Source: Mesorhizobium sp. B1-1-8 (lineage in GTDB: Bacteria; Pseudomonadota; Alphaproteobacteria; Rhizobiales; Rhizobiaceae). Taken from it: a stretch of DNA of 64,000 nucleotides. The notes under the pieces were generated by a model, which worked only from the letters and a program-made list of their open reading frames with translations, did no database searches and was not told the DNA's origin. The translations under genes were made by a program, and so were the position numbers. This document shows, in pieces, positions 1 through 64,000 of the stretch (positions within the stretch are counted from its first letter, which is position 1; every line of letters starts with the position of its first letter). The DNA lies in NCBI RefSeq assembly GCF_006442795.2, contig NZ_CP083956.1:3015501-3079500 (forward strand). Reading direction: 5' to 3'.

Positions 1-1
1 C

Positions 2-409
2 GTGCGCTCGATCGCGCTTAGCCAGGCCTATTCCTATGTCGGCGAGGACCGCGTCGTTCCTTATGAAACGACCGAGGCGCTGGCGCCGACGCTGCTTAAG
101 AAGCTGGTGGCGGTGCCGCTTCCCGAGGGCGTTCTGCTCAACGTCAATTTCCCGAACTGCGCGCCCGATGAAATCGAAGGCACGGTCGTCACCTCGCAGG
201 GCAAGCTGGTGCACAGCCTCTGGGTCGACGAGCGCCGGGACGGGCGCGGCCTGCCGTACTACTGGCTGCGCTTCGGCCGCGAGCCGGTCGAAGGCAGGAA
301 AGGCACCGACCTTTACGCGCTGCACAACCGGCTGGTGTCGGTGACGCCGCTGCAGCTCGACCTCACCGCCCATGAACTCCGCGACCAGCTGACCAAGGCG
401 TTGTTGTGA
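2..409 (+). CDS. surE: 5'/3'-nucleotidase SurE, C-terminal part (5' end outside window)
   Basis: This is the C-terminal half of SurE, a metal-dependent nucleoside monophosphate phosphatase of the cytoplasm. About 135 residues are visible; the family is usually about 250 residues, so the metal-binding N-terminal half lies before the window. The visible part shows the family signature around LLNVNFPN near residue 45 and the C-terminal stretch KGTDLYALHNRLVSVTPL. The first in-window GTG is only an internal codon. The next gene is pcm, 13 bases downstream. The order surE-pcm-lipoprotein is the same as in the surE-pcm-nlpD cluster of many proteobacteria, which supports the call. Confidence 0.93.
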   Translation: MRSIALSQAYSYVGEDRVVPYETTEALAPTLLKKLVAVPLPEGVLLNVNFPNCAPDEIEGTVVTSQGKLVHSLWVDERRDGRGLPYYWLRFGREPVEGRKGTDLYALHNRLVSVTPLQLDLTAHELRDQLTKALL

Positions 410-422
410 ATAGGGTTTTGGC

Positions 423-1076
423 ATGAACATGGCTGTCGACGACCGCGAAGGTTTTGCCGCTTTCCTGCTTCGGCTGCGTGGCCGGGGCATGGCGCCCAAG
501 GCCCTGATTGCCGCCTTCGAGGCGACGCCGCGGCGCGGTTTCCTCTCCGCGCAGTTCCATTCGATCGCCTGGTCGGACGGCATGCTGCCGATCGAATGCG
601 GTGAGGCGATTGAGGGCGCGGATCTGCAGGCGGCGGTGATCGCGGCGCTCGCAATCGAGCCGGGCAACCGCGTGCTCGAGATCGGCACCGGGTCGGGGTA
701 TACGGCTGCGGTGATGTCGCGGCTTGCCGCGCGCGTCGTCACCATCGATCGCTACAAGACCTTGACCGAACAGGCCAGGCAGCGCTTCGAGGCGCTCGGC
801 ATCGGCAACGCCTTAGCGCGCCAGGCGGATGGCTCCAACGGCCTGCCGACCGAGGGGCCTTTCGACCGCATCGTCGCCTGGGCGTCCTTCGACAGCCTGC
901 CGCGCTTCCTGCTCGACCAGTTGTCGAGCGGCGGCATCGTCATCGCGCCGATCGGGCCGGAGGAGGGCGAGCAGGTGCTGGCCAAGCTGACCAAGGTCGG
1001 CAGCCGTTTCGAGCGTGAGGACATCGGCATGGTCAGGCTGCAGCCGATCCTGCGCAGCCTCGCTGCCGTCATTTAG
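423..1076 (+). CDS. pcm: Protein-L-isoaspartate O-methyltransferase
   Basis: The product methylates abnormal L-isoaspartyl residues using S-adenosylmethionine, starting their repair to aspartate. It has 217 residues, normal for the family. The SAM-binding glycine-rich motif VLEIGTGSGYTAAVMS lies near residues 78-93, and the following D (TIDRYK) is the usual ribose-binding acidic residue. The C-terminus LQPILRSLAAVI is short. The start ATG at 423 lies 13 bases after the surE stop; a second ATG three codons later is possible. It probably forms one transcription unit with surE. Confidence 0.93.
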   Translation: MNMAVDDREGFAAFLLRLRGRGMAPKALIAAFEATPRRGFLSAQFHSIAWSDGMLPIECGEAIEGADLQAAVIAALAIEPGNRVLEIGTGSGYTAAVMSRLAARVVTIDRYKTLTEQARQRFEALGIGNALARQADGSNGLPTEGPFDRIVAWASFDSLPRFLLDQLSSGGIVIAPIGPEEGEQVLAKLTKVGSRFEREDIGMVRLQPILRSLAAVI

Positions 1077-1213
1077 CGGACTACCGGACATCCGCCAAAA
1101 CGCCGTCGAATGTTTTAAGAAAATTTTCGTCGGATTCTAATGGGTTAACCCGCCGGTAACATTAACACGCTTTAATCGGGCCAGTTTGTACCGGGTCTGT
1201 GCGGGTTAATGCG

Positions 1214-2731
1214 ATGCAATTCAATGTTTTGAAGGCAAACGGACGCATTCTGGCGCGTGGCTGCGCCCTCATCCTGATCGCCGGCGCCGCAGCCGGGTGC
1301 AGCTCGCAGGCGATGCGCTTCAATGGTGTCGATGACGTCTTCACCTCATCCACCAACAACCAGCGCGCCATCATCAACAAGCAGAATGCCGACCAGCCCT
1401 ATCCGGGCGACACATCGGTCGCGCCGGCGCCGGTCGACGGCAGCCACACCCAATCGGTGAGCCGCTCCAGCCTGGAGCCGGTTTCGGTCCAGCAATTGCC
1501 GCCGCCGTCGCAGGCGGCCGCTTCACCCGCCAGGCCGATGCGCACCGCCGCGGCTCCGGCGCCCGCGCCGGCTCCTGCCGCGCCGCACCTGGACAAGACG
1601 GCGACCGGTACGGTCACGCCGGCGACGAAGCCGTTCAAGACCGCCGAGCCTGATGCAACGCGCGCCGCAAATGCGACGCCGCATGCCACAGAGATCGTGG
1701 TCCGCGAGGGCGAGACGCTGTCGGGCCTGGCGCAGCACTATCATGTGCCCGCCGACGCCATCGCCAAGGTCAACGGGATCGACCCGAAGAAGGGCATCCG
1801 GAGCGGTCAGAAGATCGTCATCCCGGCCTATGCTTATTCGAGTAAGGCGGAGCCGAAAGTGGCCGACGCCAAGCCCGCCAATGCTCCAAAGAAGCCCGCC
1901 AGCGGGCAGGACAAAGTCGCCGTTTTGCCGCAGCAGCCGAAGGTCAAGGACGGCAAGTCCGCCGCGCAGATCGATGCGTCGGCAGCGGCAAGCGGCTCGA
2001 AGAACGCCAGGCCCGCGCCGCAAGTGGCCGCCGCCAAGCCGGCAGGCGCCGGCGGCAGCTATACCGTTCAGCAGGGCGACAGCCTGTCCTCGATCGCCAG
2101 GAAGACGGGTGTCAGCGTCACCGCGCTGAAGCAGGCCAACGGCATGGAAAACGGCCTCTTGAAGATCGGCCAGACGCTGAAGGTTCCGGCCGGCGGCACC
2201 GTTGTGGCCTCCGCCAAGCCTGCGGTCGATCCGGTGACGACGGCGACGACGCCGCCGCCGGCAAAGGCCACGCCGTCGGAGACGCTCGCCTCCTACACGC
2301 CGCCGAAGAAGGACGCCAAGGTCATTCAGCAAGCCGAGGATGAAGACGCGGTGGCGCCGGATGCAACCGGCATCGGCAAGATGCGCTGGCCGGTGCGCGG
2401 CCGCGTCATCTCCAGCTTCGGCGCCGGCAAGGACGGCGTCGACATCGCGGTGCCGGAGGGGACGCCGGTCAAGGCGGCCGAGAACGGCGTCGTCATCTAT
2501 GCCGGCGACGGCCTCAAGGAATTCGGCAACACCGTGCTGGTGCGCCACGAGAACGGTCTGGTCACCGTCTACGGCCATGCCAGTTCGATCGAGGTGCAGC
2601 GCGGCCAGAAGGTCAAGCGCGGCCAGGAGATCGCGCTGTCCGGCATGAGCGGCACCACCGACTCGCCGAAGCTGCACTTCGAGGTGCGCAAGAACTCGGC
2701 CCCGGTCGATCCGACCGGCTATCTCGAATAG
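1214..2731 (+). CDS. nlpD: LysM and degenerate M23 (LytM) domain lipoprotein, NlpD/DipM-like
   Basis: A 505-residue envelope protein. The N-terminus has a hydrophobic signal ending in a lipobox-like AAGC at about residues 25-28, so it is probably a lipoprotein. Two LysM peptidoglycan-binding domains follow at about residues 159-204 and 281-325, joined by Ala/Pro/Lys-rich linkers. A C-terminal M23 domain covers about residues 389-505. The usual HxxxD zinc site reads DGVD and the final HxH reads LHFEV, so zinc ligands are missing. Such degenerate LytM domains in NlpD, EnvC and DipM activate cell-wall amidases during division, which is the likely role here. A GTG at 1199 in the same frame is an alternative start. 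A strong terminator follows. Confidence 0.85.
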   Translation: MQFNVLKANGRILARGCALILIAGAAAGCSSQAMRFNGVDDVFTSSTNNQRAIINKQNADQPYPGDTSVAPAPVDGSHTQSVSRSSLEPVSVQQLPPPSQAAASPARPMRTAAAPAPAPAPAAPHLDKTATGTVTPATKPFKTAEPDATRAANATPHATEIVVREGETLSGLAQHYHVPADAIAKVNGIDPKKGIRSGQKIVIPAYAYSSKAEPKVADAKPANAPKKPASGQDKVAVLPQQPKVKDGKSAAQIDASAAASGSKNARPAPQVAAAKPAGAGGSYTVQQGDSLSSIARKTGVSVTALKQANGMENGLLKIGQTLKVPAGGTVVASAKPAVDPVTTATTPPPAKATPSETLASYTPPKKDAKVIQQAEDEDAVAPDATGIGKMRWPVRGRVISSFGAGKDGVDIAVPEGTPVKAAENGVVIYAGDGLKEFGNTVLVRHENGLVTVYGHASSIEVQRGQKVKRGQEIALSGMSGTTDSPKLHFEVRKNSAPVDPTGYLE

Positions 2732-2784
2732 AACAAGAACCGTTTGCGGGCCGCCTGACCTCCAGTCCGATCCCGCCGTCTTCG

Positions 2785-2811
2785 GCCCGCTCCGTCAGGA
2801 GCGGGCTTTTT
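2785..2811 (+). terminator. Rho-independent terminator after nlpD-like gene
   Basis: A perfect 9-bp stem (gcccgctcc / ggagcgggc) with a 4-base loop gtca is followed by five T. It lies between the stop of the M23 gene and the stop of the convergent DUF815 gene. It ends the surE-pcm-nlpD unit on the plus strand. Confidence 0.85.
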
Positions 2812-2821
2812 CAATTCCAGA

Positions 2822-3718
2822 TCAATCCTTGAGCGGTCTGCCGAGCCGCCCGGCGAGGTCCTGCGTGAACTGCCAGGCGACGCGGCCGGAGCGGCTGCCG
2901 CGCGTCGTCGCCCATTCCAGCGCCTCGGCGCGCAGCGTGTCGGGATCGATGGTCAGGCCATGATGACGGACATAGCCGTCGATCATGTCGAGATATTCGT
3001 CCTGCGAGCATTTGTGGAAGCCGAGCCAGAGCCCGAAGCGGTCGGAGAGCGAGACTTTTTCCTCTACCGCTTCGGACGGATTGATCGCGGTCGAGCGCTC
3101 ATTGTCGATCATATCGCGCGGCAACAGATGCCGCCGGTTGGAGGTGGCATAGAAGATCACATTGGCCGGCCGGCCCTCGACGCCGCCTTCGAGCGCCGCC
3201 TTGAGAGACTTGTAGGAAGTGTCGTCATGGTCGAAGGAGAGGTCGTCGCAAAACAGGATGAAGCGATAGGGCGCGGCCTTCAGCAGCCCCATCAGCTTCG
3301 GCAGCGTGTCGATGTCCTCGCGATGGATCTCGATCAGCTTGAGTGGACGGTCGAGCTTGTCCGAAGCGTTGACTGCGGCATGCACGGCCTTGACCAGCGA
3401 CGATTTGCCCATGCCACGGGCGCCCCACAAAAGCACGTTGTTGGCCGCGTAGCCGGAGGCGAAGCGCTCGGTGTTGTCGACTAGGATGTCGCGGACGCGG
3501 TCGACACCGCGGATCAGGCCGATGTCGACGCGGTTGACCTTGTGCACCGGTTCCAGAAAGCCGGGATCGGCCTGCCAGACGAAGCAGTCGGCCACCGCAA
3601 GGTCGGTCTGCGGCATCGGCGGCCGGGCGAGGCGGGAGACCGCCTCGATCAGGCGGTCGAGCTTCTTGTTCAAGGCATCCAGGCCGGTGTCGGTCATCTG
3701 AGGTCTTTGGTCTGGCAT
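2822..3718 (-). CDS. DUF815 family AAA-type ATPase
   Basis: A predicted cytoplasmic P-loop ATPase of unknown physiological role, about 298 residues from the chosen start. The Walker A motif GARGMGKSS sits at about residues 99-107. A Walker B-like segment FILFCDDLSF follows, then a conserved YATSNRRHLLPRDM sensor segment typical of DUF815. The frame stays open upstream to 4012, but that extension would overlap yajC and its ribosome-binding site. The start at 3718 (MPDQRP) or 3697 (MTDTGL) is therefore preferred. It is convergent with the nlpD-like gene and divergent from yajC. Confidence 0.88.
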   Translation of the reverse strand: MPDQRPQMTDTGLDALNKKLDRLIEAVSRLARPPMPQTDLAVADCFVWQADPGFLEPVHKVNRVDIGLIRGVDRVRDILVDNTERFASGYAANNVLLWGARGMGKSSLVKAVHAAVNASDKLDRPLKLIEIHREDIDTLPKLMGLLKAAPYRFILFCDDLSFDHDDTSYKSLKAALEGGVEGRPANVIFYATSNRRHLLPRDMIDNERSTAINPSEAVEEKVSLSDRFGLWLGFHKCSQDEYLDMIDGYVRHHGLTIDPDTLRAEALEWATTRGSRSGRVAWQFTQDLAGRLGRPLKD

Positions 3719-3962
3719 TTCAGGTGCGGAAACGGTTTTCCAGGGGCGCGGCAAGAACCGGCTCCAAGCTTTTGTTGGAACATGCTCCTTTCGGCAAGCC
3801 CGATACCGTTTCTCGCCGAGACGCTCTAGCATGGGCCAAACGGCTGGAAAAGCAACGGATTCGCTCCCTCGCGCAGTTGCATTGGCAACTTTACCGACTA
3901 TATTCCGGCCAAATTTCGCGGGGCCGCCTCGGAGCGGTTTGTCATCATCCAGGAGTATCTTG

Positions 3963-4301
3963 ATGTTCGTCACACCGGCATACGCCCAAGGCGTCGGCGT
4001 CTCGCCCGACATCTACCTTCAGATTTTGCCGTTTGTCCTGATTTTCGTGATCATGTATTTTCTGATCATCCGGCCGCAGCGCACGCAGCTGAAGAAGCGC
4101 CAGGAAATGCTGTCGGCGGTGCGCCGCGGCGACACGGTGGTGACCGGTGGCGGTTTCGTCGGCAAGGTGACCAAGGTGATCGACGACAACGAGCTGGAGA
4201 TCGACCTTGGCGGCGGAACCAAGGTGACGGCATTGCGCTCAACGATCTCGGATGTGCGGGTCAAGGGCGAGCCGGTGGCGAACCAGAACGCCAAGAAGTA
4301 A
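3963..4301 (+). CDS. yajC: Preprotein translocase accessory subunit YajC
   Basis: A 112-residue single-span inner membrane protein that associates with SecDF and the SecYEG translocon. The hydrophobic segment ILPFVLIFVIMYFLIIRP covers about residues 20-37. It is followed by the family signature QRTQLKKRQEM and a cytosolic domain with GDTVVTGGGFVGKV. The start at 3963 is chosen because aggag lies 7 bases upstream; longer in-frame starts back to 3831 lack this. A copy of its 3' end recurs at about 5507-5587, showing a tandem duplication. Confidence 0.94.
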   Translation: MFVTPAYAQGVGVSPDIYLQILPFVLIFVIMYFLIIRPQRTQLKKRQEMLSAVRRGDTVVTGGGFVGKVTKVIDDNELEIDLGGGTKVTALRSTISDVRVKGEPVANQNAKK

Positions 4302-4356
4302 GCTGGAGACAAATGGTCCTGGGGCAAAGTAATCTGCCGGTAATGGGCAACGCCGA

Positions 4357-5454
4357 ATGCGATTTTCGCGCCTCACGAAGATCCTGATCGGGCTGGCCGT
4401 CGCCGTTGTGATTATCTTCGGCCTGCTCATTGGCGCGCGCTCCATAAAGCCCGATGGGCCCTTCGACGACCTTCTTGCTTGGGTGCCGAAGCGGCAGACG
4501 CGTTTCGAACGGCAGGGCGGTTCGCAGTTTCTGCTTGAAGTGGACAAGAACGATCTGATCGAGTCACGTCTCGAGACGGTTCTCGAGGACGTCCGCTCGC
4601 TGCTGAGGAATGCCAAGATAGGCTATCGCGGCCTTTTCGTATCGGATCGCGAGTTCAGGGTTCATATTTCGGATCCAGCTGAGATCGATGCCGCCAAAAC
4701 GGCCCTGAAAATATTCACCGATCCGATCGCCGGAGATAATCCGATCAGGGAGTTCGTGCTCGATGAGCCCGAACCGGGATTACTCAGGCTCACGCTGACA
4801 GGTGAGGGCATGAAACTGCGGAACTCGATGGCGATGGTTCCCTCAATGGAGACCGTCAGGCTCCGGGCCAGCGAAAGCGATTCCGAACCGATCGTGCAGC
4901 AGCAAGGTGATGACCGCATCCTGCTCCAGGTGCCGGGCCTGCGGGACCCGCAAAGGCTGAAGGAAATTCTCGGCCGGTCCGGCAGGCTGACATTTCAGAT
5001 GATCGATACGTCCTGGCCGATTGAGGATGCGCTCAAGAACCGGCCGCCGCGAGGGTCTTCGGTGCTGTTTTCACAAGACGAGCCGCCAGTTCCTTATCTG
5101 GTCGAAGATCGCGTCATTGTTTCCGGCGACAACATCGTCGATGCACGGGCGACATACAACGCGGCCATGGATGCGCCTGTCGTTTCGTTCCGGTTCGATG
5201 CCAAGGGTACTGCGCGTTTCGGGGAGGCGACCTCGCAGAATGTCGGCAAGCCGTTTGCCATGATCCTCGACAATCAGGTGCTTTCGGCCCCTATCATCCG
5301 TGAGCCGATCCTTGGCGGTTCCGGCCAGATATCGGGCAACTTCACCAAGGAGAGCGCGGATGATCTTGCTTTGATTCTGCGTTCCGGTCCGATGGCGGCA
5401 TCGCTGAAAATAGTCGAGGTACGCACGATAGCGCCCGGCGGCGTTCAGAATTAG
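4357..5454 (+). CDS. Truncated SecD-like protein, tandem partial duplicate of secDF
   Basis: A 365-residue protein that matches the first about 365 residues of the neighbouring SecDF along its whole length, then stops. It has the first membrane span (residues about 8-27) and the periplasmic SecD P1 region. It lacks the later SecD spans and all of SecF. The conserved segment FGLDLQGGSH-type of SecD is changed here to TRFERQGGSQ, and a block of about ten residues (the ALSQAIEVVERRVNALGT region in the full copy) is altered. It keeps an open frame, so it may be expressed. Whether it interacts with SecDF/YajC or is a decaying copy cannot be told from sequence. Confidence 0.8.
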   Translation: MRFSRLTKILIGLAVAVVIIFGLLIGARSIKPDGPFDDLLAWVPKRQTRFERQGGSQFLLEVDKNDLIESRLETVLEDVRSLLRNAKIGYRGLFVSDREFRVHISDPAEIDAAKTALKIFTDPIAGDNPIREFVLDEPEPGLLRLTLTGEGMKLRNSMAMVPSMETVRLRASESDSEPIVQQQGDDRILLQVPGLRDPQRLKEILGRSGRLTFQMIDTSWPIEDALKNRPPRGSSVLFSQDEPPVPYLVEDRVIVSGDNIVDARATYNAAMDAPVVSFRFDAKGTARFGEATSQNVGKPFAMILDNQVLSAPIIREPILGGSGQISGNFTKESADDLALILRSGPMAASLKIVEVRTIAPGGVQN

Positions 5455-5485
5455 AATTGCAACCGACAGAGGCGATGACACCAAG

Positions 5486-5587
5486 CGCGATTCCAGCGAG
5501 CGCACCAAATTGACCTCAGCGCGCTCGACAATCGATGACGTGCGGGTTAAGGGCGTGCCGGTGGCGAACCGAGACGCCCAGAAATAA
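5486..5587 (+). pseudogene. Remnant of yajC 3' end
   Basis: Translating the frame that ends at the taa at 5585-5587 gives a peptide ending in RSTIDDVRVKGVPVANRDAQK. The end of the intact yajC reads RSTISDVRVKGEPVANQNAKK. The similarity fades upstream of about 5490. The order is intact yajC, truncated secD, yajC tail, full secDF. That is what a tandem duplication of a yajC-tail plus secD-head unit would leave. Confidence 0.85.
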
Positions 5588-5638
5588 CCGAATTATCGGC
5601 GGAATAGTCCGCCAGCATGCCCTGACGGACGACGATAT

Positions 5639-8191
5639 ATGCTCTATTTTTCGCGCCTGAAGATGATCCTGATCTGGCTGGCCGTGGCCGTCACAGTGAT
5701 CCTCGCCGCGCCCAACCTCTTCCCGGCAAGCATGCTGGCGCAATTGCCGAGCTGGGTGCCGAAGCGGCAGATGACGCTTGGCCTCGACCTGCAGGGCGGC
5801 TCGCACATCCTGCTGCAGATGGATCAGAACGATCTGATCAAGGACCAGCTGCAAACGACGCGCGACGAAATCAGGACGCTGCTTCGCGATGCCAAGGTCA
5901 ACTACACCGGACTTTCGGGGTCCGGGCGTGTTGTGCAAGTGCGCATCAATGATCTGTCCCAGGTCGATGCGGCAAAGGCAGCGCTGAAGCCGATAACGAA
6001 TCCGGTGAATGCCAGCCTGTTTACCGGCGGCTCGGTTCAGTCGATGGCGTTGGATGATTCCGAGCCCGGGCTTCTCAAGTTCACCGTTACCGACGCTGGC
6101 ATCAAATACCGGACGTCGACGGCGCTGTCGCAGGCAATCGAGGTCGTCGAGCGACGCGTCAATGCGCTTGGCACCACCGAGCCGATCGTGCAGAGGCAAG
6201 GTGACGACCGCATTCTCGTACAGGTGCCCGGTCTTCAGAACCCGCAGCGACTTAAGGATATTATCGGCCAGACCGCCAAGCTGACGTTCCAGATGGTCGA
6301 TACCTCGATGCCGGTCCAGGATGCAATGAAGGGCCGCCCGCCGGCAGGCGATGCAGTCCTCTATTCGCAGGACGATCCGCCGGTCCCTTATCTGGTCGAG
6401 AACCGGGTCATCGTCTCGGGCGAGGACCTCTCGGCGGCGACGCCGACGTATAATTCGCAGACCAACGAGCCGGTGGTTTCATTTACCTTTAATTCCCGGG
6501 GCGCGACCCGCTTCGGCCAGGCGACATCGCAGAATGTCGGCAAGCCGTTTGCAATCATTCTCGACAATCAGGTGATTTCGGCGCCTGTCATCCGGGAGCC
6601 GATCCTGGGCGGGAGCGGGCAAATTTCCGGCAATTTCACCGCTGAGAGCGCCAACGATCTGGCCGTGCTGCTGCGTGCCGGCGCCCTGCCGGCAAAGTTG
6701 ACGATCATCGAGGAGCGCACGGTTGGTCCGGGCCTCGGCCAGGACTCAATCCATGCCGGCAAGGTGGCGGGCGTGATCGGCTCGATACTCGTCGTCGCCT
6801 TCATGTTCGTCGCCTATGGCTTCTTCGGCTTTCTCGCTAATGTCGCGCTGGCGGTCCACGTCGCTATGATCGTGGGGCTGCTCTCGCTGCTCGGCGCCAC
6901 GCTGACCTTGCCGGGTATCGCCGGTATCGTGCTGACCATCGGCATGGCGGTGGACTCCAACGTGCTCATCTATGAGCGTATCCGCGAGGAGCGACGAAAC
7001 GGCCGCTCGGTGATCCAGGCGATCGACACCGGCTTCTCCAAGGCGCTGGCGACCATCGTCGATTCCAACGTCACCTCGCTGATCGCGACGGTGGTGCTGT
7101 TCTGGCTGGGCACCGGCCCGGTCAAGGGCTTTGCCATCACCTACGCCATCGGCATCCTGACCACGGTCTTCACCGCCTTCACCTTCACCCGCATGCTGGT
7201 GTCGATCTGGCTGCGCCGTGCGCGTCCGAAGGAATTGCCGCGCGCGCCGGTCACCTTCATTCCGCCGGGAACGAAGATCCCGTTCATGGGCATCCGCCGC
7301 TGGACATTCGCGCTGTCCAGCACATTGTCGATCCTGTCGGTCGTCGGGTTCCTGACGCTTGGCATCAACTACGGCATCGACTTCAAGGGCGGTTCGCTGA
7401 TCGAGGTGCAGTCCAAGCAAGGCGACGCCAATCTCGGCGACATACGCAGCAGGCTCTCGGAGCTCAACATCGGCGAGATTCAGGTGCAGCAGTTCGGCGC
7501 GCCGAACGACGTGCTGATCCGCGTCGGCACGCAGGACGCCGGCGAGAACGCTGAGCAGACCGTCATCGATAAGGTGCGCGGCGAACTGCAGGACCAGTAC
7601 GACTTCCGCCGTGTCGAGGTGGTGGGGCCGACCGTTTCCGGCGAACTCGCCAAGCAAGGCACGATCGCCATGCTGATCGCGCTGGTCGGCATCCTGCTCT
7701 ATGTCTGGTTCCGCTTCGAATGGCAGTTCGCGGTCGGTGCCATCGTCGCCACGGTCCACGATGTGGTGATGACGATCGGCTTCTTCGTTCTATCGGGACT
7801 GGAGTTCAACCAGTCTTCGCTGGCGGCGATCCTGACCATCATCGGCTATTCGTTGAACGACACCATCGTCGTCTATGACCGTGTCCGCGAGGATCTTCGA
7901 AAATACAAGAAGATGCCGCTGCCGCAGCTTCTCAACAACGCCATCAATGAGACGCTGTCGAGAACAACGCTGACCTCGGTGACCACTACTTTAGCGCTGC
8001 TGGCGCTGGTGCTGTTCGGAGGCGAGGTGATCCGCTCCTTCACCATGGCGATGCTTTTCGGCGTGGTGTTCGGCACCTATTCGTCGATTTTCATCGCCGC
8101 GCCGCTGCTGATCCTGTTCAAGCTCAGGCCGCAGGCCGCGACCGCCGACGAGGAGAAGAAGCCGGTGAACGGCAAGGCCGTGGCGACCTGA
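5639..8191 (+). CDS. secDF: Protein translocase subunit SecDF (fused SecD and SecF)
   Basis: An 850-residue inner membrane fusion of SecD and SecF, which uses the proton gradient to help proteins complete export through SecYEG. The SecD half begins with one span, then the periplasmic P1 domain with LGLDLQGGSH near residue 43. A five-span bundle follows, with TIGMAVDSNVLIYERIREE at about residues 435-453, holding the family's proton-relay Asp. The SecF half starts about residue 545 (FMGIRRWTF), has the periplasmic GIDFKGGSL segment, and ends with a second bundle containing GYSLNDTIVVYDRVRED. It follows the partial duplicate and yajC remnant, and precedes the Mth938-like gene, an order common in alphaproteobacteria. 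Confidence 0.95.
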   Translation: MLYFSRLKMILIWLAVAVTVILAAPNLFPASMLAQLPSWVPKRQMTLGLDLQGGSHILLQMDQNDLIKDQLQTTRDEIRTLLRDAKVNYTGLSGSGRVVQVRINDLSQVDAAKAALKPITNPVNASLFTGGSVQSMALDDSEPGLLKFTVTDAGIKYRTSTALSQAIEVVERRVNALGTTEPIVQRQGDDRILVQVPGLQNPQRLKDIIGQTAKLTFQMVDTSMPVQDAMKGRPPAGDAVLYSQDDPPVPYLVENRVIVSGEDLSAATPTYNSQTNEPVVSFTFNSRGATRFGQATSQNVGKPFAIILDNQVISAPVIREPILGGSGQISGNFTAESANDLAVLLRAGALPAKLTIIEERTVGPGLGQDSIHAGKVAGVIGSILVVAFMFVAYGFFGFLANVALAVHVAMIVGLLSLLGATLTLPGIAGIVLTIGMAVDSNVLIYERIREERRNGRSVIQAIDTGFSKALATIVDSNVTSLIATVVLFWLGTGPVKGFAITYAIGILTTVFTAFTFTRMLVSIWLRRARPKELPRAPVTFIPPGTKIPFMGIRRWTFALSSTLSILSVVGFLTLGINYGIDFKGGSLIEVQSKQGDANLGDIRSRLSELNIGEIQVQQFGAPNDVLIRVGTQDAGENAEQTVIDKVRGELQDQYDFRRVEVVGPTVSGELAKQGTIAMLIALVGILLYVWFRFEWQFAVGAIVATVHDVVMTIGFFVLSGLEFNQSSLAAILTIIGYSLNDTIVVYDRVREDLRKYKKMPLPQLLNNAINETLSRTTLTSVTTTLALLALVLFGGEVIRSFTMAMLFGVVFGTYSSIFIAAPLLILFKLRPQAATADEEKKPVNGKAVAT

Positions 8192-8248
8192 CGTCATAGA
8201 TCAGGATAACGTTTCGTTGAACCGTCATCCTGATCTAACCTTTTGTCG

Positions 8249-8297
8249 GAGCATGATCTTTTCCGAAAACCGGTTCCCACTTTTCGGGATCATGCTC
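8249..8297. repeat. Palindromic intergenic repeat, first copy
   Basis: A 49-base imperfect palindrome with arms gagcatgatc and gatcatgctc around a centre that reads ttttccgaaaaccggttcccacttttcggg (shown in parts). It matches the style of the short palindromic intergenic repeats that are frequent in Rhizobiales genomes. A shortened copy lies at 8363-8410. It lies in the gap between secDF and the Mth938-like gene and may act on mRNA stability or termination. Confidence 0.7.
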
Positions 8298-8349
8298 TAG
8301 AGCCGGATGATTTCAGGTCGAGTCGACCTGAAATCTGAATCCGGCTCTA
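8298..8349. repeat. Palindromic intergenic repeat, different family member
   Basis: Outer arms tagagccggat and atccggctcta enclose an inner nearly perfect palindrome gatttcaggtcg / cgacctgaaatc. The whole 52-base unit can fold as one long hairpin. It is packed directly between two copies of the gcatgatc-type palindrome. Confidence 0.7.
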
Positions 8350-8362
8350 AATCAAAGAGATG

Positions 8363-8410
8363 GAGCATGATGTCGTCCGAAAACCGCTCCACACTTTTCG
8401 GCATGCTCTA
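8363..8410. repeat. Palindromic intergenic repeat, second diverged copy
   Basis: Arms gagcatg and catgctc flank a centre containing tccgaaaaccgctcc and cacttttcgg, clearly related to the unit at 8249-8297. It ends five bases before the start of the Mth938-like gene, so a hairpin here would form just in front of its start codon. Confidence 0.65.
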
Positions 8411-8415
8411 GATCG

Positions 8416-8805
8416 ATGGCCAAAGGCATTGTCATCCGCGAAGCGCATTTCCCCGGCCGTGCGCCAATCGAAGCCTATGGCAATGGCGGCTTCCGCTTTG
8501 CCGACATGTCGCACCGCGGCTCGCTGTTGTGCCTGCCGTCCGGCATTCACGGATGGGAGCCGGCCGATCCGCTGGCGCTGAAGGCATCCGACTTCGACAA
8601 GCTTTTCGCCGAGGCCGACAAGGTCGAGATCCTGCTGGTCGGCACCGGCAAGGATCTGCGGCCGCTGCCGGCTGCCTTGCGCGCGGCACTCAAGGAGGCG
8701 GGCATCTCGGCCGACCCGATGTCGACCGGCGCGGCGGTGCGCACTTATAACGTGCTTTTGGCCGAAAACCGCGCTGCGGCCGCGGCGCTGATCGTCGTCG
8801 ACTGA
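8416..8805 (+). CDS. Mth938-like domain protein (NDUFAF3 family)
   Basis: A 129-residue protein of the Mth938/DUF498 fold. The eukaryotic relative NDUFAF3 is a mitochondrial complex I assembly factor. Supporting segments are ADKVEILLVGTGKDLRPLP (about residues 72-90) and the end ALKEAGISADPMSTGAAVRTYNVLLAENR (in parts), both characteristic. It follows secDF and abuts the next gene (stop tga at 8803-8805, ATG at 8806), which is related to NDUFAF6. This suggests a shared role in respiratory complex assembly, as inference. A palindromic repeat sits just upstream of the start. Confidence 0.88.
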   Translation: MAKGIVIREAHFPGRAPIEAYGNGGFRFADMSHRGSLLCLPSGIHGWEPADPLALKASDFDKLFAEADKVEILLVGTGKDLRPLPAALRAALKEAGISADPMSTGAAVRTYNVLLAENRAAAAALIVVD

Positions 8806-9660
8806 ATGGCCGGCACACCGAACATCGTCGTGGACGCGGTGCGCGCCGCCGACCATGACCGCTATCTCAGCGCGCTCTATGCGCCGGCCGATAAGCGCGA
8901 TGCGATGCTTGCCCTTTATGCCTTCAATGCAGAGATCGCCGGCGCGCGCGACCGCATCCGTGAGCCGTTGCCGGGCGAAGTCAGGCTGCAATGGTGGCGC
9001 GATGTGATCATGGCCGGGGGCCAGGCTGATACCGGCCATCCTGTCGCCGATGCGCTGAGGGCGACGATTTCCGCCCATCGGCTACCGAAGACGGCTTTCG
9101 AGAACATGCTCGAGGCGCGCATCTTCGACCTCTATGACGACCCGATGCCGTCGCGCACCGATCTCGAAGGGTATTGCGGCGAAACCGCCGCGGCGCTCAT
9201 CCAGCTTGTGGCGATGGTGCTCGATCCGGTCGAGGCCCCGCGCTCTGCCGAGCTGGCGGGCAGGGCAGGCTGCGCGCAAGCCATCACCGGTCTTTTGCTA
9301 CTCTTGCCGCTGCATCGCAGGCGCGGACAATGCTACGTGCCGGCCGACATACTTGCGGCAGCCGGTTCCTCGCCGGAGGAATTCGTGAAAGGCGACGGCG
9401 GCCCCGGCGCGGAACGCGCCGTGGCGGCGATGATTGCGCTGGCCCGGGAGCATCTCAACGCTTTCGAGAAGGGCACGCCGGCGCTCCCGGTGTCGCTGCG
9501 CCCAGCCTTCCTGCCACTCGCGCTGACACGCGCCTATCTCGACAAGATGGAGACAGCAGGCCGGTCACCCCTTGGCCGTACTGCGACGCTCTCCACCTTG
9601 CGCCGGCACTGGCTGTTGTTGCGTCATGCGATGCGCGGCTGGGCTCCCTTTTTGACGTAA
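8806..9660 (+). CDS. Squalene/phytoene synthase family protein (NDUFAF6-like)
   Basis: A 284-residue member of the trans-isoprenyl diphosphate synthase fold. The segment EIAGARDRIREPLPGEVRLQ followed by WWRDVI resembles the substrate-binding region. The classical DxxxD aspartates of true phytoene synthases are not clearly conserved: the first motif region reads AEIAGARD. Together with its place directly behind an NDUFAF3-like gene, this favours the NDUFAF6-like, non-carotenoid branch linked to complex I assembly. No other carotenoid or hopanoid gene is nearby. Start ATG follows the previous stop without a gap. Confidence 0.82.
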   Translation: MAGTPNIVVDAVRAADHDRYLSALYAPADKRDAMLALYAFNAEIAGARDRIREPLPGEVRLQWWRDVIMAGGQADTGHPVADALRATISAHRLPKTAFENMLEARIFDLYDDPMPSRTDLEGYCGETAAALIQLVAMVLDPVEAPRSAELAGRAGCAQAITGLLLLLPLHRRRGQCYVPADILAAAGSSPEEFVKGDGGPGAERAVAAMIALAREHLNAFEKGTPALPVSLRPAFLPLALTRAYLDKMETAGRSPLGRTATLSTLRRHWLLLRHAMRGWAPFLT

Positions 9661-9738
9661 ACGTCAATCGTGCTAGGGAGTCTCCCGGCCGGACCCGCCC
9701 GTCGAAGAAACGCGAGCCGCCGGAGGAGATGCCTTTTC

Positions 9739-10164
9739 ATGAGCCTGCCCGTGCTGGTCGTCCTTGTCGTGTTCGGCATTGCGCTGTCGGTCGCGGCCGT
9801 ACATTTCACCGGCGGCACCACGACCGCGACGTTTGCCAGCGCCGATCAGGCGCTCGCGCGTTTCGCCGAGGATTTTCCCGATGAAAAACCAGCGTCCGTG
9901 CGATTGACCGCGGACGGGCGCGCAGCGTTTCTCGATCTTGGCCCAGCGCGCTGCGGCATCGTCCAGAGTATCGGCGATTGTTTCCTGACACGCATCCTCA
10001 CGCCGCGGGATGTTCTTTGCCTGACGACGGAAGGAAACGCGGTCGCCGTGAGAATGGACGATTTCACCTGGAAGGGCGGGCGATTTGTTTTTGGCAGCGC
10101 GGCCGACGCCAGGGCGGTGGCGACCTCGTTGCAGACGCAGGACCAGATCCGAAAGGCCGCGTGA
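9739..10164 (+). CDS. Hypothetical membrane-anchored protein
   Basis: A 141-residue protein with an N-terminal hydrophobic segment (LPVLVVLVVFGIALSVAAV, residues about 3-21), then a soluble domain with two cysteines (RCGIVQSIGDCF). No known family was recognised. A start at 9739 is preferred over the upstream in-frame ATG at 9670 because a purine-rich cggaggag lies just before it and the extension is Arg-rich. Its stop overlaps the start of the next gene (atga), so the two are translationally coupled. It may be a periplasmic partner of the hydroxylase-family protein. Confidence 0.65.
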   Translation: MSLPVLVVLVVFGIALSVAAVHFTGGTTTATFASADQALARFAEDFPDEKPASVRLTADGRAAFLDLGPARCGIVQSIGDCFLTRILTPRDVLCLTTEGNAVAVRMDDFTWKGGRFVFGSAADARAVATSLQTQDQIRKAA

Positions 10165-11114
10165 TGGATGACTATAATTTTCCGCAGGTCACCCAGCTTG
10201 CCATCCCGTTCTTCGTCGCCGCGATCCTGATCGAGCTCTGGCTGGTGCGTACCGGCCGCGCCAAGGGATCGTTCGAGACACGCGACACGCTGACCAGCCT
10301 GATGATGGGGACGGGCAACGTCGTGGCCGGCCTGCTGCTCGGCGTGGTGTCCTATTGGGCGTTGCTGTGGCTATGGCAATACCGTTTCTTCAACCTCGGC
10401 CTGTCGATCTGGGTGTTCCTCGCCGCCTTCCTGCTCGATGATTTGCGCTACTATGTCTATCATCGTATCGCGCACCGGGTGCGCTGGGTGTGGGCCGAGC
10501 ACGTCAACCACCATTCCAGCCAGCACTACAACCTCTCGACGGCGCTGAGGCAAAGCTGGACCGGCCTCTTCACCTTCATGTTCGTGCTGCAGGCGCCGCT
10601 GGTGCTGCTCGGCTTCCATCCGGCGGTGATTGCCTTCACCTTCGGCTTCAACCTGGTCTGGCAGTTCTGGATCCACACCGAGGCGATCGGCAAGATGTGG
10701 GGCTGGTTCGAATTCATCTTCAACACGCCCTCGCACCACCGCGTCCACCACGCCACCAATCCGCGCTATCTCGACGCCAACTATGCCGGCACGCTGATCA
10801 TCTGGGATCGCATGTTCGGCACCTTCGTCGAGGAACTGGAGGAAGACCGGCCGCGCTACGGCATCGTCAAGAACATCGGCACCTTCAACCCGCTGAAGGT
10901 GGCCTTCCACGAATGGATCGGCATGTTCAAGGATGCGCTAATGCCAGGGCTGACGCCGAGCGACCGCCTCAACTATCTGATCAAGCCGCCCGGCTGGAGC
11001 CATGACGGGTCGCGCGACACGTCGGAAACGCTGAAGGCGGCCTATGTGCGGAGGAATCCGTCAGAGGCGGGAAAGCCGGGATTGCCGCCAGCGGCTGCCG
11101 AACCGGCGGAGTAG
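10164..11114 (+). CDS. Sterol desaturase / fatty acid hydroxylase family protein
   Basis: A 316-residue integral membrane di-iron oxygenase family member. Several hydrophobic segments lie in the first 100 residues. The histidine motifs are present in order: HRIAH (about residue 99), HVNHH (about 112) and HRVHH near residue 190. These bind the di-iron centre in the family. Substrate is unknown; in bacteria members act on fatty acids, hopanoid-like or other lipids. The start ATG at 10164 overlaps the stop of the preceding gene; a longer frame from 9978 is a shadow of that gene. Confidence 0.9.
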   Translation: MDDYNFPQVTQLAIPFFVAAILIELWLVRTGRAKGSFETRDTLTSLMMGTGNVVAGLLLGVVSYWALLWLWQYRFFNLGLSIWVFLAAFLLDDLRYYVYHRIAHRVRWVWAEHVNHHSSQHYNLSTALRQSWTGLFTFMFVLQAPLVLLGFHPAVIAFTFGFNLVWQFWIHTEAIGKMWGWFEFIFNTPSHHRVHHATNPRYLDANYAGTLIIWDRMFGTFVEELEEDRPRYGIVKNIGTFNPLKVAFHEWIGMFKDALMPGLTPSDRLNYLIKPPGWSHDGSRDTSETLKAAYVRRNPSEAGKPGLPPAAAEPAE

Positions 11115-11122
11115 GTACGAAC

Positions 11123-11608
11123 CTAGTCGACGACCTTGATCCGCACCCTCGAATTGTCCGGCAATTCGTTCAACTGACGGTGAACGTTCGCGATGCCGAC
11201 GAATTGCTCGCTGACCGGAGTCACGAACATGTTGTCTACGTCGAATTTTCCCTCAGCGAAGACAGGCAAGATGGTGAAGCCGTAGCATTCTCCCGCCTTG
11301 GGCTTCTTGCCCGCGGCGTGAAGGCGTTCGACAAGCGGCGGAAGGAACCACTCGTCAACGACATCGGGAGAGACCCGGATCATATCCTCAAAACGTGCCC
11401 GGTTGTGAGCGATCCGCTGGACCAAGCCCGTTCCGGTGTCTAGCCAATGAACCTCGTTGTTCGGTTGCTCGACAAACATGCCCCCGACCATTGAGCAGAC
11501 CAGTGGGGTCCAAGGCTCAGGCAAAAGCCACGACCACGCTTTCGCTGTCGCCAGCGCTACATCGGGCTCAAATTGGAAAGCGATGTCCTGCCAAATGACG
11601 TCAGCCAC
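11123..11608 (-). CDS. DUF1851-like (Tdi1-type immunity domain) protein
   Basis: A 161-residue soluble protein. The middle segment MVGGMFVEQPNNEVHWLDTG and following residues resemble the DUF1851 domain, which includes Tdi1, an immunity protein against a type VI secretion DNase in Agrobacterium. This match is from pattern memory and is moderate. There is no toxin or T6SS gene next to it. It lies 3 bases from the stop of trmFO on the same strand, so it may be co-transcribed or simply parked there. Confidence 0.5.
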   Translation of the reverse strand: MADVIWQDIAFQFEPDVALATAKAWSWLLPEPWTPLVCSMVGGMFVEQPNNEVHWLDTGTGLVQRIAHNRARFEDMIRVSPDVVDEWFLPPLVERLHAAGKKPKAGECYGFTILPVFAEGKFDVDNMFVTPVSEQFVGIANVHRQLNELPDNSRVRIKVVD

Positions 11609-11611
11609 AGG

Positions 11612-13021
11612 TTACTCTGCCGCCTGCGCCTGCGCCGGCAGCCCCAGCCACGCCCTGCAATCGGCCAGCGCGCGCGAGGTGATGGCGTGCCGTTTTGCAA
11701 TAGTTTTGTCCTTGCCGCGCAGGCGCTTGCCTTCGGTCCTGGGTGCTTCGACCGGCGGGAACAGGCCGAAATTGACGTTCATCGGCTGGAAGGAGCGTTT
11801 GCCCGGCTCGTCGTCCGAAACGATGTGACCGCCGGTGATGTGGTTGAGCAGCGCGCCGAAGGCGGTCGTTAGCGGCGGCACCGCCGGCGCGTGGCCGAGC
11901 CGCTCGGCGGCGGCGAAGCGGCCGGCGAGCAGGCCGATCGCCGCGCTCTCGACATAGCCCTCGCAGCCGGTGATCTGGCCGGCAAAGCGCAGGCCGGGCC
12001 GGGCCTTGAGCTGCAGCGAGGCATCGAGCAGCGTCGGCGAGTTGATGTAGGTGTTGCGGTGCAGCCCGCCGAGGCGGGCGAACTCGGCCTTCTCCAGTCC
12101 CGGAATGGTGCGGAAGATGCGCACCTGCTCGGCATGCTTCAGCTTGGTCTGAAAACCGACCATGTTGTAGAGCGTGCCCAGCGCATTGTCCTGGCGCAAC
12201 TGGACGACGGCGTAGGCTTTCACCGCCGGATTGTGGACATTGGTCAGGCCCATCGGTTTCATCGGACCGTAACGCAGCGTCTCGACGCCGCGCTCGGCCA
12301 TCACCTCGATCGGCAGGCAGCCGTCGAAATAGGGCGTGCCTTCCCATTGCTTGAATTCGGTTTTCTGGCCTTCAACCAGCGCCTGGACGAAGGCAAAATA
12401 CTGCTCCTTGTCCATCGGGCAGTTGATATAGTCCTTGCCGGTGCCACCGGGTCCGACCTTGTCGTAACGCGACTGGAACCAGGCCGTGTTCATGTCGATC
12501 GTGTCGAAATGCACGATCGGCGCGATGGCGTCGAAGAAGGCGAGCGCATCGGCGCCTGTGGCTTCGGCGATCGACCGGGCAAGCGAAGGCGCGGTCAGCG
12601 GGCCGGTGGCGACGATCGCCTGATCCCAATCGGCCGGCGGCAGGCCGGGCACCTCCTCGCGCTGAATGGTGATCAGCGGGTGCGCCTCGATCTTCCTGGT
12701 CACCGCTTCGGAAAAGCCGTCGCGGTCGACGGCAAGCGCGCCGCCGGCCGGAACCTGGTTGGCATCGCCGGCGCTCATGATCAAGGAGCCGGCGAGCCGC
12801 ATTTCGGCATGCAGCAGGCCAACGGCGTTGTTTTCTGCATCGTCGGAGCGGAAGGAGTTGGAGCAGACGAGCTCGGCCAAACCGTCGGTCTTGTGCGCAT
12901 CGGTGCCGCGCAGCGGGCGCATTTCATGCAGCACGACCGGGACGCCGGCTTCAGCAATTTGCCATGCGGCTTCGGAGCCGGCGAGGCCGCCGCCGATGAC
13001 GTGTATGGGATTTTTGCTCAT
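11612..13021 (-). CDS. trmFO: Methylenetetrahydrofolate-tRNA-(uracil-5-)-methyltransferase TrmFO
   Basis: A 469-residue flavoenzyme that methylates U54 in the tRNA T-loop, using methylene-THF and FAD. The FAD-binding motif [14 protein letters not shown] lies at residues about 7-20. The segment [11 protein letters not shown] and the later NCPMDKEQY carry the two family cysteines. The start at 13021 ([12 protein letters not shown]) fits the family; the frame is open 22 codons further to 13087, without homology. A DUF1851-like gene follows closely. Confidence 0.95.
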
Positions 13022-13102
13022 AAGCGCCGGAATAATCGCTTGGCGGTCCGATTGCAATGTCGCGTGGGCGGTAACGCTCGGCGCCACGCGGCTTCAGCCC
13101 CC

Positions 13103-13222
13103 AAAACAACAACACCCGCCGGGGGAGGAGATCCGGCGGGTGTCGTTTTGGTGGCCGATCTTCGGGAGGAGGTGAAGATCGACCGTATCCGTCATCGCCG
13201 GGGAGGAGGTCGGCTTTGACGA
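13103..13222 (-). ncRNA. Anti-Shine-Dalgarno hairpin sRNA, copy B (alpha-r14/NfeR1 or cuckoo type)
   Basis: Read on the minus strand, this about 120-base unit folds into three successive hairpins. Hairpin 1 (13191-13220) and hairpin 2 (13153-13183) have the loop acctcctccc. Hairpin 3 (13113-13142) has a perfect 10-bp GC stem, the loop atctcctccc, and a T-rich tail ttgttgtttt, so it works as a terminator. CCUCCUCCC loops are the mark of alpha-r14 RNAs of rhizobia (NfeR1) and of the cuckoo RNAs of Rhodobacter. The unit is a diverged copy of the one at 13263-13378. The 5' end is approximate. Confidence 0.8.
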
Positions 13223-13262
13223 AATTTCTTTTCGCTTAGAAGACGAACTGCGTTCGCTTCGG

Positions 13263-13378
13263 AAACAACGCCCGCCGGGGGAGGAGGTCCGGCGGGCGCC
13301 GTTTTTATGGTCAACCCTCGGGAGGAGGTGAAGGTTGACCGTATCCGTCAGGGTCGGGGAGGAGGTCGACCCTGGCGA
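13263..13378 (-). ncRNA. Anti-Shine-Dalgarno hairpin sRNA, copy A (alpha-r14/NfeR1 or cuckoo type)
   Basis: Three hairpins on the minus strand, each showing cctcctccc in the loop. Hairpin 1 is 13349-13374 with a perfect 8-bp stem cagggtcg/cgaccctg. Hairpin 2 is 13309-13340 with arms ggtcaacc/ggttgacc. Hairpin 3 is 13270-13297 with a 9-bp stem gcccgccgg/ccggcgggc and the tail gttgttt, a terminator. It begins about 10 bases after the stop of the DUF1127 gene, so it could be processed from that mRNA's 3' UTR, as described for DUF1127-linked CcsR RNAs of Rhodobacter, or have its own promoter. Confidence 0.82.
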
Positions 13379-13388
13379 AATCGCTTGG

Positions 13389-13529
13389 TTAGATCGCCTT
13401 GCGGGCGACCATCTTGATCTCGTCGCGAACGATGCCGAGATCATGGAGCTGGCGGTTCGAAAGCCGACCCAGCTCGGAAACCGTGTCGCGATAAACGCGC
13501 CAGTTACGGTAGCTGCGGATCAGGTTCAT
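13389..13529 (-). CDS. DUF1127 small protein
   Basis: A 46-residue basic protein, too short for many gene callers, reading MNLIRSYRNWRVYRDT at its start and ending EIKMVARKAI. The YRNWR, ELGRLSNRQLHDLG and terminal Arg-rich parts are the DUF1127 signature. Members in Agrobacterium and Rhodobacter act in RNA turnover, phosphate and stress responses; CcaF1 of Rhodobacter binds RNA and affects maturation of adjacent sRNAs. The same arrangement is seen here: the sRNA pair starts just after this stop. It is a paralogue of the next gene. Confidence 0.9.
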   Translation of the reverse strand: MNLIRSYRNWRVYRDTVSELGRLSNRQLHDLGIVRDEIKMVARKAI

Positions 13530-13579
13530 GTCGTTACTCTCTTCAAAACTGGTTCGGACCATTTGCGGCCCGAAGCGGA

Positions 13580-13720
13580 TTAGATCGCCTTGCGGGCGAC
13601 GTAGTGGATGTCGTGGCGGCTGATGCCGAGATCGGTCAGCTCACGGTTCGACAGGCGGCTCAGCTCGGAAACAGTTTCCCGGTAGCGGCGCCAGTTGCGG
13701 TAGTTGCGGATCAGGTTCAT
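13580..13720 (-). CDS. DUF1127 small protein, paralogue
   Basis: A 46-residue protein starting MNLIRNYRNWRRYRET and ending HDIHYVARKAI, about three quarters identical to the DUF1127 protein 50 bases downstream. The two genes look like a tandem duplication and probably share a promoter upstream of 13720. With the two sRNA copies behind them this gives a 2+2 locus on the minus strand. Confidence 0.9.
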   Translation of the reverse strand: MNLIRNYRNWRRYRETVSELSRLSNRELTDLGISRHDIHYVARKAI

Positions 13721-13947
13721 GGTAGTGCTCGTTTCGTCTTTTCATTCCGTTTGTGTACGAACGGAAAATAGGCAGGGTCATATCGATTTAAAAGTGCCAT
13801 TGGCGCATGGCAGCAATGCAAATTGTGCATTGCAGCATTAATGGCCGGTCGCGCCTGCGACACAAATAAGGCCGAATCGGAAAATGCCGTTGCGTCAATG
13901 GCTTGCCGGTAGTGGCCGAAAAAGCACCAGGCTCCTAGGGGAAGGAT

Positions 13948-15072
13948 ATGGCGAGCTACGCGACACGGGTGAGGGCCGATATCGCCCGATGGCGGGACGC
14001 AGGCCTGATCGATGCATCGACAGCCGCGGCGCTGACTGGCGATGTTGCCGCCCACGAGCGCGCCTCATTAAGCTTCGGCTCGATACTGGCGATGATGGCC
14101 GCCCTTTTGTTCGGCGCCGCGATCCTGATCTTCGTCGCCTCCAACTGGGACGCCATTCCGCGTCTGGTGCGGGTGGCGGCACTCTTTGCCGCCATCCTTG
14201 CCGGCTATGTCGGCGGCGCGGTGCTGAAGACGCGCGACCACGCCGCGATCGGCGAGGCGCTGTGGATCATTGCCGCCGCTGCGTTCGGCGGATCGATCGC
14301 GCTCATCGGCCAGATGTATCACCTGTCGGGCGACGAGGCGTCGGCGCTGGTCACCTGGGGCGCCGGCACGGCGCTGGCGGCGGTGGCGCTGCGCTCGAAC
14401 CCGCTGACCGTCGCTGCCGTCGGCATCGCCGATGCGTGGCTGTTTCTCAACGGGAGCGAATTTTACTGGCATCCAGGTTTTCCGGATTTCTTCATTGTCG
14501 CGGCCATCGTTTTATTCGTCGCTTCGTTCTGGACGCAAAGCCAGGCCGCGCGCCACCTGATCATCCTGTCGATTGTCTTCTATCTTTTCATGCGCGCTAT
14601 CGATCACGACCACGAGACGCTGCGGATCGCCATTCCGCTGGTCATCGTTTCTGCGTTGGTGTTCGCGGCCTCGGTCTTTGCAGGCGATCCGATCGACAAG
14701 GTCCTTCAGCTAGGTGGGCGGCTACCCTTGCATGCCTTGTTTGGCTTTCTTACCGGTCTGGCCATGGTCCAGTTCGAACTGGCGGACGGGAATACCTACA
14801 ATGGCGGCTTTGCCATTGCCTCGATCGTCGCCTTGGCCGGCATCGTGGCGGCCATCATGCTGGCGGGGCGCGAGAGCCGGGGGCTGCGCTGGCTGGCCTA
14901 TGCCGGCTTCGCCTTCGAGCTTGCCATCATCTACAGCGTCACCCTGCAATCCATGCTCGATACAGCGGGCTTCTTCCTGGCGGCGGCCGTGCTGCTCGGC
15001 ATATTGGCGCTGGCCATTATCCGCATTGAAAAGCGCATGAGGATGCCTGCCGGGACAGGAGCAACGACATGA
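13948..15072 (+). CDS. DUF2157 domain membrane protein
   Basis: A 374-residue integral membrane protein. The N-terminal soluble part (RVRADIARWRDAGLIDASTA) and the following first spans match the DUF2157 domain. About ten hydrophobic segments follow. Function is unknown. Its stop overlaps the start of the GDYXXLXY gene by four bases (atga), a pairing that is common in proteobacteria, so the two likely form a membrane-periplasm unit. The upstream gap 13721-13947 holds no gene and must carry promoters for both directions. Confidence 0.85.
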   Translation: MASYATRVRADIARWRDAGLIDASTAAALTGDVAAHERASLSFGSILAMMAALLFGAAILIFVASNWDAIPRLVRVAALFAAILAGYVGGAVLKTRDHAAIGEALWIIAAAAFGGSIALIGQMYHLSGDEASALVTWGAGTALAAVALRSNPLTVAAVGIADAWLFLNGSEFYWHPGFPDFFIVAAIVLFVASFWTQSQAARHLIILSIVFYLFMRAIDHDHETLRIAIPLVIVSALVFAASVFAGDPIDKVLQLGGRLPLHALFGFLTGLAMVQFELADGNTYNGGFAIASIVALAGIVAAIMLAGRESRGLRWLAYAGFAFELAIIYSVTLQSMLDTAGFFLAAAVLLGILALAIIRIEKRMRMPAGTGATT

Positions 15073-15647
15073 CCGGGAAGAAGCTGATTATCTCGGCGCT
15101 GGTGCTGGCGCTCGTCCAGATCGGCTTCCTCAGCTGGATCATCGCCGGGCGCGCGGCGATCCTGCGCAACGGCAAGGAAATCCTCCTGAAGGTCGAACCC
15201 GTCGATCCGCGCGATCTTTTGCGCGGCGACTATATTTCGCTCAACAACAACATATCGCGCATCCCGGTGAAACTGATCGGCAACATCCCGCCCAACAAGT
15301 TCTCAAGCGACGATACCTCGATCGTGGTCCGGCTCAAGAAGGGCGCCGACGGCTACTGGCAGCCGACCTCGGCCTGGTTCGGCCACGCACCGGCGCCGGC
15401 CGGCGCGGATGAGGCCGATGTTGTCGGGCATGTCAGCGAAGGCTGGGATTTGCACGAGGAAGCGATGATCACACCAGACTACGGAATCGGGCGGTTCTAC
15501 GTGCCGGAAGGCGAGGGAATGGCGATCCAGAACGATATGCGCGTGCGGCCGTTCGGCATAAAGCTGGCGCTCTCAGCCAATGGCACGGCACAGATCAAGG
15601 CGCTGATGGATGGCGACAAGACGCTGTTCGAGGAGCCGCTTTATTGA
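15069..15647 (+). CDS. GDYXXLXY domain protein
   Basis: A 192-residue protein with an N-terminal signal or anchor (LIISALVLALVQIGFLSWII, about residues 5-24). The motif RDLLRGDYISLNN near residue 50 gives the family its name (here GDYISLN, last residue N rather than Y). The rest is predicted to be periplasmic, ending FGIKLALSANGTAQI. It overlaps the upstream DUF2157 gene and probably works with it. The role is unknown. Confidence 0.85.
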   Translation: MTGKKLIISALVLALVQIGFLSWIIAGRAAILRNGKEILLKVEPVDPRDLLRGDYISLNNNISRIPVKLIGNIPPNKFSSDDTSIVVRLKKGADGYWQPTSAWFGHAPAPAGADEADVVGHVSEGWDLHEEAMITPDYGIGRFYVPEGEGMAIQNDMRVRPFGIKLALSANGTAQIKALMDGDKTLFEEPLY

Positions 15648-15784
15648 AGAGCTAGATGTCTTTGGTGTGAGGAGTTCGACGCGCGTTGACTGCGCCGGTC
15701 CTCCTTCGCAAGGCTTCGGAGGACACCTTCGGCTCTTCGAGCCTCAGGTGGCGGCGTGCCACCCGAAGCTCGAAGAGCGAAGGG

Positions 15785-15869
15785 TGGTGCGGATGAAGGG
15801 ACTCGAACCCCCACGCCTTTCGGCACTGGAACCTAAATCCAGGGCGTCTACCAATTCCGCCACATCCGC
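15785..15869 (-). tRNA. tRNA-Leu(UAG), with encoded CCA
   Basis: On the minus strand the sequence begins gcggatgtggcggaattgg and ends ttcatccgcacca. The acceptor stem GCGGATG pairs with CATCCGC. The anticodon arm CTGGA TTTAGGT TCCAG gives anticodon TAG. A class II variable arm (tgccgaaaggcgt) and T-loop gttcgagtc are present. The CCA end is encoded at 15787-15785. Confidence 0.96.
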
Positions 15870-16019
15870 GTCGCCCGGCAATCCCATGTAGCCATCATTC
15901 TGTCAATGTCGGCGCCAAAGGATGCTTATCCAGCCAATCGCGAAGATGGTTGAAAATTAGCCTAGCCTGTGACAAAAGGCGTGTCGAATGTGACGGGACG
16001 CGACGATCCGCTTCTGCAG

Positions 16020-16060
16020 AATGTGAGAAGAAGTAGGAAAAACAAAGACTTCTTCACATT
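16020..16060. repeat. Inverted repeat in front of trigger factor gene
   Basis: The left arm aatgtgagaagaagt and right arm acttcttcacatt pair with a two-base bulge around a 13-base A-rich loop. It lies in the about 340-base gap between tRNA-Leu and tig, which otherwise holds no visible gene. It could be a regulatory hairpin in the tig leader or a weak terminator. Confidence 0.45.
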
Positions 16061-16212
16061 TTGAAAGGCGCAGCTCAGGAGAGTTTGAGCCGCTTTAGCG
16101 GTCAAATCACCAGGTTCCGTACCAAAAGCCATTTCCGGCAAGATTATACCGGCAGGCTGTGAACGGCTAAGAACCGTTTGGCAGCCTCATTGGTGAAAAC
16201 AAAGGTTTTAGG

Positions 16213-17691
16213 ATGCAGGTCACCGAAACGCTCAACTCCGGTCTCAAGCGCGAGATCAAGATCACCGTGCCGGCCGGTGACATGGAAGCCAAGTTGTTGG
16301 CGCGGCTGAACGATGCCCGCGACAAGGTGCGGATCAACGGCTTTCGCCCGGGCAAGGTGCCGGTGCAGCACCTGCGAAAAGTCTACGGCAAGTCGTTCAT
16401 GGCCGAGGTGGTCAACGAGATCCTCAACGACTCGACCCGTTCCATCATCACCGGGCGCGGCGAAAAGGCAGCCATGCAGCCCGAAGTGATCATGACCGAG
16501 GACGAGAAAGAGGCCGAAAAGATCCTGGCCGGCGGCGCCGATTTCGAATTCCGCCTTAACTACGAGGTCATCCCGGCGATCGAGATCAAGGATTTCTCCG
16601 ACATCAAGGTGACGCGCCAGGTATTCGAGGTGCCGGAAGCGGAGATCGACGAGCAGGTCAAGCGCATCGCCGAATCGGCGCGCAGCTATGAGCCGAAGGA
16701 CGGCAAGGCCGCCGAAGGCGACCGCGTGAGCATCGACTATGTCGGCAAGATCGGCGGCGAGGCTTTTGCCGGCGGCGCCGGCACCGACCAGCCGCTGGTG
16801 CTCGGCTCGAAGGAGTTCATTCCGGGCTTCGAGGACCAGTTGGTCGGCAGCAAGGCCGGCGACGAGAAGCAGGTCACGGTCACCTTCCCGGAAAATTACC
16901 AGGCGGCGCATCTGGCCGGCAAGGAAGCCACCTTCGACATCACCGTCAAGGAAGTGTCCAAGCCGGGCGAGCTGGAGATCAACGACGAGACGGCCAAGAA
17001 CCTCGGCCTGGAGTCGCTGGAACGCCTGCGCGAGGTGGTGCGTGGCCAGATCGAGAACCAGTTCGGCTCGATGACCCGCCAGAAGGTTAAGCGTCAGCTG
17101 CTCGACCAGCTCGATGCCGCCTATTCGTTCGAAGCGCCGTCGAAGCTCGTCGAGGCCGAGTTCAACAACATCTGGGCGCAGGTCAACCGCGACCTCGAAG
17201 CGGCAGGCCGCACTTTCGCCGACGAGGACACCACGGAAGAAGAGGCGCGCGCCGAATATATGCGCCTTGCCGAGCGCCGCGTGCGTCTCGGCCTGGTGCT
17301 GGCCGAGATCGGCGAGAAGGCCGGCGTGACGGTGTCGGACGAGGAGCTGCAGCGCGGCCTGTTCGAACAGGTTCGCCGCTTCCCGGCCAACCAGCAGCAG
17401 GAGGCTTTCGAATTCTATCGCAACAACCCCGAAGCGCTGAACGCGCTCAGGGCGCCGATGTTCGAGGAAAAGGTGGTCGACCACCTTCTCGGCCAGATCT
17501 CGGTCACCGACATCAAGGTCAGCAAGGAAGAGCTGATGGCCGACGACGACGAGGCCGAGACCAAGGCCAAGCCGGCGAAGAAAGCCGCGTCGAAGAAGGC
17601 CGAAGCCAAGGCGGATGAAGCCGTCGACGAAACGGAAGAGCCGAAAAAGAAGGCCGCGCCGAAGAAGAAGGCCGCCAAGGACGCCGAGTAA
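16213..17691 (+). CDS. tig: Trigger factor (ribosome-associated chaperone and prolyl isomerase)
   Basis: A 492-residue cytosolic chaperone that binds nascent chains at the ribosome exit. The ribosome-binding signature GFRPGKVP is at about residues 45-52. The FKBP-type domain starts near residue 160 ([15 protein letters not shown]). The C-terminal substrate-binding domain follows. The last 45 residues form a Lys/Ala/Glu-rich tail ([14 protein letters not shown]), typical of alphaproteobacterial copies. The start ATG at 16213 gives the usual [14 protein letters not shown] beginning. A clear terminator follows. Confidence 0.96.
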
Positions 17692-17715
17692 TACCGTTCC
17701 GCAACTGATTTTTGG

Positions 17716-17743
17716 AAGGCCGCCCTCGAAGGCGGCCTTTTTT
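17716..17743 (+). terminator. Rho-independent terminator after tig
   Basis: A 9-bp stem aaggccgcc / ggcggcctt with a 6-base loop is followed by a run of T. It lies 25 bases after the trigger factor stop. Confidence 0.88.
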
Positions 17744-17947
17744 ATTGCCGGCGTTCATACCGATCCGCCTCGAGCCCGGCGTGAACTCTAAACCTTCGCA
17801 AATGTTGGCTTTTCCTACTCCTGGGCTGGATTCCGTGGTATGTAGGTAACGCAATTCCACTGGGGATGCGAATATTGCACTTTGCCATGAAGCGCGGGTG
17901 CCGCCGCAACGGGCACGCGTGCACATGGCGATCAGGGAGGAAATGCC

Positions 17948-18328
17948 ATGCGCGCGATTGCGTTCTTAGCCATCATGCCTGTTGTTGCCTTCGTCGTGAA
18001 TCCGTCACGGGCACAGGATGCCTCGGCGGGTGAGAAGGTCTTCACCAAATGCAAGGTGTGCCACATCGCCGACAAGGACCAGAACAAGGTTGGTCCGTCG
18101 CTGAACGGCGTTATCGGCCGCACCGCCGGCACACATCCAGGATTCAGCTATTCCCAAGCCATGATTGAGGCCGGAAAGTCCGGAACCAAATGGGATGAAG
18201 CGACGCTGACGACCTATCTCCATGATCCAAAGGCCATGGTCAAAGGAACGAAGATGGCGTTTCCAGGCCTTAAGAGCGACCAGGACGTGGCAAACGTCAT
18301 CGCATACCTCAAACAGTTTTCCAAATAG
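17948..18328 (+). CDS. Soluble c-type cytochrome (cytochrome c2-like)
   Basis: A 126-residue periplasmic electron carrier. A signal peptide ends near residue 22 (PSRAQ). The haem motif is CKVCH at residues 35-39, and the likely distal ligand Met lies in GTKMAFPG near residue 98. A strong gggaggaaat precedes the ATG. It sits 35 bases before heme O synthase and near the coxMNOP-type oxidase, so it is a candidate electron donor to that oxidase. Confidence 0.92.
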
Positions 18329-18363
18329 CCGGTTCCTTCCGCCACCATCGACGGTCGTCTGCC

Positions 18364-19293
18364 ATGTCGACTCACGAAGGCCACCTCAAGGGCACCAGCA
18401 TCGGCCTATCGGAAGCGACGGCAGCCGATTTCTTCGCGCTGTTGAAACCACGGGTCATGGCGCTCGCTGTTTTCACGGCTTTCGTTGGTCTCATGGTGGC
18501 GCCCGGGGGGATGAATCCGGTCATGGCCGTGATTGCGATCGGCGCGATTGCCGCTGGAGCGGGGGCGGCCGGCGCGCTGAACATGTGGTACGACGCGGAC
18601 ATAGATGCGTTGATGTCGCGCACGTCAAAACGGCCGGTGCCGTCTGGCCGCGTCACGCCAGGTGAGGCGCTCGGCTTTGGCCTGGTGCTTTCCGCGCTTT
18701 CGGTGATGACGCTCGGAGTGCTCGTTGGGTGGCTTGCCGCATCGCTGCTCGCGTTCACCATCTTCTTCTACGTCGTGATCTATACGATGTGGCTGAAACG
18801 CTCGACGCCCCAGAACATTGTGATAGGCGGTGCTGCGGGCGCGCTTCCACCTGTCATCGGATGGGCGGCTGCCACCGGCGGGATCGGCATCGAAAGCCTT
18901 ATCCTGTTCCTGGTCATCTTTCTTTGGACGCCGCCGCATTTCTGGGCGCTGGCGCTGTTCAAGGTTGGCGATTACGCCGTGGCCGGCATCCCCATGATGC
19001 CGAATGTGGCAGGCCAGGCTTCGACGAAGAAACAGATACTTGTCTATGCGCTCTTGCTGGTACCGGTCGGCGTACTGCCCTGGCTCCTCGGATTTGCCAG
19101 CGGGTTCTACGGAATCGCCTCGGCTGCATTGGGTGGCGGCTTCCTTTGGCATAGCTGGAAGGTTCTGACCGCTCCGGGTCCGGAAATGAGACCGGCGAAG
19201 GCGCTATTTGCCTATTCGATTTTCTACCTTTTCGCGCTGTTCGCAATGCTGCTTGCCGACGCCATCGTCATGCGCGCGGCAGCTGCGAATTGA
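18364..19293 (+). CDS. ctaB: Protoheme IX farnesyltransferase (heme O synthase)
   Basis: A 309-residue integral membrane prenyltransferase that converts heme B to heme O for heme-copper oxidases. The prenyltransferase motif [15 protein letters not shown] (about residues 77-91) holds the first Asp-rich site, and [17 protein letters not shown] (about residues 140-156) is typical of CyoE/CtaB. It is probably co-transcribed with the upstream cytochrome c. It serves the oxidase encoded on the opposite strand at 21.1-25.6 kb. Confidence 0.94.
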
Positions 19294-19361
19294 TGGTATC
19301 AGCAGTGGTCGCCCGGAGAGGAGACTGGCAATTGCCGAGGTGAACGCTTGAGCCCCGGCCT

Positions 19362-19442
19362 TTATGTCGGCAATGTCCAAAATCCCAGGACCAGCAGGAC
19401 AGCGATGCCAAGCGCGAGTATGAGAAGCGTCCTTGCGTCCAT
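19362..19442 (-). CDS. Possible 26-residue single-span membrane protein
   Basis: A very short frame reads MDARTLLILALGIAVLLVLG and ends FWTLPT. It is almost wholly a membrane span. A good ribosome-binding sequence (gaaggagaagg) lies just before the ATG at 19442. An in-frame ATG at 19460 would add six residues. Short hydrophobic proteins often belong to oxidase clusters, but no family was recognised. Confidence 0.45.
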   Translation of the reverse strand: MDARTLLILALGIAVLLVLGFWTLPT

Positions 19443-19658
19443 GACCTTCTCCTTCGACATCAAGAATATCGAAAAAAGACTTTCGGAGCCAGCGCCCGAT
19501 CCGAGCCGCTCCATGCCATGGTCCGATTCCGGAGCGACAAATCCCATGCAAGGGCGTATGTTGACTTAGGTGCAGGTCGCGGTTCGCGTGGCCAGCCATG
19601 CCGAACGGCAGCACCCGTGAGCTGCGACCTTGCCGGACCTGGTCTGGAGGGAATGGGC

Positions 19659-20477
19659 ATGGCAAATTTTCATGTAATAGCAGGTGCCAGCGAGACGCTG
19701 GAGCATACTAAAATTCGAAAGATCGGTATTTCCGATCTCTTCGACGCGCTCAAGCGTGGCGTCGACGACTTCATGGTCAAGCCGTCGCACATCGTGTTTC
19801 TGTGCATGATCTATCCGCTCGCCGGCGTAGTGCTTGCCACCTGGACGTCGGGAGCAAACACGCTGCCGCTGCTGTTTCCACTGGTGTCAGGCTTTGCGCT
19901 GATCGGGCCGCTCGCGGCGATCGGCCTCTATGAGATCAGTCGCCGGCGCGAAGCCGGGCTCGATGCGTCCTGGAAACATGCTTTCGAGGTCAGGAATTCT
20001 CCGGCGCTGCCGGCCATCGCCGCCGTCGGCATCATGCTGTTTGCGATCTTCATCACCTGGCTTTTGACCGCCAAGATTTTCTACGAGCAGCTGTTCGGAC
20101 CTGAGCCGCCCACGTCATTGTCCAGTTTCATAGCCGAAATATTCGCCACCGGGCGTGGCTGGACGCTGATCGCGTTGGGTCACGCCATAGGGTTCGTGTT
20201 CGCCGTGGTCGTGTTGTGCACCACCGTGGTCGCTTTCCCGCTGCTGCTCGATCGCGATGTCGGCGCCTACGAAGCCGTCCACACTTCGGTGCGCGTGGTC
20301 CTGGCCAACCCGGTAGTGATGGCCGTCTGGGGCCTGATCGTCGCCATTGCGCTGATCGTCGGCTCGCTGCCCGTGTTCGCGGGACTGGCGGTCGTGTTGC
20401 CAATCCTCGGCCATGCGACCTGGCATGTGTATCGCAAGGTTGTGGAGCCGCCACCCGGCCCCAGACCGGCCAAGTGA
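19659..20477 (+). CDS. DUF2189 family membrane protein
   Basis: A 272-residue protein with about six membrane spans. The N-terminal soluble part ends in VKPSHIVFLCMIYPLAGVVL, which with GPLAAIGLYEISRRRE matches DUF2189. Members often lie next to cytochrome oxidase genes; function is unknown. Start 19659 has ggagg 8 bases upstream; ATG 19653 is too close to that site, and the longer frame from 19518 has no homology. It converges with the ybaK-like gene. Confidence 0.82.
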   Translation: MANFHVIAGASETLEHTKIRKIGISDLFDALKRGVDDFMVKPSHIVFLCMIYPLAGVVLATWTSGANTLPLLFPLVSGFALIGPLAAIGLYEISRRREAGLDASWKHAFEVRNSPALPAIAAVGIMLFAIFITWLLTAKIFYEQLFGPEPPTSLSSFIAEIFATGRGWTLIALGHAIGFVFAVVVLCTTVVAFPLLLDRDVGAYEAVHTSVRVVLANPVVMAVWGLIVAIALIVGSLPVFAGLAVVLPILGHATWHVYRKVVEPPPGPRPAK

Positions 20478-20519
20478 GCAAGGCCTGTCGTCGCCCACCG
20501 GCGAGCCGTGCAGGTGCGC

Positions 20520-20993
20520 TCAGAAGGCGGGGTGGCTGAACCGCGCCTGACGTGCGCCTGTGGTCAGGTTGCGGAAATCCTTGCCGCTGACATGCACGAG
20601 CGTTTTGTGGTCGCCACCCTCGAAATAGACATCGGCGGCATCGCGCAGGCTTTCATCCAGAATGACTGGCACATCATAGGCGGCGCCAATCGGCGGGACG
20701 GCGCCGATGTCGCAATCATCGAAGAGCGATACCACCTCGTCCTCGGACGCGAGCCCAAGGCGTTTGTCCATGACGTCCTGCAGCTTGTTGAGCTCGATCC
20801 TGTGGGTGCTTGGAACCACGGCCAACGCATAGCCGAGCTCGTGGTGGACGAGGACGGACTTCGCCATGATGCTGCCGGGCACGTGCGCGGCGATGGCGCT
20901 CTGTCTGCTGGTGGCGGTCCGATGGTGCGCGACGGTGTCGTAGGGGATTCCCTTGCCGTCGATAAAATCCCTCAGTCTGTTTGCTATCGTCAT
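20520..20993 (-). CDS. YbaK/prolyl-tRNA editing domain protein
   Basis: A 157-residue protein of the YbaK/ProX deacylase fold, which hydrolyses misacylated tRNA such as Ala- or Cys-tRNA(Pro). The conserved Lys of the fold appears in MAKSVLVH (about residue 44), and the segment DCDIGAVPPIGAAYDVPVI matches the family's GxxxPxG loop. It is an autonomous editing domain. It precedes the oxidase operon's last gene on the same strand with a 120-base gap, so it may be a separate unit. Confidence 0.85.
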   Translation of the reverse strand: MTIANRLRDFIDGKGIPYDTVAHHRTATSRQSAIAAHVPGSIMAKSVLVHHELGYALAVVPSTHRIELNKLQDVMDKRLGLASEDEVVSLFDDCDIGAVPPIGAAYDVPVILDESLRDAADVYFEGGDHKTLVHVSGKDFRNLTTGARQARFSHPAF

Positions 20994-21114
20994 TTTTGGC
21001 CTCCCTTGCTTGAGTTCTCGACGGAAATCAAAATGGACCGGCGGCCTATTGTTTCAAGGCTCCGGCGGCTGCGGTTCCCGGCTGGTTATGCTGCGGCTGG
21101 GGTCGAATCGCGTG

Positions 21115-21507
21115 TCAGGGGCCGGGCCCGAAAAACGCGATGCGGGTCAACAGCGTATAGTCGGACTCGAAGACCATCATCGTCACGAAGACCAGCACCA
21201 GGATCGGCGGCAGAATGATCGCATACATCATCGCCAGCCGCTCCCAGGCCATGTGCATGAAGACGGCAACGATCAGCCCGGCCTTGAGCATCATGAAGAT
21301 CAGGATCAGTGACCATCTGAGATAGCCGTGGAGGCCGAAATAGTCGACCAGATAGGAACAGGTGCTGAGAATGAACAGCCACGCCCAGACCACCAGATAG
21401 AGCTTGATCGGGTGTTCCTGATGCGTGTCCGTCTTGACGACCGCCGTCGCATCATGGGTGGCGTGCAGTACGTGTTGTCCGAGCCCGTTTGCGGTTGCTT
21501 CAGCCAT
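21115..21507 (-). CDS. Cytochrome c oxidase subunit IV family protein
   Basis: A 130-residue protein with three membrane spans (about residues 38-58, 66-86 and 95-115) in the pattern of the bacterial subunit IV family; the segment MMLKAGLIVAVFMHMAWERL is characteristic. It is the last gene of the five-gene oxidase operon, 23 bases behind the first subunit III gene's stop. It probably stabilises the complex and has no redox centre. Confidence 0.88.
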   Translation of the reverse strand: MAEATANGLGQHVLHATHDATAVVKTDTHQEHPIKLYLVVWAWLFILSTCSYLVDYFGLHGYLRWSLILIFMMLKAGLIVAVFMHMAWERLAMMYAIILPPILVLVFVTMMVFESDYTLLTRIAFFGPGP

Positions 21508-21530
21508 GTCTTCCTCTCAAAGCCTGCCTC

Positions 21531-22250
21531 TCACCAAAGATAGAAGAAGGCGAAGATGAACACCCATACCAGGTCGACGAAGTGCCAGTAGAGCCCCATG
21601 ATCTCGACGTTCTCGTAACGGCCACGGCGACTGGTGAAGAAGCCGGGCCGCCCAACGTCGAAATCGCCGCGCCAGACCTTTCGCGCCGTAATGATCAGGA
21701 AGATCACGCCGATCGTCACGTGAGTGCCGTGGAAGCCTGTGATCATGAAAAAGCACGAGCCGAATTGCGCGGCTCCCCACGGATTGCCCCAGGGCCGTAC
21801 CCCTTCGGTGATGAGCTTGGTCCATTCGAAGGCCTGCATGCCGACGAAGGTCGCGCCGAGCGCAGCGGTCAAAAGCATCAGGATCGCGGTTTTGCGGCGG
21901 TCGCGGCGGTAGCCGAAATTGACCGCCATGGCCATGGTTCCGCTGCTGGAGATCAGCACGAAGGTCATGATGGCGATCAGGATCAGCGGGATCTCCGTGC
22001 CGCCGATGCGAAGCGCAAAGACCTCGCTCGGATTTGGCCACGGCACGCGCGTGGAGATGCGCGCGGTCATATAGGAAAGCAGGAAGCAGCCGAAGATGAA
22101 GGTGTCGCTGAGCAGGAAGATCCACATCATGGCCTTGCCCCAGGACACGTTCTTGAACGCGCGCTGATCCGAGGCCCAGTCGGCCGCAATACCGCGCAGG
22201 CCGTCGGGGCGGGCCATCGAGCTGGAATGCGTCAGTGTCGTCTCGGCCAT
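21531..22250 (-). CDS. coxP: Heme-copper oxidase subunit III (CoxP-like)
   Basis: A 239-residue membrane protein of the subunit III family. Motifs include GTMAMAVNFGYRRD, ITGFHGTHVTIGVIF and the end MGLYWHFVDLVWVFIFAFFY. Start 22250 gives MAETTLTHSS; the longer frame to 22655 is a shadow of the neighbouring gene. It is one of two subunit III genes in this operon. The order II-I-III-III matches coxMNOP of Bradyrhizobium; the symbol rests on that order. Confidence 0.88.
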   Translation of the reverse strand: MAETTLTHSSSMARPDGLRGIAADWASDQRAFKNVSWGKAMMWIFLLSDTFIFGCFLLSYMTARISTRVPWPNPSEVFALRIGGTEIPLILIAIMTFVLISSSGTMAMAVNFGYRRDRRKTAILMLLTAALGATFVGMQAFEWTKLITEGVRPWGNPWGAAQFGSCFFMITGFHGTHVTIGVIFLIITARKVWRGDFDVGRPGFFTSRRGRYENVEIMGLYWHFVDLVWVFIFAFFYLW

Positions 22251-22261
22251 CGCCGGGTCTC

Positions 22262-22966
22262 CTAGGTGAGCAGCCGTTGGCAAATGTCGATGAACGTCGC
22301 CGCCCAGCCGGCCAGAACGGCGAAGATGCAGAGCCAGACGAAGAGGAGGAAGTGCCAATACATTGCGCAGAGCTCGACGCTGAGGCGCAGCCGCTCCGGA
22401 CGAGCGCCATTCCAGGCGCCAAAGCTCGTCCTGCCAAGGCCAATCAGACCGCCCAGTATGTGCAGACCATGCATTGCGGTGATCAGATAGAAGAAGCTGT
22501 TGGCCGGGTTGGAGGCCAGCAGGTAGCCGTCTTCGGTGAGCTGCCGCCAGGCCATCAACTGGCCGGCAAGGAAGGCGAGGGCGGTCAGTCCGGCCGTTGC
22601 AAGACCGAGCCTGACCATGTCCATCTGGCCTCTTCGTGCGGCGACCACGGTACATTGCAGTGCGACGCTGCTCAGCACCAGCACGCCGGTGTTCAGCCAG
22701 AGCAGGCGCGGCAGCGGCAGCGGCTGCCAGTCCGGCAGGCCCATGCGCATGAAATAGGCGCTGGTAAACAGCGAGAACAGGCAGCCGACAACGGCGAGGA
22801 AGACGCCGAGGCCGATCTTAGCGGTGGGCAGGGCCGACCGGTCGGAGCCGACGAAATCCCCGGCCAGGCCTTGCTCCAGCCACGGCTTGGATGTCAGTCG
22901 CTGGTGCGAAAGCCACCAGCCGGCAAAACCGGCGATGACAGCCAAGAAGACCAGGATGACGCTCAT
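22262..22966 (-). CDS. coxO: Second cytochrome c oxidase subunit III family protein (CoxO-like)
   Basis: A 234-residue membrane protein with seven predicted spans. It contains FFYLITAMHGLHILGGLIGL and the end CAMYWHFLLFVWLCIF, matching subunit III ends. The N-terminal two spans are more divergent. The ATG at 22966 overlaps the stop of coxN by four bases, so the genes are translationally coupled. The frame runs on to 24655 but only as a shadow of coxN. Confidence 0.85.
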   Translation of the reverse strand: MSVILVFLAVIAGFAGWWLSHQRLTSKPWLEQGLAGDFVGSDRSALPTAKIGLGVFLAVVGCLFSLFTSAYFMRMGLPDWQPLPLPRLLWLNTGVLVLSSVALQCTVVAARRGQMDMVRLGLATAGLTALAFLAGQLMAWRQLTEDGYLLASNPANSFFYLITAMHGLHILGGLIGLGRTSFGAWNGARPERLRLSVELCAMYWHFLLFVWLCIFAVLAGWAATFIDICQRLLT

Positions 22967-24732
22967 GCCGGCTCCCTTGAGGGGGCGAAGGTGCCCGGCA
23001 CGTTCTGCGGAATGAAGTCCTCCTTGGCCCCGGGTACGCTGTAGTCGTAGGCCCAGCGATAGACGACCGGCAGTTCCTTGCCAAAATTGCCATGCGCCGG
23101 CGGTGTCTGGGGTGTCTGCCACTCGAGTGTCGTCGCCCGCCACGGATTGCCGCCCGCCTCGCGGCCATGGCGGATGCTCCATATCAGGTTGAACAGGAAC
23201 ACCATCTGGGCGAAGCCGACGGTGAAAGCCATGATGCTGATGAACGAGTTCAGATGGTGGGCCGACTCCGTCATAATAGTCATGTCGGTCAGTTCGGCGT
23301 AGCGACGCGGGATGCCCATCAGGCCGAGATAGTGCATGGGGAAGAAGATCAGGTAGGCGCCGAGGAAGGTGACCCAGAAATGGAAGCGGCCGAGTGTTTC
23401 GTCGAGCATGCGGCCGGTTACCTTCGGGTACCAATGGTAAATCGCGCCGAAGATCACCAGGATCGGGGCAACGCCCATGACCATGTGGAAGTGGGCGACG
23501 ACGAACATCGTGTCCGAAAGCGGCACGTCGACAACCACGTTGCCGAGGAACAGTCCGGTGAGGCCACCATTGACGAAGGTGACGATGAAGGCCAGGGCGA
23601 ACAGCATCGGTATGGTGAGGTGGATGTCGCCGCGCCACAGCGTCAGCACCCAGTTGTAGACCTTGATTGCGGTTGGAATGGCTATGATCAGCGTCGTGGT
23701 GGCGAAGAAGAAGCCGAAATAGGGATGCATGCCGCTGACATACATGTGGTGCGCCCAGACCACGAAGCTCAACGCGCCGATGGCGATGATGGCCCAGACC
23801 ATCATGCGGTAGCCGAAGATGTTCTTGCGCGCATGGGTGCTGATCAGGTCGGACACGATGCCGAAGGCCGGGAGCGCTACGATATAGACTTCCGGGTGGC
23901 CGAAGAACCAGAACAGATGCTGGAACAGGATCGGGCTGCCGCCATTGTGCTGCAACTGCGCGCCCATCTCCACGATCGCCGGCATGAAGAAGGAAGTGCC
24001 GAGCGCGCGGTCGAGCAGCATCATCACGCAGGCAACGAACAGCGCCGGGAAGGCCAGAAGCGCCATGACGGTGGCGGTGAAGATGCCCCAGACGGTGAGC
24101 GGCAGGCGCATCAAGGTCATGCCGCGCGTGCGCCCCTGCAGCACCGTCACGACATAGTTCAGGCCGCCCATGGTGAAGCCGATGATGAACAGGATGAGCG
24201 AAGAGAGCATCAGGATGATGCCCCAGTCCTGGCCGCCCGGCGTGCCGGTCATGATGGCCTGCGGCGGGTAGAGCGTCCAGCCTGCGCCGGTCGGTCCGCC
24301 CGGCGCAAAGAAGCTCGAGGCCAGAACGAGCACGGCGAGCAGATAGACCCAGTAGCTCAGCATGTTGACATAGGGAAAGACCATGTCGCGGGCGCCGACC
24401 ATCAGTGGGATCAGATAGTTGCCGAAGCCGCCGAGGAAGAGCGCGGTCAGCAGGTAGATCACCATGATCATGCCGTGCATGGTGATGAATTGGTAATAGG
24501 CCTCCGGGGTAATGAAATCGAACGTGCCGGGAAAGCCGAGCTGCAGCCGCATCAGCCAGGACAGCACCAACGCCACCAGGCCGATCGCCGTCGCCGTCGC
24601 CGAATACTGGACCGCTATGACCTTGGCGTCCTGTGAGAAGACGTATTTCGTCCACCAGCTATGCGGGTGGTAGAGTTCCACCTCCCCGACTTCGGCGGGC
24701 GGCACAGCATCTGCGGGTGTGACATCGACCAT
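22963..24732 (-). CDS. coxN: Cytochrome c oxidase subunit I
   Basis: The 589-residue catalytic subunit with twelve spans, low-spin heme and the heme-copper site. Visible ligand motifs are QFITMHGMIMVI (heme a His), FWFFGHPEVYIV (CuB His and cross-linked Tyr), VWAHHMYVSG (two CuB His), and HFHMVMGVAP (heme a3 and a His). The GHPEVY motif places it in the A-type family. It lies between subunit II and subunit III genes. Heme O synthase and a cytochrome c are encoded nearby. Confidence 0.94.
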   Translation of the reverse strand: MVDVTPADAVPPAEVGEVELYHPHSWWTKYVFSQDAKVIAVQYSATATAIGLVALVLSWLMRLQLGFPGTFDFITPEAYYQFITMHGMIMVIYLLTALFLGGFGNYLIPLMVGARDMVFPYVNMLSYWVYLLAVLVLASSFFAPGGPTGAGWTLYPPQAIMTGTPGGQDWGIILMLSSLILFIIGFTMGGLNYVVTVLQGRTRGMTLMRLPLTVWGIFTATVMALLAFPALFVACVMMLLDRALGTSFFMPAIVEMGAQLQHNGGSPILFQHLFWFFGHPEVYIVALPAFGIVSDLISTHARKNIFGYRMMVWAIIAIGALSFVVWAHHMYVSGMHPYFGFFFATTTLIIAIPTAIKVYNWVLTLWRGDIHLTIPMLFALAFIVTFVNGGLTGLFLGNVVVDVPLSDTMFVVAHFHMVMGVAPILVIFGAIYHWYPKVTGRMLDETLGRFHFWVTFLGAYLIFFPMHYLGLMGIPRRYAELTDMTIMTESAHHLNSFISIMAFTVGFAQMVFLFNLIWSIRHGREAGGNPWRATTLEWQTPQTPPAHGNFGKELPVVYRWAYDYSVPGAKEDFIPQNVPGTFAPSREPA

Positions 24733-24753
24733 GGGAGCACCTCCGTGCTCTGT

Positions 24754-25638
24754 TCAGCGGGCCTCGACGGCTTCGAGTTTTGCCGCGACGTCCAAACCGG
24801 ACGTCATCGTCTTTCCTGACGGTTGGTTTGCCGAGCCTGTTTGCTTGGGCGCCGACAATTGTGCAAAAGTCTGCTGCTGGCCGACCCAGGCCAGATAATC
24901 TTGCTCGGTGTCGACCACGACCACGCCATGCATCAGCGGGTGTCCCTGGCCGCACAGCTCGGCACACAAGACCTGGAAGGTTCCGGTCCTTGTCGGCGTG
25001 AACCAGAAATAGGTGACCGAGCCCGGGATCATGTCCATCTTAGCGCGGAATTCCGGGATGTAGAAATCATGCAGCACGTCGATCGAGCGCAGCAGCACCT
25101 TGACAGGTTTGCCGACCGGCAAATGCAGGTCTGCCGCCTCGACCACGACATCGTCCTGGGCGTTGGGGTCAGTCGGCGCGATGCCAAGCGGGTTGTCGGC
25201 CGATACGTTGCGGGTGTCGGACGTACCGAGCTTGCCGTCCTTCCCGGGCAAGCGGAAGCTCCATTGCCATTGCTGGCCAACGACCTCGATATCGGAGGCG
25301 TCGCTTGGAACGCTGACGAAGCGGCTCCAGACGAACAGGCCTGGGACCAAAAGGGCCGTGACGCCGACGGCGGTGCCGACTGTCAGCCACCATTCGAGGC
25401 GCTTGTTCTCCGGTTCATAGGCGGCGCGACTGCCTTCGCGATGGCGGAAGCGGAAGACGCAATAGGCCATGAAAAGCACGACGGCGCTGAAGACGATGCC
25501 CGTGATCCAGAAGCTGATGATGATGGTGTTGTCGATATAGTCCCAGTTCGAGGCAATCGGCGTCCACCACCATGGGCTCAGGAAGTGGAACAACACCGAG
25601 CCCACGACGATCAAAACGAGTACAAGCGCGATGGCCAT
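24754..25638 (-). CDS. coxM: Cytochrome c oxidase subunit II
   Basis: A 294-residue subunit carrying the CuA centre. Two spans (about residues 3-20 and 42-66) anchor it, then the periplasmic cupredoxin domain has the aromatic patch GQQWQWSFRLPG and the CuA ligands in CAELCGQGHPLM. The C-terminal about 50 residues have no fused cytochrome c domain, so an external cytochrome c must donate electrons. First gene of the minus-strand operon; its promoter should lie in 25640-25790. Confidence 0.93.
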   Translation of the reverse strand: MAIALVLVLIVVGSVLFHFLSPWWWTPIASNWDYIDNTIIISFWITGIVFSAVVLFMAYCVFRFRHREGSRAAYEPENKRLEWWLTVGTAVGVTALLVPGLFVWSRFVSVPSDASDIEVVGQQWQWSFRLPGKDGKLGTSDTRNVSADNPLGIAPTDPNAQDDVVVEAADLHLPVGKPVKVLLRSIDVLHDFYIPEFRAKMDMIPGSVTYFWFTPTRTGTFQVLCAELCGQGHPLMHGVVVVDTEQDYLAWVGQQQTFAQLSAPKQTGSANQPSGKTMTSGLDVAAKLEAVEAR

Positions 25639-25796
25639 GTCCCGTCCTCCGGTATTTCAATAGAGCGCGAAGGGTCCACCCGAAATACCAAGCCGCATCA
25701 TGCTCGATTTCCGGTTGAAATTCCAGAGCCGACTATCCGATGAGAAATTGTTGGGGTTGTTCGCGCCTGCAAAACCTCGGATGCCGGGCAAACGCC

Positions 25797-25961
25797 TCAA
25801 ATCAGCAGCAGGCCCTTCATCGAGGCGTTGCCCTTGCGGCCGATGATGATGTGGTCGTGGACGGCGATGCCGAGCGGCTTGGCCGTATCGATGATCTGCT
25901 TGGTCATCTCGATGTCCGCGCGGGACGGTGTGGGATCGCCTGAGGGATGGTTATGCATCAT
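25797..25961 (-). pseudogene. radC 3' remnant (JAMM/MPN domain end)
   Basis: The frame encodes [20 protein letters not shown] and ends [20 protein letters not shown] plus LLI. This is the C-terminal about 55 residues of a RadC-family protein, including the metal-binding HNHPSGD site. Residues coded upstream (25962-26108) show no RadC similarity, and the usual N-terminal 150 or more residues are missing. RadC-like genes are frequent in integrative elements. The break at about 25962 marks a recombination junction. Confidence 0.82.
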
Positions 25962-26064
25962 CCCAAAGGATTCTCCATCGCATTGATATTGTAGATATTT
26001 CTCTGAAGCTTGGTGGAACTGGTGCCGGGGAATGGGGCATGTTCCCCATGACCGATCGTGATTG

Positions 26065-26340
26065 TCACGGCTGATCATCGGTGAGTTCAGTGAGTCGCCT
26101 TGATGCACGGCAACTCACTCTGTTCTGTTCGTCCCACGCTTCAAGCTCGTCGATCGGATAGAGGACGGCTTTGCCAATCTTAACGAACGACGGGCCGATT
26201 TTCATCGCCCGCCAGTTCCGAAGCGTTCCAACCGAGACGCCGCCGCGATAGCGCTCCGAGACTTCCTCGGCGGTTAGAAATTTGGTGTCCAACGTAAGCC
26301 TCCCTTGATCGACAGCGTGGTGTCGCTCGTTTGTGGTCAT
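26065..26340 (-). CDS. Excisionase/AlpA-like helix-turn-helix protein
   Basis: A 91-residue DNA-binding protein. The core [20 protein letters not shown] and the following [20 protein letters not shown] form the winged MerR-like HTH_17 fold seen in excisionases and AlpA-type regulators, ending [18 protein letters not shown] start at 26385 is possible. A closely similar gene lies at 38273-38476 on the same strand. Position between a radC remnant and a tRNA remnant fits a mobile-element directionality factor, although no integrase is present. Confidence 0.78.
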
Positions 26341-26563
26341 CGAGCGTGAGGCGAGGTCCTTGAGTGCGATATCGCCCGACGTCACCGTTGGGCTTGCTTG
26401 TCATCGGTCGCTCACGCTGTTGCACGAGCGACCATGCAGCACTGAGGTGAAATGCGAGAAGCCTGATTTGGTCCGCGTAGGGAGCACGGATAGTCTGGGT
26501 TATATATAGGTCGGTCGAGCGCCTAGGCTCGGCGTTTCCTAGAGCAACGGCGCCGTATTTTTT

Positions 26564-26629
26564 TAGACGCGCCTCCCATCAAAATCCGGTTCAAATAGGA
26601 GTGTCGGTTCGATTCCGACCACCCGCACC
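26564..26629 (+). pseudogene. 3' remnant of tRNA-Leu(CAA), likely attachment-site scar
   Basis: The sequence from tagacgcgcc through ttcaaaatccgg-like bases to the T-arm gtcgg ttcgatt ccgac and acceptor strand cacccgcacc matches the last two thirds of a class II tRNA-Leu. Reading tcaaaa before tccgg gives anticodon CAA. The 5' acceptor, D-arm start and the 5' anticodon strand (here ctccca instead of a complement to tccgg) are missing or changed, so it cannot fold as a tRNA. Phage and ICE integration at tRNA 3' ends leaves such fragments. Confidence 0.72.
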
Positions 26630-26826
26630 GTCTTCTTTCTTCCGAGGAATGCGACCTCAGGGAACTCGAATCTCTTCCGGTCCGCCATCTCCCGCCGTTT
26701 TCTAAGCAGAAGCCGACGGCCGCGCCCGCATAGCCGATGCGACCTTTGGCTCGCGAGTTCGCCGGCTTCCTGCCCCCACGTTCGTCGTTTGAAGCGCTGG
26801 GTCCGACGCTCCACGGTCCGCGCGTG

Positions 26827-27777
26827 TCAGATCGTCAGGCTTGGAAGGCCCACCGCCGTGTCCCACGGTGTCGGGGACGGGAAAATCTCCCGCAGGAAAG
26901 CGGTGAAGGCCCTGACGTTGGGATTGCCACGGCGAGTTTCCGGCCACAAAGCGGTGATCGCGAAAAGGTCGATCGCGAATTCCGACAGCACCGGCACAAG
27001 TTCGCCGCGCAACACGAAAGGGGCCGCGACGTATGTAGGTGATATGCCTATTCCGCCCCCGGCAGTGAGAACGGTGGCGACGGCATCGCTGGAATCCACA
27101 GTTATACCGGCATTCGGAATTATCTCGATCGTCCGATCTCCGACGCGAAACGGCCAGCGCAGGCTTTGGCCAGTGCTTTGATATCGGAAATTGACGCAGT
27201 CGTGGCCATCAAGTTCCTTGGGATGGAGCGGCACGCCCTTGCGGGATAGATAGCTCGGCGCCGCGAAGGCGCAGATGCGATGTGGCGCGAGTGGTCGAGC
27301 AATAAGAAGCGAGTCGACGGGATCGCCGACCCTGATCGCCACGTCTATGCCCTCGTCTATGATGTCGACCAAACGATCGGTAAGCCGGAGATCGATCGAT
27401 AGCCTAGGGTGGCGCAATCTGAAGAGCGGCAGGGCCGGTGACAGCACGGCAATGCCCAGGGGAAAGGGAGCTGTCACTTTGAGCGTCCCAGCGGGCTCCG
27501 CCCTCGCGGCCACCGCGGCTTGTTCCATCTCCTCGGCGTCGCGTAGAAGCCTGAGGGCTCGCTCGTGGAGATCGCGCCCCTCCGGTGTCAACGACAACGA
27601 CCGCGTCGTCCTGTTGAACAGTCGGATGCCTAGTCGCTGCTCCAGGCGCTGCACGCTTTTGCTCACGGCCGACGGAGAGATCCCAAGCGAATTTGCCGCC
27701 GCTGTATAACTCCCCAGCGAGCCCGCGCGCGCGAAGGCGATGAGGCCCGTCAGTCGTTCGAATCCCATTTGTTCCAT
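26827..27777 (-). CDS. LysR family transcriptional regulator
   Basis: A 316-residue regulator. The N-terminal winged HTH is clear (AAANSLGISPSAVSKSVQRL, about residues 26-45, then EQRLGIRLFNRTTRSLSLT), followed by a substrate-binding domain with PAGTLKVTAPFPLGI. It is divergent from an SDR gene at 27945, with a 167-base gap. By the usual LysR arrangement it probably controls that gene and the molybdenum-hydroxylase cassette. The inducer is unknown. Confidence 0.9.
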   Translation of the reverse strand: MEQMGFERLTGLIAFARAGSLGSYTAAANSLGISPSAVSKSVQRLEQRLGIRLFNRTTRSLSLTPEGRDLHERALRLLRDAEEMEQAAVAARAEPAGTLKVTAPFPLGIAVLSPALPLFRLRHPRLSIDLRLTDRLVDIIDEGIDVAIRVGDPVDSLLIARPLAPHRICAFAAPSYLSRKGVPLHPKELDGHDCVNFRYQSTGQSLRWPFRVGDRTIEIIPNAGITVDSSDAVATVLTAGGGIGISPTYVAAPFVLRGELVPVLSEFAIDLFAITALWPETRRGNPNVRAFTAFLREIFPSPTPWDTAVGLPSLTI

Positions 27778-27944
27778 GGCGGAATTTTTATAGCGCCTAG
27801 GAAGCCGATTATCAATGGCATGGACTTGGTCTAATCACCGCTAACCGTCTCTTTGACTTGGAGGAGCAGCAGCTTGAGTTTTGGCTGACCCCTCCGCGTC
27901 AGAAGCCCGCGCAGCCGAAATCGACGATATCGAAAGTAATCGGA

Positions 27945-28682
27945 ATGACGAACAGACTAGAAGGTAAGATCGCACTGGTAACGGGCGGCAGCAGCGGTAT
28001 TGGTTTGGCAACTGCCAAGAACTTGGCAGCCGAGGGAGCCCGGATCTTCGTAACTGGCCGACGACAGGTAGAACTCGACGCCGCTGTGCTCGAAATCGGC
28101 CACAACGCAACCGGAGTGCGAGGCGACGCTGGCAGCCTGGCTGATCTCGACGCGTTATTCACGACCATTAGGAACGAGGCCGGCTCTCTCGACATCCTGG
28201 TCGCCAATGCCGGAATTTACGAGATGCAGGCCCTGACGGATGTCACCGAAGTGGCATTTGACAAGACGTTCGATCTCAACGTGCGGGGGCTGCTGTTCGC
28301 GGTGCAGAAGGCGCTTCCGGTGATGAACGACGGTGGGTCCATCGTCCTGCTCGGCTCGGTCGGCGCATCGAAGGGCTTCGCCGGGTTCTCGGTTTACAAC
28401 GCCACGAAAGCCGCAGTGCGATCTTTTGCGCGCACCTGGGCCGTCGAACTCAAGGATAGAAAGATCCGCGTGAACGTCGTCAGCCCGGGACCGACGGCTA
28501 CGCCCGGCTTCGACGTGTTCGCCAACGCGGAGATGAAAGAGGGTCTGCTCGGCATGGTTCCGCTCGGACGACTTTCGGATCCCTCGGAGATTGCCAAGGC
28601 CATCACCTTCCTCGCGTCCGCTGACAGTCGATTTATTACGGGCATCGAGCTTTTCGTCGATGGCGGCACCGCGCAGGTCTGA
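27945..28682 (+). CDS. SDR family oxidoreductase
   Basis: A 245-residue NAD(P)-dependent classical short-chain dehydrogenase. The nucleotide motif is TGGSSGIG (residues about 14-21), the NAG motif VANAGIYE follows, the catalytic Ser lies in LLGSVGASKG, and YNATK gives the catalytic Tyr and Lys (about residues 151-155). It ends with a typical FVDGGTAQV. Start 27945 (MTNRLEGKIALV) is chosen over the upstream in-frame ATG at 27858. It is divergent from the LysR gene and heads the plus-strand cassette. Confidence 0.9.
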   Translation: MTNRLEGKIALVTGGSSGIGLATAKNLAAEGARIFVTGRRQVELDAAVLEIGHNATGVRGDAGSLADLDALFTTIRNEAGSLDILVANAGIYEMQALTDVTEVAFDKTFDLNVRGLLFAVQKALPVMNDGGSIVLLGSVGASKGFAGFSVYNATKAAVRSFARTWAVELKDRKIRVNVVSPGPTATPGFDVFANAEMKEGLLGMVPLGRLSDPSEIAKAITFLASADSRFITGIELFVDGGTAQV

Positions 28683-28810
28683 CGCATCCCCGCGGGCCGG
28701 ACGCGCGTGGCATAGGCTGACGGCTAAGCGCGAGATAGCTCGGACCAGGAATCGAAACATGCAGGGGCCCGCAGCATTCGCGGCTGGAGGCCGGGCTAAG
28801 GAGAGACGCT

Positions 28811-29236
28811 GTGACACATCAGGATTCGGAACCAGACTATGACACCGTGATGCGCGGCAACGCCGCCCGCGTATTCGGCGAACGTGACCCCGACAAGCGG
28901 CTCGCTGCGCTGGCTGAGTTATGGTCCGTAGACGGCACTTTGTACGAGCAGGAGCCCGTTTCGGGATATCAGGCAATATCTGACAGCATTACCGCACTGT
29001 TGGGGCAACTGCCTCCGGATACCGTCTTCATGCCTGTCGGGCCCGCCATTGGACATCATGGTGTCGGGCTGCTGCGCTGGGCGGCCGGACCGCGTGGTGG
29101 TGAGCCCGGGCCCGTGAGAGGGACGGATGTCGCGCGGATCGAACATGGGCGGATCCGGGACCTCTACGTGTTCCTTGATCCCCCCGCGAGTGGATCGGCC
29201 CACGACCCAGTCGTTGCTACGGAGATTCGGTCATGA
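28811..29236 (+). CDS. NTF2/SnoaL-like protein
   Basis: A 141-residue small protein with the feel of the NTF2-like fold: an N-terminal helix region ([15 protein letters not shown]), [15 protein letters not shown], and the beta strand [16 protein letters not shown]. Start is GTG at 28811, supported by aaggagag eight bases upstream. Its stop overlaps the start of the 2Fe-2S gene (atga), so it is coupled to it. Members can be small isomerases, hydratases or ligand binders; the substrate is unknown. Confidence 0.7.
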
Positions 29237-29700
29237 TTTCGATCGAAGTGAACGGCAAGTCTGTGTCGGTGGACGCCGAAGGCGAAGCTCCTCTGTTGTG
29301 GATCCTTCGAGATGACCTCGGACTGACCGGCACCAAGTTCGGATGCGGCATCGCCCAATGTGGGGCCTGCACGGTTCACGTCGACGGCGTGGCAACGAGA
29401 TCATGCGTTTTGCCTTTGGATGCGGTGGAGGGGAAGTCGATCACCACCATCGAGGGGCTGGCTGGAGGCCGACCCCATGTCTTGCAGCAGTTGTGGATCA
29501 AGCATCAGGTTCCGCAGTGTGGATACTGCCAGTCCGGCATGCTGATGGCAGCAGCGGGTCTTCTTGCAGAGAACCCCAAGCCCAGCGATGAGGAAATCGA
29601 CGCGGCGATGACGAATATATGCCGCTGCGGAACCTATCCTCGCGTTAGGGCCGCTTTGCAGGAAGCTCGCGATTCCGCCATTGGTGGAGGTCGTCAGTGA
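29233..29700 (+). CDS. 2Fe-2S subunit of molybdenum hydroxylase (IorA-like)
   Basis: A 155-residue iron-sulphur subunit of a xanthine-oxidase-family enzyme. The plant-type ferredoxin domain carries [15 protein letters not shown] at about residues 38-52 and a further Cys near 58. The second all-helical domain carries CGYCQSGM (about 97) and [10 protein letters not shown] (about 129). It passes electrons from the molybdenum subunit encoded next. It overlaps both neighbours by four bases. There is no FAD subunit gene, as in isoquinoline 1-oxidoreductase type enzymes. Confidence 0.92.
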
Positions 29701-31823
29701 ACCCCATCACGCCAAGCCGGCGCTCATTTCTCAAGACTTCCGCGGCGATCGGCGCGAGCGCTTTCATACTACCCTTCGCTACACGAGCCTTCCCGCAAGG
29801 CAAAGGCGAGAGTTTCGTCAGCAATTTCCTTCGCATTGATCGAGACGGGGGGATCGTGATCGTTACGCCCGTCGCGGAGGTGGGCCAGGGGACGTCTACG
29901 GCGCTGCCCATGATCCTCGCGGAGGCCTTGGATGCCGACTGGACGAAGGTGCGTTTCGAGCTTGCATCCGTCGGGAAGGAGTATGGCAATCCGACCTTGG
30001 GCGGAATCCAGCTTACCGGTGCCAGCACAGGCGTCAGTGCCTTCCATGACCCCCTGCAAAATGCTGGCGCCGTGGCGCGAACGATGCTCATTCTCGCGGC
30101 GGCCAAGGTCTGGAACGTTAGCCCGGAAGCCTGCTCCACGCAGAACGGGCGCGTGTTGCTGGGCAACACGAATAAGATTCTGACATACGGTGAGCTGGCG
30201 TCGGCGGCGGCTGAGCAGCCCGTACCGAAGGTGGTGGCCCCGGTTGCCTCCTCAAAAAACCGGTTCGTTGGAAACCCAATCCCCCGGCTCGACATCCCTG
30301 GCAAGGTCAACGGATCCGCAACGTTCGCGGTCGATGTGCGCCTCCCGGGTATGCTCTACGCCACCGTCGCGGCGTGCCCCACTTTCGGCGGCAAGCTGCT
30401 GCGCGACACGCGTTCGGAAGTCCTCAAGCAGAAAGGCGTTCGAGGAGTCGTAGACCTGCCGAGTGCGGTGGCCGTCGTGGCCGACCGTTGGTGGATTGCG
30501 CGCCGTTCGCTCGACAGCCTCGGGGCAGAGTGGGCACCAGGCCAGAATGATCACGTCAATGATGAATCTATCAGTGCTCAGCTTTGGGGAGACCTCAAAT
30601 CGAAGGACGGCGTCGTCGTAAAGACGGCGGGAACGCCGGACGCGGCTTTGCGAACGTCGCAGACTGTCATCACCGCGCAGTATGAGGTTCCGTTTCTAGC
30701 ACACGCGACGATGGAGCCGATGTCGTGTGTCGCGCGCGTCGACGCCGCGAGCTGCGACGTCTGGGTCGGCTCGCAACTTCCCGACAAGGCCAGGGCAGTT
30801 GCCGCCGAACTGACAGGCCTTCCGGAAACGTCGGTCAAGATCCACACTCTGATTGCGGGCGGCGGCTTCGGCCGAAGACAGGAGGCAGATTTCGTCGCCC
30901 AGGCCGTCCTCGTCGCAAAGAGTTTTCCGGGTCAACCCGTAAAGCTGATCTGGTCACGCGAAGAGGATATCCAGCACGATTTCTATCGGCCCGCAGGTGT
31001 ATCCGAGCTCACGGCGGGCGTGACAGGCAGGGACGTCCTGGCATTCAAGCACAAGCAGGCATCACAGACGATCTTGCCTCGAATGTATCCGGCCTTCATG
31101 CAGTCATTCGACAGCGTCGTCACCGACGCGATCTTCGCCTTCTACGATTTCCCGAACCAGGAAGCTCGTTGGGTCCGCAGCGAAACACACGTACCCGCCG
31201 GCATGTGGCGTTCCGTCGGTGCTTCGCAAACCGTTTTCGCCATCGAGAGTTTCATCGATGAAATCGCGGCCAAGACCGGCGAGGACCCTTATCAATTCCG
31301 GCGAGACAGACTTCGTGCCAACGCCAAGGCGCTTAAGGTGCTCGACAGGCTCGCCGAGATCAGCGGCTACAAAAATCATGCCGGTGGCTCCAGGGCCATC
31401 GGTCTCGGCATCAGCCACAAGAATCTCGACTGCCTTGTCGCCCAGGCGGCAGAGGTCTCTCTGGAAGGTGGACGTGTTGTCGTTCACAAGATCTGGACGG
31501 TCGCCGATCCCGGCCAGATCATAAATCCGGACACCGCGAGAGCCCAACTGGAGGGCGCGGCAATATGGGGACTGTCCGCTGCGCTGTACGGGAAGATTTC
31601 CATTGGGCAAGGACGCGTCCAGGAAAGCAATTTCGACACCTATCAAGTCGTTCGTCTCGCGGACACACCAACCTTCGTCACTGAGCTACTTCTGAGTGGC
31701 GGGCCTTTCGAAGGTATTGGCGAAGGCGGAGCTCCGAACGTTGCTCCAGCGGTCTGCAACGCGCTCTTTCGCCTGACCGGCAAACGTATCAGGCGCTTGC
31801 CTATCGCTGAACAGTTCGCCTGA
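29697..31823 (+). CDS. Molybdopterin-binding subunit of molybdenum hydroxylase (IorB-like)
   Basis: A 708-residue catalytic subunit of the xanthine dehydrogenase family, IorB branch. The N-terminus has a twin-arginine signal ([18 protein letters not shown]), so the complex is probably exported folded to the periplasm. Mo-cofactor segments include [32 protein letters not shown] near residue 385 and [11 protein letters not shown] near the end. The start is a GTG overlapping the stop of the iron-sulphur gene. A cytochrome c gene follows and likely receives the electrons. The substrate is probably an N-heterocycle or aldehyde; this is inference. Confidence 0.9.
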
Positions 31824-32003
31824 CGATCCACGCGACTTTGCTTCAAGCTGTGGCGTGCCGTCGCGCGGCGATCGATCCATCAAAGACGATGGGCCGGTCA
31901 CGCCATCCAGAACGGGAATCCCGATTTCGAAACCACCACCGAAATGTGCGGTCTTTCAGTCACCAGACTGGAACCGCTCATTATCTAAAAAGGAACGTCA
32001 TGA

Positions 32004-32384
32004 ATGCCGCAAATGATCACGAAGGCGGGTAGCGCCTTAGCCTTCCTCCTCGCAATCGCCGCGCAAAATGCGAATGCACAGGACGCGACCGCAGGGGCCA
32101 AGCTGTTCCAGCAACGGTGCCAGGCCTGCCATAGTACAAAAGCCGGCCAGCGTGCGACGGTTGGTCCAAACCTGGCGGGCGTCATGGGACGACCGGCAGC
32201 ATCGACAACCTTCTCCTATTCTACAGCACTCAAGAAATCCGGTCTGACGCTGGATGGGGCCACCATGGACAGCTATCTGGCCGCACCCTCGAAGCTGGTG
32301 CCGGGGACGCGCATGTCCACGTCAGTTCCCGACGCGAAGCAGCGGGCCGACATCATCGCCTACCTTGCCACGCTAACGCCTTAG
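32004..32384 (+). CDS. c-type cytochrome, probable acceptor for IorAB-like enzyme
   Basis: A 126-residue periplasmic cytochrome with a signal peptide to about residue 25 (ANAQ) and the haem motif CQACH at residues 39-43; the likely distal Met lies in GTRMSTSV. It resembles the cytochrome at 17.9 kb. The start at 32004 is 9 bases after aagga. An overlapping ATG at 32000 opens only a ten-codon frame. Position suggests it carries electrons from the molybdenum enzyme to the respiratory chain. Confidence 0.88.
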   Translation: MPQMITKAGSALAFLLAIAAQNANAQDATAGAKLFQQRCQACHSTKAGQRATVGPNLAGVMGRPAASTTFSYSTALKKSGLTLDGATMDSYLAAPSKLVPGTRMSTSVPDAKQRADIIAYLATLTP

Positions 32385-32390
32385 TACCGA

Positions 32391-32410
32391 CACGCGCCCG
32401 AAGGCGCGTG
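32391..32410 (+). terminator. Possible terminator hairpin after cytochrome c
   Basis: A perfect 8-bp stem cacgcgcc / ggcgcgtg with tetraloop cgaa starts seven bases after the cytochrome stop. There is no good T-run behind it, so it may instead be an mRNA 3'-end protection hairpin. Confidence 0.5.
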
Positions 32411-32513
32411 GCCAGTCCTATTTGGCCCGGGTGACAATTCTAAGTACGCCAGCGCCATCTCCCGGCGATTGGCTCCCTTTACCTAAACTGCATCAACTGA
32501 AACAGGAGTCGAT

Positions 32514-33155
32514 ATGATAAAAACTGGCCTCGACGCCCTTCTCGCACCCGAAGAGTGCGTATTGCTGCTGATGGACCATCAGCCTTTCCAGTTCGCCAAT
32601 TTACACAGCCACGAGCCGACAATGGTGGTCAACAATGTCGTCGGGTTGGCAAAAGGGGCGAAGGCCTTCGGGGTCCCGACTATCCTCACTACAATTAATG
32701 CCTCGACCGGCGGCGCGCTCTTGCCTGGTATACAGGCCGTGTTTCCCGAACAGGAATCTATCGACCGTACATTGATCAATACCTGGCAGGATGGACGCGT
32801 GGTCGAAGCCATCAAGGCCACGGGCCGCAAGCGGGTCGTCATGGCAGGGCTTTGGACCGAGATTTGTCTCGCCATGCCCGCCATACAGGCGATCGGTGAA
32901 GGCTGGGACGTCACGATCGTAACAGATGCTTCGGGAGGTGTAAGTCGTGAGGCCCACGATGTCGCCGTCACGCGGATGGTTAGCGCGGGTGCCAACCCTA
33001 TGACCTGGCTGGCGGTGCTCGGCGAATGGCAACGTGACTGGGCGCGCACCGCGACTGTTCCCGCGTTCGCCCAGGTGATCGTCGAACACGCGGGCGGTTC
33101 AGGCGTGGCGTTCCAATGGGAGCAGCAACTCCTGGCCACCTCAAAACACGGATGA
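32514..33155 (+). CDS. Isochorismatase-family hydrolase (YcaC-like)
   Basis: A 213-residue cysteine hydrolase of the isochorismatase fold. The catalytic Asp is in LLMDHQPFQF (about residue 21) and the nucleophile Cys in AGLWTEICLAMPA (about residue 119). The length and C-terminal part DWARTATVPAFAQV fit the YcaC subgroup of uncertain substrate. An aggagtc lies just before the ATG. It stands between the oxidoreductase cassette and a periplasmic-binding-fold gene 9 bases downstream, so those two are likely co-transcribed. Confidence 0.87.
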   Translation: MIKTGLDALLAPEECVLLLMDHQPFQFANLHSHEPTMVVNNVVGLAKGAKAFGVPTILTTINASTGGALLPGIQAVFPEQESIDRTLINTWQDGRVVEAIKATGRKRVVMAGLWTEICLAMPAIQAIGEGWDVTIVTDASGGVSREAHDVAVTRMVSAGANPMTWLAVLGEWQRDWARTATVPAFAQVIVEHAGGSGVAFQWEQQLLATSKHG

Positions 33156-33164
33156 GACCTGCGC

Positions 33165-34361
33165 ATGCCAACTTCGACAGACCCGATCCGCATAGGCTAT
33201 AGCCTGCCCCTTTCAGGTCCGCTTGGCGGAAACGGTCGTTCGGCACGCCTTGCGCATCGGGTATGGGCTGAGAAAGTCAACAGAAGTGGAGGCCTGCTTG
33301 GGCGCTCGGTCGAGCTCATCTGTGAAGATGACCGAACAGACGCCACATTGGTGCCAGGGATTTATTCACACCTCCTCGACGTCAAGAAAGTGGACCTCGT
33401 AATCGGAAGCTACGGTACCAACAGCCTGCTGCCGGTTATGCCGCTCATCATTCGAAGCAACCGCTTTTTCGTCGGATTGATGGGCGTGGGCGTAAACCAG
33501 GGCTTCAACTACCCCGGCTACTTCGCAATGATACCGCTGGGGCCCGATTCAAACGGGGCCCTCACCGACGGATTTTTCGCGTTGGCCGCCCGCCAGTCGG
33601 CTAAGCCCGCGACGGTCGCGTTGCTTTCCGCCGACGCGCAATTCGCGCTTAATCCGATCCTCGGAGCCCGCAGCAATGCTGCCAAGTATGGGCTTCACGT
33701 CATCGACGAACGGACCTACGCGCTCGGCACCGAAGACTTTGGGCCCATCATTGAAGCGGTTGCCGCACTCAAACCCGACGTCCTTTTGCTTTGCTCATAC
33801 CTCGCCGACTCCATCGGTTTGGTGCGGGCGATCTCGCAGAGCCGGTTCAAGCCCAAAATGGTCGGGGGAGCGATGATCGGTCCGCAGAACGCGGATGTGA
33901 AGGTGCAGCTCGGGCCGCTGTTGAACGGGTTCGTAAACTACGAGTACTGGGCTCCGGTGCCGTCGATGATGAACGACGACGTGCGCAGTATGCTCGACGA
34001 ATATCAAGGCCTTGCGCGCGATGCGACCGTCGACAAACTCGGCCACTATATGGCGCCGACTGCCTATTCCCAGCTCCAGGTGCTCGAGCACTGTGTGCGG
34101 GAGACCGGAACGCTCGAGGACGCGGCCCTTATCGCTTATGCCCGCAGCGCCAGCTTCGAGACGGTTCTCGGAACGATTCGCTTCGGCGCCAACGGCGAGT
34201 GGACATCGCCAAGGGTGCTTCAGGTTCAGTTTCGTGGAGTTGCCGAAGATCCACTCGATCAATTCCGGCAAGGATCTGGACAGGTGGTCGTCTCGCCAGA
34301 CGACCTCTCGTCTGGCGCATTGCTTTATCCCTACTCGACCACCCTTCCTCCACGATCTTGA
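33165..34361 (+). CDS. Type I periplasmic-binding-fold protein without signal peptide (AmiC/UrtA-like)
   Basis: A 398-residue protein of the branched-chain amino acid/urea/amide binding family. The start IRIGYSLPLSGPLGGNGRSA is typical of the mature part of these proteins, and EDDRTDATLVPG follows. There is no hydrophobic signal before it: the frame begins MPTSTDPIRIGYS. A cytoplasmic ligand sensor like AmiC is therefore possible. No permease or ATPase gene is nearby. It follows the isochorismatase-family gene at 9 bases and may sense the same amide-type compounds. Confidence 0.82.
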   Translation: MPTSTDPIRIGYSLPLSGPLGGNGRSARLAHRVWAEKVNRSGGLLGRSVELICEDDRTDATLVPGIYSHLLDVKKVDLVIGSYGTNSLLPVMPLIIRSNRFFVGLMGVGVNQGFNYPGYFAMIPLGPDSNGALTDGFFALAARQSAKPATVALLSADAQFALNPILGARSNAAKYGLHVIDERTYALGTEDFGPIIEAVAALKPDVLLLCSYLADSIGLVRAISQSRFKPKMVGGAMIGPQNADVKVQLGPLLNGFVNYEYWAPVPSMMNDDVRSMLDEYQGLARDATVDKLGHYMAPTAYSQLQVLEHCVRETGTLEDAALIAYARSASFETVLGTIRFGANGEWTSPRVLQVQFRGVAEDPLDQFRQGSGQVVVSPDDLSSGALLYPYSTTLPPRS

Positions 34362-34522
34362 AAACGGAGTTAGTTGGCAAACAAGCGCGACTCGCTTGCA
34401 CCTCAGGATGATCAAGCGGTCAATTAATGCCATTCCAGCACAAATGAAACGATATCCGGCCATATTATTGAACGCACGACGACAAGCTATACCGGGTTCG
34501 GTGTACATAAAGGATCTCTGCA

Positions 34523-35272
34523 ATGACCGAAGCCTCTTCGCCGACTAGCCACAGCGGCCCGCTCAAGGACCGAACCGTTCTCCTTTTCGGCGGCACCTCA
34601 GGCATAGGCCTTTCCGCTGCGGTGCAGGCTAAGGCAGCCGGCGCGGAGGTTTACGTCGTGGGCACGGACGCGACGCGCGCGGCAAAGGCGGCTTCTGACA
34701 ATGGGTTGGCAGGTTGGCGCGCAGCCGACGTAACCAACCCGCAAGCCATTGCAGAGGCGATCGCCGACATCCCCCATGTCGATCACCTCGTGCTCCTTGC
34801 CGGCACTTTCGTTGCTGGCAAGGTTATGGAAGCAGAGGTTTCCCATCTCCACCGGGCGTTCGACGAGCGCGTTTGGGCCGCCGTGCACACCATCCGAGCA
34901 CTCGGCAATCGTTTGTCGAAGGATGGATCGGTTACCTTTATCTCCGGCGTGCTGGCGGATCGTCCTAATGCCTACGGGACCGCAGTGCTCGCCGCCGCTT
35001 CCGCCGCGATGGAGGCTCTCGCTCGTGGCTTGGCCCTGGAACTGGCGCCCGTCCGTGTGAACACGCTGTCGCCTGGCACCACCGATACTCCGCTGCTCAG
35101 CCGGACGCTCGGCGAGGGGCGCGATGCATATGTTCAGACACTGACCGATAAACTCCCTCTGCATCGGCTCGGGACAGCGGAAGAAGCTGGTGCCGCGGTG
35201 CTGTTCCTAATGACCAACTCGTCAATGAACGCCGAGACGCTCCATATCGACGGCGCTCAGCGGATCGTCTGA
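34523..35272 (+). CDS. Atypical SDR family protein lacking the YxxxK motif
   Basis: A 249-residue short-chain dehydrogenase-like protein. The cofactor motif FGGTSGIGLSAA (about residues 23-34) is intact and the fold continues to VNTLSPGTTDTPLL. Where classical members have YxxxK, the sequence reads LAAAS within AVLAAASAAMEALARG, so catalytic Tyr and Lys are absent. It may bind NAD(P) without classical catalysis or use another mechanism. It lies 32 bases before the Old Yellow Enzyme gene. Confidence 0.85.
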   Translation: MTEASSPTSHSGPLKDRTVLLFGGTSGIGLSAAVQAKAAGAEVYVVGTDATRAAKAASDNGLAGWRAADVTNPQAIAEAIADIPHVDHLVLLAGTFVAGKVMEAEVSHLHRAFDERVWAAVHTIRALGNRLSKDGSVTFISGVLADRPNAYGTAVLAAASAAMEALARGLALELAPVRVNTLSPGTTDTPLLSRTLGEGRDAYVQTLTDKLPLHRLGTAEEAGAAVLFLMTNSSMNAETLHIDGAQRIV

Positions 35273-35304
35273 GTTGAAGCGAACAATCTAGAGAAGCAAC
35301 GTAG

Positions 35305-36381
35305 ATGCCGAGTTTATTCGATCCGATCAGGGTTGGTGCGATCGAGGCGCCCAACCGCATTTTCATGGCGCCGATGACACGGGCTCGTGGCACCCGCGAC
35401 CACGTCCCCACGAAGATAATGGCTGACTACTACGCTGCCCGGGCTAGCGCGGGCCTGATAATTTCGGAGGCGATCGGCATTACACAACAAGGCCTTGGCT
35501 GGCCATATGCCACGGGTTTGTGGTCGCGTGAGCAGATTGCAGGCTGGCGCGGGGTGACCGACGCCGTTCACGGTAAAGGCGGACGGATTTTGGCGCAGCT
35601 CTGGCATATGGGCCGCGTGGTGCATTCAAGTTTCCTCGCCGGTGATCGTGCTGTGTCCGCTTCGGGCACCACGGCCCCAGGCCACGCCCATACCTACGAC
35701 GGAAGACAATCCTACGAGCAGGCGCGTCATCTCCACGCCGACGAGATTCCGGGCATCCTCCAGGATTTCGAACGCGGCGGGCGCCATGCGATGGAGGCCG
35801 GCTTCGACGGTGTGCAGATCCATGCCGCGAATGGTTACCTCATCGACGAATTCCTTCGAGACAGTTCCAACTTTCGCGACGACGACTACGGCGGATCCAT
35901 TCCGAACCGGCTACGGCTGCTCCGGGAGGTTACTCAAGTCGTGTCCGACGCCATCGGCGCGGATCGCACAGGCGTTCGCCTCTCTCCCAACGGCGAAACT
36001 CAGGGCGTCACTGACAGCGACCCCAAGCCCGTGTTTTTCGCGGCCGCGCAGACGCTGTCCGAGATAGGGATCGCCCATTTGGAGCTTCGGGAGCCCACGC
36101 TCGACGGCACGTTCGGGAAGGGTGACATCCCACCGCTCGCGCCCTTTCTTCGGGGTGCGTTCAAAGGAACCTTGATCCTGAACTCCGATTTCGACGCCGC
36201 ACGCGCACAAGCGGATTTGGATGGCGGTATCGGCGACGCGGTGGCGTTCGGTCGGGCGTTCATCTCGAATCCGGATCTGCCACGTCGGATCGCGGAAGGC
36301 TTGCCAATCGTGCCGGCCGAGACGGCCACTTGGTTTAGCCAGGGTGCCGAAGGATATCTCGACTACCCCGCAGCGAACTGA
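35305..36381 (+). CDS. Old Yellow Enzyme family alkene reductase
   Basis: A 358-residue FMN-dependent ene-reductase of the NemA/XenB group, which reduces activated double bonds and nitro compounds with NAD(P)H. The FMN region APMTRARGT (about residues 22-30) and the active-site segment IHAANGYLIDEFLRDSSNFR (near residue 173) are clear; the usual HGAN or HxxN ligand pair appears as HAAN. The C-terminus has the phosphate-binding VAFGRAFISNPDLPRR. Related enzymes detoxify electrophiles. It likely forms an operon with the preceding SDR and the hydrolase behind it. Confidence 0.92.
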   Translation: MPSLFDPIRVGAIEAPNRIFMAPMTRARGTRDHVPTKIMADYYAARASAGLIISEAIGITQQGLGWPYATGLWSREQIAGWRGVTDAVHGKGGRILAQLWHMGRVVHSSFLAGDRAVSASGTTAPGHAHTYDGRQSYEQARHLHADEIPGILQDFERGGRHAMEAGFDGVQIHAANGYLIDEFLRDSSNFRDDDYGGSIPNRLRLLREVTQVVSDAIGADRTGVRLSPNGETQGVTDSDPKPVFFAAAQTLSEIGIAHLELREPTLDGTFGKGDIPPLAPFLRGAFKGTLILNSDFDAARAQADLDGGIGDAVAFGRAFISNPDLPRRIAEGLPIVPAETATWFSQGAEGYLDYPAAN

Positions 36382-36486
36382 CTTCACGGCGGAAAGGCCC
36401 GCTTTGCTTCTTGTGCTTGGCCAACTCTGGCTCGAGCTTGAGTGGCGACCCGGGCGAACTTTATTCTTAACATAGGGGATTACACG

Positions 36487-37314
36487 ATGAGCTATGTCAC
36501 TACCGCCGACGGGACGCGGATCTTTTACAAGGACTGGGGAGATCGTTCCGCGCGCCCTATCGTGTTCTCCCACGGTTGGCCGCTCACTTCGGATGCGTGG
36601 GACGGCCAGATGCTGTTCATGCTGCAGAACGGCTTCCGTGTGATCGCGCACGACCGCCGCGGTCATGGCCGGTCCGATCAGCCGGGCGTCGGAAACGACA
36701 TGGACACTTACGCCGACGACCTCGGCTCAGTATTGGAGGCTCTCGACCTTGAGAACGCGATGATGGTCGGCCATTCCACCGGTGGCGGCGAGGTAGCTCG
36801 CTACATCGGCAGGCACGGCACTGCACGCGTCACCAAGGTCGTCCTCGTCAGCGCGGTTCCCCCCATCATGGCCTCGACGGATCAATGGCCGGGCGGCCTC
36901 GATATTTCGGTTTTTGATGGACTCCGGAAGGGTGTTTTCGACAACAGGTCGAAATTCTATCTCGATCTCGCGGTGCCGTTCTTTGGGATGAACCGTGACG
37001 GCGTAGCGTTGGACGAGGGCCTGCGCTTGACGTTCTGGAACCAGGGGATGATGGGCTCGATTGTCGGTCAACATGCCTGCATTCGTGAGTTCTCGGAAGT
37101 CGATTACACGGCAGACCTGAGGAGGATTGACGTCCCGACTCTCGTCATCCACGGCGACGACGACCAGATCGTACCGATCGGCCACTCCGGGGAATTGACG
37201 GCGAAGGTCGTTCCGAACGGCGAACTCAAGGTTTACGCTGGCGCGCCCCACGGGCTGGCTGCCACTCACCAGGACAAGCTCAACGCCGACCTCCTGGCCT
37301 TTGCACGACGCTGA
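36487..37314 (+). CDS. Alpha/beta hydrolase (non-heme chloroperoxidase-like)
   Basis: A 275-residue serine hydrolase. The nucleophile elbow GHSTGGGE lies at about residues 96-103, with the oxyanion segment [13 protein letters not shown] before it. The acid Asp is in HGDDDQIVP and the His in [10 protein letters not shown] near the end. The family includes cofactor-free haloperoxidases and esterases. Start 36487 ([14 protein letters not shown]) fits the family; an ATG at 36442 adds an unsupported 15 residues. It lies 105 bases after the reductase gene. Confidence 0.9.
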
Positions 37315-37334
37315 TTGCTTTCCTGCGCGGTTCG

Positions 37335-37577
37335 ATGCGCCTGGATGTTTGCAATCACTGGATTGAAGGACTGGGAAAGCTTGCGTCCTACAGTCGCCAG
37401 AACACGGACAAGATCACTTTCGGATTTGCGGTCGTGAAAGCCGAAGAAGTCGCTAATGCGAAAGGCAAGAAAGCCAAGGCGAAATCGAGTGCTGCTGCGT
37501 CTGCCCACGTGAAATATCTGACAACGAAGAACATTGGGTTCGATATCCAGGCTATCAGGAGCCAGTTGAACCGGTAG
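37335..37577 (+). CDS. Small hypothetical protein, uncertain
   Basis: A possible 80-residue basic protein. The middle is Lys/Ala-rich (AKGKKAKAKSSAAASA). No family was recognised and no clear ribosome-binding site was seen. It may be real or a chance frame. The following about 700 bases (37578-38272) hold no frame that looks coding; they contain only short unsupported reading frames. Confidence 0.3.
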   Translation: MRLDVCNHWIEGLGKLASYSRQNTDKITFGFAVVKAEEVANAKGKKAKAKSSAAASAHVKYLTTKNIGFDIQAIRSQLNR

Positions 37578-38272
37578 ACCAGAATGATCGGCAGCGCTTC
37601 ACTACGCGGCAGAGCCAGACATGGGCAGCAGGTAACGCGCAAACTCGGGCCGGATGGCGGCTCTCGGCTAAGATCGACCCTTAAGCAAACAGTCAGCCTC
37701 CGGCCTCATTTCAGTCGTTCCGATCGCGGCCCAGTGGGGCCGTTTCTGAGCAATTCAGCTAGCGGCGATTGCCGATATCTCTGGCGCTCAGCAGGTTCGT
37801 CAAAGGGTGCAGTGACGCGGAATCGACGCTACGTTGTGGGGCACGGAAGGGCGCATGTCTTGTGCCAACGCCCTCGCAGGTCGCTGGCTATATTTGCGAT
37901 CTATCAACCGTCGCACGACGGTTGGGCAAACTCGCAAATCTATGATTTCAGGGGAAATTGGATCGAAGCGTGACCAACCGTGATCCGTAACGGTCGGTAG
38001 GGTGCCGAGCGGGTTCGTTGTGAATCAAAATACTATGATCAGATTCGTCATATCCATCAAATGCTTGCATGCTCATGCTGAAGAGGTGGGGCCGTTAACT
38101 GGGGCGTGTGTCGAGCGACCACTGATGATGTTCCACGCTGGGCATGATCGCATTCGCTCAGTACTCTGACGTCCCGATCAACCACGGATTCCGAACGCTT
38201 ATCTGTCGAGCCAGCGAACTCGGAACGACTGAACTGCCTCTCTGCTACTCTGGCGGTGCCGCTTTTCCCGCG

Positions 38273-38476
38273 TCAGTTCGCGTGTGGGTCTGCAGACGAA
38301 AGGCCCGATTTGTACCAGCGATCCAACTCGCCGCTCGGATAGAGGATTGCTTTGCCGATCTTGAGGAACGATGGCCCGATCCTCATGCAACGCCAGTTGC
38401 GAAGAGTCCCTTCGCTTACCTGTCCGCGATAGCGAGCGATGACTTCTTCAGGGGTGAGGTAGTTCGGGTCAGGCAT
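38273..38476 (-). CDS. Excisionase/AlpA-like helix-turn-helix protein, second copy
   Basis: A 67-residue protein. The core YLTPEEVIARYRGQVSEGTL then RNWRCMRIGPSFLKIGKAIL is about two thirds identical to the HTH protein at 26065-26340. The end YPSGELDRWYKSG is also similar. A TTG at 38503 is an alternative start. The pair brackets the catabolic/redox stretch 26.6-38.2 kb. The interval 38504-38934 to its right shows no convincing gene. Confidence 0.72.
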   Translation of the reverse strand: MPDPNYLTPEEVIARYRGQVSEGTLRNWRCMRIGPSFLKIGKAILYPSGELDRWYKSGLSSADPHAN

Positions 38477-38934
38477 GGGGGTTATGTTAGCAGAGTTGTG
38501 CAACGGCTTGTTGCACCCGCGACCCCGTCGGATCGAGACGTGAGGAGAATGCCGGCGCCGTCACCACGGACTTCTCATCGTGACCCGAAGCTGAGGGCAC
38601 AGGCGATGATGAGCGCTTTGCGCCTCCTTCCTGCCGTTTCGGGTGATGCAGCTGTTTCCCAGAAGCCGCCATCGCTGGCGCGTGTATCAGATGCAGGACC
38701 TATGCTGCACTATTTTTTTGAACGGTCGTGTGCGAGGCTTGGGCTGTGTGCTGGAAATGCTGAAGATGCGTTGCCAGCCATCGCGGTTGAGGCGCTCAAG
38801 CCGCCGCCAAGGCAAAGCGGGGCAAGGCGCGCGCAGCTGTCCAATACCTGCCAGCGCATCTGCGATGCGGATTGAATCGACAAGAATTGTTCCGTCAGGA
38901 GAATTCGAAGGTATTTGAGGAGATCGCTATCCCT

Positions 38935-39960
38935 ATGAGCCCTCAAGGCTTGCCCAGCGTTCTCGCATTTGAACGCTACGACCCGACTGACGCCTCGCTG
39001 AACTGGCTGCGCGAGCGTGGGGTCAACGTCATTTTCGGCAACGCACTCTGGGAAATGCCGTTCAAACGCTTCACCGAGGATGAGCTGATTGCCAAGGCAC
39101 AGGGCTGTGTCGCCTTGATGGGGGCAAGCGGCACCCGCATCACCCGGAGCGTCTTACAGGGGCTTCCGGATCTGCGCTATATCTCGAAATATGGCATTGG
39201 CGTTGACAGCATCGATATCGACGCCGCAACAGAGCACGGCATTCTGGTTTCCAGCACGCCTAACGACTTTCAAATCTTTACGGTCAGCGAGCACGCGGTC
39301 GCCCTGATGCTGGCTGTTGCCAAGCAACTCGGCACGTGGACGCCCGAATTCATGCGACGTGGCGGGTGGCGCGGCCTGACACATGGAGCTACGCTGCGCG
39401 GCGCCACCGTCGGCATCCTCGGCCTCGGCCGCATCGGCCGTGGCGTGGCGCAACGGCTATCAGGCTGGGAGGCTCGCATCCTAGCCTATGATCCCTTCCT
39501 TAAGGAAGCGCCTCTAGGGATCGAACTCGTAGACTTCCTCACTTTGGTGGAGCAATCCGACTTCTTGACGCTGCACGCAACGCCGAGTCCGGACAACCAT
39601 CACATCCTAAACGCCGCCGCGTTTGCGAAGATGAAACCCTCAGCCATTGTCGTTAACACCGGGCGCGGATCGCTGATCGACTACACGGCCCTGCGAGCAG
39701 CGCTGGCCAACGGCCAAATCGCGGGTGCAGCACTCGATGTGTTCGACCAGGAGCCGCCAAAGACCGACGACCCGCTGTTTTCGTGGCCCAACGTCTTGTG
39801 CACGCCGCATGTCGCCGCCTGGACGACTGAAGGAACTCAAGCCATCGGCTGGCATGCGGCCAAGAACCTGTGGGCGATGATGAGCGGCGAAGGGCAAGCC
39901 GATATCGTCAACCCGCAAGCCAAGCAGCGCAGGAGTGCGGCCTTGCTCGGCGACGCGTGA
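38935..39960 (+). CDS. D-2-hydroxyacid dehydrogenase (phosphoglycerate dehydrogenase-like)
   Basis: A 341-residue NAD-dependent dehydrogenase. The Rossmann motif GILGLGRIGRGVAQRL lies in the middle. Catalytic residues are an Arg in VNTGRGSLIDY, a Glu in DVFDQEPPK and the His in CTPHVAAWT. The substrate-binding half has YISKYGIGVDSIDIDAA. The start ATG at 38935 is chosen; an in-frame TTG at 38872 would add 21 residues. It stands alone with gaps of more than 250 bases on both sides. Likely substrates are glyoxylate, hydroxypyruvate or similar acids. Confidence 0.9.
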   Translation: MSPQGLPSVLAFERYDPTDASLNWLRERGVNVIFGNALWEMPFKRFTEDELIAKAQGCVALMGASGTRITRSVLQGLPDLRYISKYGIGVDSIDIDAATEHGILVSSTPNDFQIFTVSEHAVALMLAVAKQLGTWTPEFMRRGGWRGLTHGATLRGATVGILGLGRIGRGVAQRLSGWEARILAYDPFLKEAPLGIELVDFLTLVEQSDFLTLHATPSPDNHHILNAAAFAKMKPSAIVVNTGRGSLIDYTALRAALANGQIAGAALDVFDQEPPKTDDPLFSWPNVLCTPHVAAWTTEGTQAIGWHAAKNLWAMMSGEGQADIVNPQAKQRRSAALLGDA

Positions 39961-40230
39961 TTTCAGGAAGCTGCGTCAATGCCCACCCTTCTGCATCGAT
40001 CGTGGGACCCGCAAGTCGACACGTGATTGCGTGGCTTGCTCCCATGTTTCTGCATTGGGTGATGTCTCGACGATCCCACCCTAACCTGAAGGTCAGCTCT
40101 CGAGGATTCGCAGCCCGAAACCCGCCGGTCTTCTCTCGGCCCCATTCCGGCCGCTTGAAGCAACGGCTTAGCGCGCCTTTAAAGCTAAGTGCTTGTTTCC
40201 ATGGATCGGAACGGTGGATTATACTATTGC

Positions 40231-41325
40231 ATGGCGGAGAACAAGAATCAGCATTTCGTTCCCAGAGTGCACCTAGCGCCTTTTAGCGTCTGCGCAGAAG
40301 GCAAAGCCATCCATCTGTTGAATCTTGATCGGAAGAAGGTAATTTTCGACGCGCCGGTGAAAAATCAGTGTTCCAGGGATTACTTCTATGGGCAGGATTG
40401 GAAGCTCGAAGAGGCCATTCAGGCCGTCGAGGGACACTACGGCCAATGTGTTGCTTCCCTCCACAAACCAGGCGCGGTTATCGACGCGTCGCGTGCCACG
40501 GTCTTGAGGCGTTTCGCCTATCTGCAGCATGTCCGCACAGAAGCTGCTGCGCATCGATCCGCAGAGTTCGTGTTCGCCGCAACGAACTTTAGTGGTGTCA
40601 GCTTCGAACAACCGACATTCAAGGAGGCCGTGAATACCGCCGTCATTGCGGCGATGCGCCACTACGCACACACGATGACCGTCGTGGACGATCTTAAGGT
40701 GCGAGTTGTTCGAAACCTCACGTCAGTGCCTTTCCTCACATCCGACGATCCTGCCGTTCTCGCCAACCGGTGGCATCAGCAGCGTGTGCAAGACAGATCC
40801 TTCGGCGTCTCCAGTGCTGGAGCCTTGCTGTTCCTGCCGCTTACGCCAACACTCCTTGCCGTTTTCCTGGATGGTGATGTCTATCAAGCTGAGCATGTCG
40901 GCGGCTGGATCAGTGTGTCAAACCCAGCGGACATTCTTGCCTGTAACCATCAGCAGATATTGAACTGTGCGGCAAATCTGTATTTTGGTGATCGGAGTTC
41001 GGGAATCGATGTGCAAACGATGGCGGCCTCTGTCGCGCAGCTGAGGCTGCCCAGCCGGTTCGATGTTGTGGTGGCTGTAGCTGACGGCGGGACCGCAACC
41101 CACTCTCGCTACGCAGTCGTGGAACCGAAAAACGTCGTCGAGCACGACGATGTGCTTGTTCATGTCAAAGCGGTCAGGCCAATCCCGCCGCGATGGCCCT
41201 CGTTCGTCAAGTTTCGCAACAAGCCTTTCGTCTTCACCAATGATACCGGCGCAGGCTTTCGACGTCGGACTACAGCGATATCGCGCCTCCAGAACAGTCC
41301 GTGTTGGCGCAAGGTGCGTGGCTAA
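40231..41325 (+). CDS. DUF4238 family protein
   Basis: A 364-residue protein. The start KNQHFVPRVHLAPFSV matches the hallmark of DUF4238, a family of unknown function that is scattered in variable genome regions. Further features are the segment TSDDPAVLANRW and FLPLTPTLLAVFLDGD, also typical. Start 40231 is preferred over an in-frame codon at 40189. It converges with an HNH endonuclease gene 33 bases away. No enzyme activity can be assigned. Confidence 0.85.
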   Translation: MAENKNQHFVPRVHLAPFSVCAEGKAIHLLNLDRKKVIFDAPVKNQCSRDYFYGQDWKLEEAIQAVEGHYGQCVASLHKPGAVIDASRATVLRRFAYLQHVRTEAAAHRSAEFVFAATNFSGVSFEQPTFKEAVNTAVIAAMRHYAHTMTVVDDLKVRVVRNLTSVPFLTSDDPAVLANRWHQQRVQDRSFGVSSAGALLFLPLTPTLLAVFLDGDVYQAEHVGGWISVSNPADILACNHQQILNCAANLYFGDRSSGIDVQTMAASVAQLRLPSRFDVVVAVADGGTATHSRYAVVEPKNVVEHDDVLVHVKAVRPIPPRWPSFVKFRNKPFVFTNDTGAGFRRRTTAISRLQNSPCWRKVRG

Positions 41326-41358
41326 GGACCAATGCGGCGTCGGCACCTCGGTGATATG

Positions 41359-42285
41359 TCAGGCGTCCGATTGCTCTGTTTCTTCGAAGACCACGAACAG
41401 CGTGTCCTCTTCTTCGTTCAGCGCAACATCGCGTCGGTAAGAGAGGGATTCATTGGGGGCTTGGTAAACAGTCTTTGCCGTTAACCTTGGAAGGCTATCG
41501 AAGATCATTTGCGCGGGCTCCAGTTCACCAAAGAAGCCGATCAAGCGGCGATTGTGGTTCCATTCCAAGGCCCAAGCCCACGTCTCTGCGGACGGATGCT
41601 TCCTTGTGATGAGTTTGAAGAAACCGTCGGCGGAGATCGCGAGAAAGCGACAGTCCCAGAGCTCGACCGTGCGCATGAAGCCTTTCATTAGCGCATTGCC
41701 CCAATCGCTGCGGATGGCCGTCATAACGGGATGATAGCCATGAAGCCAGTACCCGCCACGACGGATGTCATGGTTATAGGTCTGCATGTAGAAAAACGCC
41801 ATCAACTGCAAGCGCGCCAGTTCAAAGGCACGCTGGTCGTCGATCTGGGGCGGAGAAGAAAATTGGAACGATATGTTGATGCCTGGCCCGAGGCTGCCGC
41901 GGATATTTATGCCTTCGCTACTATCCTTCACCGGCTTTCGGGTACGACGACTGCGGGCATCGTTCGCCTTCCGGCGCGCCTCCTCCATCGCGCCCGTGTC
42001 ATCATGGCCGTAGCGCCCCCAGGCGTCGGGCTGAAGAGTAATCGCAGAAATGTCGTCCTCAAGGTCGGCCTTGCGTGAGTTGCAGCGTTGGCAGGCATTC
42101 AGGATTAGATTCCATTGTCCATGCAATTTACCCTTGGGCACGAAGCGGCGTCCGATCACGTGCTCGCGAGAAATGTTGCCTGCCAAAAGGGTGGTGCCGC
42201 AATAGACGCAGGCGCGATTGTTGAGCGCTGTCGGTCGCTCCGGCACCATTTCAATTTGGCGGGAATGGGCGGCGGATGATTCCAT
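41359..42285 (-). CDS. HNH endonuclease-like protein
   Basis: A 308-residue protein with an HNH-type zinc site near the N-terminus: CVYCGTTLLAGNISREHVIG then ILNACQRCNSRKADLEDD. The two CxxC pairs and the REHVIGR His fit an HNH fold. The rest is a larger unknown domain. GTG at 42300 is an alternative start. It converges on the DUF4238 gene. Role could be in defence or in mobile-element biology; nothing in sequence decides. Confidence 0.8.
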   Translation of the reverse strand: MESSAAHSRQIEMVPERPTALNNRACVYCGTTLLAGNISREHVIGRRFVPKGKLHGQWNLILNACQRCNSRKADLEDDISAITLQPDAWGRYGHDDTGAMEEARRKANDARSRRTRKPVKDSSEGINIRGSLGPGINISFQFSSPPQIDDQRAFELARLQLMAFFYMQTYNHDIRRGGYWLHGYHPVMTAIRSDWGNALMKGFMRTVELWDCRFLAISADGFFKLITRKHPSAETWAWALEWNHNRRLIGFFGELEPAQMIFDSLPRLTAKTVYQAPNESLSYRRDVALNEEEDTLFVVFEETEQSDA

Positions 42286-42340
42286 GTGCAGACGGTACAC
42301 GATCCCTTGCCTGCCGAACAGATCGGGAACACAATAGTCT

Positions 42341-42697
42341 GTGTCTGATATCGAACCAGAGTCGCTAGTCGCTCCTCGCCAGCATAGCCGCGATCACCTG
42401 CGTTACGGAAGCGACCTGAGCGATGCGGAGTGGGAGATCCTGACCCCTTACATGCCGCCGCGGGCCGGGACAGGTCGGCCGCGCCGATGGTCGATGCGCG
42501 AGATCGTGATCGCCATCTTCTATGTACTGCGGGCCGGCTGCGCCTGGTGCCTGCTTCCCAAGTGCTTCCCTCCGGCGACCACGGTTTACGGGTGGTTCCT
42601 GCGGTTTCGCCGCGAGGGACTGCCATCAACCATCATCTGGTCATGCAGGACCGCGAGCGGGTCGGGCGCGAGGCCTGCCCTTCGGCGGCAACAGGTG
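42341..42697 (+). pseudogene. IS5-family transposase remnant (frameshifted, truncated)
   Basis: The frame from 42341 reads RYGSDLSDAEWEILTPYMPP and continues through MREIVIAIFYVLRAGCAW to TTVYGWFLRFRREGL, the N-terminal DUF4096 part of IS5-group transposases. Homology then jumps to another frame near 42622 (INHHLVMQDRERVGREACPS) and stops at about 42695. The DDE catalytic part is missing. No terminal inverted repeats were identified. Confidence 0.85.
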
Positions 42698-42789
42698 AGG
42701 CGTTATTCGCATTACATTCATTTTTGCTAAAATTCTCGGAACCGATGGCGCCCGCCCGGTTTGAATCCCTGTTCAGGGAGTCCGAGTAC

Positions 42790-44559
42790 ATGCGTAAACA
42801 GACGGGCCAACTCACCTTTATCGAGTTTCAATCGCCGACGCTGGTCCAGAAGGCTCCCGATGACGATGAGTGGCTGCATGAGATCAAATATGATGGCTAC
42901 CGGACGGAGCTTGTCATCGAAGGTGGCGCCGCACGTGCCTTCACTCGTCGCGGCTACGACTGGTCGCACCGTTACAAGCGTATTGTCCAGACCGCGGCCA
43001 ACCTGCCGGTCAAATCCGCCATCATTGATGGCGAAGCTGTCGTTCTCGGCAGTACCGGCCTGCCGGATTTTCAAGCCCTTGAGCGGGAGTTGGGGAATCC
43101 GAACTCGCCGAAGCTGATGTTCTTTGCATTTGACCTTCTGCACCTCAACGGCCGCGATCTTCGACCACAGCCGCTGGTTCAGCGCAAAGCCGCCCTGCGA
43201 GACCTGCTTGAGAAAGCGGCGCCGACGCTGACCTATGCCGAGCATCTGGAGCTGGGTGGTAAAGAGGTGTTCGACCACGCCTGCCGCATGGGCCTGGAGG
43301 GCATTGTCTCCAAGCGAGCAGATTCTCCTTACCGGTCCGGTGTCCAGGCGAGCTGGCTCAAGATGAAATGTATCAAGAGCGACACGTTTCCGATTGTGGC
43401 ATTCGTCGAGAAAATCGGTGCCCGACCGCGCCGCATTGCTTCTTTGTACGTCGGCAGGCGAGAAGGCGACCGGCTGCTTTATGCCGGGAAGGCCCAAAGC
43501 GGCTATACGCTGGAAGCAGCGCGGAGCGTTCGCGAGCGCCTTGACCCCCTCATCACCGACAAATCCCCCCTGTCTGAACCAATCGACAAGCCCAAGGCGA
43601 CATGGGTCAAACCAGTGGTCCTTGCCGAGGTGCAGTTCAGCGGCGTGACGGATCGTGGAATCTTGCGCGAGGCGGTGTTCAAGGGAGTGCGCGAGGACCT
43701 TCAGCCCATTCCCGCCAAGCCGCCGTCGCCCTCCAAGCGCAGGTCGGACCGCCAACATGGCGTCCCTCGCGAGAACATACTGCAGCTGCTCCCCGAAGCT
43801 GTCGCGCCTTCTAAGGAAGAGCTCGCGCGGTACTGGGAGCGGGTGGCCGATCAGGCTCTGATCCATCTAGGCCGACGACCATTGAAGCTCGTCCGCCATG
43901 CTTTCGGCGCCACCTTCTACCACAAGGGACCGCTGCCTCGGATACCGCGGTCCGTGCACCAGCTTCGGGTTCAAAAACGCGAAGGCGGTGAAGGTGTCCG
44001 GGTCTGGGTGGATGATTTCGACGGCCTGCTCGGCTTGATCGAAATGGATGCTGTCGAGCTTCATCCGTGGAACGCTACGATTGACGATGTCGAACATGCC
44101 GACCGGCTTGTCCTGGACCTCGACCCCGGCGACGGCGTCTCATGGGATGCGGTGATCGAAGCAGCGCTGTCGCTACGCGGCATTTTGGAAGCAGCTGGCT
44201 TGGAGAGCTGGCCGAAGGTCACCGGCGGAAAAGGGCTTCACTTAATGGCACCGCTCGCCGCGAAGATGACCCATGACAGGGCCCGCCAACTGGCCAAATC
44301 GCTCGCCCAGTGTCTCGTTGACGCCGATCCTGACCGGTACCTGCTGTCAGCCGACCCGGCGGCTCGGAGAGGCCGCATCTTCCTTGACTACCTTCGCAAC
44401 GGTCGGGGCAATACGGCCGTCGGCGCGTTTTCTCCACGAGCTCGCCCCGGCTTCCCAATCGCTCATCCAGTTACATGGAAACAAGTTGAAGAAGGCATCC
44501 GGCCAGATACCTTCTCCATCGTCCATCCATTCCGGGCGGCAACCGGCAAGGCAGCCTGA
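42790..44559 (+). CDS. ligD: DNA ligase D, ligase plus polymerase domains (LigD, no PE domain)
   Basis: A 589-residue ATP-dependent ligase with a fused primase-polymerase domain, the end-joining enzyme of bacterial NHEJ with Ku. The adenylation motif EIKYDGYR has its Lys near residue 33, with DGEAVVL and GLEGIVSKR behind it. The OB-fold region has VKPVVLAEVQFSGVTDRG. The polymerase domain starts around residue 320 and has DLDPGDG and GGKGLHLMAPL. The 3'-phosphoesterase domain found in many LigD proteins is absent. The frame is open upstream into the IS remnant; an ATG at 42745 is possible, but a purine-rich cagggag favours 42790. No ku gene lies in the window. Confidence 0.9.
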   Translation: MRKQTGQLTFIEFQSPTLVQKAPDDDEWLHEIKYDGYRTELVIEGGAARAFTRRGYDWSHRYKRIVQTAANLPVKSAIIDGEAVVLGSTGLPDFQALERELGNPNSPKLMFFAFDLLHLNGRDLRPQPLVQRKAALRDLLEKAAPTLTYAEHLELGGKEVFDHACRMGLEGIVSKRADSPYRSGVQASWLKMKCIKSDTFPIVAFVEKIGARPRRIASLYVGRREGDRLLYAGKAQSGYTLEAARSVRERLDPLITDKSPLSEPIDKPKATWVKPVVLAEVQFSGVTDRGILREAVFKGVREDLQPIPAKPPSPSKRRSDRQHGVPRENILQLLPEAVAPSKEELARYWERVADQALIHLGRRPLKLVRHAFGATFYHKGPLPRIPRSVHQLRVQKREGGEGVRVWVDDFDGLLGLIEMDAVELHPWNATIDDVEHADRLVLDLDPGDGVSWDAVIEAALSLRGILEAAGLESWPKVTGGKGLHLMAPLAAKMTHDRARQLAKSLAQCLVDADPDRYLLSADPAARRGRIFLDYLRNGRGNTAVGAFSPRARPGFPIAHPVTWKQVEEGIRPDTFSIVHPFRAATGKAA

Positions 44560-44650
44560 CCGAGTGAGGTTGTGCCTCTCCCCCGCCTTTTCCAAGATAA
44601 TTGCACCTGTCACCGTTTCCTAATAGGACACAGCGAAACAGGAACTGGAA

Positions 44651-45106
44651 ATGGACGAGGCAAGCAAGCAGATGAATTCCGAGCTGTTGGAACTCACGGC
44701 AGATATTGTGGCGGCTTACGTGCAAAAGAACGCCGTGCCTGCGACCAGCCTCCCGGATTTGATCGCCAGCGTTAGTACTGCTCTGTCAGGCTTAATCGAG
44801 CCGGTCGCCCCACCGCCGCCAACCCTCACACCAGCAGTGAACCCCAAGAAGTCGGTATTTCCTGACTACATCGTGAGCCTTGAGGACGGGCGCAAGTTTA
44901 AGTCAATGAAGCGCCACCTTGGGTTGCTCGGCATGACACCTGACGAGTATCGGATGAAGTGGGGTCTCGCAAAAGACTATCCTATGGTGGCGCCGAGCTA
45001 TGCGGCCCAGCGGTCGGCCCTTGCGAAATCTATTGGCCTTGGTCGCAAGGCGGCAGCTAAAACCCCGCCCAAGAAGGCACCCGCGAAACGGAAAATTAAA
45101 ACCTGA
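44651..45106 (+). CDS. MucR/Ros family transcriptional regulator lacking zinc-finger cysteines
   Basis: A 151-residue regulator. The N-terminal part ELTADIVAAYVQKNAVP is the usual MucR start. The DNA-binding part reads VSLEDGRKFKSMKRHLGLLG followed by MTPDEYRMKW. Canonical members have Cys residues before SLEDGKKFK; here that position has Val and no Cys is present. Zinc-free MucR homologues are known in Mesorhizobium. A Lys/Ala-rich basic tail (KAPAKRKIKT) ends the protein. It is placed just after ligD. Confidence 0.85.
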   Translation: MDEASKQMNSELLELTADIVAAYVQKNAVPATSLPDLIASVSTALSGLIEPVAPPPPTLTPAVNPKKSVFPDYIVSLEDGRKFKSMKRHLGLLGMTPDEYRMKWGLAKDYPMVAPSYAAQRSALAKSIGLGRKAAAKTPPKKAPAKRKIKT

Positions 45107-45136
45107 AGTCAAGGCATATCCGCACAGGAGCCTTCA

Positions 45137-45400
45137 TCATTCCATGTCGGGCACATCGCCACCCACGAAGAGGGTTGCAGGCTCCCCGTATTCGCCCAGC
45201 GAAGGGTTGGCTTCACGCGACCACGCAATGACACCAGCATGCTTGCCCGCCAGTCCCTTCGCGGTCCGTATCGCCCGGTCCTCGGTCTGCTGCTCGGCTG
45301 GCCCAAAGACCGGCTGAAGGTCCCCGGTCTCATCCCGGTCGAACGCGGTGACGACGATCAGCTTCGGTGCTTTCTTTTGAGGCAGCAGGTTATCCGACAT
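45137..45400 (-). CDS. Small hypothetical protein of unknown operon
   Basis: An 87-residue protein (start MSDNLLPQKKAPKLIVVTAF). It is Ala/Asp-rich and has the patterned segment DRAIRTAKGLAGKHAGVIAW; proteins like this are widespread in rhizobia, without function. Its start overlaps the stop of the upstream gene. It is the last of five tightly packed minus-strand genes (46471 down to 45137). Confidence 0.72.
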   Translation of the reverse strand: MSDNLLPQKKAPKLIVVTAFDRDETGDLQPVFGPAEQQTEDRAIRTAKGLAGKHAGVIAWSREANPSLGEYGEPATLFVGGDVPDME

Positions 45401-45710
45401 GTCGTTTCTCTTTCCGCTGGACTAAGAGCCGGTCGAAGGTGAGCGGTGCGGGAGGAAGGATCTCGGTCATCTCGAAAAGCGGCACCAAAGGTACTCCCGG
45501 CTCAGCTGTTTTCTGCTTGGCTTTCAGGTCGGTGATCTCCTCGTCGCGCCTCGCGATCCGGCTTTCCAGATTGGCAATGCGCTCCGTCAGGAAATAGCGC
45601 CCGACGGCAAATCCGCCGCATCCAAACAATATGGCGAACGAGGCAAAGGGGGCCGGATTTGCCATCACCAGCGCCGCATTACTCTGTATGAATACGATCA
45701 GGTCATGCAT
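45390..45710 (-). CDS. Small membrane protein with coiled coil
   Basis: A 106-residue protein with an N-terminal membrane span (ALVMANPAPFASFAILFGCG and on, about residues 13-38) and a predicted coiled coil (RIANLESRIARRDEEITDLK). No known family recognised. It overlaps the next gene by 11 bases. ATG at 45710; a TTG at 45716 is possible. Confidence 0.65.
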   Translation of the reverse strand: MHDLIVFIQSNAALVMANPAPFASFAILFGCGGFAVGRYFLTERIANLESRIARRDEEITDLKAKQKTAEPGVPLVPLFEMTEILPPAPLTFDRLLVQRKEKRHVG

Positions 45711-45725
45711 GGGCAAACCCCGCCG

Positions 45726-46112
45726 TCATGATGCCGTGAACAGCTCAAGCTGTCGCTGATCCCGCGGTAGATCGTAGTAGCCCGGCGCTCTCCGTTCCGC
45801 GTACTGCTCCGCAAGCCTGCAGGGCTCGTAGAAAGCGACGCGCAAGACGGGAACGATCCGCTCCTCATAGAGGTCATGCTCTTCGTCGCTGAGTTCTTCC
45901 AAATCGCATCCGGCCAGGTTGTAGGCTACGTCGTCCTCTGGCCGGTTGTCACCGAAATGCCCTGCCTTGCGAAGCGCCGCAAGCACGTCGAGACATGCCT
46001 CCTCGAACGTCTCGCTCCATTCATCCGCGCTGTCGTAGCCGAAGGGCGGCACAGGAATCGGTAGCAACTCCACGGCCTCACCCGACAACAGGCGGCGTAT
46101 CGTCGTAGCCAA
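45726..46112 (-). CDS. Hypothetical acidic protein
   Basis: A 128-residue acidic soluble protein (for example RPEDDVAYNLAGCDLEELSD). The start seems to be TTG at 46112 with aggga about ten bases upstream; it overlaps the upstream gene by 35 bases in another frame. No family recognised. Part of the five-gene minus-strand operon. Confidence 0.6.
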   Translation of the reverse strand: MATTIRRLLSGEAVELLPIPVPPFGYDSADEWSETFEEACLDVLAALRKAGHFGDNRPEDDVAYNLAGCDLEELSDEEHDLYEERIVPVLRVAFYEPCRLAEQYAERRAPGYYDLPRDQRQLELFTAS

Positions 46113-46287
46113 TGGACACTATCCCTGGATGCCGGTGGGCTATGGCGAGGATCTGGGTCTCGAGCTCGCAATTGTAAGCCATGAGCGCCTTCACAGTCTC
46201 AAGCGGGCTATCGTAACGAGCGATTAGCTTCACTGCTTCTGAATGCAGCTCGGCTTTGGCCTCGGCGTCAAAGTACATCGTGCCCAT
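46078..46287 (-). CDS. Small hypothetical protein
   Basis: A 69-residue protein starting MGTMYFDAEAKAELHSEAVK. A good ggagga lies 6 bases before the ATG. It overlaps the gene upstream by 20 bases and the gene downstream by 35. No family recognised; helical by appearance. Confidence 0.6.
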   Translation of the reverse strand: MGTMYFDAEAKAELHSEAVKLIARYDSPLETVKALMAYNCELETQILAIAHRHPGIVSIGYDDTPPVVG

Positions 46288-46471
46288 TGAGCTTCCTCCT
46301 AGCGTGTCGCGCGGCGTGGCGCAGTGAGCGCGTCAAGTCGTTCCTGCAGGTGCCCATTGAGCACGACTTAAGGGCTTTCATTAAGTCGCCCTTGTGCACC
46401 GCAACGAACCTGTCGGCCGTCGCTTGCAGGGCGGCCGCTTGGCGGCTGTCCAGCGTCACAACGTGGTCCAT
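46268..46471 (-). CDS. Small hypothetical protein, first of the unknown operon
   Basis: A 67-residue basic protein starting MDHVVTLDSRQAAALQATAD. ATG at 46471 is supported by ggag eight bases upstream. The longer in-frame region to 46744 shows no coding character. It heads the operon that runs down to 45137; the promoter should lie in 46472-46800, a stretch that holds no other gene. Confidence 0.6.
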   Translation of the reverse strand: MDHVVTLDSRQAAALQATADRFVAVHKGDLMKALKSCSMGTCRNDLTRSLRHAARHARRKLNGHDVL

Positions 46472-46799
46472 CAGGTCACTCCAAAACGCTTGATGGCGAT
46501 GAGAACAAAAACAGAACAGTGAGTCAAGACGGAATTGACTCATCGAGGAATTACTTCCTATTTTTCCGATCATGCCGGAACCGAGCAGAGACCGGTCCGA
46601 CAACATGCCGGCGAGATTAGCTGTCAGCTGGATGTTCCCCCGATGTTCCAACGCGCTACGCAGAAGAGGAACGTCCGGAATGCCCGCTGGCGCGCGTCGT
46701 ACCAATTGGGGGGCCACCGCCGTTCGCCTGTATTTGCACGCCACACTACGATGGTGGTGGAAACCTGTTGAACCGGCCAGATTTCTGGTTCTCTTGATC

Positions 46800-46846
46800 G
46801 TCCCCGAGCGGGGGCCGTCTGAGTTGGTCCCGACTCAAACGGGGAC
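46800..46846 (+). promoter_or_regulatory. Hairpin in front of trbB start
   Basis: Arms gtccccg (46800-46806) and cggggac (46840-46846) pair, with a nested tgagt/actca pair (46820-46824 and 46833-46837). The right arm holds gggga, the only Shine-Dalgarno-like sequence before the trbB ATG at 46850. Folding would therefore hide the ribosome-binding site. Confidence 0.45.
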
Positions 46847-46849
46847 AAG

Positions 46850-47833
46850 ATGGCTGCTTCGCAAAACGGCACCGAAGGACGAGCGCGCAGTTCGCGCATG
46901 CTTCGCACTGCGTTCGGCTCCGCCATCACCCGGTTCCTGGACGATCCGGCCATCGTTGAGGTGATGCTGAACCCCGACGGTCGCATTTGGGTAGACCGCC
47001 TTGTGGAAGGTCTGGCCGAGACGGGGGAGACGCTCTCAGCCGCTGACGGCGAGCGCATCGTGCGCCTTGTCGCGCACCATGTCGGCACGGAAGTGCACTC
47101 GCGCTCGCCGCGCGTTTCGGCCGAGTTGCCGGATACCGGCGAACGCTTTGAAGGCCTGCTTCCGCCTGTCGTTGCCGCACCGGCCTTCGCGATCCGAAAA
47201 CCCGCCGTCGCCGTGTTCACCCTCGCTGACTACGTCGCCGCCGGCATCATGAGCACCGGCCAGGCCGCGACATTGCGCGCTGCTGTGGCCGCTCGTGCAA
47301 ACATCCTCGTCGCCGGCGGCACGTCGACCGGCAAGACGACGCTGACCAACGCTCTGCTCGCCGAAGTAGCCAATAGTGCGGATCGGATCGTCATCATCGA
47401 AGATACCCGCGAGCTGCAATGCACGGCGCCCAACCTAGTCGCCATGCGGACCAAGGAAGGCGTCGCCTCTCTCTCCGACCTGGTCCGCTCCTCGCTCCGC
47501 CTGCGGCCGGACCGCATTCCCATCGGCGAGGTCCGCGGCGGCGAAGCCCTCGACCTTCTGAAGGCGTGGGGCACCGGACATCCAGGCGGCATAGGCACCA
47601 TCCACGCAGGATCCGGGATCGGCGCTCTGCGCCGTCTCGAGCAACTCATCCAGGAAGCTGTCGTCACCGTCCCGCGCGCTTTGATAGCCGAGACCATACA
47701 CGTTGTCGCCGTTCTCTCCGGACGCGGTTCGGCGCGTCGGCTCACCGAACTCACCCGCGTCGAAGGGCTTGGCCCCGACGGCGACTATCGCACCTCCCAA
47801 GCCACCTTGCACACCACAGGAGACCATTCATGA
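46850..47833 (+). CDS. trbB: P-type conjugative transfer ATPase TrbB
   Basis: A 327-residue cytoplasmic hexameric ATPase of the VirB11 family that energises the conjugative type IV secretion system. Walker A is GGTSTGKTT at about residues 155-163, followed by IEDTRELQC and the Asp box; [20 protein letters not shown] is the Walker B region. It is the first gene of an eleven-gene operon. Its stop overlaps the trbC start (atga). Confidence 0.95.
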
Positions 47834-48147
47834 TCCCCGCTTACCGCCAAGGCACTGCCGCAGCCACGACGCTTGTTCTTCTCATGATCGCCCCTGCGGC
47901 CCATGCGGCCGGCTCTTCGATGCCTTGGGAGCAGCCGTTGGAGAAAATCCTTCAGTCGATCGAGGGACCAGTCTCCAAGATCATTGCCGTCATCATCATC
48001 ATCGTGACAGGCCTGACGCTTGCATTTGGCGATAGTTCGGGCGGCTTCCGGCGGCTCATCCAGATCGTCTTTGGCCTGTCGATCGCCTTTGCGGCGTCGA
48101 GCTTCTTCCTCTCGTTCTTCTCATTTGCGGGCGGGGCGCTCATCTGA
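47830..48147 (+). CDS. trbC: Conjugative pilin TrbC
   Basis: A 105-residue prepilin of the VirB2/TrbC family. A signal sequence runs to about residue 27 (APAAHAA). Two hydrophobic helices follow (IIAVIIIIVTGLTLAFG and a second near the end), separated by a short GGFRRL loop, the normal pilin plan. Overlaps trbB and trbD by a few bases. Confidence 0.92.
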   Translation: MIPAYRQGTAAATTLVLLMIAPAAHAAGSSMPWEQPLEKILQSIEGPVSKIIAVIIIIVTGLTLAFGDSSGGFRRLIQIVFGLSIAFAASSFFLSFFSFAGGALI

Positions 48148-48428
48148 TGTTGACCGCTTTCGAAAGTCTCGACGCGGTGCCGGGCTTCGTGGTCCCGGTC
48201 CACAGGGCGCTGACCGAGCACATCCTGCTCGGTGGCGCACCGCGTTCCATCGCGATCCTCAACGGCACGCTCGCCAGTGCGGTCGGCCTCGGGCTGCGAC
48301 TTTGGCTGCTCGGTCTCCTTATCTGGGCTCTCGGGCATCTCGTCGCGGTGTGGGCCGCCAGACGCGATCCGCTTTTCGTCGAAGTCGTTCGCCGGCATCT
48401 GCGCATGCCCGGTCATCTGTCGGTTTGA
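48147..48428 (+). CDS. trbD: Conjugal transfer protein TrbD
   Basis: A 93-residue VirB3-like inner membrane protein. It has VPVHRALTEHILLGGAPRSI, typical of TrbD, and two spans in the middle. Its ATG shares bases with the trbC stop. It works with TrbC and TrbE in pilus assembly. Confidence 0.92.
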   Translation: MLTAFESLDAVPGFVVPVHRALTEHILLGGAPRSIAILNGTLASAVGLGLRLWLLGLLIWALGHLVAVWAARRDPLFVEVVRRHLRMPGHLSV

Positions 48429-48438
48429 GGGCTCGGCC

Positions 48439-50904
48439 ATGATGAACCTTGCCGAATTTCGCCATACCGCCAGCCGCCTTGCCGACTATCTGCCTTGGGC
48501 CGGGCTGGTCGCGCCAGGCGTCGTGCTGAACAAGGATGGCAGCTTTCAGCGCACCGCAAGATTTCGCGGACCCGACCTCGAGTCCGCCGTAGCCGCCGAA
48601 CTGGTGGCTGTCGCCTCACGCATCAACAGCGCCTTGCGCCGCCTCGGCTCGGGGTGGGGAATCTTCGTCGAGGCGCAGCGGCATGAGGCGTCGAACTATC
48701 CCGAGAGTCAGTTTCCCGATCCGGCCTCCGACCTGCTCGACGCGGAGCGCAAGGCAGACTTCGAGGAGGAGGGGGTTCATTTCATTTCGAGCTACTTCCT
48801 CAGCTTCCTCTATCTGCCGCCGGCCGACGAGGCCGCTCGCACGGAGGGATGGCTCTACGAGGGGCGCGAACGGTCCAGCGTCGATCCCGGTGAAATGCTG
48901 CGCGCCTTCGTCGAGCGCACCGAACGCGTGCTCTCCCTGCTCGATGGCTTCATGCCGGAATGCCGATGGCTCGATGACGGTGAGACGCTCACATACCTGC
49001 ATTCCACCGTTTCGACCAAGCGCCATCGCGTTCGCGTTCCCGAGACGCCGATCTATCTCGATGCGCTGCTGGCCGACCAGCCACTCATCGGCGGACTCGA
49101 GCCGCGCCTTGGCGACCAGCATCTTCGTATCCTCACAGTCGTGGGCTTTCCGACCGCGACGATGCCAGGCCTGGTCGATGATCTCAACCGGCTCGCCTTT
49201 CCCTACCGTTGGACGACGCGCGCGATCCTGCTCGACAAAGTCGATGCCGGCAAGCTGCTGACAAGAATCCGGCGGCAATGGTTTGCTAAACGCAAGAGCG
49301 TCGCCGCTATCCTGAAGGAAGTCATGACCAACGAGGCGTCGGCGCTCGTCGACACCGACGCCGCCAACAAGGCGGCCGACGCCGATGTGGCATTGCAGGA
49401 ACTCGGCGCCGACGTGTCGGGCATGGCCTATGTCACGGCGACCGTTACGGTCTGGGACGCCGACCCGCGCCTGGCGCAAGAGAAACTGCGACTCGTCGAG
49501 AAAGTCATCCAGGGTCGCGACTTCACCGTCATGAACGAAACGGTCAACGCAGTCGACGCCTGGTTGGGCTCATTGCCCGGACATGCCTATGCCAACGTCC
49601 GGCAGCCACCAATCTCGACGCTCAATCTCGCCCACATGATTCCCCTCTCTGCCGTGTGGGCGGGGCCGGAACGGGACGAGCATTTCGGTAGCCCCCCCTT
49701 GCTTTATGGCAAGACCGAAGGCTCGACCCCGTTCCGGTTGTCGCTGCATGTCGGCGATGTCGGCCACACGCTGGTGGTCGGCCCGACAGGCGCCGGGAAG
49801 TCGGTTCTGCTTGCAGTGATGGCCCTGCAGTTCCGCCGCTATCCACGCGCCCAGGTTTTCGCCTTCGACTTCGGTGGTTCGATCCGTGCCGCGGTCCTTG
49901 CCATGGGCGGGGACTGGCACGATCTTGGGGGCGGGCTCACCGATGGCGCGCAAGCATCTGTATCGCTTCAACCTCTCGCCCGGATCAACGATACCTACGA
50001 GCGCGCGTGGGCAGCCGATTGGCTGACGGCTATCCTCGCGCGCGAAGGCATCCCAATCACCCCGGACGCCAAGGAGCATATCTGGACCGCGCTGACGTCG
50101 CTCGCCTCGGCACCGGTCGAGGAGCGCACCATCACCGGCCTGAGTGTGCTGTTGCAGGCGAGCGACCTGAAGCAGGCTCTGCGGCCTTACTGCGTCGGCG
50201 GCCCCTATGGTCGGTTGCTCGATGCGGAAGCCGAGCACCTCGGCGCCTCATCGGTGCAGGTCTTCGAAATCGAGGGCCTCGTTGGAACCGGAGCAGCACC
50301 CGCCGTGCTGTCTTACCTGTTTCATCGGATTGGCGACCGGCTCGATGGGCGACCGACATTGCTGATCATCGATGAGGGCTGGCTCGCCCTTGACGACGAA
50401 GGTTTCGCCGGCCAACTCCGCGAATGGCTGAAAACGCTGCGCAAGAAGAACGCCAGCGTGATTTTCGCCACCCAGTCGCTGTCCGATATCGACAATTCGG
50501 CCGTCGCACCAGCAATCATCGAGAGCTGCCCGACCCGGCTGCTTTTGCCGAACGAGCGTGCGATCGAACCGCAGATCACAGCCATCTATCGCCGGTTTGG
50601 TCTCAACGACCGCCAGATCGAGATCCTGGCGCGAGCAACCCCCAAACGCCACTACTACTGCCAATCGCGGCGCGGCAACCGGCTGTTTGAACTTGGCCTG
50701 TCCGAGATTGGCCTCGCCCTCTGCGCCGCATCGTCCAAGACGGACCAGGCTCTTATCGACAGCGTGCTCGCTGAGCACGGCCGCGACGGCTTTCTCGCCG
50801 CCTGGCTGCGAGCGCGCAACGTTGGCTGGGCCGCCGACCTGGTTCCAGGCCTGACCCACACCCAACCCATTCCCAACCCACAAGCTGAAAAGGAGCCTCG
50901 ATAA
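48439..50904 (+). CDS. trbE: Conjugal transfer ATPase TrbE
   Basis: An 821-residue VirB4-family ATPase, the largest conserved T4SS component. The N-terminal CagE/TrbE domain begins MMNLAEFRHTASRLADYLPW. Walker A GPTGAGKSVLL lies near residue 450 and Walker B TLLIIDEGWLAL near residue 640, then IFATQSLSDIDNS. Start 48439 is chosen; the frame back to 48232 is a shadow of trbD. The stop overlaps the trbJ start. Confidence 0.95.
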   Translation: MMNLAEFRHTASRLADYLPWAGLVAPGVVLNKDGSFQRTARFRGPDLESAVAAELVAVASRINSALRRLGSGWGIFVEAQRHEASNYPESQFPDPASDLLDAERKADFEEEGVHFISSYFLSFLYLPPADEAARTEGWLYEGRERSSVDPGEMLRAFVERTERVLSLLDGFMPECRWLDDGETLTYLHSTVSTKRHRVRVPETPIYLDALLADQPLIGGLEPRLGDQHLRILTVVGFPTATMPGLVDDLNRLAFPYRWTTRAILLDKVDAGKLLTRIRRQWFAKRKSVAAILKEVMTNEASALVDTDAANKAADADVALQELGADVSGMAYVTATVTVWDADPRLAQEKLRLVEKVIQGRDFTVMNETVNAVDAWLGSLPGHAYANVRQPPISTLNLAHMIPLSAVWAGPERDEHFGSPPLLYGKTEGSTPFRLSLHVGDVGHTLVVGPTGAGKSVLLAVMALQFRRYPRAQVFAFDFGGSIRAAVLAMGGDWHDLGGGLTDGAQASVSLQPLARINDTYERAWAADWLTAILAREGIPITPDAKEHIWTALTSLASAPVEERTITGLSVLLQASDLKQALRPYCVGGPYGRLLDAEAEHLGASSVQVFEIEGLVGTGAAPAVLSYLFHRIGDRLDGRPTLLIIDEGWLALDDEGFAGQLREWLKTLRKKNASVIFATQSLSDIDNSAVAPAIIESCPTRLLLPNERAIEPQITAIYRRFGLNDRQIEILARATPKRHYYCQSRRGNRLFELGLSEIGLALCAASSKTDQALIDSVLAEHGRDGFLAAWLRARNVGWAADLVPGLTHTQPIPNPQAEKEPR

Positions 50905-51659
50905 TGAGCACCCCGAAAACCCGCAGACACGCGCTTGTGCTGGCCGTGGCGCTACTCGCCCCGCCAATCGCGATACTGCCCCTGGTTACGCCGGCGCACG
51001 CGCTCATCGTCTTCGATCCGTCGAACTATGCGCAGAACGTTCTGACCGCGGCGAGATCGCTCCAGCAGGTCACCAACCAGATCACGTCGCTTCAGAACCA
51101 GGCCCAGATGCTGATCAACCAGGCCCGCAATCTCGCGAGCCTGCCGTTCTCCTCTCTGCAGCAATTGCAGCAATCGGTGCAGCGTACGCAACAGCTCCTC
51201 AACCAGGCGCGGAACATCGCTTTCGACGTTCAGCAGGTCGACAAGATCTTCCAGCAGCAATATGGCGACATCTCTCTCTCCACGTCCGATCGGCAGCTTG
51301 TCGCTGATGCGCGCTCGCGCTGGCAGAACACGGTTGGCGGCCTTCAGGATGCCATGCGTGTGCAGGCGGGCGTCGTCGGAAACATCGAGACGAACCGCTC
51401 GCAAATGTCGGCGCTGGTCGGCGCCAGCCAATCGGCCACGGGAGCGCTCCAGGCAACACAGGCAGGCAACCAGTTGCTTGCGTTGCAGGCGCAGCAACTC
51501 GCCGACCTCACCGCGGTCATGGCCGCGAACGGCCGTGCGCAGGCGCTGAGCGAAGCCGAACGTGCAGCCGCGGCCGAACAGGGCCGCGAGCAGCGCCGCC
51601 GGTTCCTGACCCCGGGCTCCGGCTATCAGCCCAGCACCGCCAGGATGTTCAACCAGTGA
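50904..51659 (+). CDS. trbJ: P-type conjugative transfer protein TrbJ
   Basis: A 251-residue VirB5-like periplasmic protein. A signal peptide ends near residue 33 (TPAHA). The rest is Gln-rich and helical (LQNQAQMLINQARNLASLPF), typical of TrbJ. It lies between trbE and the TrbK-like gene and overlaps both neighbours. Confidence 0.93.
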   Translation: MSTPKTRRHALVLAVALLAPPIAILPLVTPAHALIVFDPSNYAQNVLTAARSLQQVTNQITSLQNQAQMLINQARNLASLPFSSLQQLQQSVQRTQQLLNQARNIAFDVQQVDKIFQQQYGDISLSTSDRQLVADARSRWQNTVGGLQDAMRVQAGVVGNIETNRSQMSALVGASQSATGALQATQAGNQLLALQAQQLADLTAVMAANGRAQALSEAERAAAAEQGREQRRRFLTPGSGYQPSTARMFNQ

Positions 51660-51670
51660 GGGTTAGACCG

Positions 51671-51985
51671 ATGGATGGCGGGATGCTCGCTCGCATGGTT
51701 GCCGTCATTTTCGTCGCCGTCGCCGTCACCGCGGCTGCGCTCGAGTTGACCGGGAAGAAGGGGAGGCCGGCCGACGCGGCTCCGTTGTCGTCGACTTCGG
51801 CACCGAACCCCCTGCGTGAGGGTCTTCGCCGCTGTCAGATCCTCGGCGAGGCCGCGCTGCGCGACCAGGAGTGTTCGCGCTTGTGGGCCGAACAGCGAGA
51901 TCGTTTCCTTGGATTCGAGACGCCGTTCACGACCTTCGCGGAGCCGGGCGCCTCGCCAGATGGGATCAGGCAGGGGGCTCGATAG
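51671..51985 (+). CDS. Putative entry exclusion protein TrbK-alt
   Basis: A 104-residue protein with an N-terminal membrane anchor (MVAVIFVAVAVTAAALEL) and a short periplasmic domain with two Cys residues (RRCQILGEAALRDQECSRLW). The second motif, followed by a Trp, is typical of the TrbK-alt family at this position in rhizobial trb operons. ATG at 51671 has gaggg 7 bases upstream; the GTG at 51656 is an alternative. Confidence 0.85.
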   Translation: MDGGMLARMVAVIFVAVAVTAAALELTGKKGRPADAAPLSSTSAPNPLREGLRRCQILGEAALRDQECSRLWAEQRDRFLGFETPFTTFAEPGASPDGIRQGAR

Positions 51986-51987
51986 GC

Positions 51988-53361
51988 ATGGGCGACACCG
52001 GCCTCATCGACCAGTTCCTCGGGACTTTCACTCGATACATCGACAGCGGCTTCGGCCTGCTCGGCGGCGAAGTCGCCTTCGTCGCCACAACACTGATCGT
52101 CATTGACGTGACGCTCGCGGCACTGTTCTGGAGTTGGGGCGCGGACGACGACATCCTTGCACGGCTTGTCAAGAAGACGCTGTTCGTCGGCGTCTTCGCC
52201 TATCTGATTTCCAACTGGAACAACCTTGCCCGCATCATCTTTGAAAGCTTCTCCGGGCTTGGGCTGAAGGCGAGCGGTACCGGCTTTACGGTTCAGGACC
52301 TGCTGCGGCCAGGCAAGGTGGCGCAGACCGGGCTTGACGCGGGACGGCCGTTGCTCGAGGCCATCTCCGGGCTGATGGGCTACGTGTCCTTCTTCGAAAA
52401 CTTCATCCAGATCGCTTGCCTGCTTTTCGCCTGGGCCCTCGTCCTGCTTGCCTTCTTCATTCTGGCGGTCCAGCTGTTCGTCACGCTCGTTGAATTCAAG
52501 CTCTCGACGCTGGCCGGCTTCGTCCTGATCCCCTTCGGCCTTTTCGGCAAGACCGCCTTCATGGCCGAACGCGTGCTTGGCAACGTCATCTCCTCCGGCA
52601 TCAAAGTGCTCGTCCTTGCCGTGGTCATCGGCATCGGCTCTACGCTTTTCAGTGAGTTTACCCGTGGCTTTGGCGGCGAAAGCCCCACCATCGACCAGGC
52701 AATGGCGATCGTGCTGGCGGCCTTGTCACTGCTCGGTCTCGGGATCTTCGGCCCCGGCATTGCCAACGGTCTCGTCTCCGGCGGACCACAACTCGGAGCC
52801 GGTGCTGCTGTCGGTACGGGCCTCGCGGCTGGCGGCATGGCGCTCGTCGCCGGCGGCGCCGCGGGCCTTGCGACGCGGAGCGGAGCAGCAGCTTTCTCGG
52901 GTGCGGCTTCCGCCGCGCGTGGCGGCTCGTTCCTGGCCGGGGGCGCCTCGGCTGCCTATACGCTGGGCTCGGCCGGCCAAACTGGCGGCGCTGGTATCAC
53001 CGCCGGGGTGAGCGGTGTTGCAAGCGCTGGCGTCTCCGCCATGGCCTCACCGCTCAAACGCGCCGCCACCCGCGCCAGCCAGTCGATGAAGTCTAGCCTG
53101 ATTTCCGGCACAAACGTCGCCGTCGCGGCGACAGGTGGATCGTCGAGCCTCGGAACGCTGGGAGGCGGGGCCACACCCAATGGACCGTCGTCCGGCCGCG
53201 TCGGCGAAACCGGCAGCCCGGCACAAGGGCCGCCCGACTGGGCCAGACGCATGCAACGGTCCCGGCGCTTGTCCCATGGCATCCAGACCACGGCCCATGC
53301 CGTGCGCGCCGGAGAGGCCCACGGCAGCGGAACTTCCATCTCTCTCTCCGAAGGCAAGTGA
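51988..53361 (+). CDS. trbL: P-type conjugative transfer protein TrbL
   Basis: A 457-residue VirB6-like inner membrane protein with several spans in the first 290 residues (for example FFILAVQLFVTLVEFKLSTL). The C-terminal third is Gly/Ala/Ser-rich and ends in a basic region. Start 51988 (MGDTGLIDQFLGTFTRYID) fits the family; the frame back to 51871 overlaps trbK. Confidence 0.93.
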   Translation: MGDTGLIDQFLGTFTRYIDSGFGLLGGEVAFVATTLIVIDVTLAALFWSWGADDDILARLVKKTLFVGVFAYLISNWNNLARIIFESFSGLGLKASGTGFTVQDLLRPGKVAQTGLDAGRPLLEAISGLMGYVSFFENFIQIACLLFAWALVLLAFFILAVQLFVTLVEFKLSTLAGFVLIPFGLFGKTAFMAERVLGNVISSGIKVLVLAVVIGIGSTLFSEFTRGFGGESPTIDQAMAIVLAALSLLGLGIFGPGIANGLVSGGPQLGAGAAVGTGLAAGGMALVAGGAAGLATRSGAAAFSGAASAARGGSFLAGGASAAYTLGSAGQTGGAGITAGVSGVASAGVSAMASPLKRAATRASQSMKSSLISGTNVAVAATGGSSSLGTLGGGATPNGPSSGRVGETGSPAQGPPDWARRMQRSRRLSHGIQTTAHAVRAGEAHGSGTSISLSEGK

Positions 53362-53364
53362 TCC

Positions 53365-54054
53365 ATGAACATCTTTCGAAGACCCGCCGTTCACTACGGC
53401 AAGACACCGCAACCCGAGACTCCTTATCAGAAGGCCGCGCAGGTCTGGGACGAGCGGATCGGCTCTGCACGCGTCCAGGCCAGGAACTGGCGCACCATGG
53501 CCTTCGGATCGCTGATCCTCTCGGCCGGCCTGGCTGGCTCCATGGTCTGGCAGTCGTCCCGGGGCACGGTCGTGCCATGGGTGGTGCAGGTCGATAACGT
53601 AGGACAGGCGCAAGCCGTTGCGCCTGCGACCAGAGACTACAAGCCGACCGATCCGCAGATAGCGTGGCACCTGGCCCGCTTCGTCGAGCAGGTCCGCTCG
53701 ATCCCGGCCGATCCGATCATCGTGCGACAAAATTGGCTGCGCGCCTATGAATGGACGACCGACCAGGGAGCGGCGGCGCTCAATGATTATGCCCGAGCCA
53801 ACGATCCCTTCGCCAAGATCGGCAAGCAGCAGATTGCGGTCGAAGTCTCCTCTGTCATCCGCGCCTCCGCGGATTCCTTTCGCGTCGCCTGGATCGAACG
53901 TCAGTATGAAAACGGCAGGCTTTCCGTCACCGAGCGCTGGACCGCCATCCTGACAATCGTTGTCCAGCCGGCGACCGACGTCGATCGGCTTAAAGCCAAT
54001 CCGCTTGGCATCTATGTCAACGCCATCAACTGGTCGCGGGAGATGAACCAATGA
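53365..54054 (+). CDS. trbF: Conjugal transfer protein TrbF
   Basis: A 229-residue VirB8-like protein. One span (about residues 47-65) follows a cytoplasmic head with TPYQKAAQVWDERIGSARVQ. The periplasmic domain carries NTF2-like features such as SFRVAWIERQYENGRL. It nucleates the T4SS core complex. It overlaps trbG by four bases. Confidence 0.94.
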   Translation: MNIFRRPAVHYGKTPQPETPYQKAAQVWDERIGSARVQARNWRTMAFGSLILSAGLAGSMVWQSSRGTVVPWVVQVDNVGQAQAVAPATRDYKPTDPQIAWHLARFVEQVRSIPADPIIVRQNWLRAYEWTTDQGAAALNDYARANDPFAKIGKQQIAVEVSSVIRASADSFRVAWIERQYENGRLSVTERWTAILTIVVQPATDVDRLKANPLGIYVNAINWSREMNQ

Positions 54055-55112
54055 TGCCGGCATTCCGTGACCTTGCGGCTCCGGCTTATCGGGCGTCCGC
54101 CTTCGCAGCGGTCTTGCTGTCGGCCACCGCGTTTGGGGGTTGCGCCACACCTCAGAAGCCACCCCGCATTGCCTACGACGCCTTCGTGCCGCCATTGCCG
54201 GACGTCGCGCCTATTGCGACGGATGAGCAGCCGAAACCACTGCACGTTCCACCAGCCTGGAGGCCGGCGCGAGGAGGTGCCGCCGGCGACACGCCGTCCG
54301 TGCGCGTCGAGAACGCCAACGCTGCCGCGCGTATCCAGCCGCGCCGTGAAGGGTACTATAACGCCATCCAGATCTATCCCTGGAGTGAGGGGGCGCTTTA
54401 CCAGGTCTACGCTGCCCCTGGGCAGATAACGGACATTGCGCTGGAGCCCGGAGAGAGCCTGACTGGCACGGGTCCGATCGCGGCCGGCGATACCGCGCGC
54501 TGGATCATTGGCGACACCGAAAGCGGATCGGGTGTCACCCGGCGCGTCCACGTGATGGTCAAACCCGCACGCGCGGACATAACCACGAATCTCGTCATCA
54601 CCACCGACCGGCGCGTTTATATGATCGAGCTGCGGTCAGGCGAGAAGCCTTACATGCCGGCTGTGGCCTGGGCGTACCCGGCCCGGCCGGCGGGACAGGG
54701 GCAGACCTTGCCCGCCACGCCGGCCATCCCGCAAATCCCCGCGCGCAACTATCGCTACGGTCTCACAGGCGACGCGCCGCCCTGGAAGCCCGTGGCCGTC
54801 TATGACGATGGGCGACGCGTCTACGTCGAGTTTCCGCGCGGCATCGTGCAGGGCGAAATGCCGCCCATCTTCGTCATCGGGCCGGACGGCGATTCCCAGA
54901 TCGCCAACAGCCGTGTCTACCAGAACATCCTGATCGTCGACCGCCTCTTCGGCGCGGCGGAATTGCGGCTTGGCAGCGGCAAACGCCAACAGACTGTCAA
55001 GATCGTCCGCACCGATCGGTCGAGAACGGCTCGACTGCCGCTGACGTCAGGGTTCGACGGGTCGTCCGCAGCCATGGAAGCACCGAAGCAAGGGGGAGGG
55101 CAACGATCATGA
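54051..55112 (+). CDS. trbG: P-type conjugative transfer protein TrbG
   Basis: A 353-residue VirB9-like outer core protein. The signal has a lipobox-like GGCATP at about residues 26-31, so it may be lipidated. Conserved parts are YPWSEGALYQVYAAPGQITD, TTNLVITTDRRVYMIELRSG and the end FDGRRVYVEFP-type segment (here DDGRRVYVEFPRG). Overlaps trbI by four bases. Confidence 0.94.
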   Translation: MMPAFRDLAAPAYRASAFAAVLLSATAFGGCATPQKPPRIAYDAFVPPLPDVAPIATDEQPKPLHVPPAWRPARGGAAGDTPSVRVENANAAARIQPRREGYYNAIQIYPWSEGALYQVYAAPGQITDIALEPGESLTGTGPIAAGDTARWIIGDTESGSGVTRRVHVMVKPARADITTNLVITTDRRVYMIELRSGEKPYMPAVAWAYPARPAGQGQTLPATPAIPQIPARNYRYGLTGDAPPWKPVAVYDDGRRVYVEFPRGIVQGEMPPIFVIGPDGDSQIANSRVYQNILIVDRLFGAAELRLGSGKRQQTVKIVRTDRSRTARLPLTSGFDGSSAAMEAPKQGGGQRS

Positions 55113-56251
55113 AAGAATCCGAAACCGCCGCCGCGCCTATGCGGCTACGCGCCGAGCCGCCGCGTGTGACCCGCCTGTCGCGCAAGGTTCTCGCTGGGAT
55201 CGGCTTCGTTGCGTCCCTTGGCGTCGGCGGTGCGCTGATCTATGCGCTGCAGGTCCGCGACAGGGCAACGCCCGGCGAGGAGCTTTATTCGACCTCCAAT
55301 CTGCAGCGCGCCGACGGGCTGGCCAACCTCCCACGCGATTATACCGGGCCCATACTCGGGCCCCCGCTGCCTGGAGATCTCGGTCGGCCAATTCTGGAAG
55401 CCCAGAAGAAGGGGCAGCCCCTTGTACCGCCGACGATCGCCACACCCACGGTCGACGAAGCTGAACAACGCCGGCAGGCCGAACAGGAGGCGGCCCGGAC
55501 GTCGCGCGTCTTCTTCGAAACGGGAGCGGTAACGGAGACAACCACCGAACCGCCCGGCAATGCTGCCAGCCCGAGCCTTGCCGGCCTAGACCCTGCTGGA
55601 CAGACACGACAGGATCGCCAGCTTGCCTTCCTCAATGCCGCCGCCGACCGGCGCACCGTGGCGCCCGACCGTGTCGTGGCTCCGGCATCGCGCTTCGTGC
55701 TTCAGGCCGGAGCCGTTATCCCCGCCGCGCTGATAACCGGCATCCGTTCCGATCTGCCCGGGCAGATCACTGCACAGGTGACGGAGAATATCTACGACAG
55801 TCCGACGGGCAGGGCGCTTCTGATCCCGCAAGGCACCCGCGTCATCGGCGAGTATGATAACGGGGTTGGCTTCGGGCAGCGGCGTGTGCTGCTTGCCTGG
55901 AACAGGCTGATCTTCCCCGATGGCCGCTCCATCGTCTTGGAGCGGCAACCCGGGGCGGATGCGCAGGGCTATGCCGGCCTCGAGGACGGGGTCAATTACC
56001 ACTGGGGTGAGTTGTTCAAGGCGGCGGCGCTCTCAACCATCCTCAGCGTAGGCGCCGAAGCTGGCTCTTCCGGTCAGGAGAGTGACATGGTCCGAGCGCT
56101 GCGCAGCGGCGCTTCCGACAGCGTCAGCCGCGTCGGCCAGCAGATCGTCCAGCGCCAGCTCGACATAGCACCGACACTGACGATCCGGCCGAGCTTCCCC
56201 GTGCGTGTGATCGTGACACGCGATCTCAAACTCGATCCCTACGGAGGCTGA
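55109..56251 (+). CDS. trbI: Conjugal transfer protein TrbI
   Basis: A 380-residue VirB10-like protein. A cytoplasmic head, one span (about residues 29-48, VLAGIGFVASLGVGGALIYA) and a Pro-rich periplasmic region lead to the conserved C-terminal barrel with VIPAALITGIRSDLPGQITA and IPQGTRVIGEYDNGVGFGQ. It links inner and outer membrane rings of the T4SS. Confidence 0.95.
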   Translation: MKESETAAAPMRLRAEPPRVTRLSRKVLAGIGFVASLGVGGALIYALQVRDRATPGEELYSTSNLQRADGLANLPRDYTGPILGPPLPGDLGRPILEAQKKGQPLVPPTIATPTVDEAEQRRQAEQEAARTSRVFFETGAVTETTTEPPGNAASPSLAGLDPAGQTRQDRQLAFLNAAADRRTVAPDRVVAPASRFVLQAGAVIPAALITGIRSDLPGQITAQVTENIYDSPTGRALLIPQGTRVIGEYDNGVGFGQRRVLLAWNRLIFPDGRSIVLERQPGADAQGYAGLEDGVNYHWGELFKAAALSTILSVGAEAGSSGQESDMVRALRSGASDSVSRVGQQIVQRQLDIAPTLTIRPSFPVRVIVTRDLKLDPYGG

Positions 56252-56252
56252 A

Positions 56253-56477
56253 ATGGCAAAGCTGAAACTTGGCCCGATCGCGGACGACAAACCCATCAAG
56301 GTAACCGTCGAACTGCCCGCGCGGCTACATCGCGAGCTGTCCAAATATGCCGAAATCCTTGGCCGAGAATCTGGACAGCCGTCCACCGATCATGTCCGCC
56401 TGATTGTGCCTATGCTTGAGCGCTTCATCGCAACCGATCGCGGCTTTGCGAAAGCTAAGCAGGAGCCTAAGGCTTAG
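56253..56477 (+). CDS. DUF2274 protein, last gene of trb operon
   Basis: A 74-residue protein with KLGPIADDKPIKVTVELPA at the start and LHRELSKYAEILGRE, matching DUF2274. The pattern resembles ribbon-helix-helix regulators. It starts two bases after the trbI stop. In many rhizobial and sphingomonad elements a DUF2274 gene closes the trb operon, so it may regulate transfer. Confidence 0.85.
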   Translation: MAKLKLGPIADDKPIKVTVELPARLHRELSKYAEILGRESGQPSTDHVRLIVPMLERFIATDRGFAKAKQEPKA

Positions 56478-56674
56478 TCGGCGCCGGCTTGGTGGGCAAC
56501 GTGTCCCGACTTTCTCGGGAACCAAATGCGGTGGTTCTGGTTCGGCGCCATACCGCCCCGGACCTGAATCCGGACGAGGCTTTGGTGTTGCTCCGAGGCC
56601 GGAGATCGAGGTGCCTACTATTATTATGGCTTCGACGATTCGCGGCAACCGGGAGCTCGGTACAAGGACGGCCG

Positions 56675-57016
56675 ATGAAAAGGCGCACCAATAGAGAGAG
56701 ACCGGACCCGAGGTGGAACACCGCGGCCGCCGTCGATAGCGGCTCTTTCCGAGACAAGACGGCCGGCATGGATCCCGCCGCCGCTCCGATGGAAACGGAC
56801 GCAGAGGCCGGCGGCTCCTCTCAACCGGGGGGGCTCGGTGAACCGCCATCTCCGCTGAAAAAGGGAGAGGCGAAGGGTAATCAAGCCTCGTACGGGACGG
56901 CAATGCGTCGCCTTGCCGGGATGCCATCTGCGGATCGAGGCTGGTGGCCCCTCCTCCCCCTCCTAATCGTGGTCATCGTGGCGGCGGTGCTGTTGACGAT
57001 TTTGGCCACTGTATGA
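56675..57016 (+). CDS. Possible tail-anchored protein downstream of trb operon
   Basis: A 113-residue frame: a basic N-terminus (MKRRTNRERPDPRW), a low-complexity Gly/Pro/Ala middle and a C-terminal membrane span WPLLPLLIVVIVAAVLLTIL. A weak aaggacg lies before the ATG. No family recognised. The 57017-57340 interval behind it holds no visible gene. Confidence 0.45.
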   Translation: MKRRTNRERPDPRWNTAAAVDSGSFRDKTAGMDPAAAPMETDAEAGGSSQPGGLGEPPSPLKKGEAKGNQASYGTAMRRLAGMPSADRGWWPLLPLLIVVIVAAVLLTILATV

Positions 57017-57340
57017 ACGTCAGCCACCGAGGTTCTGGAAGTTGCGCCTGCAGACAATGTACCCGGTTCTGGGATTGTGACGCGACCCGCGCCGTCGGGA
57101 CCTCGGCCGGAGGCCCACATGGGATTGCAACATGCAGTTCCAGCGTTGGTGAGGGAACAAGCCGTGAAGCTGCGAATCTAGCGTAGAAAGATTTCGTTGC
57201 GTTGAAGGGCTGTTCGTAGATTCGCGTGCAGCTAAGCTGGCCACGCACCGGAGTCGCGAGCGGGTCCGCTACAACCTCCTGGGGGTGACCTACCAGGGAT
57301 CTAAAACTAGCGTTGGCGCGGGCGGCTCCTTGGAAAAGCA

Positions 57341-58252
57341 CTATGCAGGCGGAGCTGGAGCGAAGGCAGACAATATCGCATCGAGGGACACATTCAATGC
57401 GTTGGAAAACGTCCTGCCCTTCTGCCAGATCGCAACGTAATGATAGAGCGCGGATGGTTCTACCGGTTTCACTCCCAACGCGAACGCCTTGTATTCGCGT
57501 GCGATGATTTCATTGGTTATTGAGATGCCGAGGCCTGCCGAAACGAACCCAGCCTCATGGCCGTTCGAATCGTATTCGACCAGGATGTCAGGCTCAATGC
57601 CGGTGAAACGCAAGGCATTGAAATTCATCTGATGTGAAGCGAACTGAGGGTCGATATCGATGATAGTTTCGCCGGCCAAGTCCTGCGCTTCGATGCAAGA
57701 GTGTTTGGAGAAGCGATGTTCAGGATGAAAGATGCACACGTTGCGCGCGGACCCGAGCGGGGCCCATTCGAACAGGCGGGAATCCAGGGGCAGCCTTGAT
57801 ATTCCCAGATCCGCCACTCCGGACAAGATGTGCACACCGACTTGCTCGTGGCTTCCAGATATTGAGCGGACACTCGACGCGGTCTTGGAGCGGATCGTCG
57901 CCACCACCTTCGGCAAGGTCACAAAACCGAACACGGCAGGCGCGGCGATTGCGATCCGTTGCTGCTCGTCGTTTTTCATCGCCGTGATGGACGCTTCCAG
58001 CCGATCGAGCGATGTCAGGGCCAGTTCCACGTTCCGCAGGAATTCCCAGGCTTCCTGCAACGGGAGGATGCGGTTTGCCGATCTTTTGAAGAGCGCAATG
58101 CCCAGCGCCGCTTCAAGCTGTTTTACCTGCTGACTGACGGCTGGCTGACTTATTCCGACTGCGGCGGCTGCCCGCCGCGTCGAGCCGGTCCTTAACACCT
58201 CGCGAAAGACCTGTAGTTGTCGCAGCTTCAAGCCGCTCTGCAGCAACTCCAT
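57341..58252 (-). CDS. LysR family transcriptional regulator
   Basis: A 303-residue regulator. The HTH is QLQVFREVLRTGSTRRAAAA then GISQPAVSQQVKQLEAALGI. The effector domain has segments such as EYDSNGHEAGFVSAGLGISI and NEIIAREY, reminiscent of OccR/NocR-type opine and amino acid regulators. The upstream gap to the XRE gene is 181 bases. It may control the ABC genes at 59.1-61.5 kb. Confidence 0.88.
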   Translation of the reverse strand: MELLQSGLKLRQLQVFREVLRTGSTRRAAAAVGISQPAVSQQVKQLEAALGIALFKRSANRILPLQEAWEFLRNVELALTSLDRLEASITAMKNDEQQRIAIAAPAVFGFVTLPKVVATIRSKTASSVRSISGSHEQVGVHILSGVADLGISRLPLDSRLFEWAPLGSARNVCIFHPEHRFSKHSCIEAQDLAGETIIDIDPQFASHQMNFNALRFTGIEPDILVEYDSNGHEAGFVSAGLGISITNEIIAREYKAFALGVKPVEPSALYHYVAIWQKGRTFSNALNVSLDAILSAFAPAPPA

Positions 58253-58433
58253 TCTTGCGCTCCTTCCCGAAGCCTTCCTGAGCCAAGCGGTAGATGCCTG
58301 GCCGGCAGATGAGGCGAGAGCCGCTTCGATGCACGATGCCTGGATCGCGTCCGATGCGCGGCGCCTGAATCCACCATCGTATAGTCATTATAGTGACTGG
58401 TAAAGCTGAACGTTTGCTTATCGCTATGCGCGC

Positions 58434-58655
58434 ATGCGGCTGGCTAAGATTTTTGGAGCGAACGTTCGCAGGGTCCGCCTGAAACGCGGAATGACCCTGG
58501 AAACGCTGGCGACCGAAGCTGGCCTCGCCTACAGCTATGTGGGCGGCATCGAACGCGGTCAGAGAAACCCCAGTCTGGATGTCGCCGAGCGGATCGCGAA
58601 GGTTTTGGAGAGCGATCCGGTCACACTGTTTCGAGCAAGCTCTCCGTCGGAATAG
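58434..58655 (+). CDS. XRE family helix-turn-helix regulator
   Basis: A 73-residue Cro/C1-type DNA-binding protein. The HTH runs FGANVRRVRLKRGMTLETLA and TEAGLAYSYVGGIERGQRNP, followed by LDVAERIAKVLESDPVTLF. It has no extra domain. It is divergent from the LysR gene. Confidence 0.85.
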   Translation: MRLAKIFGANVRRVRLKRGMTLETLATEAGLAYSYVGGIERGQRNPSLDVAERIAKVLESDPVTLFRASSPSE

Positions 58656-58952
58656 CGGCTGCCGCAAGGTTCGGGGTGCTGACAGCACAGGGCAGCCTCT
58701 CGCTCGGGCGTCGCGGTCTGACATCGCGCCTGGGCCGCCGCCTGTTCGGCAGGTGAGCCACTCCTGGTCATGGCACTTGCGTCCTGCCTCCCCGTTCTCG
58801 GAAGCGACAGGGCAGGGCGGCCCCAGCCTGTGACGCGGCGACTTTGCTCTCGATTGTGCGACGCAAGCGTTGACCCGGACGCTCCGCCCGCCGTCAGCCC
58901 TCTTGAGATCTTGCCGCGTCAGCCGCGGAAAATTCGGAACCCACACCGCACA

Positions 58953-59019
58953 ACAATCTCAAGTATATAACGGCACCTTATAGAGTAGATTTTCAAATTT
59001 ATAGATTGATCGAGATTGT
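58953..59019. promoter_or_regulatory. AT-rich region with inverted repeat before ABC operon
   Basis: The 58656-59161 gap has no gene. Its right part (58950-59080) is unusually AT-rich for this GC-rich window. It carries an exact 8-bp inverted repeat, acaatctc at 58953-58960 and gagattgt at 59012-59019. It is the likely control region of the ABC operon. Confidence 0.45.
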
Positions 59020-59161
59020 TCAGGATTTTAAGATAGAGAAAGGTTCGCAAATTAACTAGGAATTACTTCTTGAACAATTGGCAACCCTGGGTAATCAGAC
59101 TTGGCCGGCGTCGCAATTGGAATGGCACGGCTTGCGTAAACGCGAGTCAGGGAAGCGCTCC

Positions 59162-59821
59162 ATGAATGGTTTCGCTGCTCAGTTTATTGCCGCATTCGCG
59201 ACAACCGTGGGCCTTGCTCTTGTCAGTGGATGCCTGGGTACAACGATCGGACTGTTTCTGGCGATTTCGAAGGGCGCGGCCATGCCCCGCCTCAAGCGTG
59301 CTGTGACGGCCTACACGACGATGGTCCGTGGCGTTCCAGAACTTCTGATTATCCTGCTCATCTACTTCGGCGGAACCACCTTGGCCAGCAAGGTCGCCGG
59401 CCGATACGTGGAGGTGAATGCGTTCACGGCCGGGGTCATCGCGCTCTCGGTCGTCTTCAGCGGTTATGCGACGGAGGTCTTCCGGGGCGCGATCGCGGCA
59501 GTGCCGGCGGGCCAGACCGAGGCGGCGAAATCCCTTGGGTTGAATGCATGGCAGCGTTGGGTGTTCGTCGTTGGCCCGCAGATGCTGAGGCTGGCGCTGC
59601 CCGCCTACGGCAACCTGTGGATTTCGCTGTTCAAGGACACCGCGCTGGTTTCGGTCGTCGGCCTCACCGACATCATGCGTGTTGCCTATGTCGGCGCCGG
59701 GTCGCTGCGCGCACCGCTGACCTTCTACCTCTCGGCGTCGGCTCTCTATCTCTCCCTGACGACGGTCACGCTGCTGTCGATCCGTTTGGCGGAGCGGCGC
59801 TTCCCCGCGTTCGGTCGATAG
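59162..59821 (+). CDS. Polar amino acid/opine ABC transporter permease (HisQ-type)
   Basis: A 219-residue inner membrane permease with five spans. The EAA loop reads AVPAGQTEAAKSLGLNAWQR, which docks an ATPase in HisMQ-type importers, and TMVRGVPELLIILLIYFGG is the family start. ATG at 59162 is preferred over 59078, whose extension has no homology. Twelve bases separate it from the second permease. No ATPase gene accompanies it. Confidence 0.92.
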   Translation: MNGFAAQFIAAFATTVGLALVSGCLGTTIGLFLAISKGAAMPRLKRAVTAYTTMVRGVPELLIILLIYFGGTTLASKVAGRYVEVNAFTAGVIALSVVFSGYATEVFRGAIAAVPAGQTEAAKSLGLNAWQRWVFVVGPQMLRLALPAYGNLWISLFKDTALVSVVGLTDIMRVAYVGAGSLRAPLTFYLSASALYLSLTTVTLLSIRLAERRFPAFGR

Positions 59822-59832
59822 GGAAGCGTCCC

Positions 59833-60582
59833 ATGAACCTCGGCTTGATGCTCGATGCGGTGGTGGTGCTGTCTTCAGGCCTGCTGCTCACCGTGACTCT
59901 GACGGCTTTATCGCTCGCGGCGGGATTTCTTGTCTCCGTCCCGCTGGCGTTCGTCCGTGCCTTCGGCCGCCCCGGTCAATCCCTCACGGTGCTCGCCTAC
60001 ACCTATGTCTTTCGCGGCACGCCCATGCTCGTTCAGCTCTTCCTCCTCTATTACGGACTGAGCCAGATCCCGGCGGTGCGCGCCAGTCTCTTCTGGGTCA
60101 TCCTGCGCGACCCGTTCTGGTGCGCCCTATTGACCTTTTCGCTGAACAGCGCCGCTCACACCACGGAAATCCTCTGTCGCGGTCTCCAGTCCGTGCCGCG
60201 AGGAGTCGTGGAGGCGGCCTCGGCGCTGGGCTTGAAGCGTCTGCAAATCGCCCGTCTCGTCACCTTCCCGATCGCGTTCAGGATCTCGCTTCCCGCCTAT
60301 GGCAACGAGGTCGTGGGCATGATCAAGGGCTCGTCCCTCGCAAGCACGGTGACGCTGCTCGAGATAACCGGCATGGCCCGACAGATGGTGTCGGCGACAT
60401 TCGCGCCCTACGAAATCTTCATCGTCGCCGGAGCGATCTACCTTTCACTCACGTCGTTGGCCGTGAAGGCGACCCAGTTCCTGGAACGACGGCTTTCGAG
60501 CGAAGGCAATCCAAAACAGCGACGCAAGGCGCGCATCAGCCCGTCCTTGCCTGATCACAAGATCACGACCCCCATGACGTAA
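59833..60582 (+). CDS. Polar amino acid/opine ABC transporter permease (HisM-type)
   Basis: A 249-residue permease. Key parts are YVFRGTPMLVQLFLLYYGLS and the EAA loop SVPRGVVEAASALGLKRLQI. The C-terminal 30 residues form a basic tail (GNPKQRRKARIS). It pairs with the HisQ-type permease to form the channel. The frame back to 59230 is a shadow. Confidence 0.92.
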   Translation: MNLGLMLDAVVVLSSGLLLTVTLTALSLAAGFLVSVPLAFVRAFGRPGQSLTVLAYTYVFRGTPMLVQLFLLYYGLSQIPAVRASLFWVILRDPFWCALLTFSLNSAAHTTEILCRGLQSVPRGVVEAASALGLKRLQIARLVTFPIAFRISLPAYGNEVVGMIKGSSLASTVTLLEITGMARQMVSATFAPYEIFIVAGAIYLSLTSLAVKATQFLERRLSSEGNPKQRRKARISPSLPDHKITTPMT

Positions 60583-60642
60583 CCCCGCGGCTTTGCGGCT
60601 CACATTCCACCGAAGATCCAAAACCAACCAAAGAGGTGCCTT

Positions 60643-61491
60643 ATGCGCATACCCCTGGCTATTGCTGTTTCCATAGCATCCCTGATGACGGCTTGCCCCG
60701 TCAGGGCCGAAATCGAGCGTACGATATCGATCGCCACCGAAGGCGCGTCACCGCCCTGGGACGGCACCGACGCGAACGGCAAGCTTTACGGCTACGATAT
60801 CGATGTCGGTCTCGAACTGTGCCGCCGCGTCAAGATCAAATGCGCCTTCGTCGCGCAGGACTGGGATGGCATCATTCCCGCACTGCTCGTCGGCAAGTAC
60901 GATGTCATCATGTCAGGCATGGCGATCACGGAAAAGCGCAAGCAGTCCATCGCCTTCTCGGTTCCTTATGCCGCCGGCTTCAATCAGTTCGTCGTGCGCA
61001 AGGAGATTGGGCTCGACGCCGGCGACATCAAGGAGAAACTCAACCTCTCGATGGTCGGGACCAGGGAGAAGGCGATCATCGAACGCCTCAGGTCGACGCT
61101 CCGGGGCAAGGCAATCGGGGTCCTGCGCTCATCCAACTCCGAGGCTGTCTTGAAGGATCTCTTCGGCGATATCGTGACGCTGCGAAGCTATGACAGTCTG
61201 GACAATTTGAAGCTCGACCTTGCCGCGGGCCGGGTCGATGGCGGGCTGGCCGACTATTTCACCTGGCGGGATTTCCTGGAGACGCCGGACGGCTCGATCG
61301 CGGTCTTCTTCGGGCCGGAGCTGAACGGCGGCCTGTGGGGGCCGGGGGTGGGTGCCGGCATGCGCAAGGAAGATGCCGAACTGCTCGGCAAGTTCAACAC
61401 GGCAATCGAAGCGGCGACGAGGGACGGAACGATGAAGGCGCTGAGCCTGAAGTGGTTCAAGATGGACATATCGCCCACCTTGGCGAAATAG
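60643..61491 (+). CDS. Periplasmic amino acid-binding protein of ABC importer
   Basis: A 282-residue solute-binding protein of family 3. The signal peptide ends near residue 23 (CPVRAE). Features are EGASPPWDG, GYDIDVGLELCRRVKIKC, then DWDGIIPALLVGKYDVIMSG and AITEKRKQSIAFS, typical of lysine/arginine/octopine-binding proteins. It follows both permease genes. Ligand is unknown. Confidence 0.92.
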   Translation: MRIPLAIAVSIASLMTACPVRAEIERTISIATEGASPPWDGTDANGKLYGYDIDVGLELCRRVKIKCAFVAQDWDGIIPALLVGKYDVIMSGMAITEKRKQSIAFSVPYAAGFNQFVVRKEIGLDAGDIKEKLNLSMVGTREKAIIERLRSTLRGKAIGVLRSSNSEAVLKDLFGDIVTLRSYDSLDNLKLDLAAGRVDGGLADYFTWRDFLETPDGSIAVFFGPELNGGLWGPGVGAGMRKEDAELLGKFNTAIEAATRDGTMKALSLKWFKMDISPTLAK

Positions 61492-61572
61492 CCCGCCCAC
61501 CGGCCCCGGCATCGATATAGTGCTGGCCGGGCCGCCAGCGCCCAACTCTCAAATCGTCAAGGCGAGTTTTCC

Positions 61573-62823
61573 ATGGAAGATCCATTTTGCGTGGTCGTTA
61601 CCGGCCAGTCGTTGATTACCCACGACATCCGTCATGTCCACGACGAGCGGTTCGCCGAGGTCATCGGCTTTCTTCGGCAGGGCGACGTCGTCTTCACCAA
61701 CTTCGAGTCGACCATCCTGGGGAAGCACGGGGGATGGCCAACCAAGGGCAAGTATTTTGGCTACTCGAAGGCCGAAATGCTCGATGCGTTGAAGGCGATC
61801 GGATTCAACGCTCTCGCGCTGGCCAACAATCATGCCTTCGATCTTGGTCCCTGCGGCGTCCTCTCGACGCTGGAGGAAGTTGAAGCGCGTAGCTTCCTGT
61901 ATGCCGGAATCGGGAATGATGAGACTGACGCGGCGATACCTGGTCGCCGCCGACTGGGTGGCCGCAAGGTCACGCTGCTTGCGGTCGACGCCGGCCCCGG
62001 CCCGGCCAATATGTATGCCGCGGACCGCACGCCGCTCCGCCCGGCGCGTCCCGGTGTCAACCGACTGAATACCCTGAGAAAGGTGTGCGTTCCGGACGGG
62101 CATTTCCGGCGACTGGCACGGCTTGGCGCCGACCTGCGAAGTTCCGAGCTCGAGCTGACCAATTACGCCCAGCCGGAGGATCCGCCGGCGGTGGCGAGCG
62201 GCACGGAGATCAATTTCTACGGCACTATCTTCGCCCAGGCAGCCGGCTTCGGCCGCAGGATCGAGGTCGATCCGCAAAGTGCCGCCACCCATCTGTCCGC
62301 GATCCGGCAGGCCTCGGCGAGGGGCGATTTCATCGTCGCCTATCTGCACCATCACCATTGGGAACCCGGCTGGCAGGAGGTTCCGCTCTGGGTGCAGGCC
62401 TTTGCCCGGACATGTGTCGACGCCGGTGCTGACCTCTTCGTCAGCCACGGCGCCCCCGTGCTGCAGGCAGTGGAGATCTACAAAGGCGCGCCGATCTTCT
62501 ACGGCCTTGGGAATTTCCTCTTTCACGTCCATCCCGACGAGACCGAGTGGGATCCGCCGGAGGTATGGCAAAGTATAGTCGCCGCCTGCCGCTATGATGC
62601 GGGCGGAGGTTTGCACGCCATCGACCTTTTGCCGGTCGTGATCGGCGGCGACGGTCAGGCTGGTTCGGCAACGAATAGACTGGTTCCCGTCGCCGCCCCT
62701 GAAAGCATGGCACGCGATATCCTGGCCGGCTTCGCGATCCGTTCGCGAGCATTCGGCACCGAGATTGCGGTGTCCGGACACTCGGCCACGATCGCATTGT
62801 CGGGAGCCCGCAAATTCGGCTGA
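61573..62823 (+). CDS. CapA family protein (metallophosphatase-like)
   Basis: A 416-residue protein of the CapA/PgsA family, whose members join poly-gamma-glutamate or capsule synthesis. It has the family motifs DVVFTNFEST, ALALANNHAFDLG, FIVAYLHHHHWEPG and LFVSHGAPVLQAVEIYKGAP, and IFYGLGNFLF, which form a calcineurin-like metal site. No signal peptide is seen. It lies 82 bases after the solute-binding protein gene and may act on the imported compound. Confidence 0.88.
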   Translation: MEDPFCVVVTGQSLITHDIRHVHDERFAEVIGFLRQGDVVFTNFESTILGKHGGWPTKGKYFGYSKAEMLDALKAIGFNALALANNHAFDLGPCGVLSTLEEVEARSFLYAGIGNDETDAAIPGRRRLGGRKVTLLAVDAGPGPANMYAADRTPLRPARPGVNRLNTLRKVCVPDGHFRRLARLGADLRSSELELTNYAQPEDPPAVASGTEINFYGTIFAQAAGFGRRIEVDPQSAATHLSAIRQASARGDFIVAYLHHHHWEPGWQEVPLWVQAFARTCVDAGADLFVSHGAPVLQAVEIYKGAPIFYGLGNFLFHVHPDETEWDPPEVWQSIVAACRYDAGGGLHAIDLLPVVIGGDGQAGSATNRLVPVAAPESMARDILAGFAIRSRAFGTEIAVSGHSATIALSGARKFG

Positions 62824-63143
62824 TAGGCGCGGGCTGGGTGTCAGCGTTTCATTCGGCCGGCGGTCTCCGGCCGTTCCCCTGTCTGCGACAACTGTGAGCA
62901 AGACGAGCCGCTTCGGTACACCGGCCAACAGGAGGGCGCAGCGACACCTGGCGCCAATGCGCTTGCGTCGTTGGTCAGACCGATTATTCGTAACGAGATT
63001 TGTCCATACCTAGGCTACGCTGATCGTCCCGGCCAAAAATGATGGTTGGGGCGAATCCCCCAGCGCTGCGACCGTTTAGAAGAGATGCTTCCCCGAAACA
63101 CTAGGTCTCCGCCGCTGTCCCGCGCGACGACCACCAACGGGCC

Positions 63144-63350
63144 TCAAACTGTGCTCCGCCGGAGTTCGGCCGCCAGCGCTTCCAGCACCTGTACGTCGCT
63201 GTCGTAGAACTGCCCGGGATAGCGCTCCCGCTGCTGCCGGTAGAAGTCGAGCCAACTCGGCAGATCCGAAATCGGAAAAGTTCCCTGCCATCGGTCCTTC
63301 ACGATGGTGAAAGTGCCCGCTGCCGAATCGTATGTCGCTGTCGTCTGCAT
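63144..63350 (-). CDS. Small hypothetical protein
   Basis: A 68-residue protein beginning MQTTATYDSAAGTFTIVKDR and ending LEALAAELRRSTV. It looks like a compact soluble protein with an aromatic-rich middle (WLDFYRQQRERYPGQFYD). No family recognised. The 62824-63143 gap before it shows no gene. Confidence 0.55.
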   Translation of the reverse strand: MQTTATYDSAAGTFTIVKDRWQGTFPISDLPSWLDFYRQQRERYPGQFYDSDVQVLEALAAELRRSTV

Positions 63351-63464
63351 GAGCGAGCTATAGCCTCAGCCATACATTCCCAAAAGTAAGCTCGCCGTTC
63401 AGCCCCCCAATGTCCCGTGTGTTGCGCCACCCAAACGGCACAGCAAGGGCAGAAATGCCGCCGA

Positions 63465-63656
63465 ATGGAACCCAATAAGGCGACCCTCGAACGCGCTTTC
63501 GGATTAGCCCGATCAGGCAAGTGCAACAATTTGACCAGCCTTCGACTGGATGTGAACGCTATGACCTTCGGCAACTGGAAGGCAAGGAGGCTCTTGAACC
63601 AGTTGCTGGCGCTCATTGCTGCCGCTGCGCCACCGCCGCAGGCCGAAGGCTTCTAA
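63465..63656 (+). CDS. Small conserved rhizobial protein
   Basis: A 63-residue protein starting MEPNKATLERAFGLARSGKC. This start is common to a family of short rhizobial proteins with no assigned function. The second half departs from what I recall of the family. An ATG at 63417 in frame is less likely. It is upstream of the broken zinc-ribbon gene. Confidence 0.55.
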   Translation: MEPNKATLERAFGLARSGKCNNLTSLRLDVNAMTFGNWKARRLLNQLLALIAAAAPPPQAEGF

Positions 63657-63705
63657 ACCATCTCGCAGCTACAGCGTGACGTATGGCGATCGCCGAGGGC
63701 GCAAT

Positions 63706-63974
63706 ATGCGTATCAGAATCGAACAAGCTAGGCATCAGCCTTGCTTCGCCGGCGTGGGCGGAGACGAAATGATGGCGATTTCACGCGAGTTGCTCGGTGT
63801 CGATCTGACTTTCCATTGTCCTGGGTGTGAAGTTGCGGTGATCCGAAAAGGATCGTGGATCAAGAGCTCCAAGGTGTTCGTTGCGATTTCTGCAATACGC
63901 AAACGCGCCTGACATATGGGCTCAAGCTTGCCATCTTCGAAGCGCATCTGGATCCTGGTCGCCGGCTGGCCTGA
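63706..63974 (+). pseudogene. Frameshifted small zinc-ribbon protein
   Basis: The first frame reads MMAISRELLGVDLTFHCPGC and on to KGSWIKSSK, with one CxxC pair. Near 63871-63882 the homology moves to another frame, which reads VRCDFCNTQTRLTYGLKLAI then FEAHL and stops at 63974. Together they form a full two-CxxC zinc ribbon. As written, the first frame ends early at 63912. A one-base deletion or sequence error explains it. Confidence 0.65.
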
Positions 63975-64000
63975 GAAAACCGGCAACACGGTCCCGCGTG

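Follow-up and report, generated by a model that had tools for sequence, protein, structure and literature searches.

In the window, i.e., the 64-kb stretch of DNA analysed here in full, the minus strand carries two short DUF1127 genes followed directly by two alpha-r14 RNAs, all of them behind a conserved LsrB/VtlR-type promoter box, and the same genome encodes an LsrB ortholog. We consider it reasonably likely that this is a CIN1-type operon of DUF1127 genes and cuckoo RNAs, which would be transcribed under the control of LsrB as a single precursor and then processed. The redox-responsive LysR regulator LsrB/VtlR would activate one promoter upstream of DUF1127-A, and the resulting precursor would comprise DUF1127-A, DUF1127-B, alpha-r14 copy 1, and copy 2, and end at the last hairpin. 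A ribonuclease, possibly RNase E by analogy with Rhodobacter, would release the alpha-r14 RNAs, whose exposed CCUCCUCCC loops may pair with the Shine-Dalgarno sequences of target mRNAs and lower their translation. By analogy with NfeR1, transporters and nitrogen regulation are candidate targets, and the DUF1127 proteins may aid maturation, stability, or action of the RNAs, like CcaF1. The features of the locus are listed in Table 1.

Table 1. Features of the locus and its surroundings, in minus-strand order from the 25-bp element to trmFO, preceded by the divergent upstream gene.
Feature	Position in window	Strand	Evidence
DUF2157 gene, divergent, upstream of the unit	13948-15072	+	
25-bp promoter element TGCACAATTTGCATTGCTGCCATGC	13805..13829	-	includes LsrB/VtlR consensus GCAT-N3-TG-N3-T at 13819-13807
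Probable core promoter CTTTTA-N17-CTATTT (inferred)	13766..13794	-	conserved in genus alignment
DUF1127-A, 46 aa, first gene of the unit	13580..13720	-	ORF; PF06568 E 6.9e-16, 58.1 bits
DUF1127-B, 46 aa, second gene, 50 nt after A	13389..13529	-	ORF; PF06568 E 7.6e-15, 54.8 bits
alpha-r14 copy 1, three hairpins, each loop CCTCCTCCC	13263..13384	-	RF02344 99.1 bits; fold; covariation
alpha-r14 copy 2, three hairpins, loops CCTCCTCCC, CCTCCTCCC, TCTCCTCCC	13107..13228	-	RF02344 89.0 bits; T-rich tail
trmFO, next gene downstream of the RNAs	11612..13021	-	PF01134 GIDA E 3.6e-99

Both DUF1127 proteins scored above the PF06568 threshold of 23.3 bits, and both RNA units exceeded the gathering score of ar14 (RF02344; 58.8 bits) in a covariance-model search. 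A first-pass annotation, made from the sequence alone, had described RNAs behind DUF1127 genes with both protein and RNA duplicated, and the two PF06568 and two ar14 matches in line bear this out. Its assignment of the RNAs also held: judged by sequence, they are of the alpha-r14/cuckoo type. CcsR1 (RF02791) was rejected as the family, with 37.8 and 35.9 bits lying under its cut-off of 65.3, and ar7, 6C, and CrfA each scored under their cut-offs as well. The six minus-strand hairpins with anti-Shine-Dalgarno loops described there were recovered, and they display the three-hairpin trait of ar14 with CCUCCUCCC unpaired, one loop of the six reading TCTCCTCCC (13123-13131). The loop CCTCCTCCC is exact in the other five (13357-13365, 13320-13328, 13279-13287, 13201-13209, and 13164-13172), which leaves just one further occurrence among the six in the window; by chance, 0.58 occurrences would be expected in the entire window, and none of 100 shuffles of the window reached six. 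The 292-nt stretch folded into six hairpins with 10-nt loops and one small spacer hairpin, with a folding energy far below that of 200 shuffles (z = -11).

An ar14 match (E <= 0.01) was present in 34 of 41 genomes of the relatives sample, and ar14 was found in the genome under study and all 24 congeners (G000-G024). The best ar14 locus per genome consisted of a DUF1127-A/B pair followed by RNA in 23 of these 25 genus genomes, with a gap of 45-54 nt between A and B in all 23. In the remaining two, the best locus was solo (L038 of G013 and L046 of G024); G013 holds two ar14 matches at another place, with the 25-mer of the promoter nearby. The genus clusters carry two to four ar14 matches. For covariation analysis, 45 operon copies (44 distinct) were picked by a loop-spacing rule, which missed some copies and took none from L042. 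The three-hairpin structure was well preserved in this set: pairing held in 94.6% of cells, and double changes occurred at 10 pairs. The covariation score of 0.245 compared with 0.147 after shuffling, was reached in 0 of 500 shuffles, and collapsed when the alignment was slid by one column. A contrary measure was the number of further pair types, which at 21 fell under the shuffled mean of 23.3; in hairpin 1, two pairs were broken in 23 of 44 copies. The persistence of hairpins and loops in related genomes, on which the first-pass annotation had made its reading depend, was thus observed, with loops nearly constant across the genus copies and stems covarying.

This pattern also argues against a role in which the hairpins mainly stabilise the 3' end of the DUF1127 mRNA or act as a decoy for it, instead of working as trans-acting sRNAs. 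Although the 3' region of a short mRNA is exactly where the hairpins sit, homologues exist as solo genes in many cases, and the homologue NfeR1 acts in trans via the same loops (PMC10746234); we regard such a role as very improbable. The three redundant loops of NfeR1 pair to the ribosome-binding region of mRNAs, including ntrB, and silence them (PMC10746234). The loops found here are the same, which suggests the same mode of action.

The LsrB-type promoter element, which the first-pass annotation did not mention, appears to us as the more interesting part of the locus. Its 25-mer was found with up to two mismatches in 93 of 99 genus genomes, as a single copy in each except G007 (two), and a reversed-pattern control gave zero matches in the genus genomes. 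Among 23 aligned genus promoters, which have TGCATTGCACAATTTGCATTGCTGCCATGC in common with few changes, the 25-mer was exact in 20. The consensus GCAT-N3-TG-N3-T begins 99-109 nt ahead of the ATG of DUF1127-A in these promoters and is the published LsrB/VtlR box consensus (PMC7486931, PMC8844928); the genus element further resembles the Brucella VtlR motif CAATGCAGCCATGCA (PMC12595884). All 23 genus loci have the box upstream of DUF1127-A, compared with 1.22 expected from dinucleotide shuffles. The putative core promoter comes close to a consensus for alphaproteobacteria that is given in PMC8844928. Assuming that transcription starts 6-7 nt past CTATTT, the box would lie at about -60 to -48, and the box of the abcR1 promoter is reported at -61 to -49 (PMC8844928). 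The strong conservation of this site points to LsrB as the switch that turns on the entire unit.

An LsrB ortholog is present. Over 241 aa, it matches 9HH1, the structure of A. tumefaciens LsrB, with E 2.2e-108, and its gene adjoins a thioredoxin-reductase gene (TIGR01292 above cut-off), with an ar15 (AbcR) RNA downstream. AbcR genes also come after lsrB in Agrobacterium and Sinorhizobium (PMC7486931). Co-occurrence of LsrB with the locus is uninformative, since 141 of 150 genomes of the order have a close homologue. Regarding published targets, NfeR1, an alpha-r14 RNA, is activated by LsrB (PMC10746234), and in Brucella three DUF1127 genes are under the control of VtlR (PMC12595884).

Beyond the genus, ar14 (E <= 1e-4) was detected in 40 of 150 genomes sampled across the order. 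Counting each locus once, a same-strand DUF1127 gene ended within 700 nt upstream in 28 of 52 non-genus loci, and none did in the other 24. Named genomes were searched separately for three consecutive CCTCCTCCC, which gave at least 120 stretches, of which the 80 loci listed were analysed. We take the matches listed to comprise 61 Hyphomicrobiales, 13 Rhodobacterales, three other alphaproteobacteria, and three others (Streptomyces, an actinobacterium, and a myxobacterium). Among the matches listed, DUF1127 lay within 900 nt upstream in 16 of 58 evaluable Hyphomicrobiales loci (three more lay too close to the end of the locus), 12 of 13 Rhodobacterales loci, all three loci of other alphaproteobacteria, and none of the other three. 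At some of the non-genus loci, DUF1127-RNA units are repeated in arrays. One such array belongs to another family, in a genome of 2.3 Mb (L047:864-2530), where four successive DUF1127-RNA units lie ahead of trmFO, each with a similar upstream element and with hairpin-like sequence after each DUF1127; CCTCCTCC is found in three of the four.

The box extends to these loci as well. Of 29 non-genus loci that have DUF1127 on the same strand, 20 carry the box ahead of that gene (1.82 expected from dinucleotide shuffles); without L128, in which DUF1127 is downstream of the RNA, the figures are 19 of 28. Of the 20 boxes, 18 lie 122-161 nt ahead of the DUF1127 match. Among the matches listed, the box was present in 12 of 16 DUF1127-linked Hyphomicrobiales loci, some of which are from the same genus (1.02 expected), and in 23 of 42 solo Hyphomicrobiales loci (2.27 expected); it was absent from the one solo Rhodobacterales locus, three ambiguous loci, and three non-alphaproteobacterial loci. 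It started 106-127 nt ahead of the DUF1127 match in 11 of the 12 linked Hyphomicrobiales hits listed, and at 34 nt in the last one. The box was missing from 9 of the 29 non-genus loci and 4 of the 16 linked Hyphomicrobiales loci among the matches listed. These excesses are not to be read as probabilities because the counted loci are related by descent. Nor is the consensus alone specific: 5 of 12 linked Rhodobacterales loci among the matches listed show a loose form (1.06 expected; 71-243 nt from the DUF1127 match, none within 106-127), although LsrB is reportedly restricted to Rhizobiales (PMC11975290).

The loose Rhodobacterales matches would also fit an operon that is real and mainly driven by another factor, such as an RpoH-type stress sigma factor or another LysR regulator, with the 25-mer being no LsrB site. 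In Rhodobacter, an RpoHI/RpoHII promoter precedes the operon (PMC10253847), and PMC8844928 gives a consensus for S. meliloti RpoH1 that CTTTTA-N16-CCTATTT at our locus resembles. However, the element matches the LsrB site of abcR1 in both sequence and position and is close to the Brucella VtlR motif, and the same consensus precedes many of the solo Hyphomicrobiales loci counted above. We consider another main driver quite unlikely and retain LsrB as the probable activator.

In the genome under study, the exact consensus was found upstream of 2 of 14 DUF1127 matches (L007 and L014), and a relaxed form at L009 and L016. L009, L014, and L016 are small DUF1127 or DUF1127-like genes with a box variant about 106-146 nt upstream, and CCTCCTCC is absent from these loci. 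The exact Brucella motif was tried as a means of defining the regulon, but a scan of the same genome with up to three mismatches gave 280 places versus 35 for the reversed control, which is too loose for this purpose. One of the 280 lies in the window at 59545-59559.

The layout between the DUF1127 genes and the end of the RNAs bears on whether the unit is one transcript. The copy 1 match begins 4 nt past the stop of DUF1127-B, and this spacing is 2-20 nt in all 23 genus loci with the gene pair. A conserved LsrB-type promoter between tandem alpha-r14 copies was rejected: none of 30 stretches scanned behind third hairpins contains the box, a few of these stretches lying beyond the last copy. 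Together, the short spacing and the lack of boxes make LsrB promoters of the RNAs' own unlikely. A run of at least four T follows 18 of 22 last copies in the genus clusters versus 1 of 24 non-last copies; this count covers copies found by pattern in 22 of 23 clusters (none in L042, some missed elsewhere), and the L028 and L030 entries, two of the 22, are not the true last copy, which the pattern missed. The first-pass annotation had assigned a T-rich tail to each unit; it is present after the second unit (TTGTTGTTTT) and not after the first, which is followed by TTGTTTCC. A terminator scan called no minus-strand terminator at either unit with its loop range of 3-8, the loops here having 10 nt. 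Spacing and tails are what one precursor with a terminal terminator would look like, as in ccaF1-CcsR. In that Rhodobacter system, ccaF1 and CcsR arise from a common transcript that is then processed, with both RNase E and CcaF1 taking part (PMC10253847). GGAGG was found within 20 nt upstream of the start in none of the 23 DUF1127-A and none of the 23 DUF1127-B genes of the genus loci, and the unit may therefore escape its own RNAs.

Each alpha-r14 copy could instead be an sRNA gene in its own right with a separate promoter, as NfeR1 is, in a DUF1127 neighbourhood that is merely ancestral. The same genome does contain solo alpha-r14 genes (L003 and L004), the exact LsrB consensus stands 64-70 nt ahead of the RNA match in 6 of the 23 solo loci of the genus, and the 24 non-genus loci without an upstream DUF1127 gene point in the same direction. 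Against this, the spacing behind DUF1127-B leaves room for a promoter chiefly inside the DUF1127-B frame, no box follows the third hairpins, and inner copies hardly ever have a T-run. An E. coli-type promoter scan called nothing in the region; it does not decide on promoters of the RNAs, since it also missed the core promoter proposed here. In our judgement, independent genes are unlikely, and a single precursor from the DUF1127-A promoter is the preferred reading. Regarding the solo genes, a second type was noted in the genus (L004, L051, L054, L056, L058, L061, L065, and L070), which lacks an LsrB-type box and has a common upstream element resembling GCATCAAAACGTCGCATTT. The gene ahead of this type has an end that we take for that of a phasin.

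Compared with known systems, the locus combines features of several. Like the ar14 prototype NfeR1 (Smr14C2) of Sinorhizobium meliloti, the RNAs pass the family cut-off and have three anti-Shine-Dalgarno hairpins and an LsrB-type promoter box; unlike NfeR1, which is described with its own sigma-70 promoter and a conserved upstream motif, they form two copies that follow a pair of DUF1127 genes, with scant space for a promoter ahead of copy 1. The likeness to Rhodobacter ccaF1-CcsR (PMC10253847) that the first-pass annotation had drawn is sound. As with CcsR1-4/ccaF1 of Rhodobacter sphaeroides (RF02791), a short DUF1127 gene is followed by several CCUCCUCCC hairpin RNAs, probably on a single precursor. 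The present locus differs in having three hairpins per unit, two DUF1127 genes, scores under the CcsR1 cut-off, and an LsrB-type box in place of the RpoHI/RpoHII promoter. The locus appears to be a member of the CIN1 locus/cuckoo family, in which a short same-strand DUF1127 gene likewise lies directly upstream of CCUCCUCCC hairpin RNAs. The link of alpha-r14 RNAs to DUF1127 genes, presented as new in the first-pass annotation, was already in print: the association of DUF1127 with CcsR-like sRNAs has been published as the "CIN1 locus" (PMC10253847), and the CIN1 locus/cuckoo RNA family is credited by citing papers to Reinkensmeier & Giegerich 2015. A paper of 2011 had proposed one family for the Sinorhizobium CCUCCUCCC hairpin RNAs and called Rhodobacter RS0680a a shorter version of them (PMC3927594).

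The VtlR/LsrB regulon, as far as the reports consulted cover it, includes Brucella DUF1127 genes and abcR2, Agrobacterium abcR1, atu1667, and vrsA, and Sinorhizobium abcR1 and nfeR1. Our locus shares with it the published box at about the same promoter distance and an lsrB ortholog in the genome; in contrast, DUF1127 genes and alpha-r14 RNAs appear in those reports as targets in different species and not as one operon. Our literature search returned no report uniting LsrB, DUF1127, and alpha-r14, and an LsrB/VtlR-type promoter of a DUF1127-alpha-r14 unit was not found in print; its coverage stopped short of Reinkensmeier & Giegerich 2015 and of a 2021 paper on LsrB/VtlR and Agrobacterium sRNAs, where prior mention is possible.

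Control of sRNAs and DUF1127 genes by LsrB/VtlR, NfeR1-type RNAs in symbiosis, and the disputed role of DUF1127 have been largely separate lines of work. Since protein and RNA lie together in a unit that an LsrB-type box precedes, a single locus of a plant symbiont would allow tests of LsrB control, of processing, and of partner function. The function of DUF1127 is disputed: CcaF1 binds RNA, the Agrobacterium protein contacts PhoR, and RNA binding was not seen for Salmonella YjiS (PMC12501420). With one DUF1127 protein working by protein contact and another lacking RNA binding, an RNA role of DUF1127-A/B is no more than a possibility. Interaction with Hfq is stated for AbcR1/2, "unlike NfeR1" (PMC8844928), which leaves room for a non-Hfq partner of alpha-r14 RNAs, and our guess for this partner is a DUF1127 protein. 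We offer as a tentative possibility that DUF1127 proteins are processing or annealing partners of rhizobial alpha-r14 RNAs, that LsrB co-produces both from one promoter, and that the proteins serve solo copies in trans. If so, LsrB, DUF1127, and cuckoo RNAs would form an order-wide redox-responsive module of translation control, which in some families would even have an alpha-r14-like RNA adjoining lsrB.

The downstream gene trmFO is a frequent neighbour, probably outside the regulatory unit. Its motif was absent downstream of the RNAs in 3 of 23 genus loci (one of which ends 202 nt past the RNA), and lay within 800 nt in 17 and at 810-861 nt in three more.

Regarding the surroundings of lsrB in other genomes, alpha-r14-like RNAs with CUCC-rich loops were noted on the same strand downstream of lsrB in L277 (G030), L279 (G079), and L280 (G078), with gaps of 133, 394, and 305 nt, respectively. 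The gap is 1173-3376 nt in L278, L281, and L282, and an LsrB-type box lies ahead of at least one alpha-r14-like RNA in five of these six loci.
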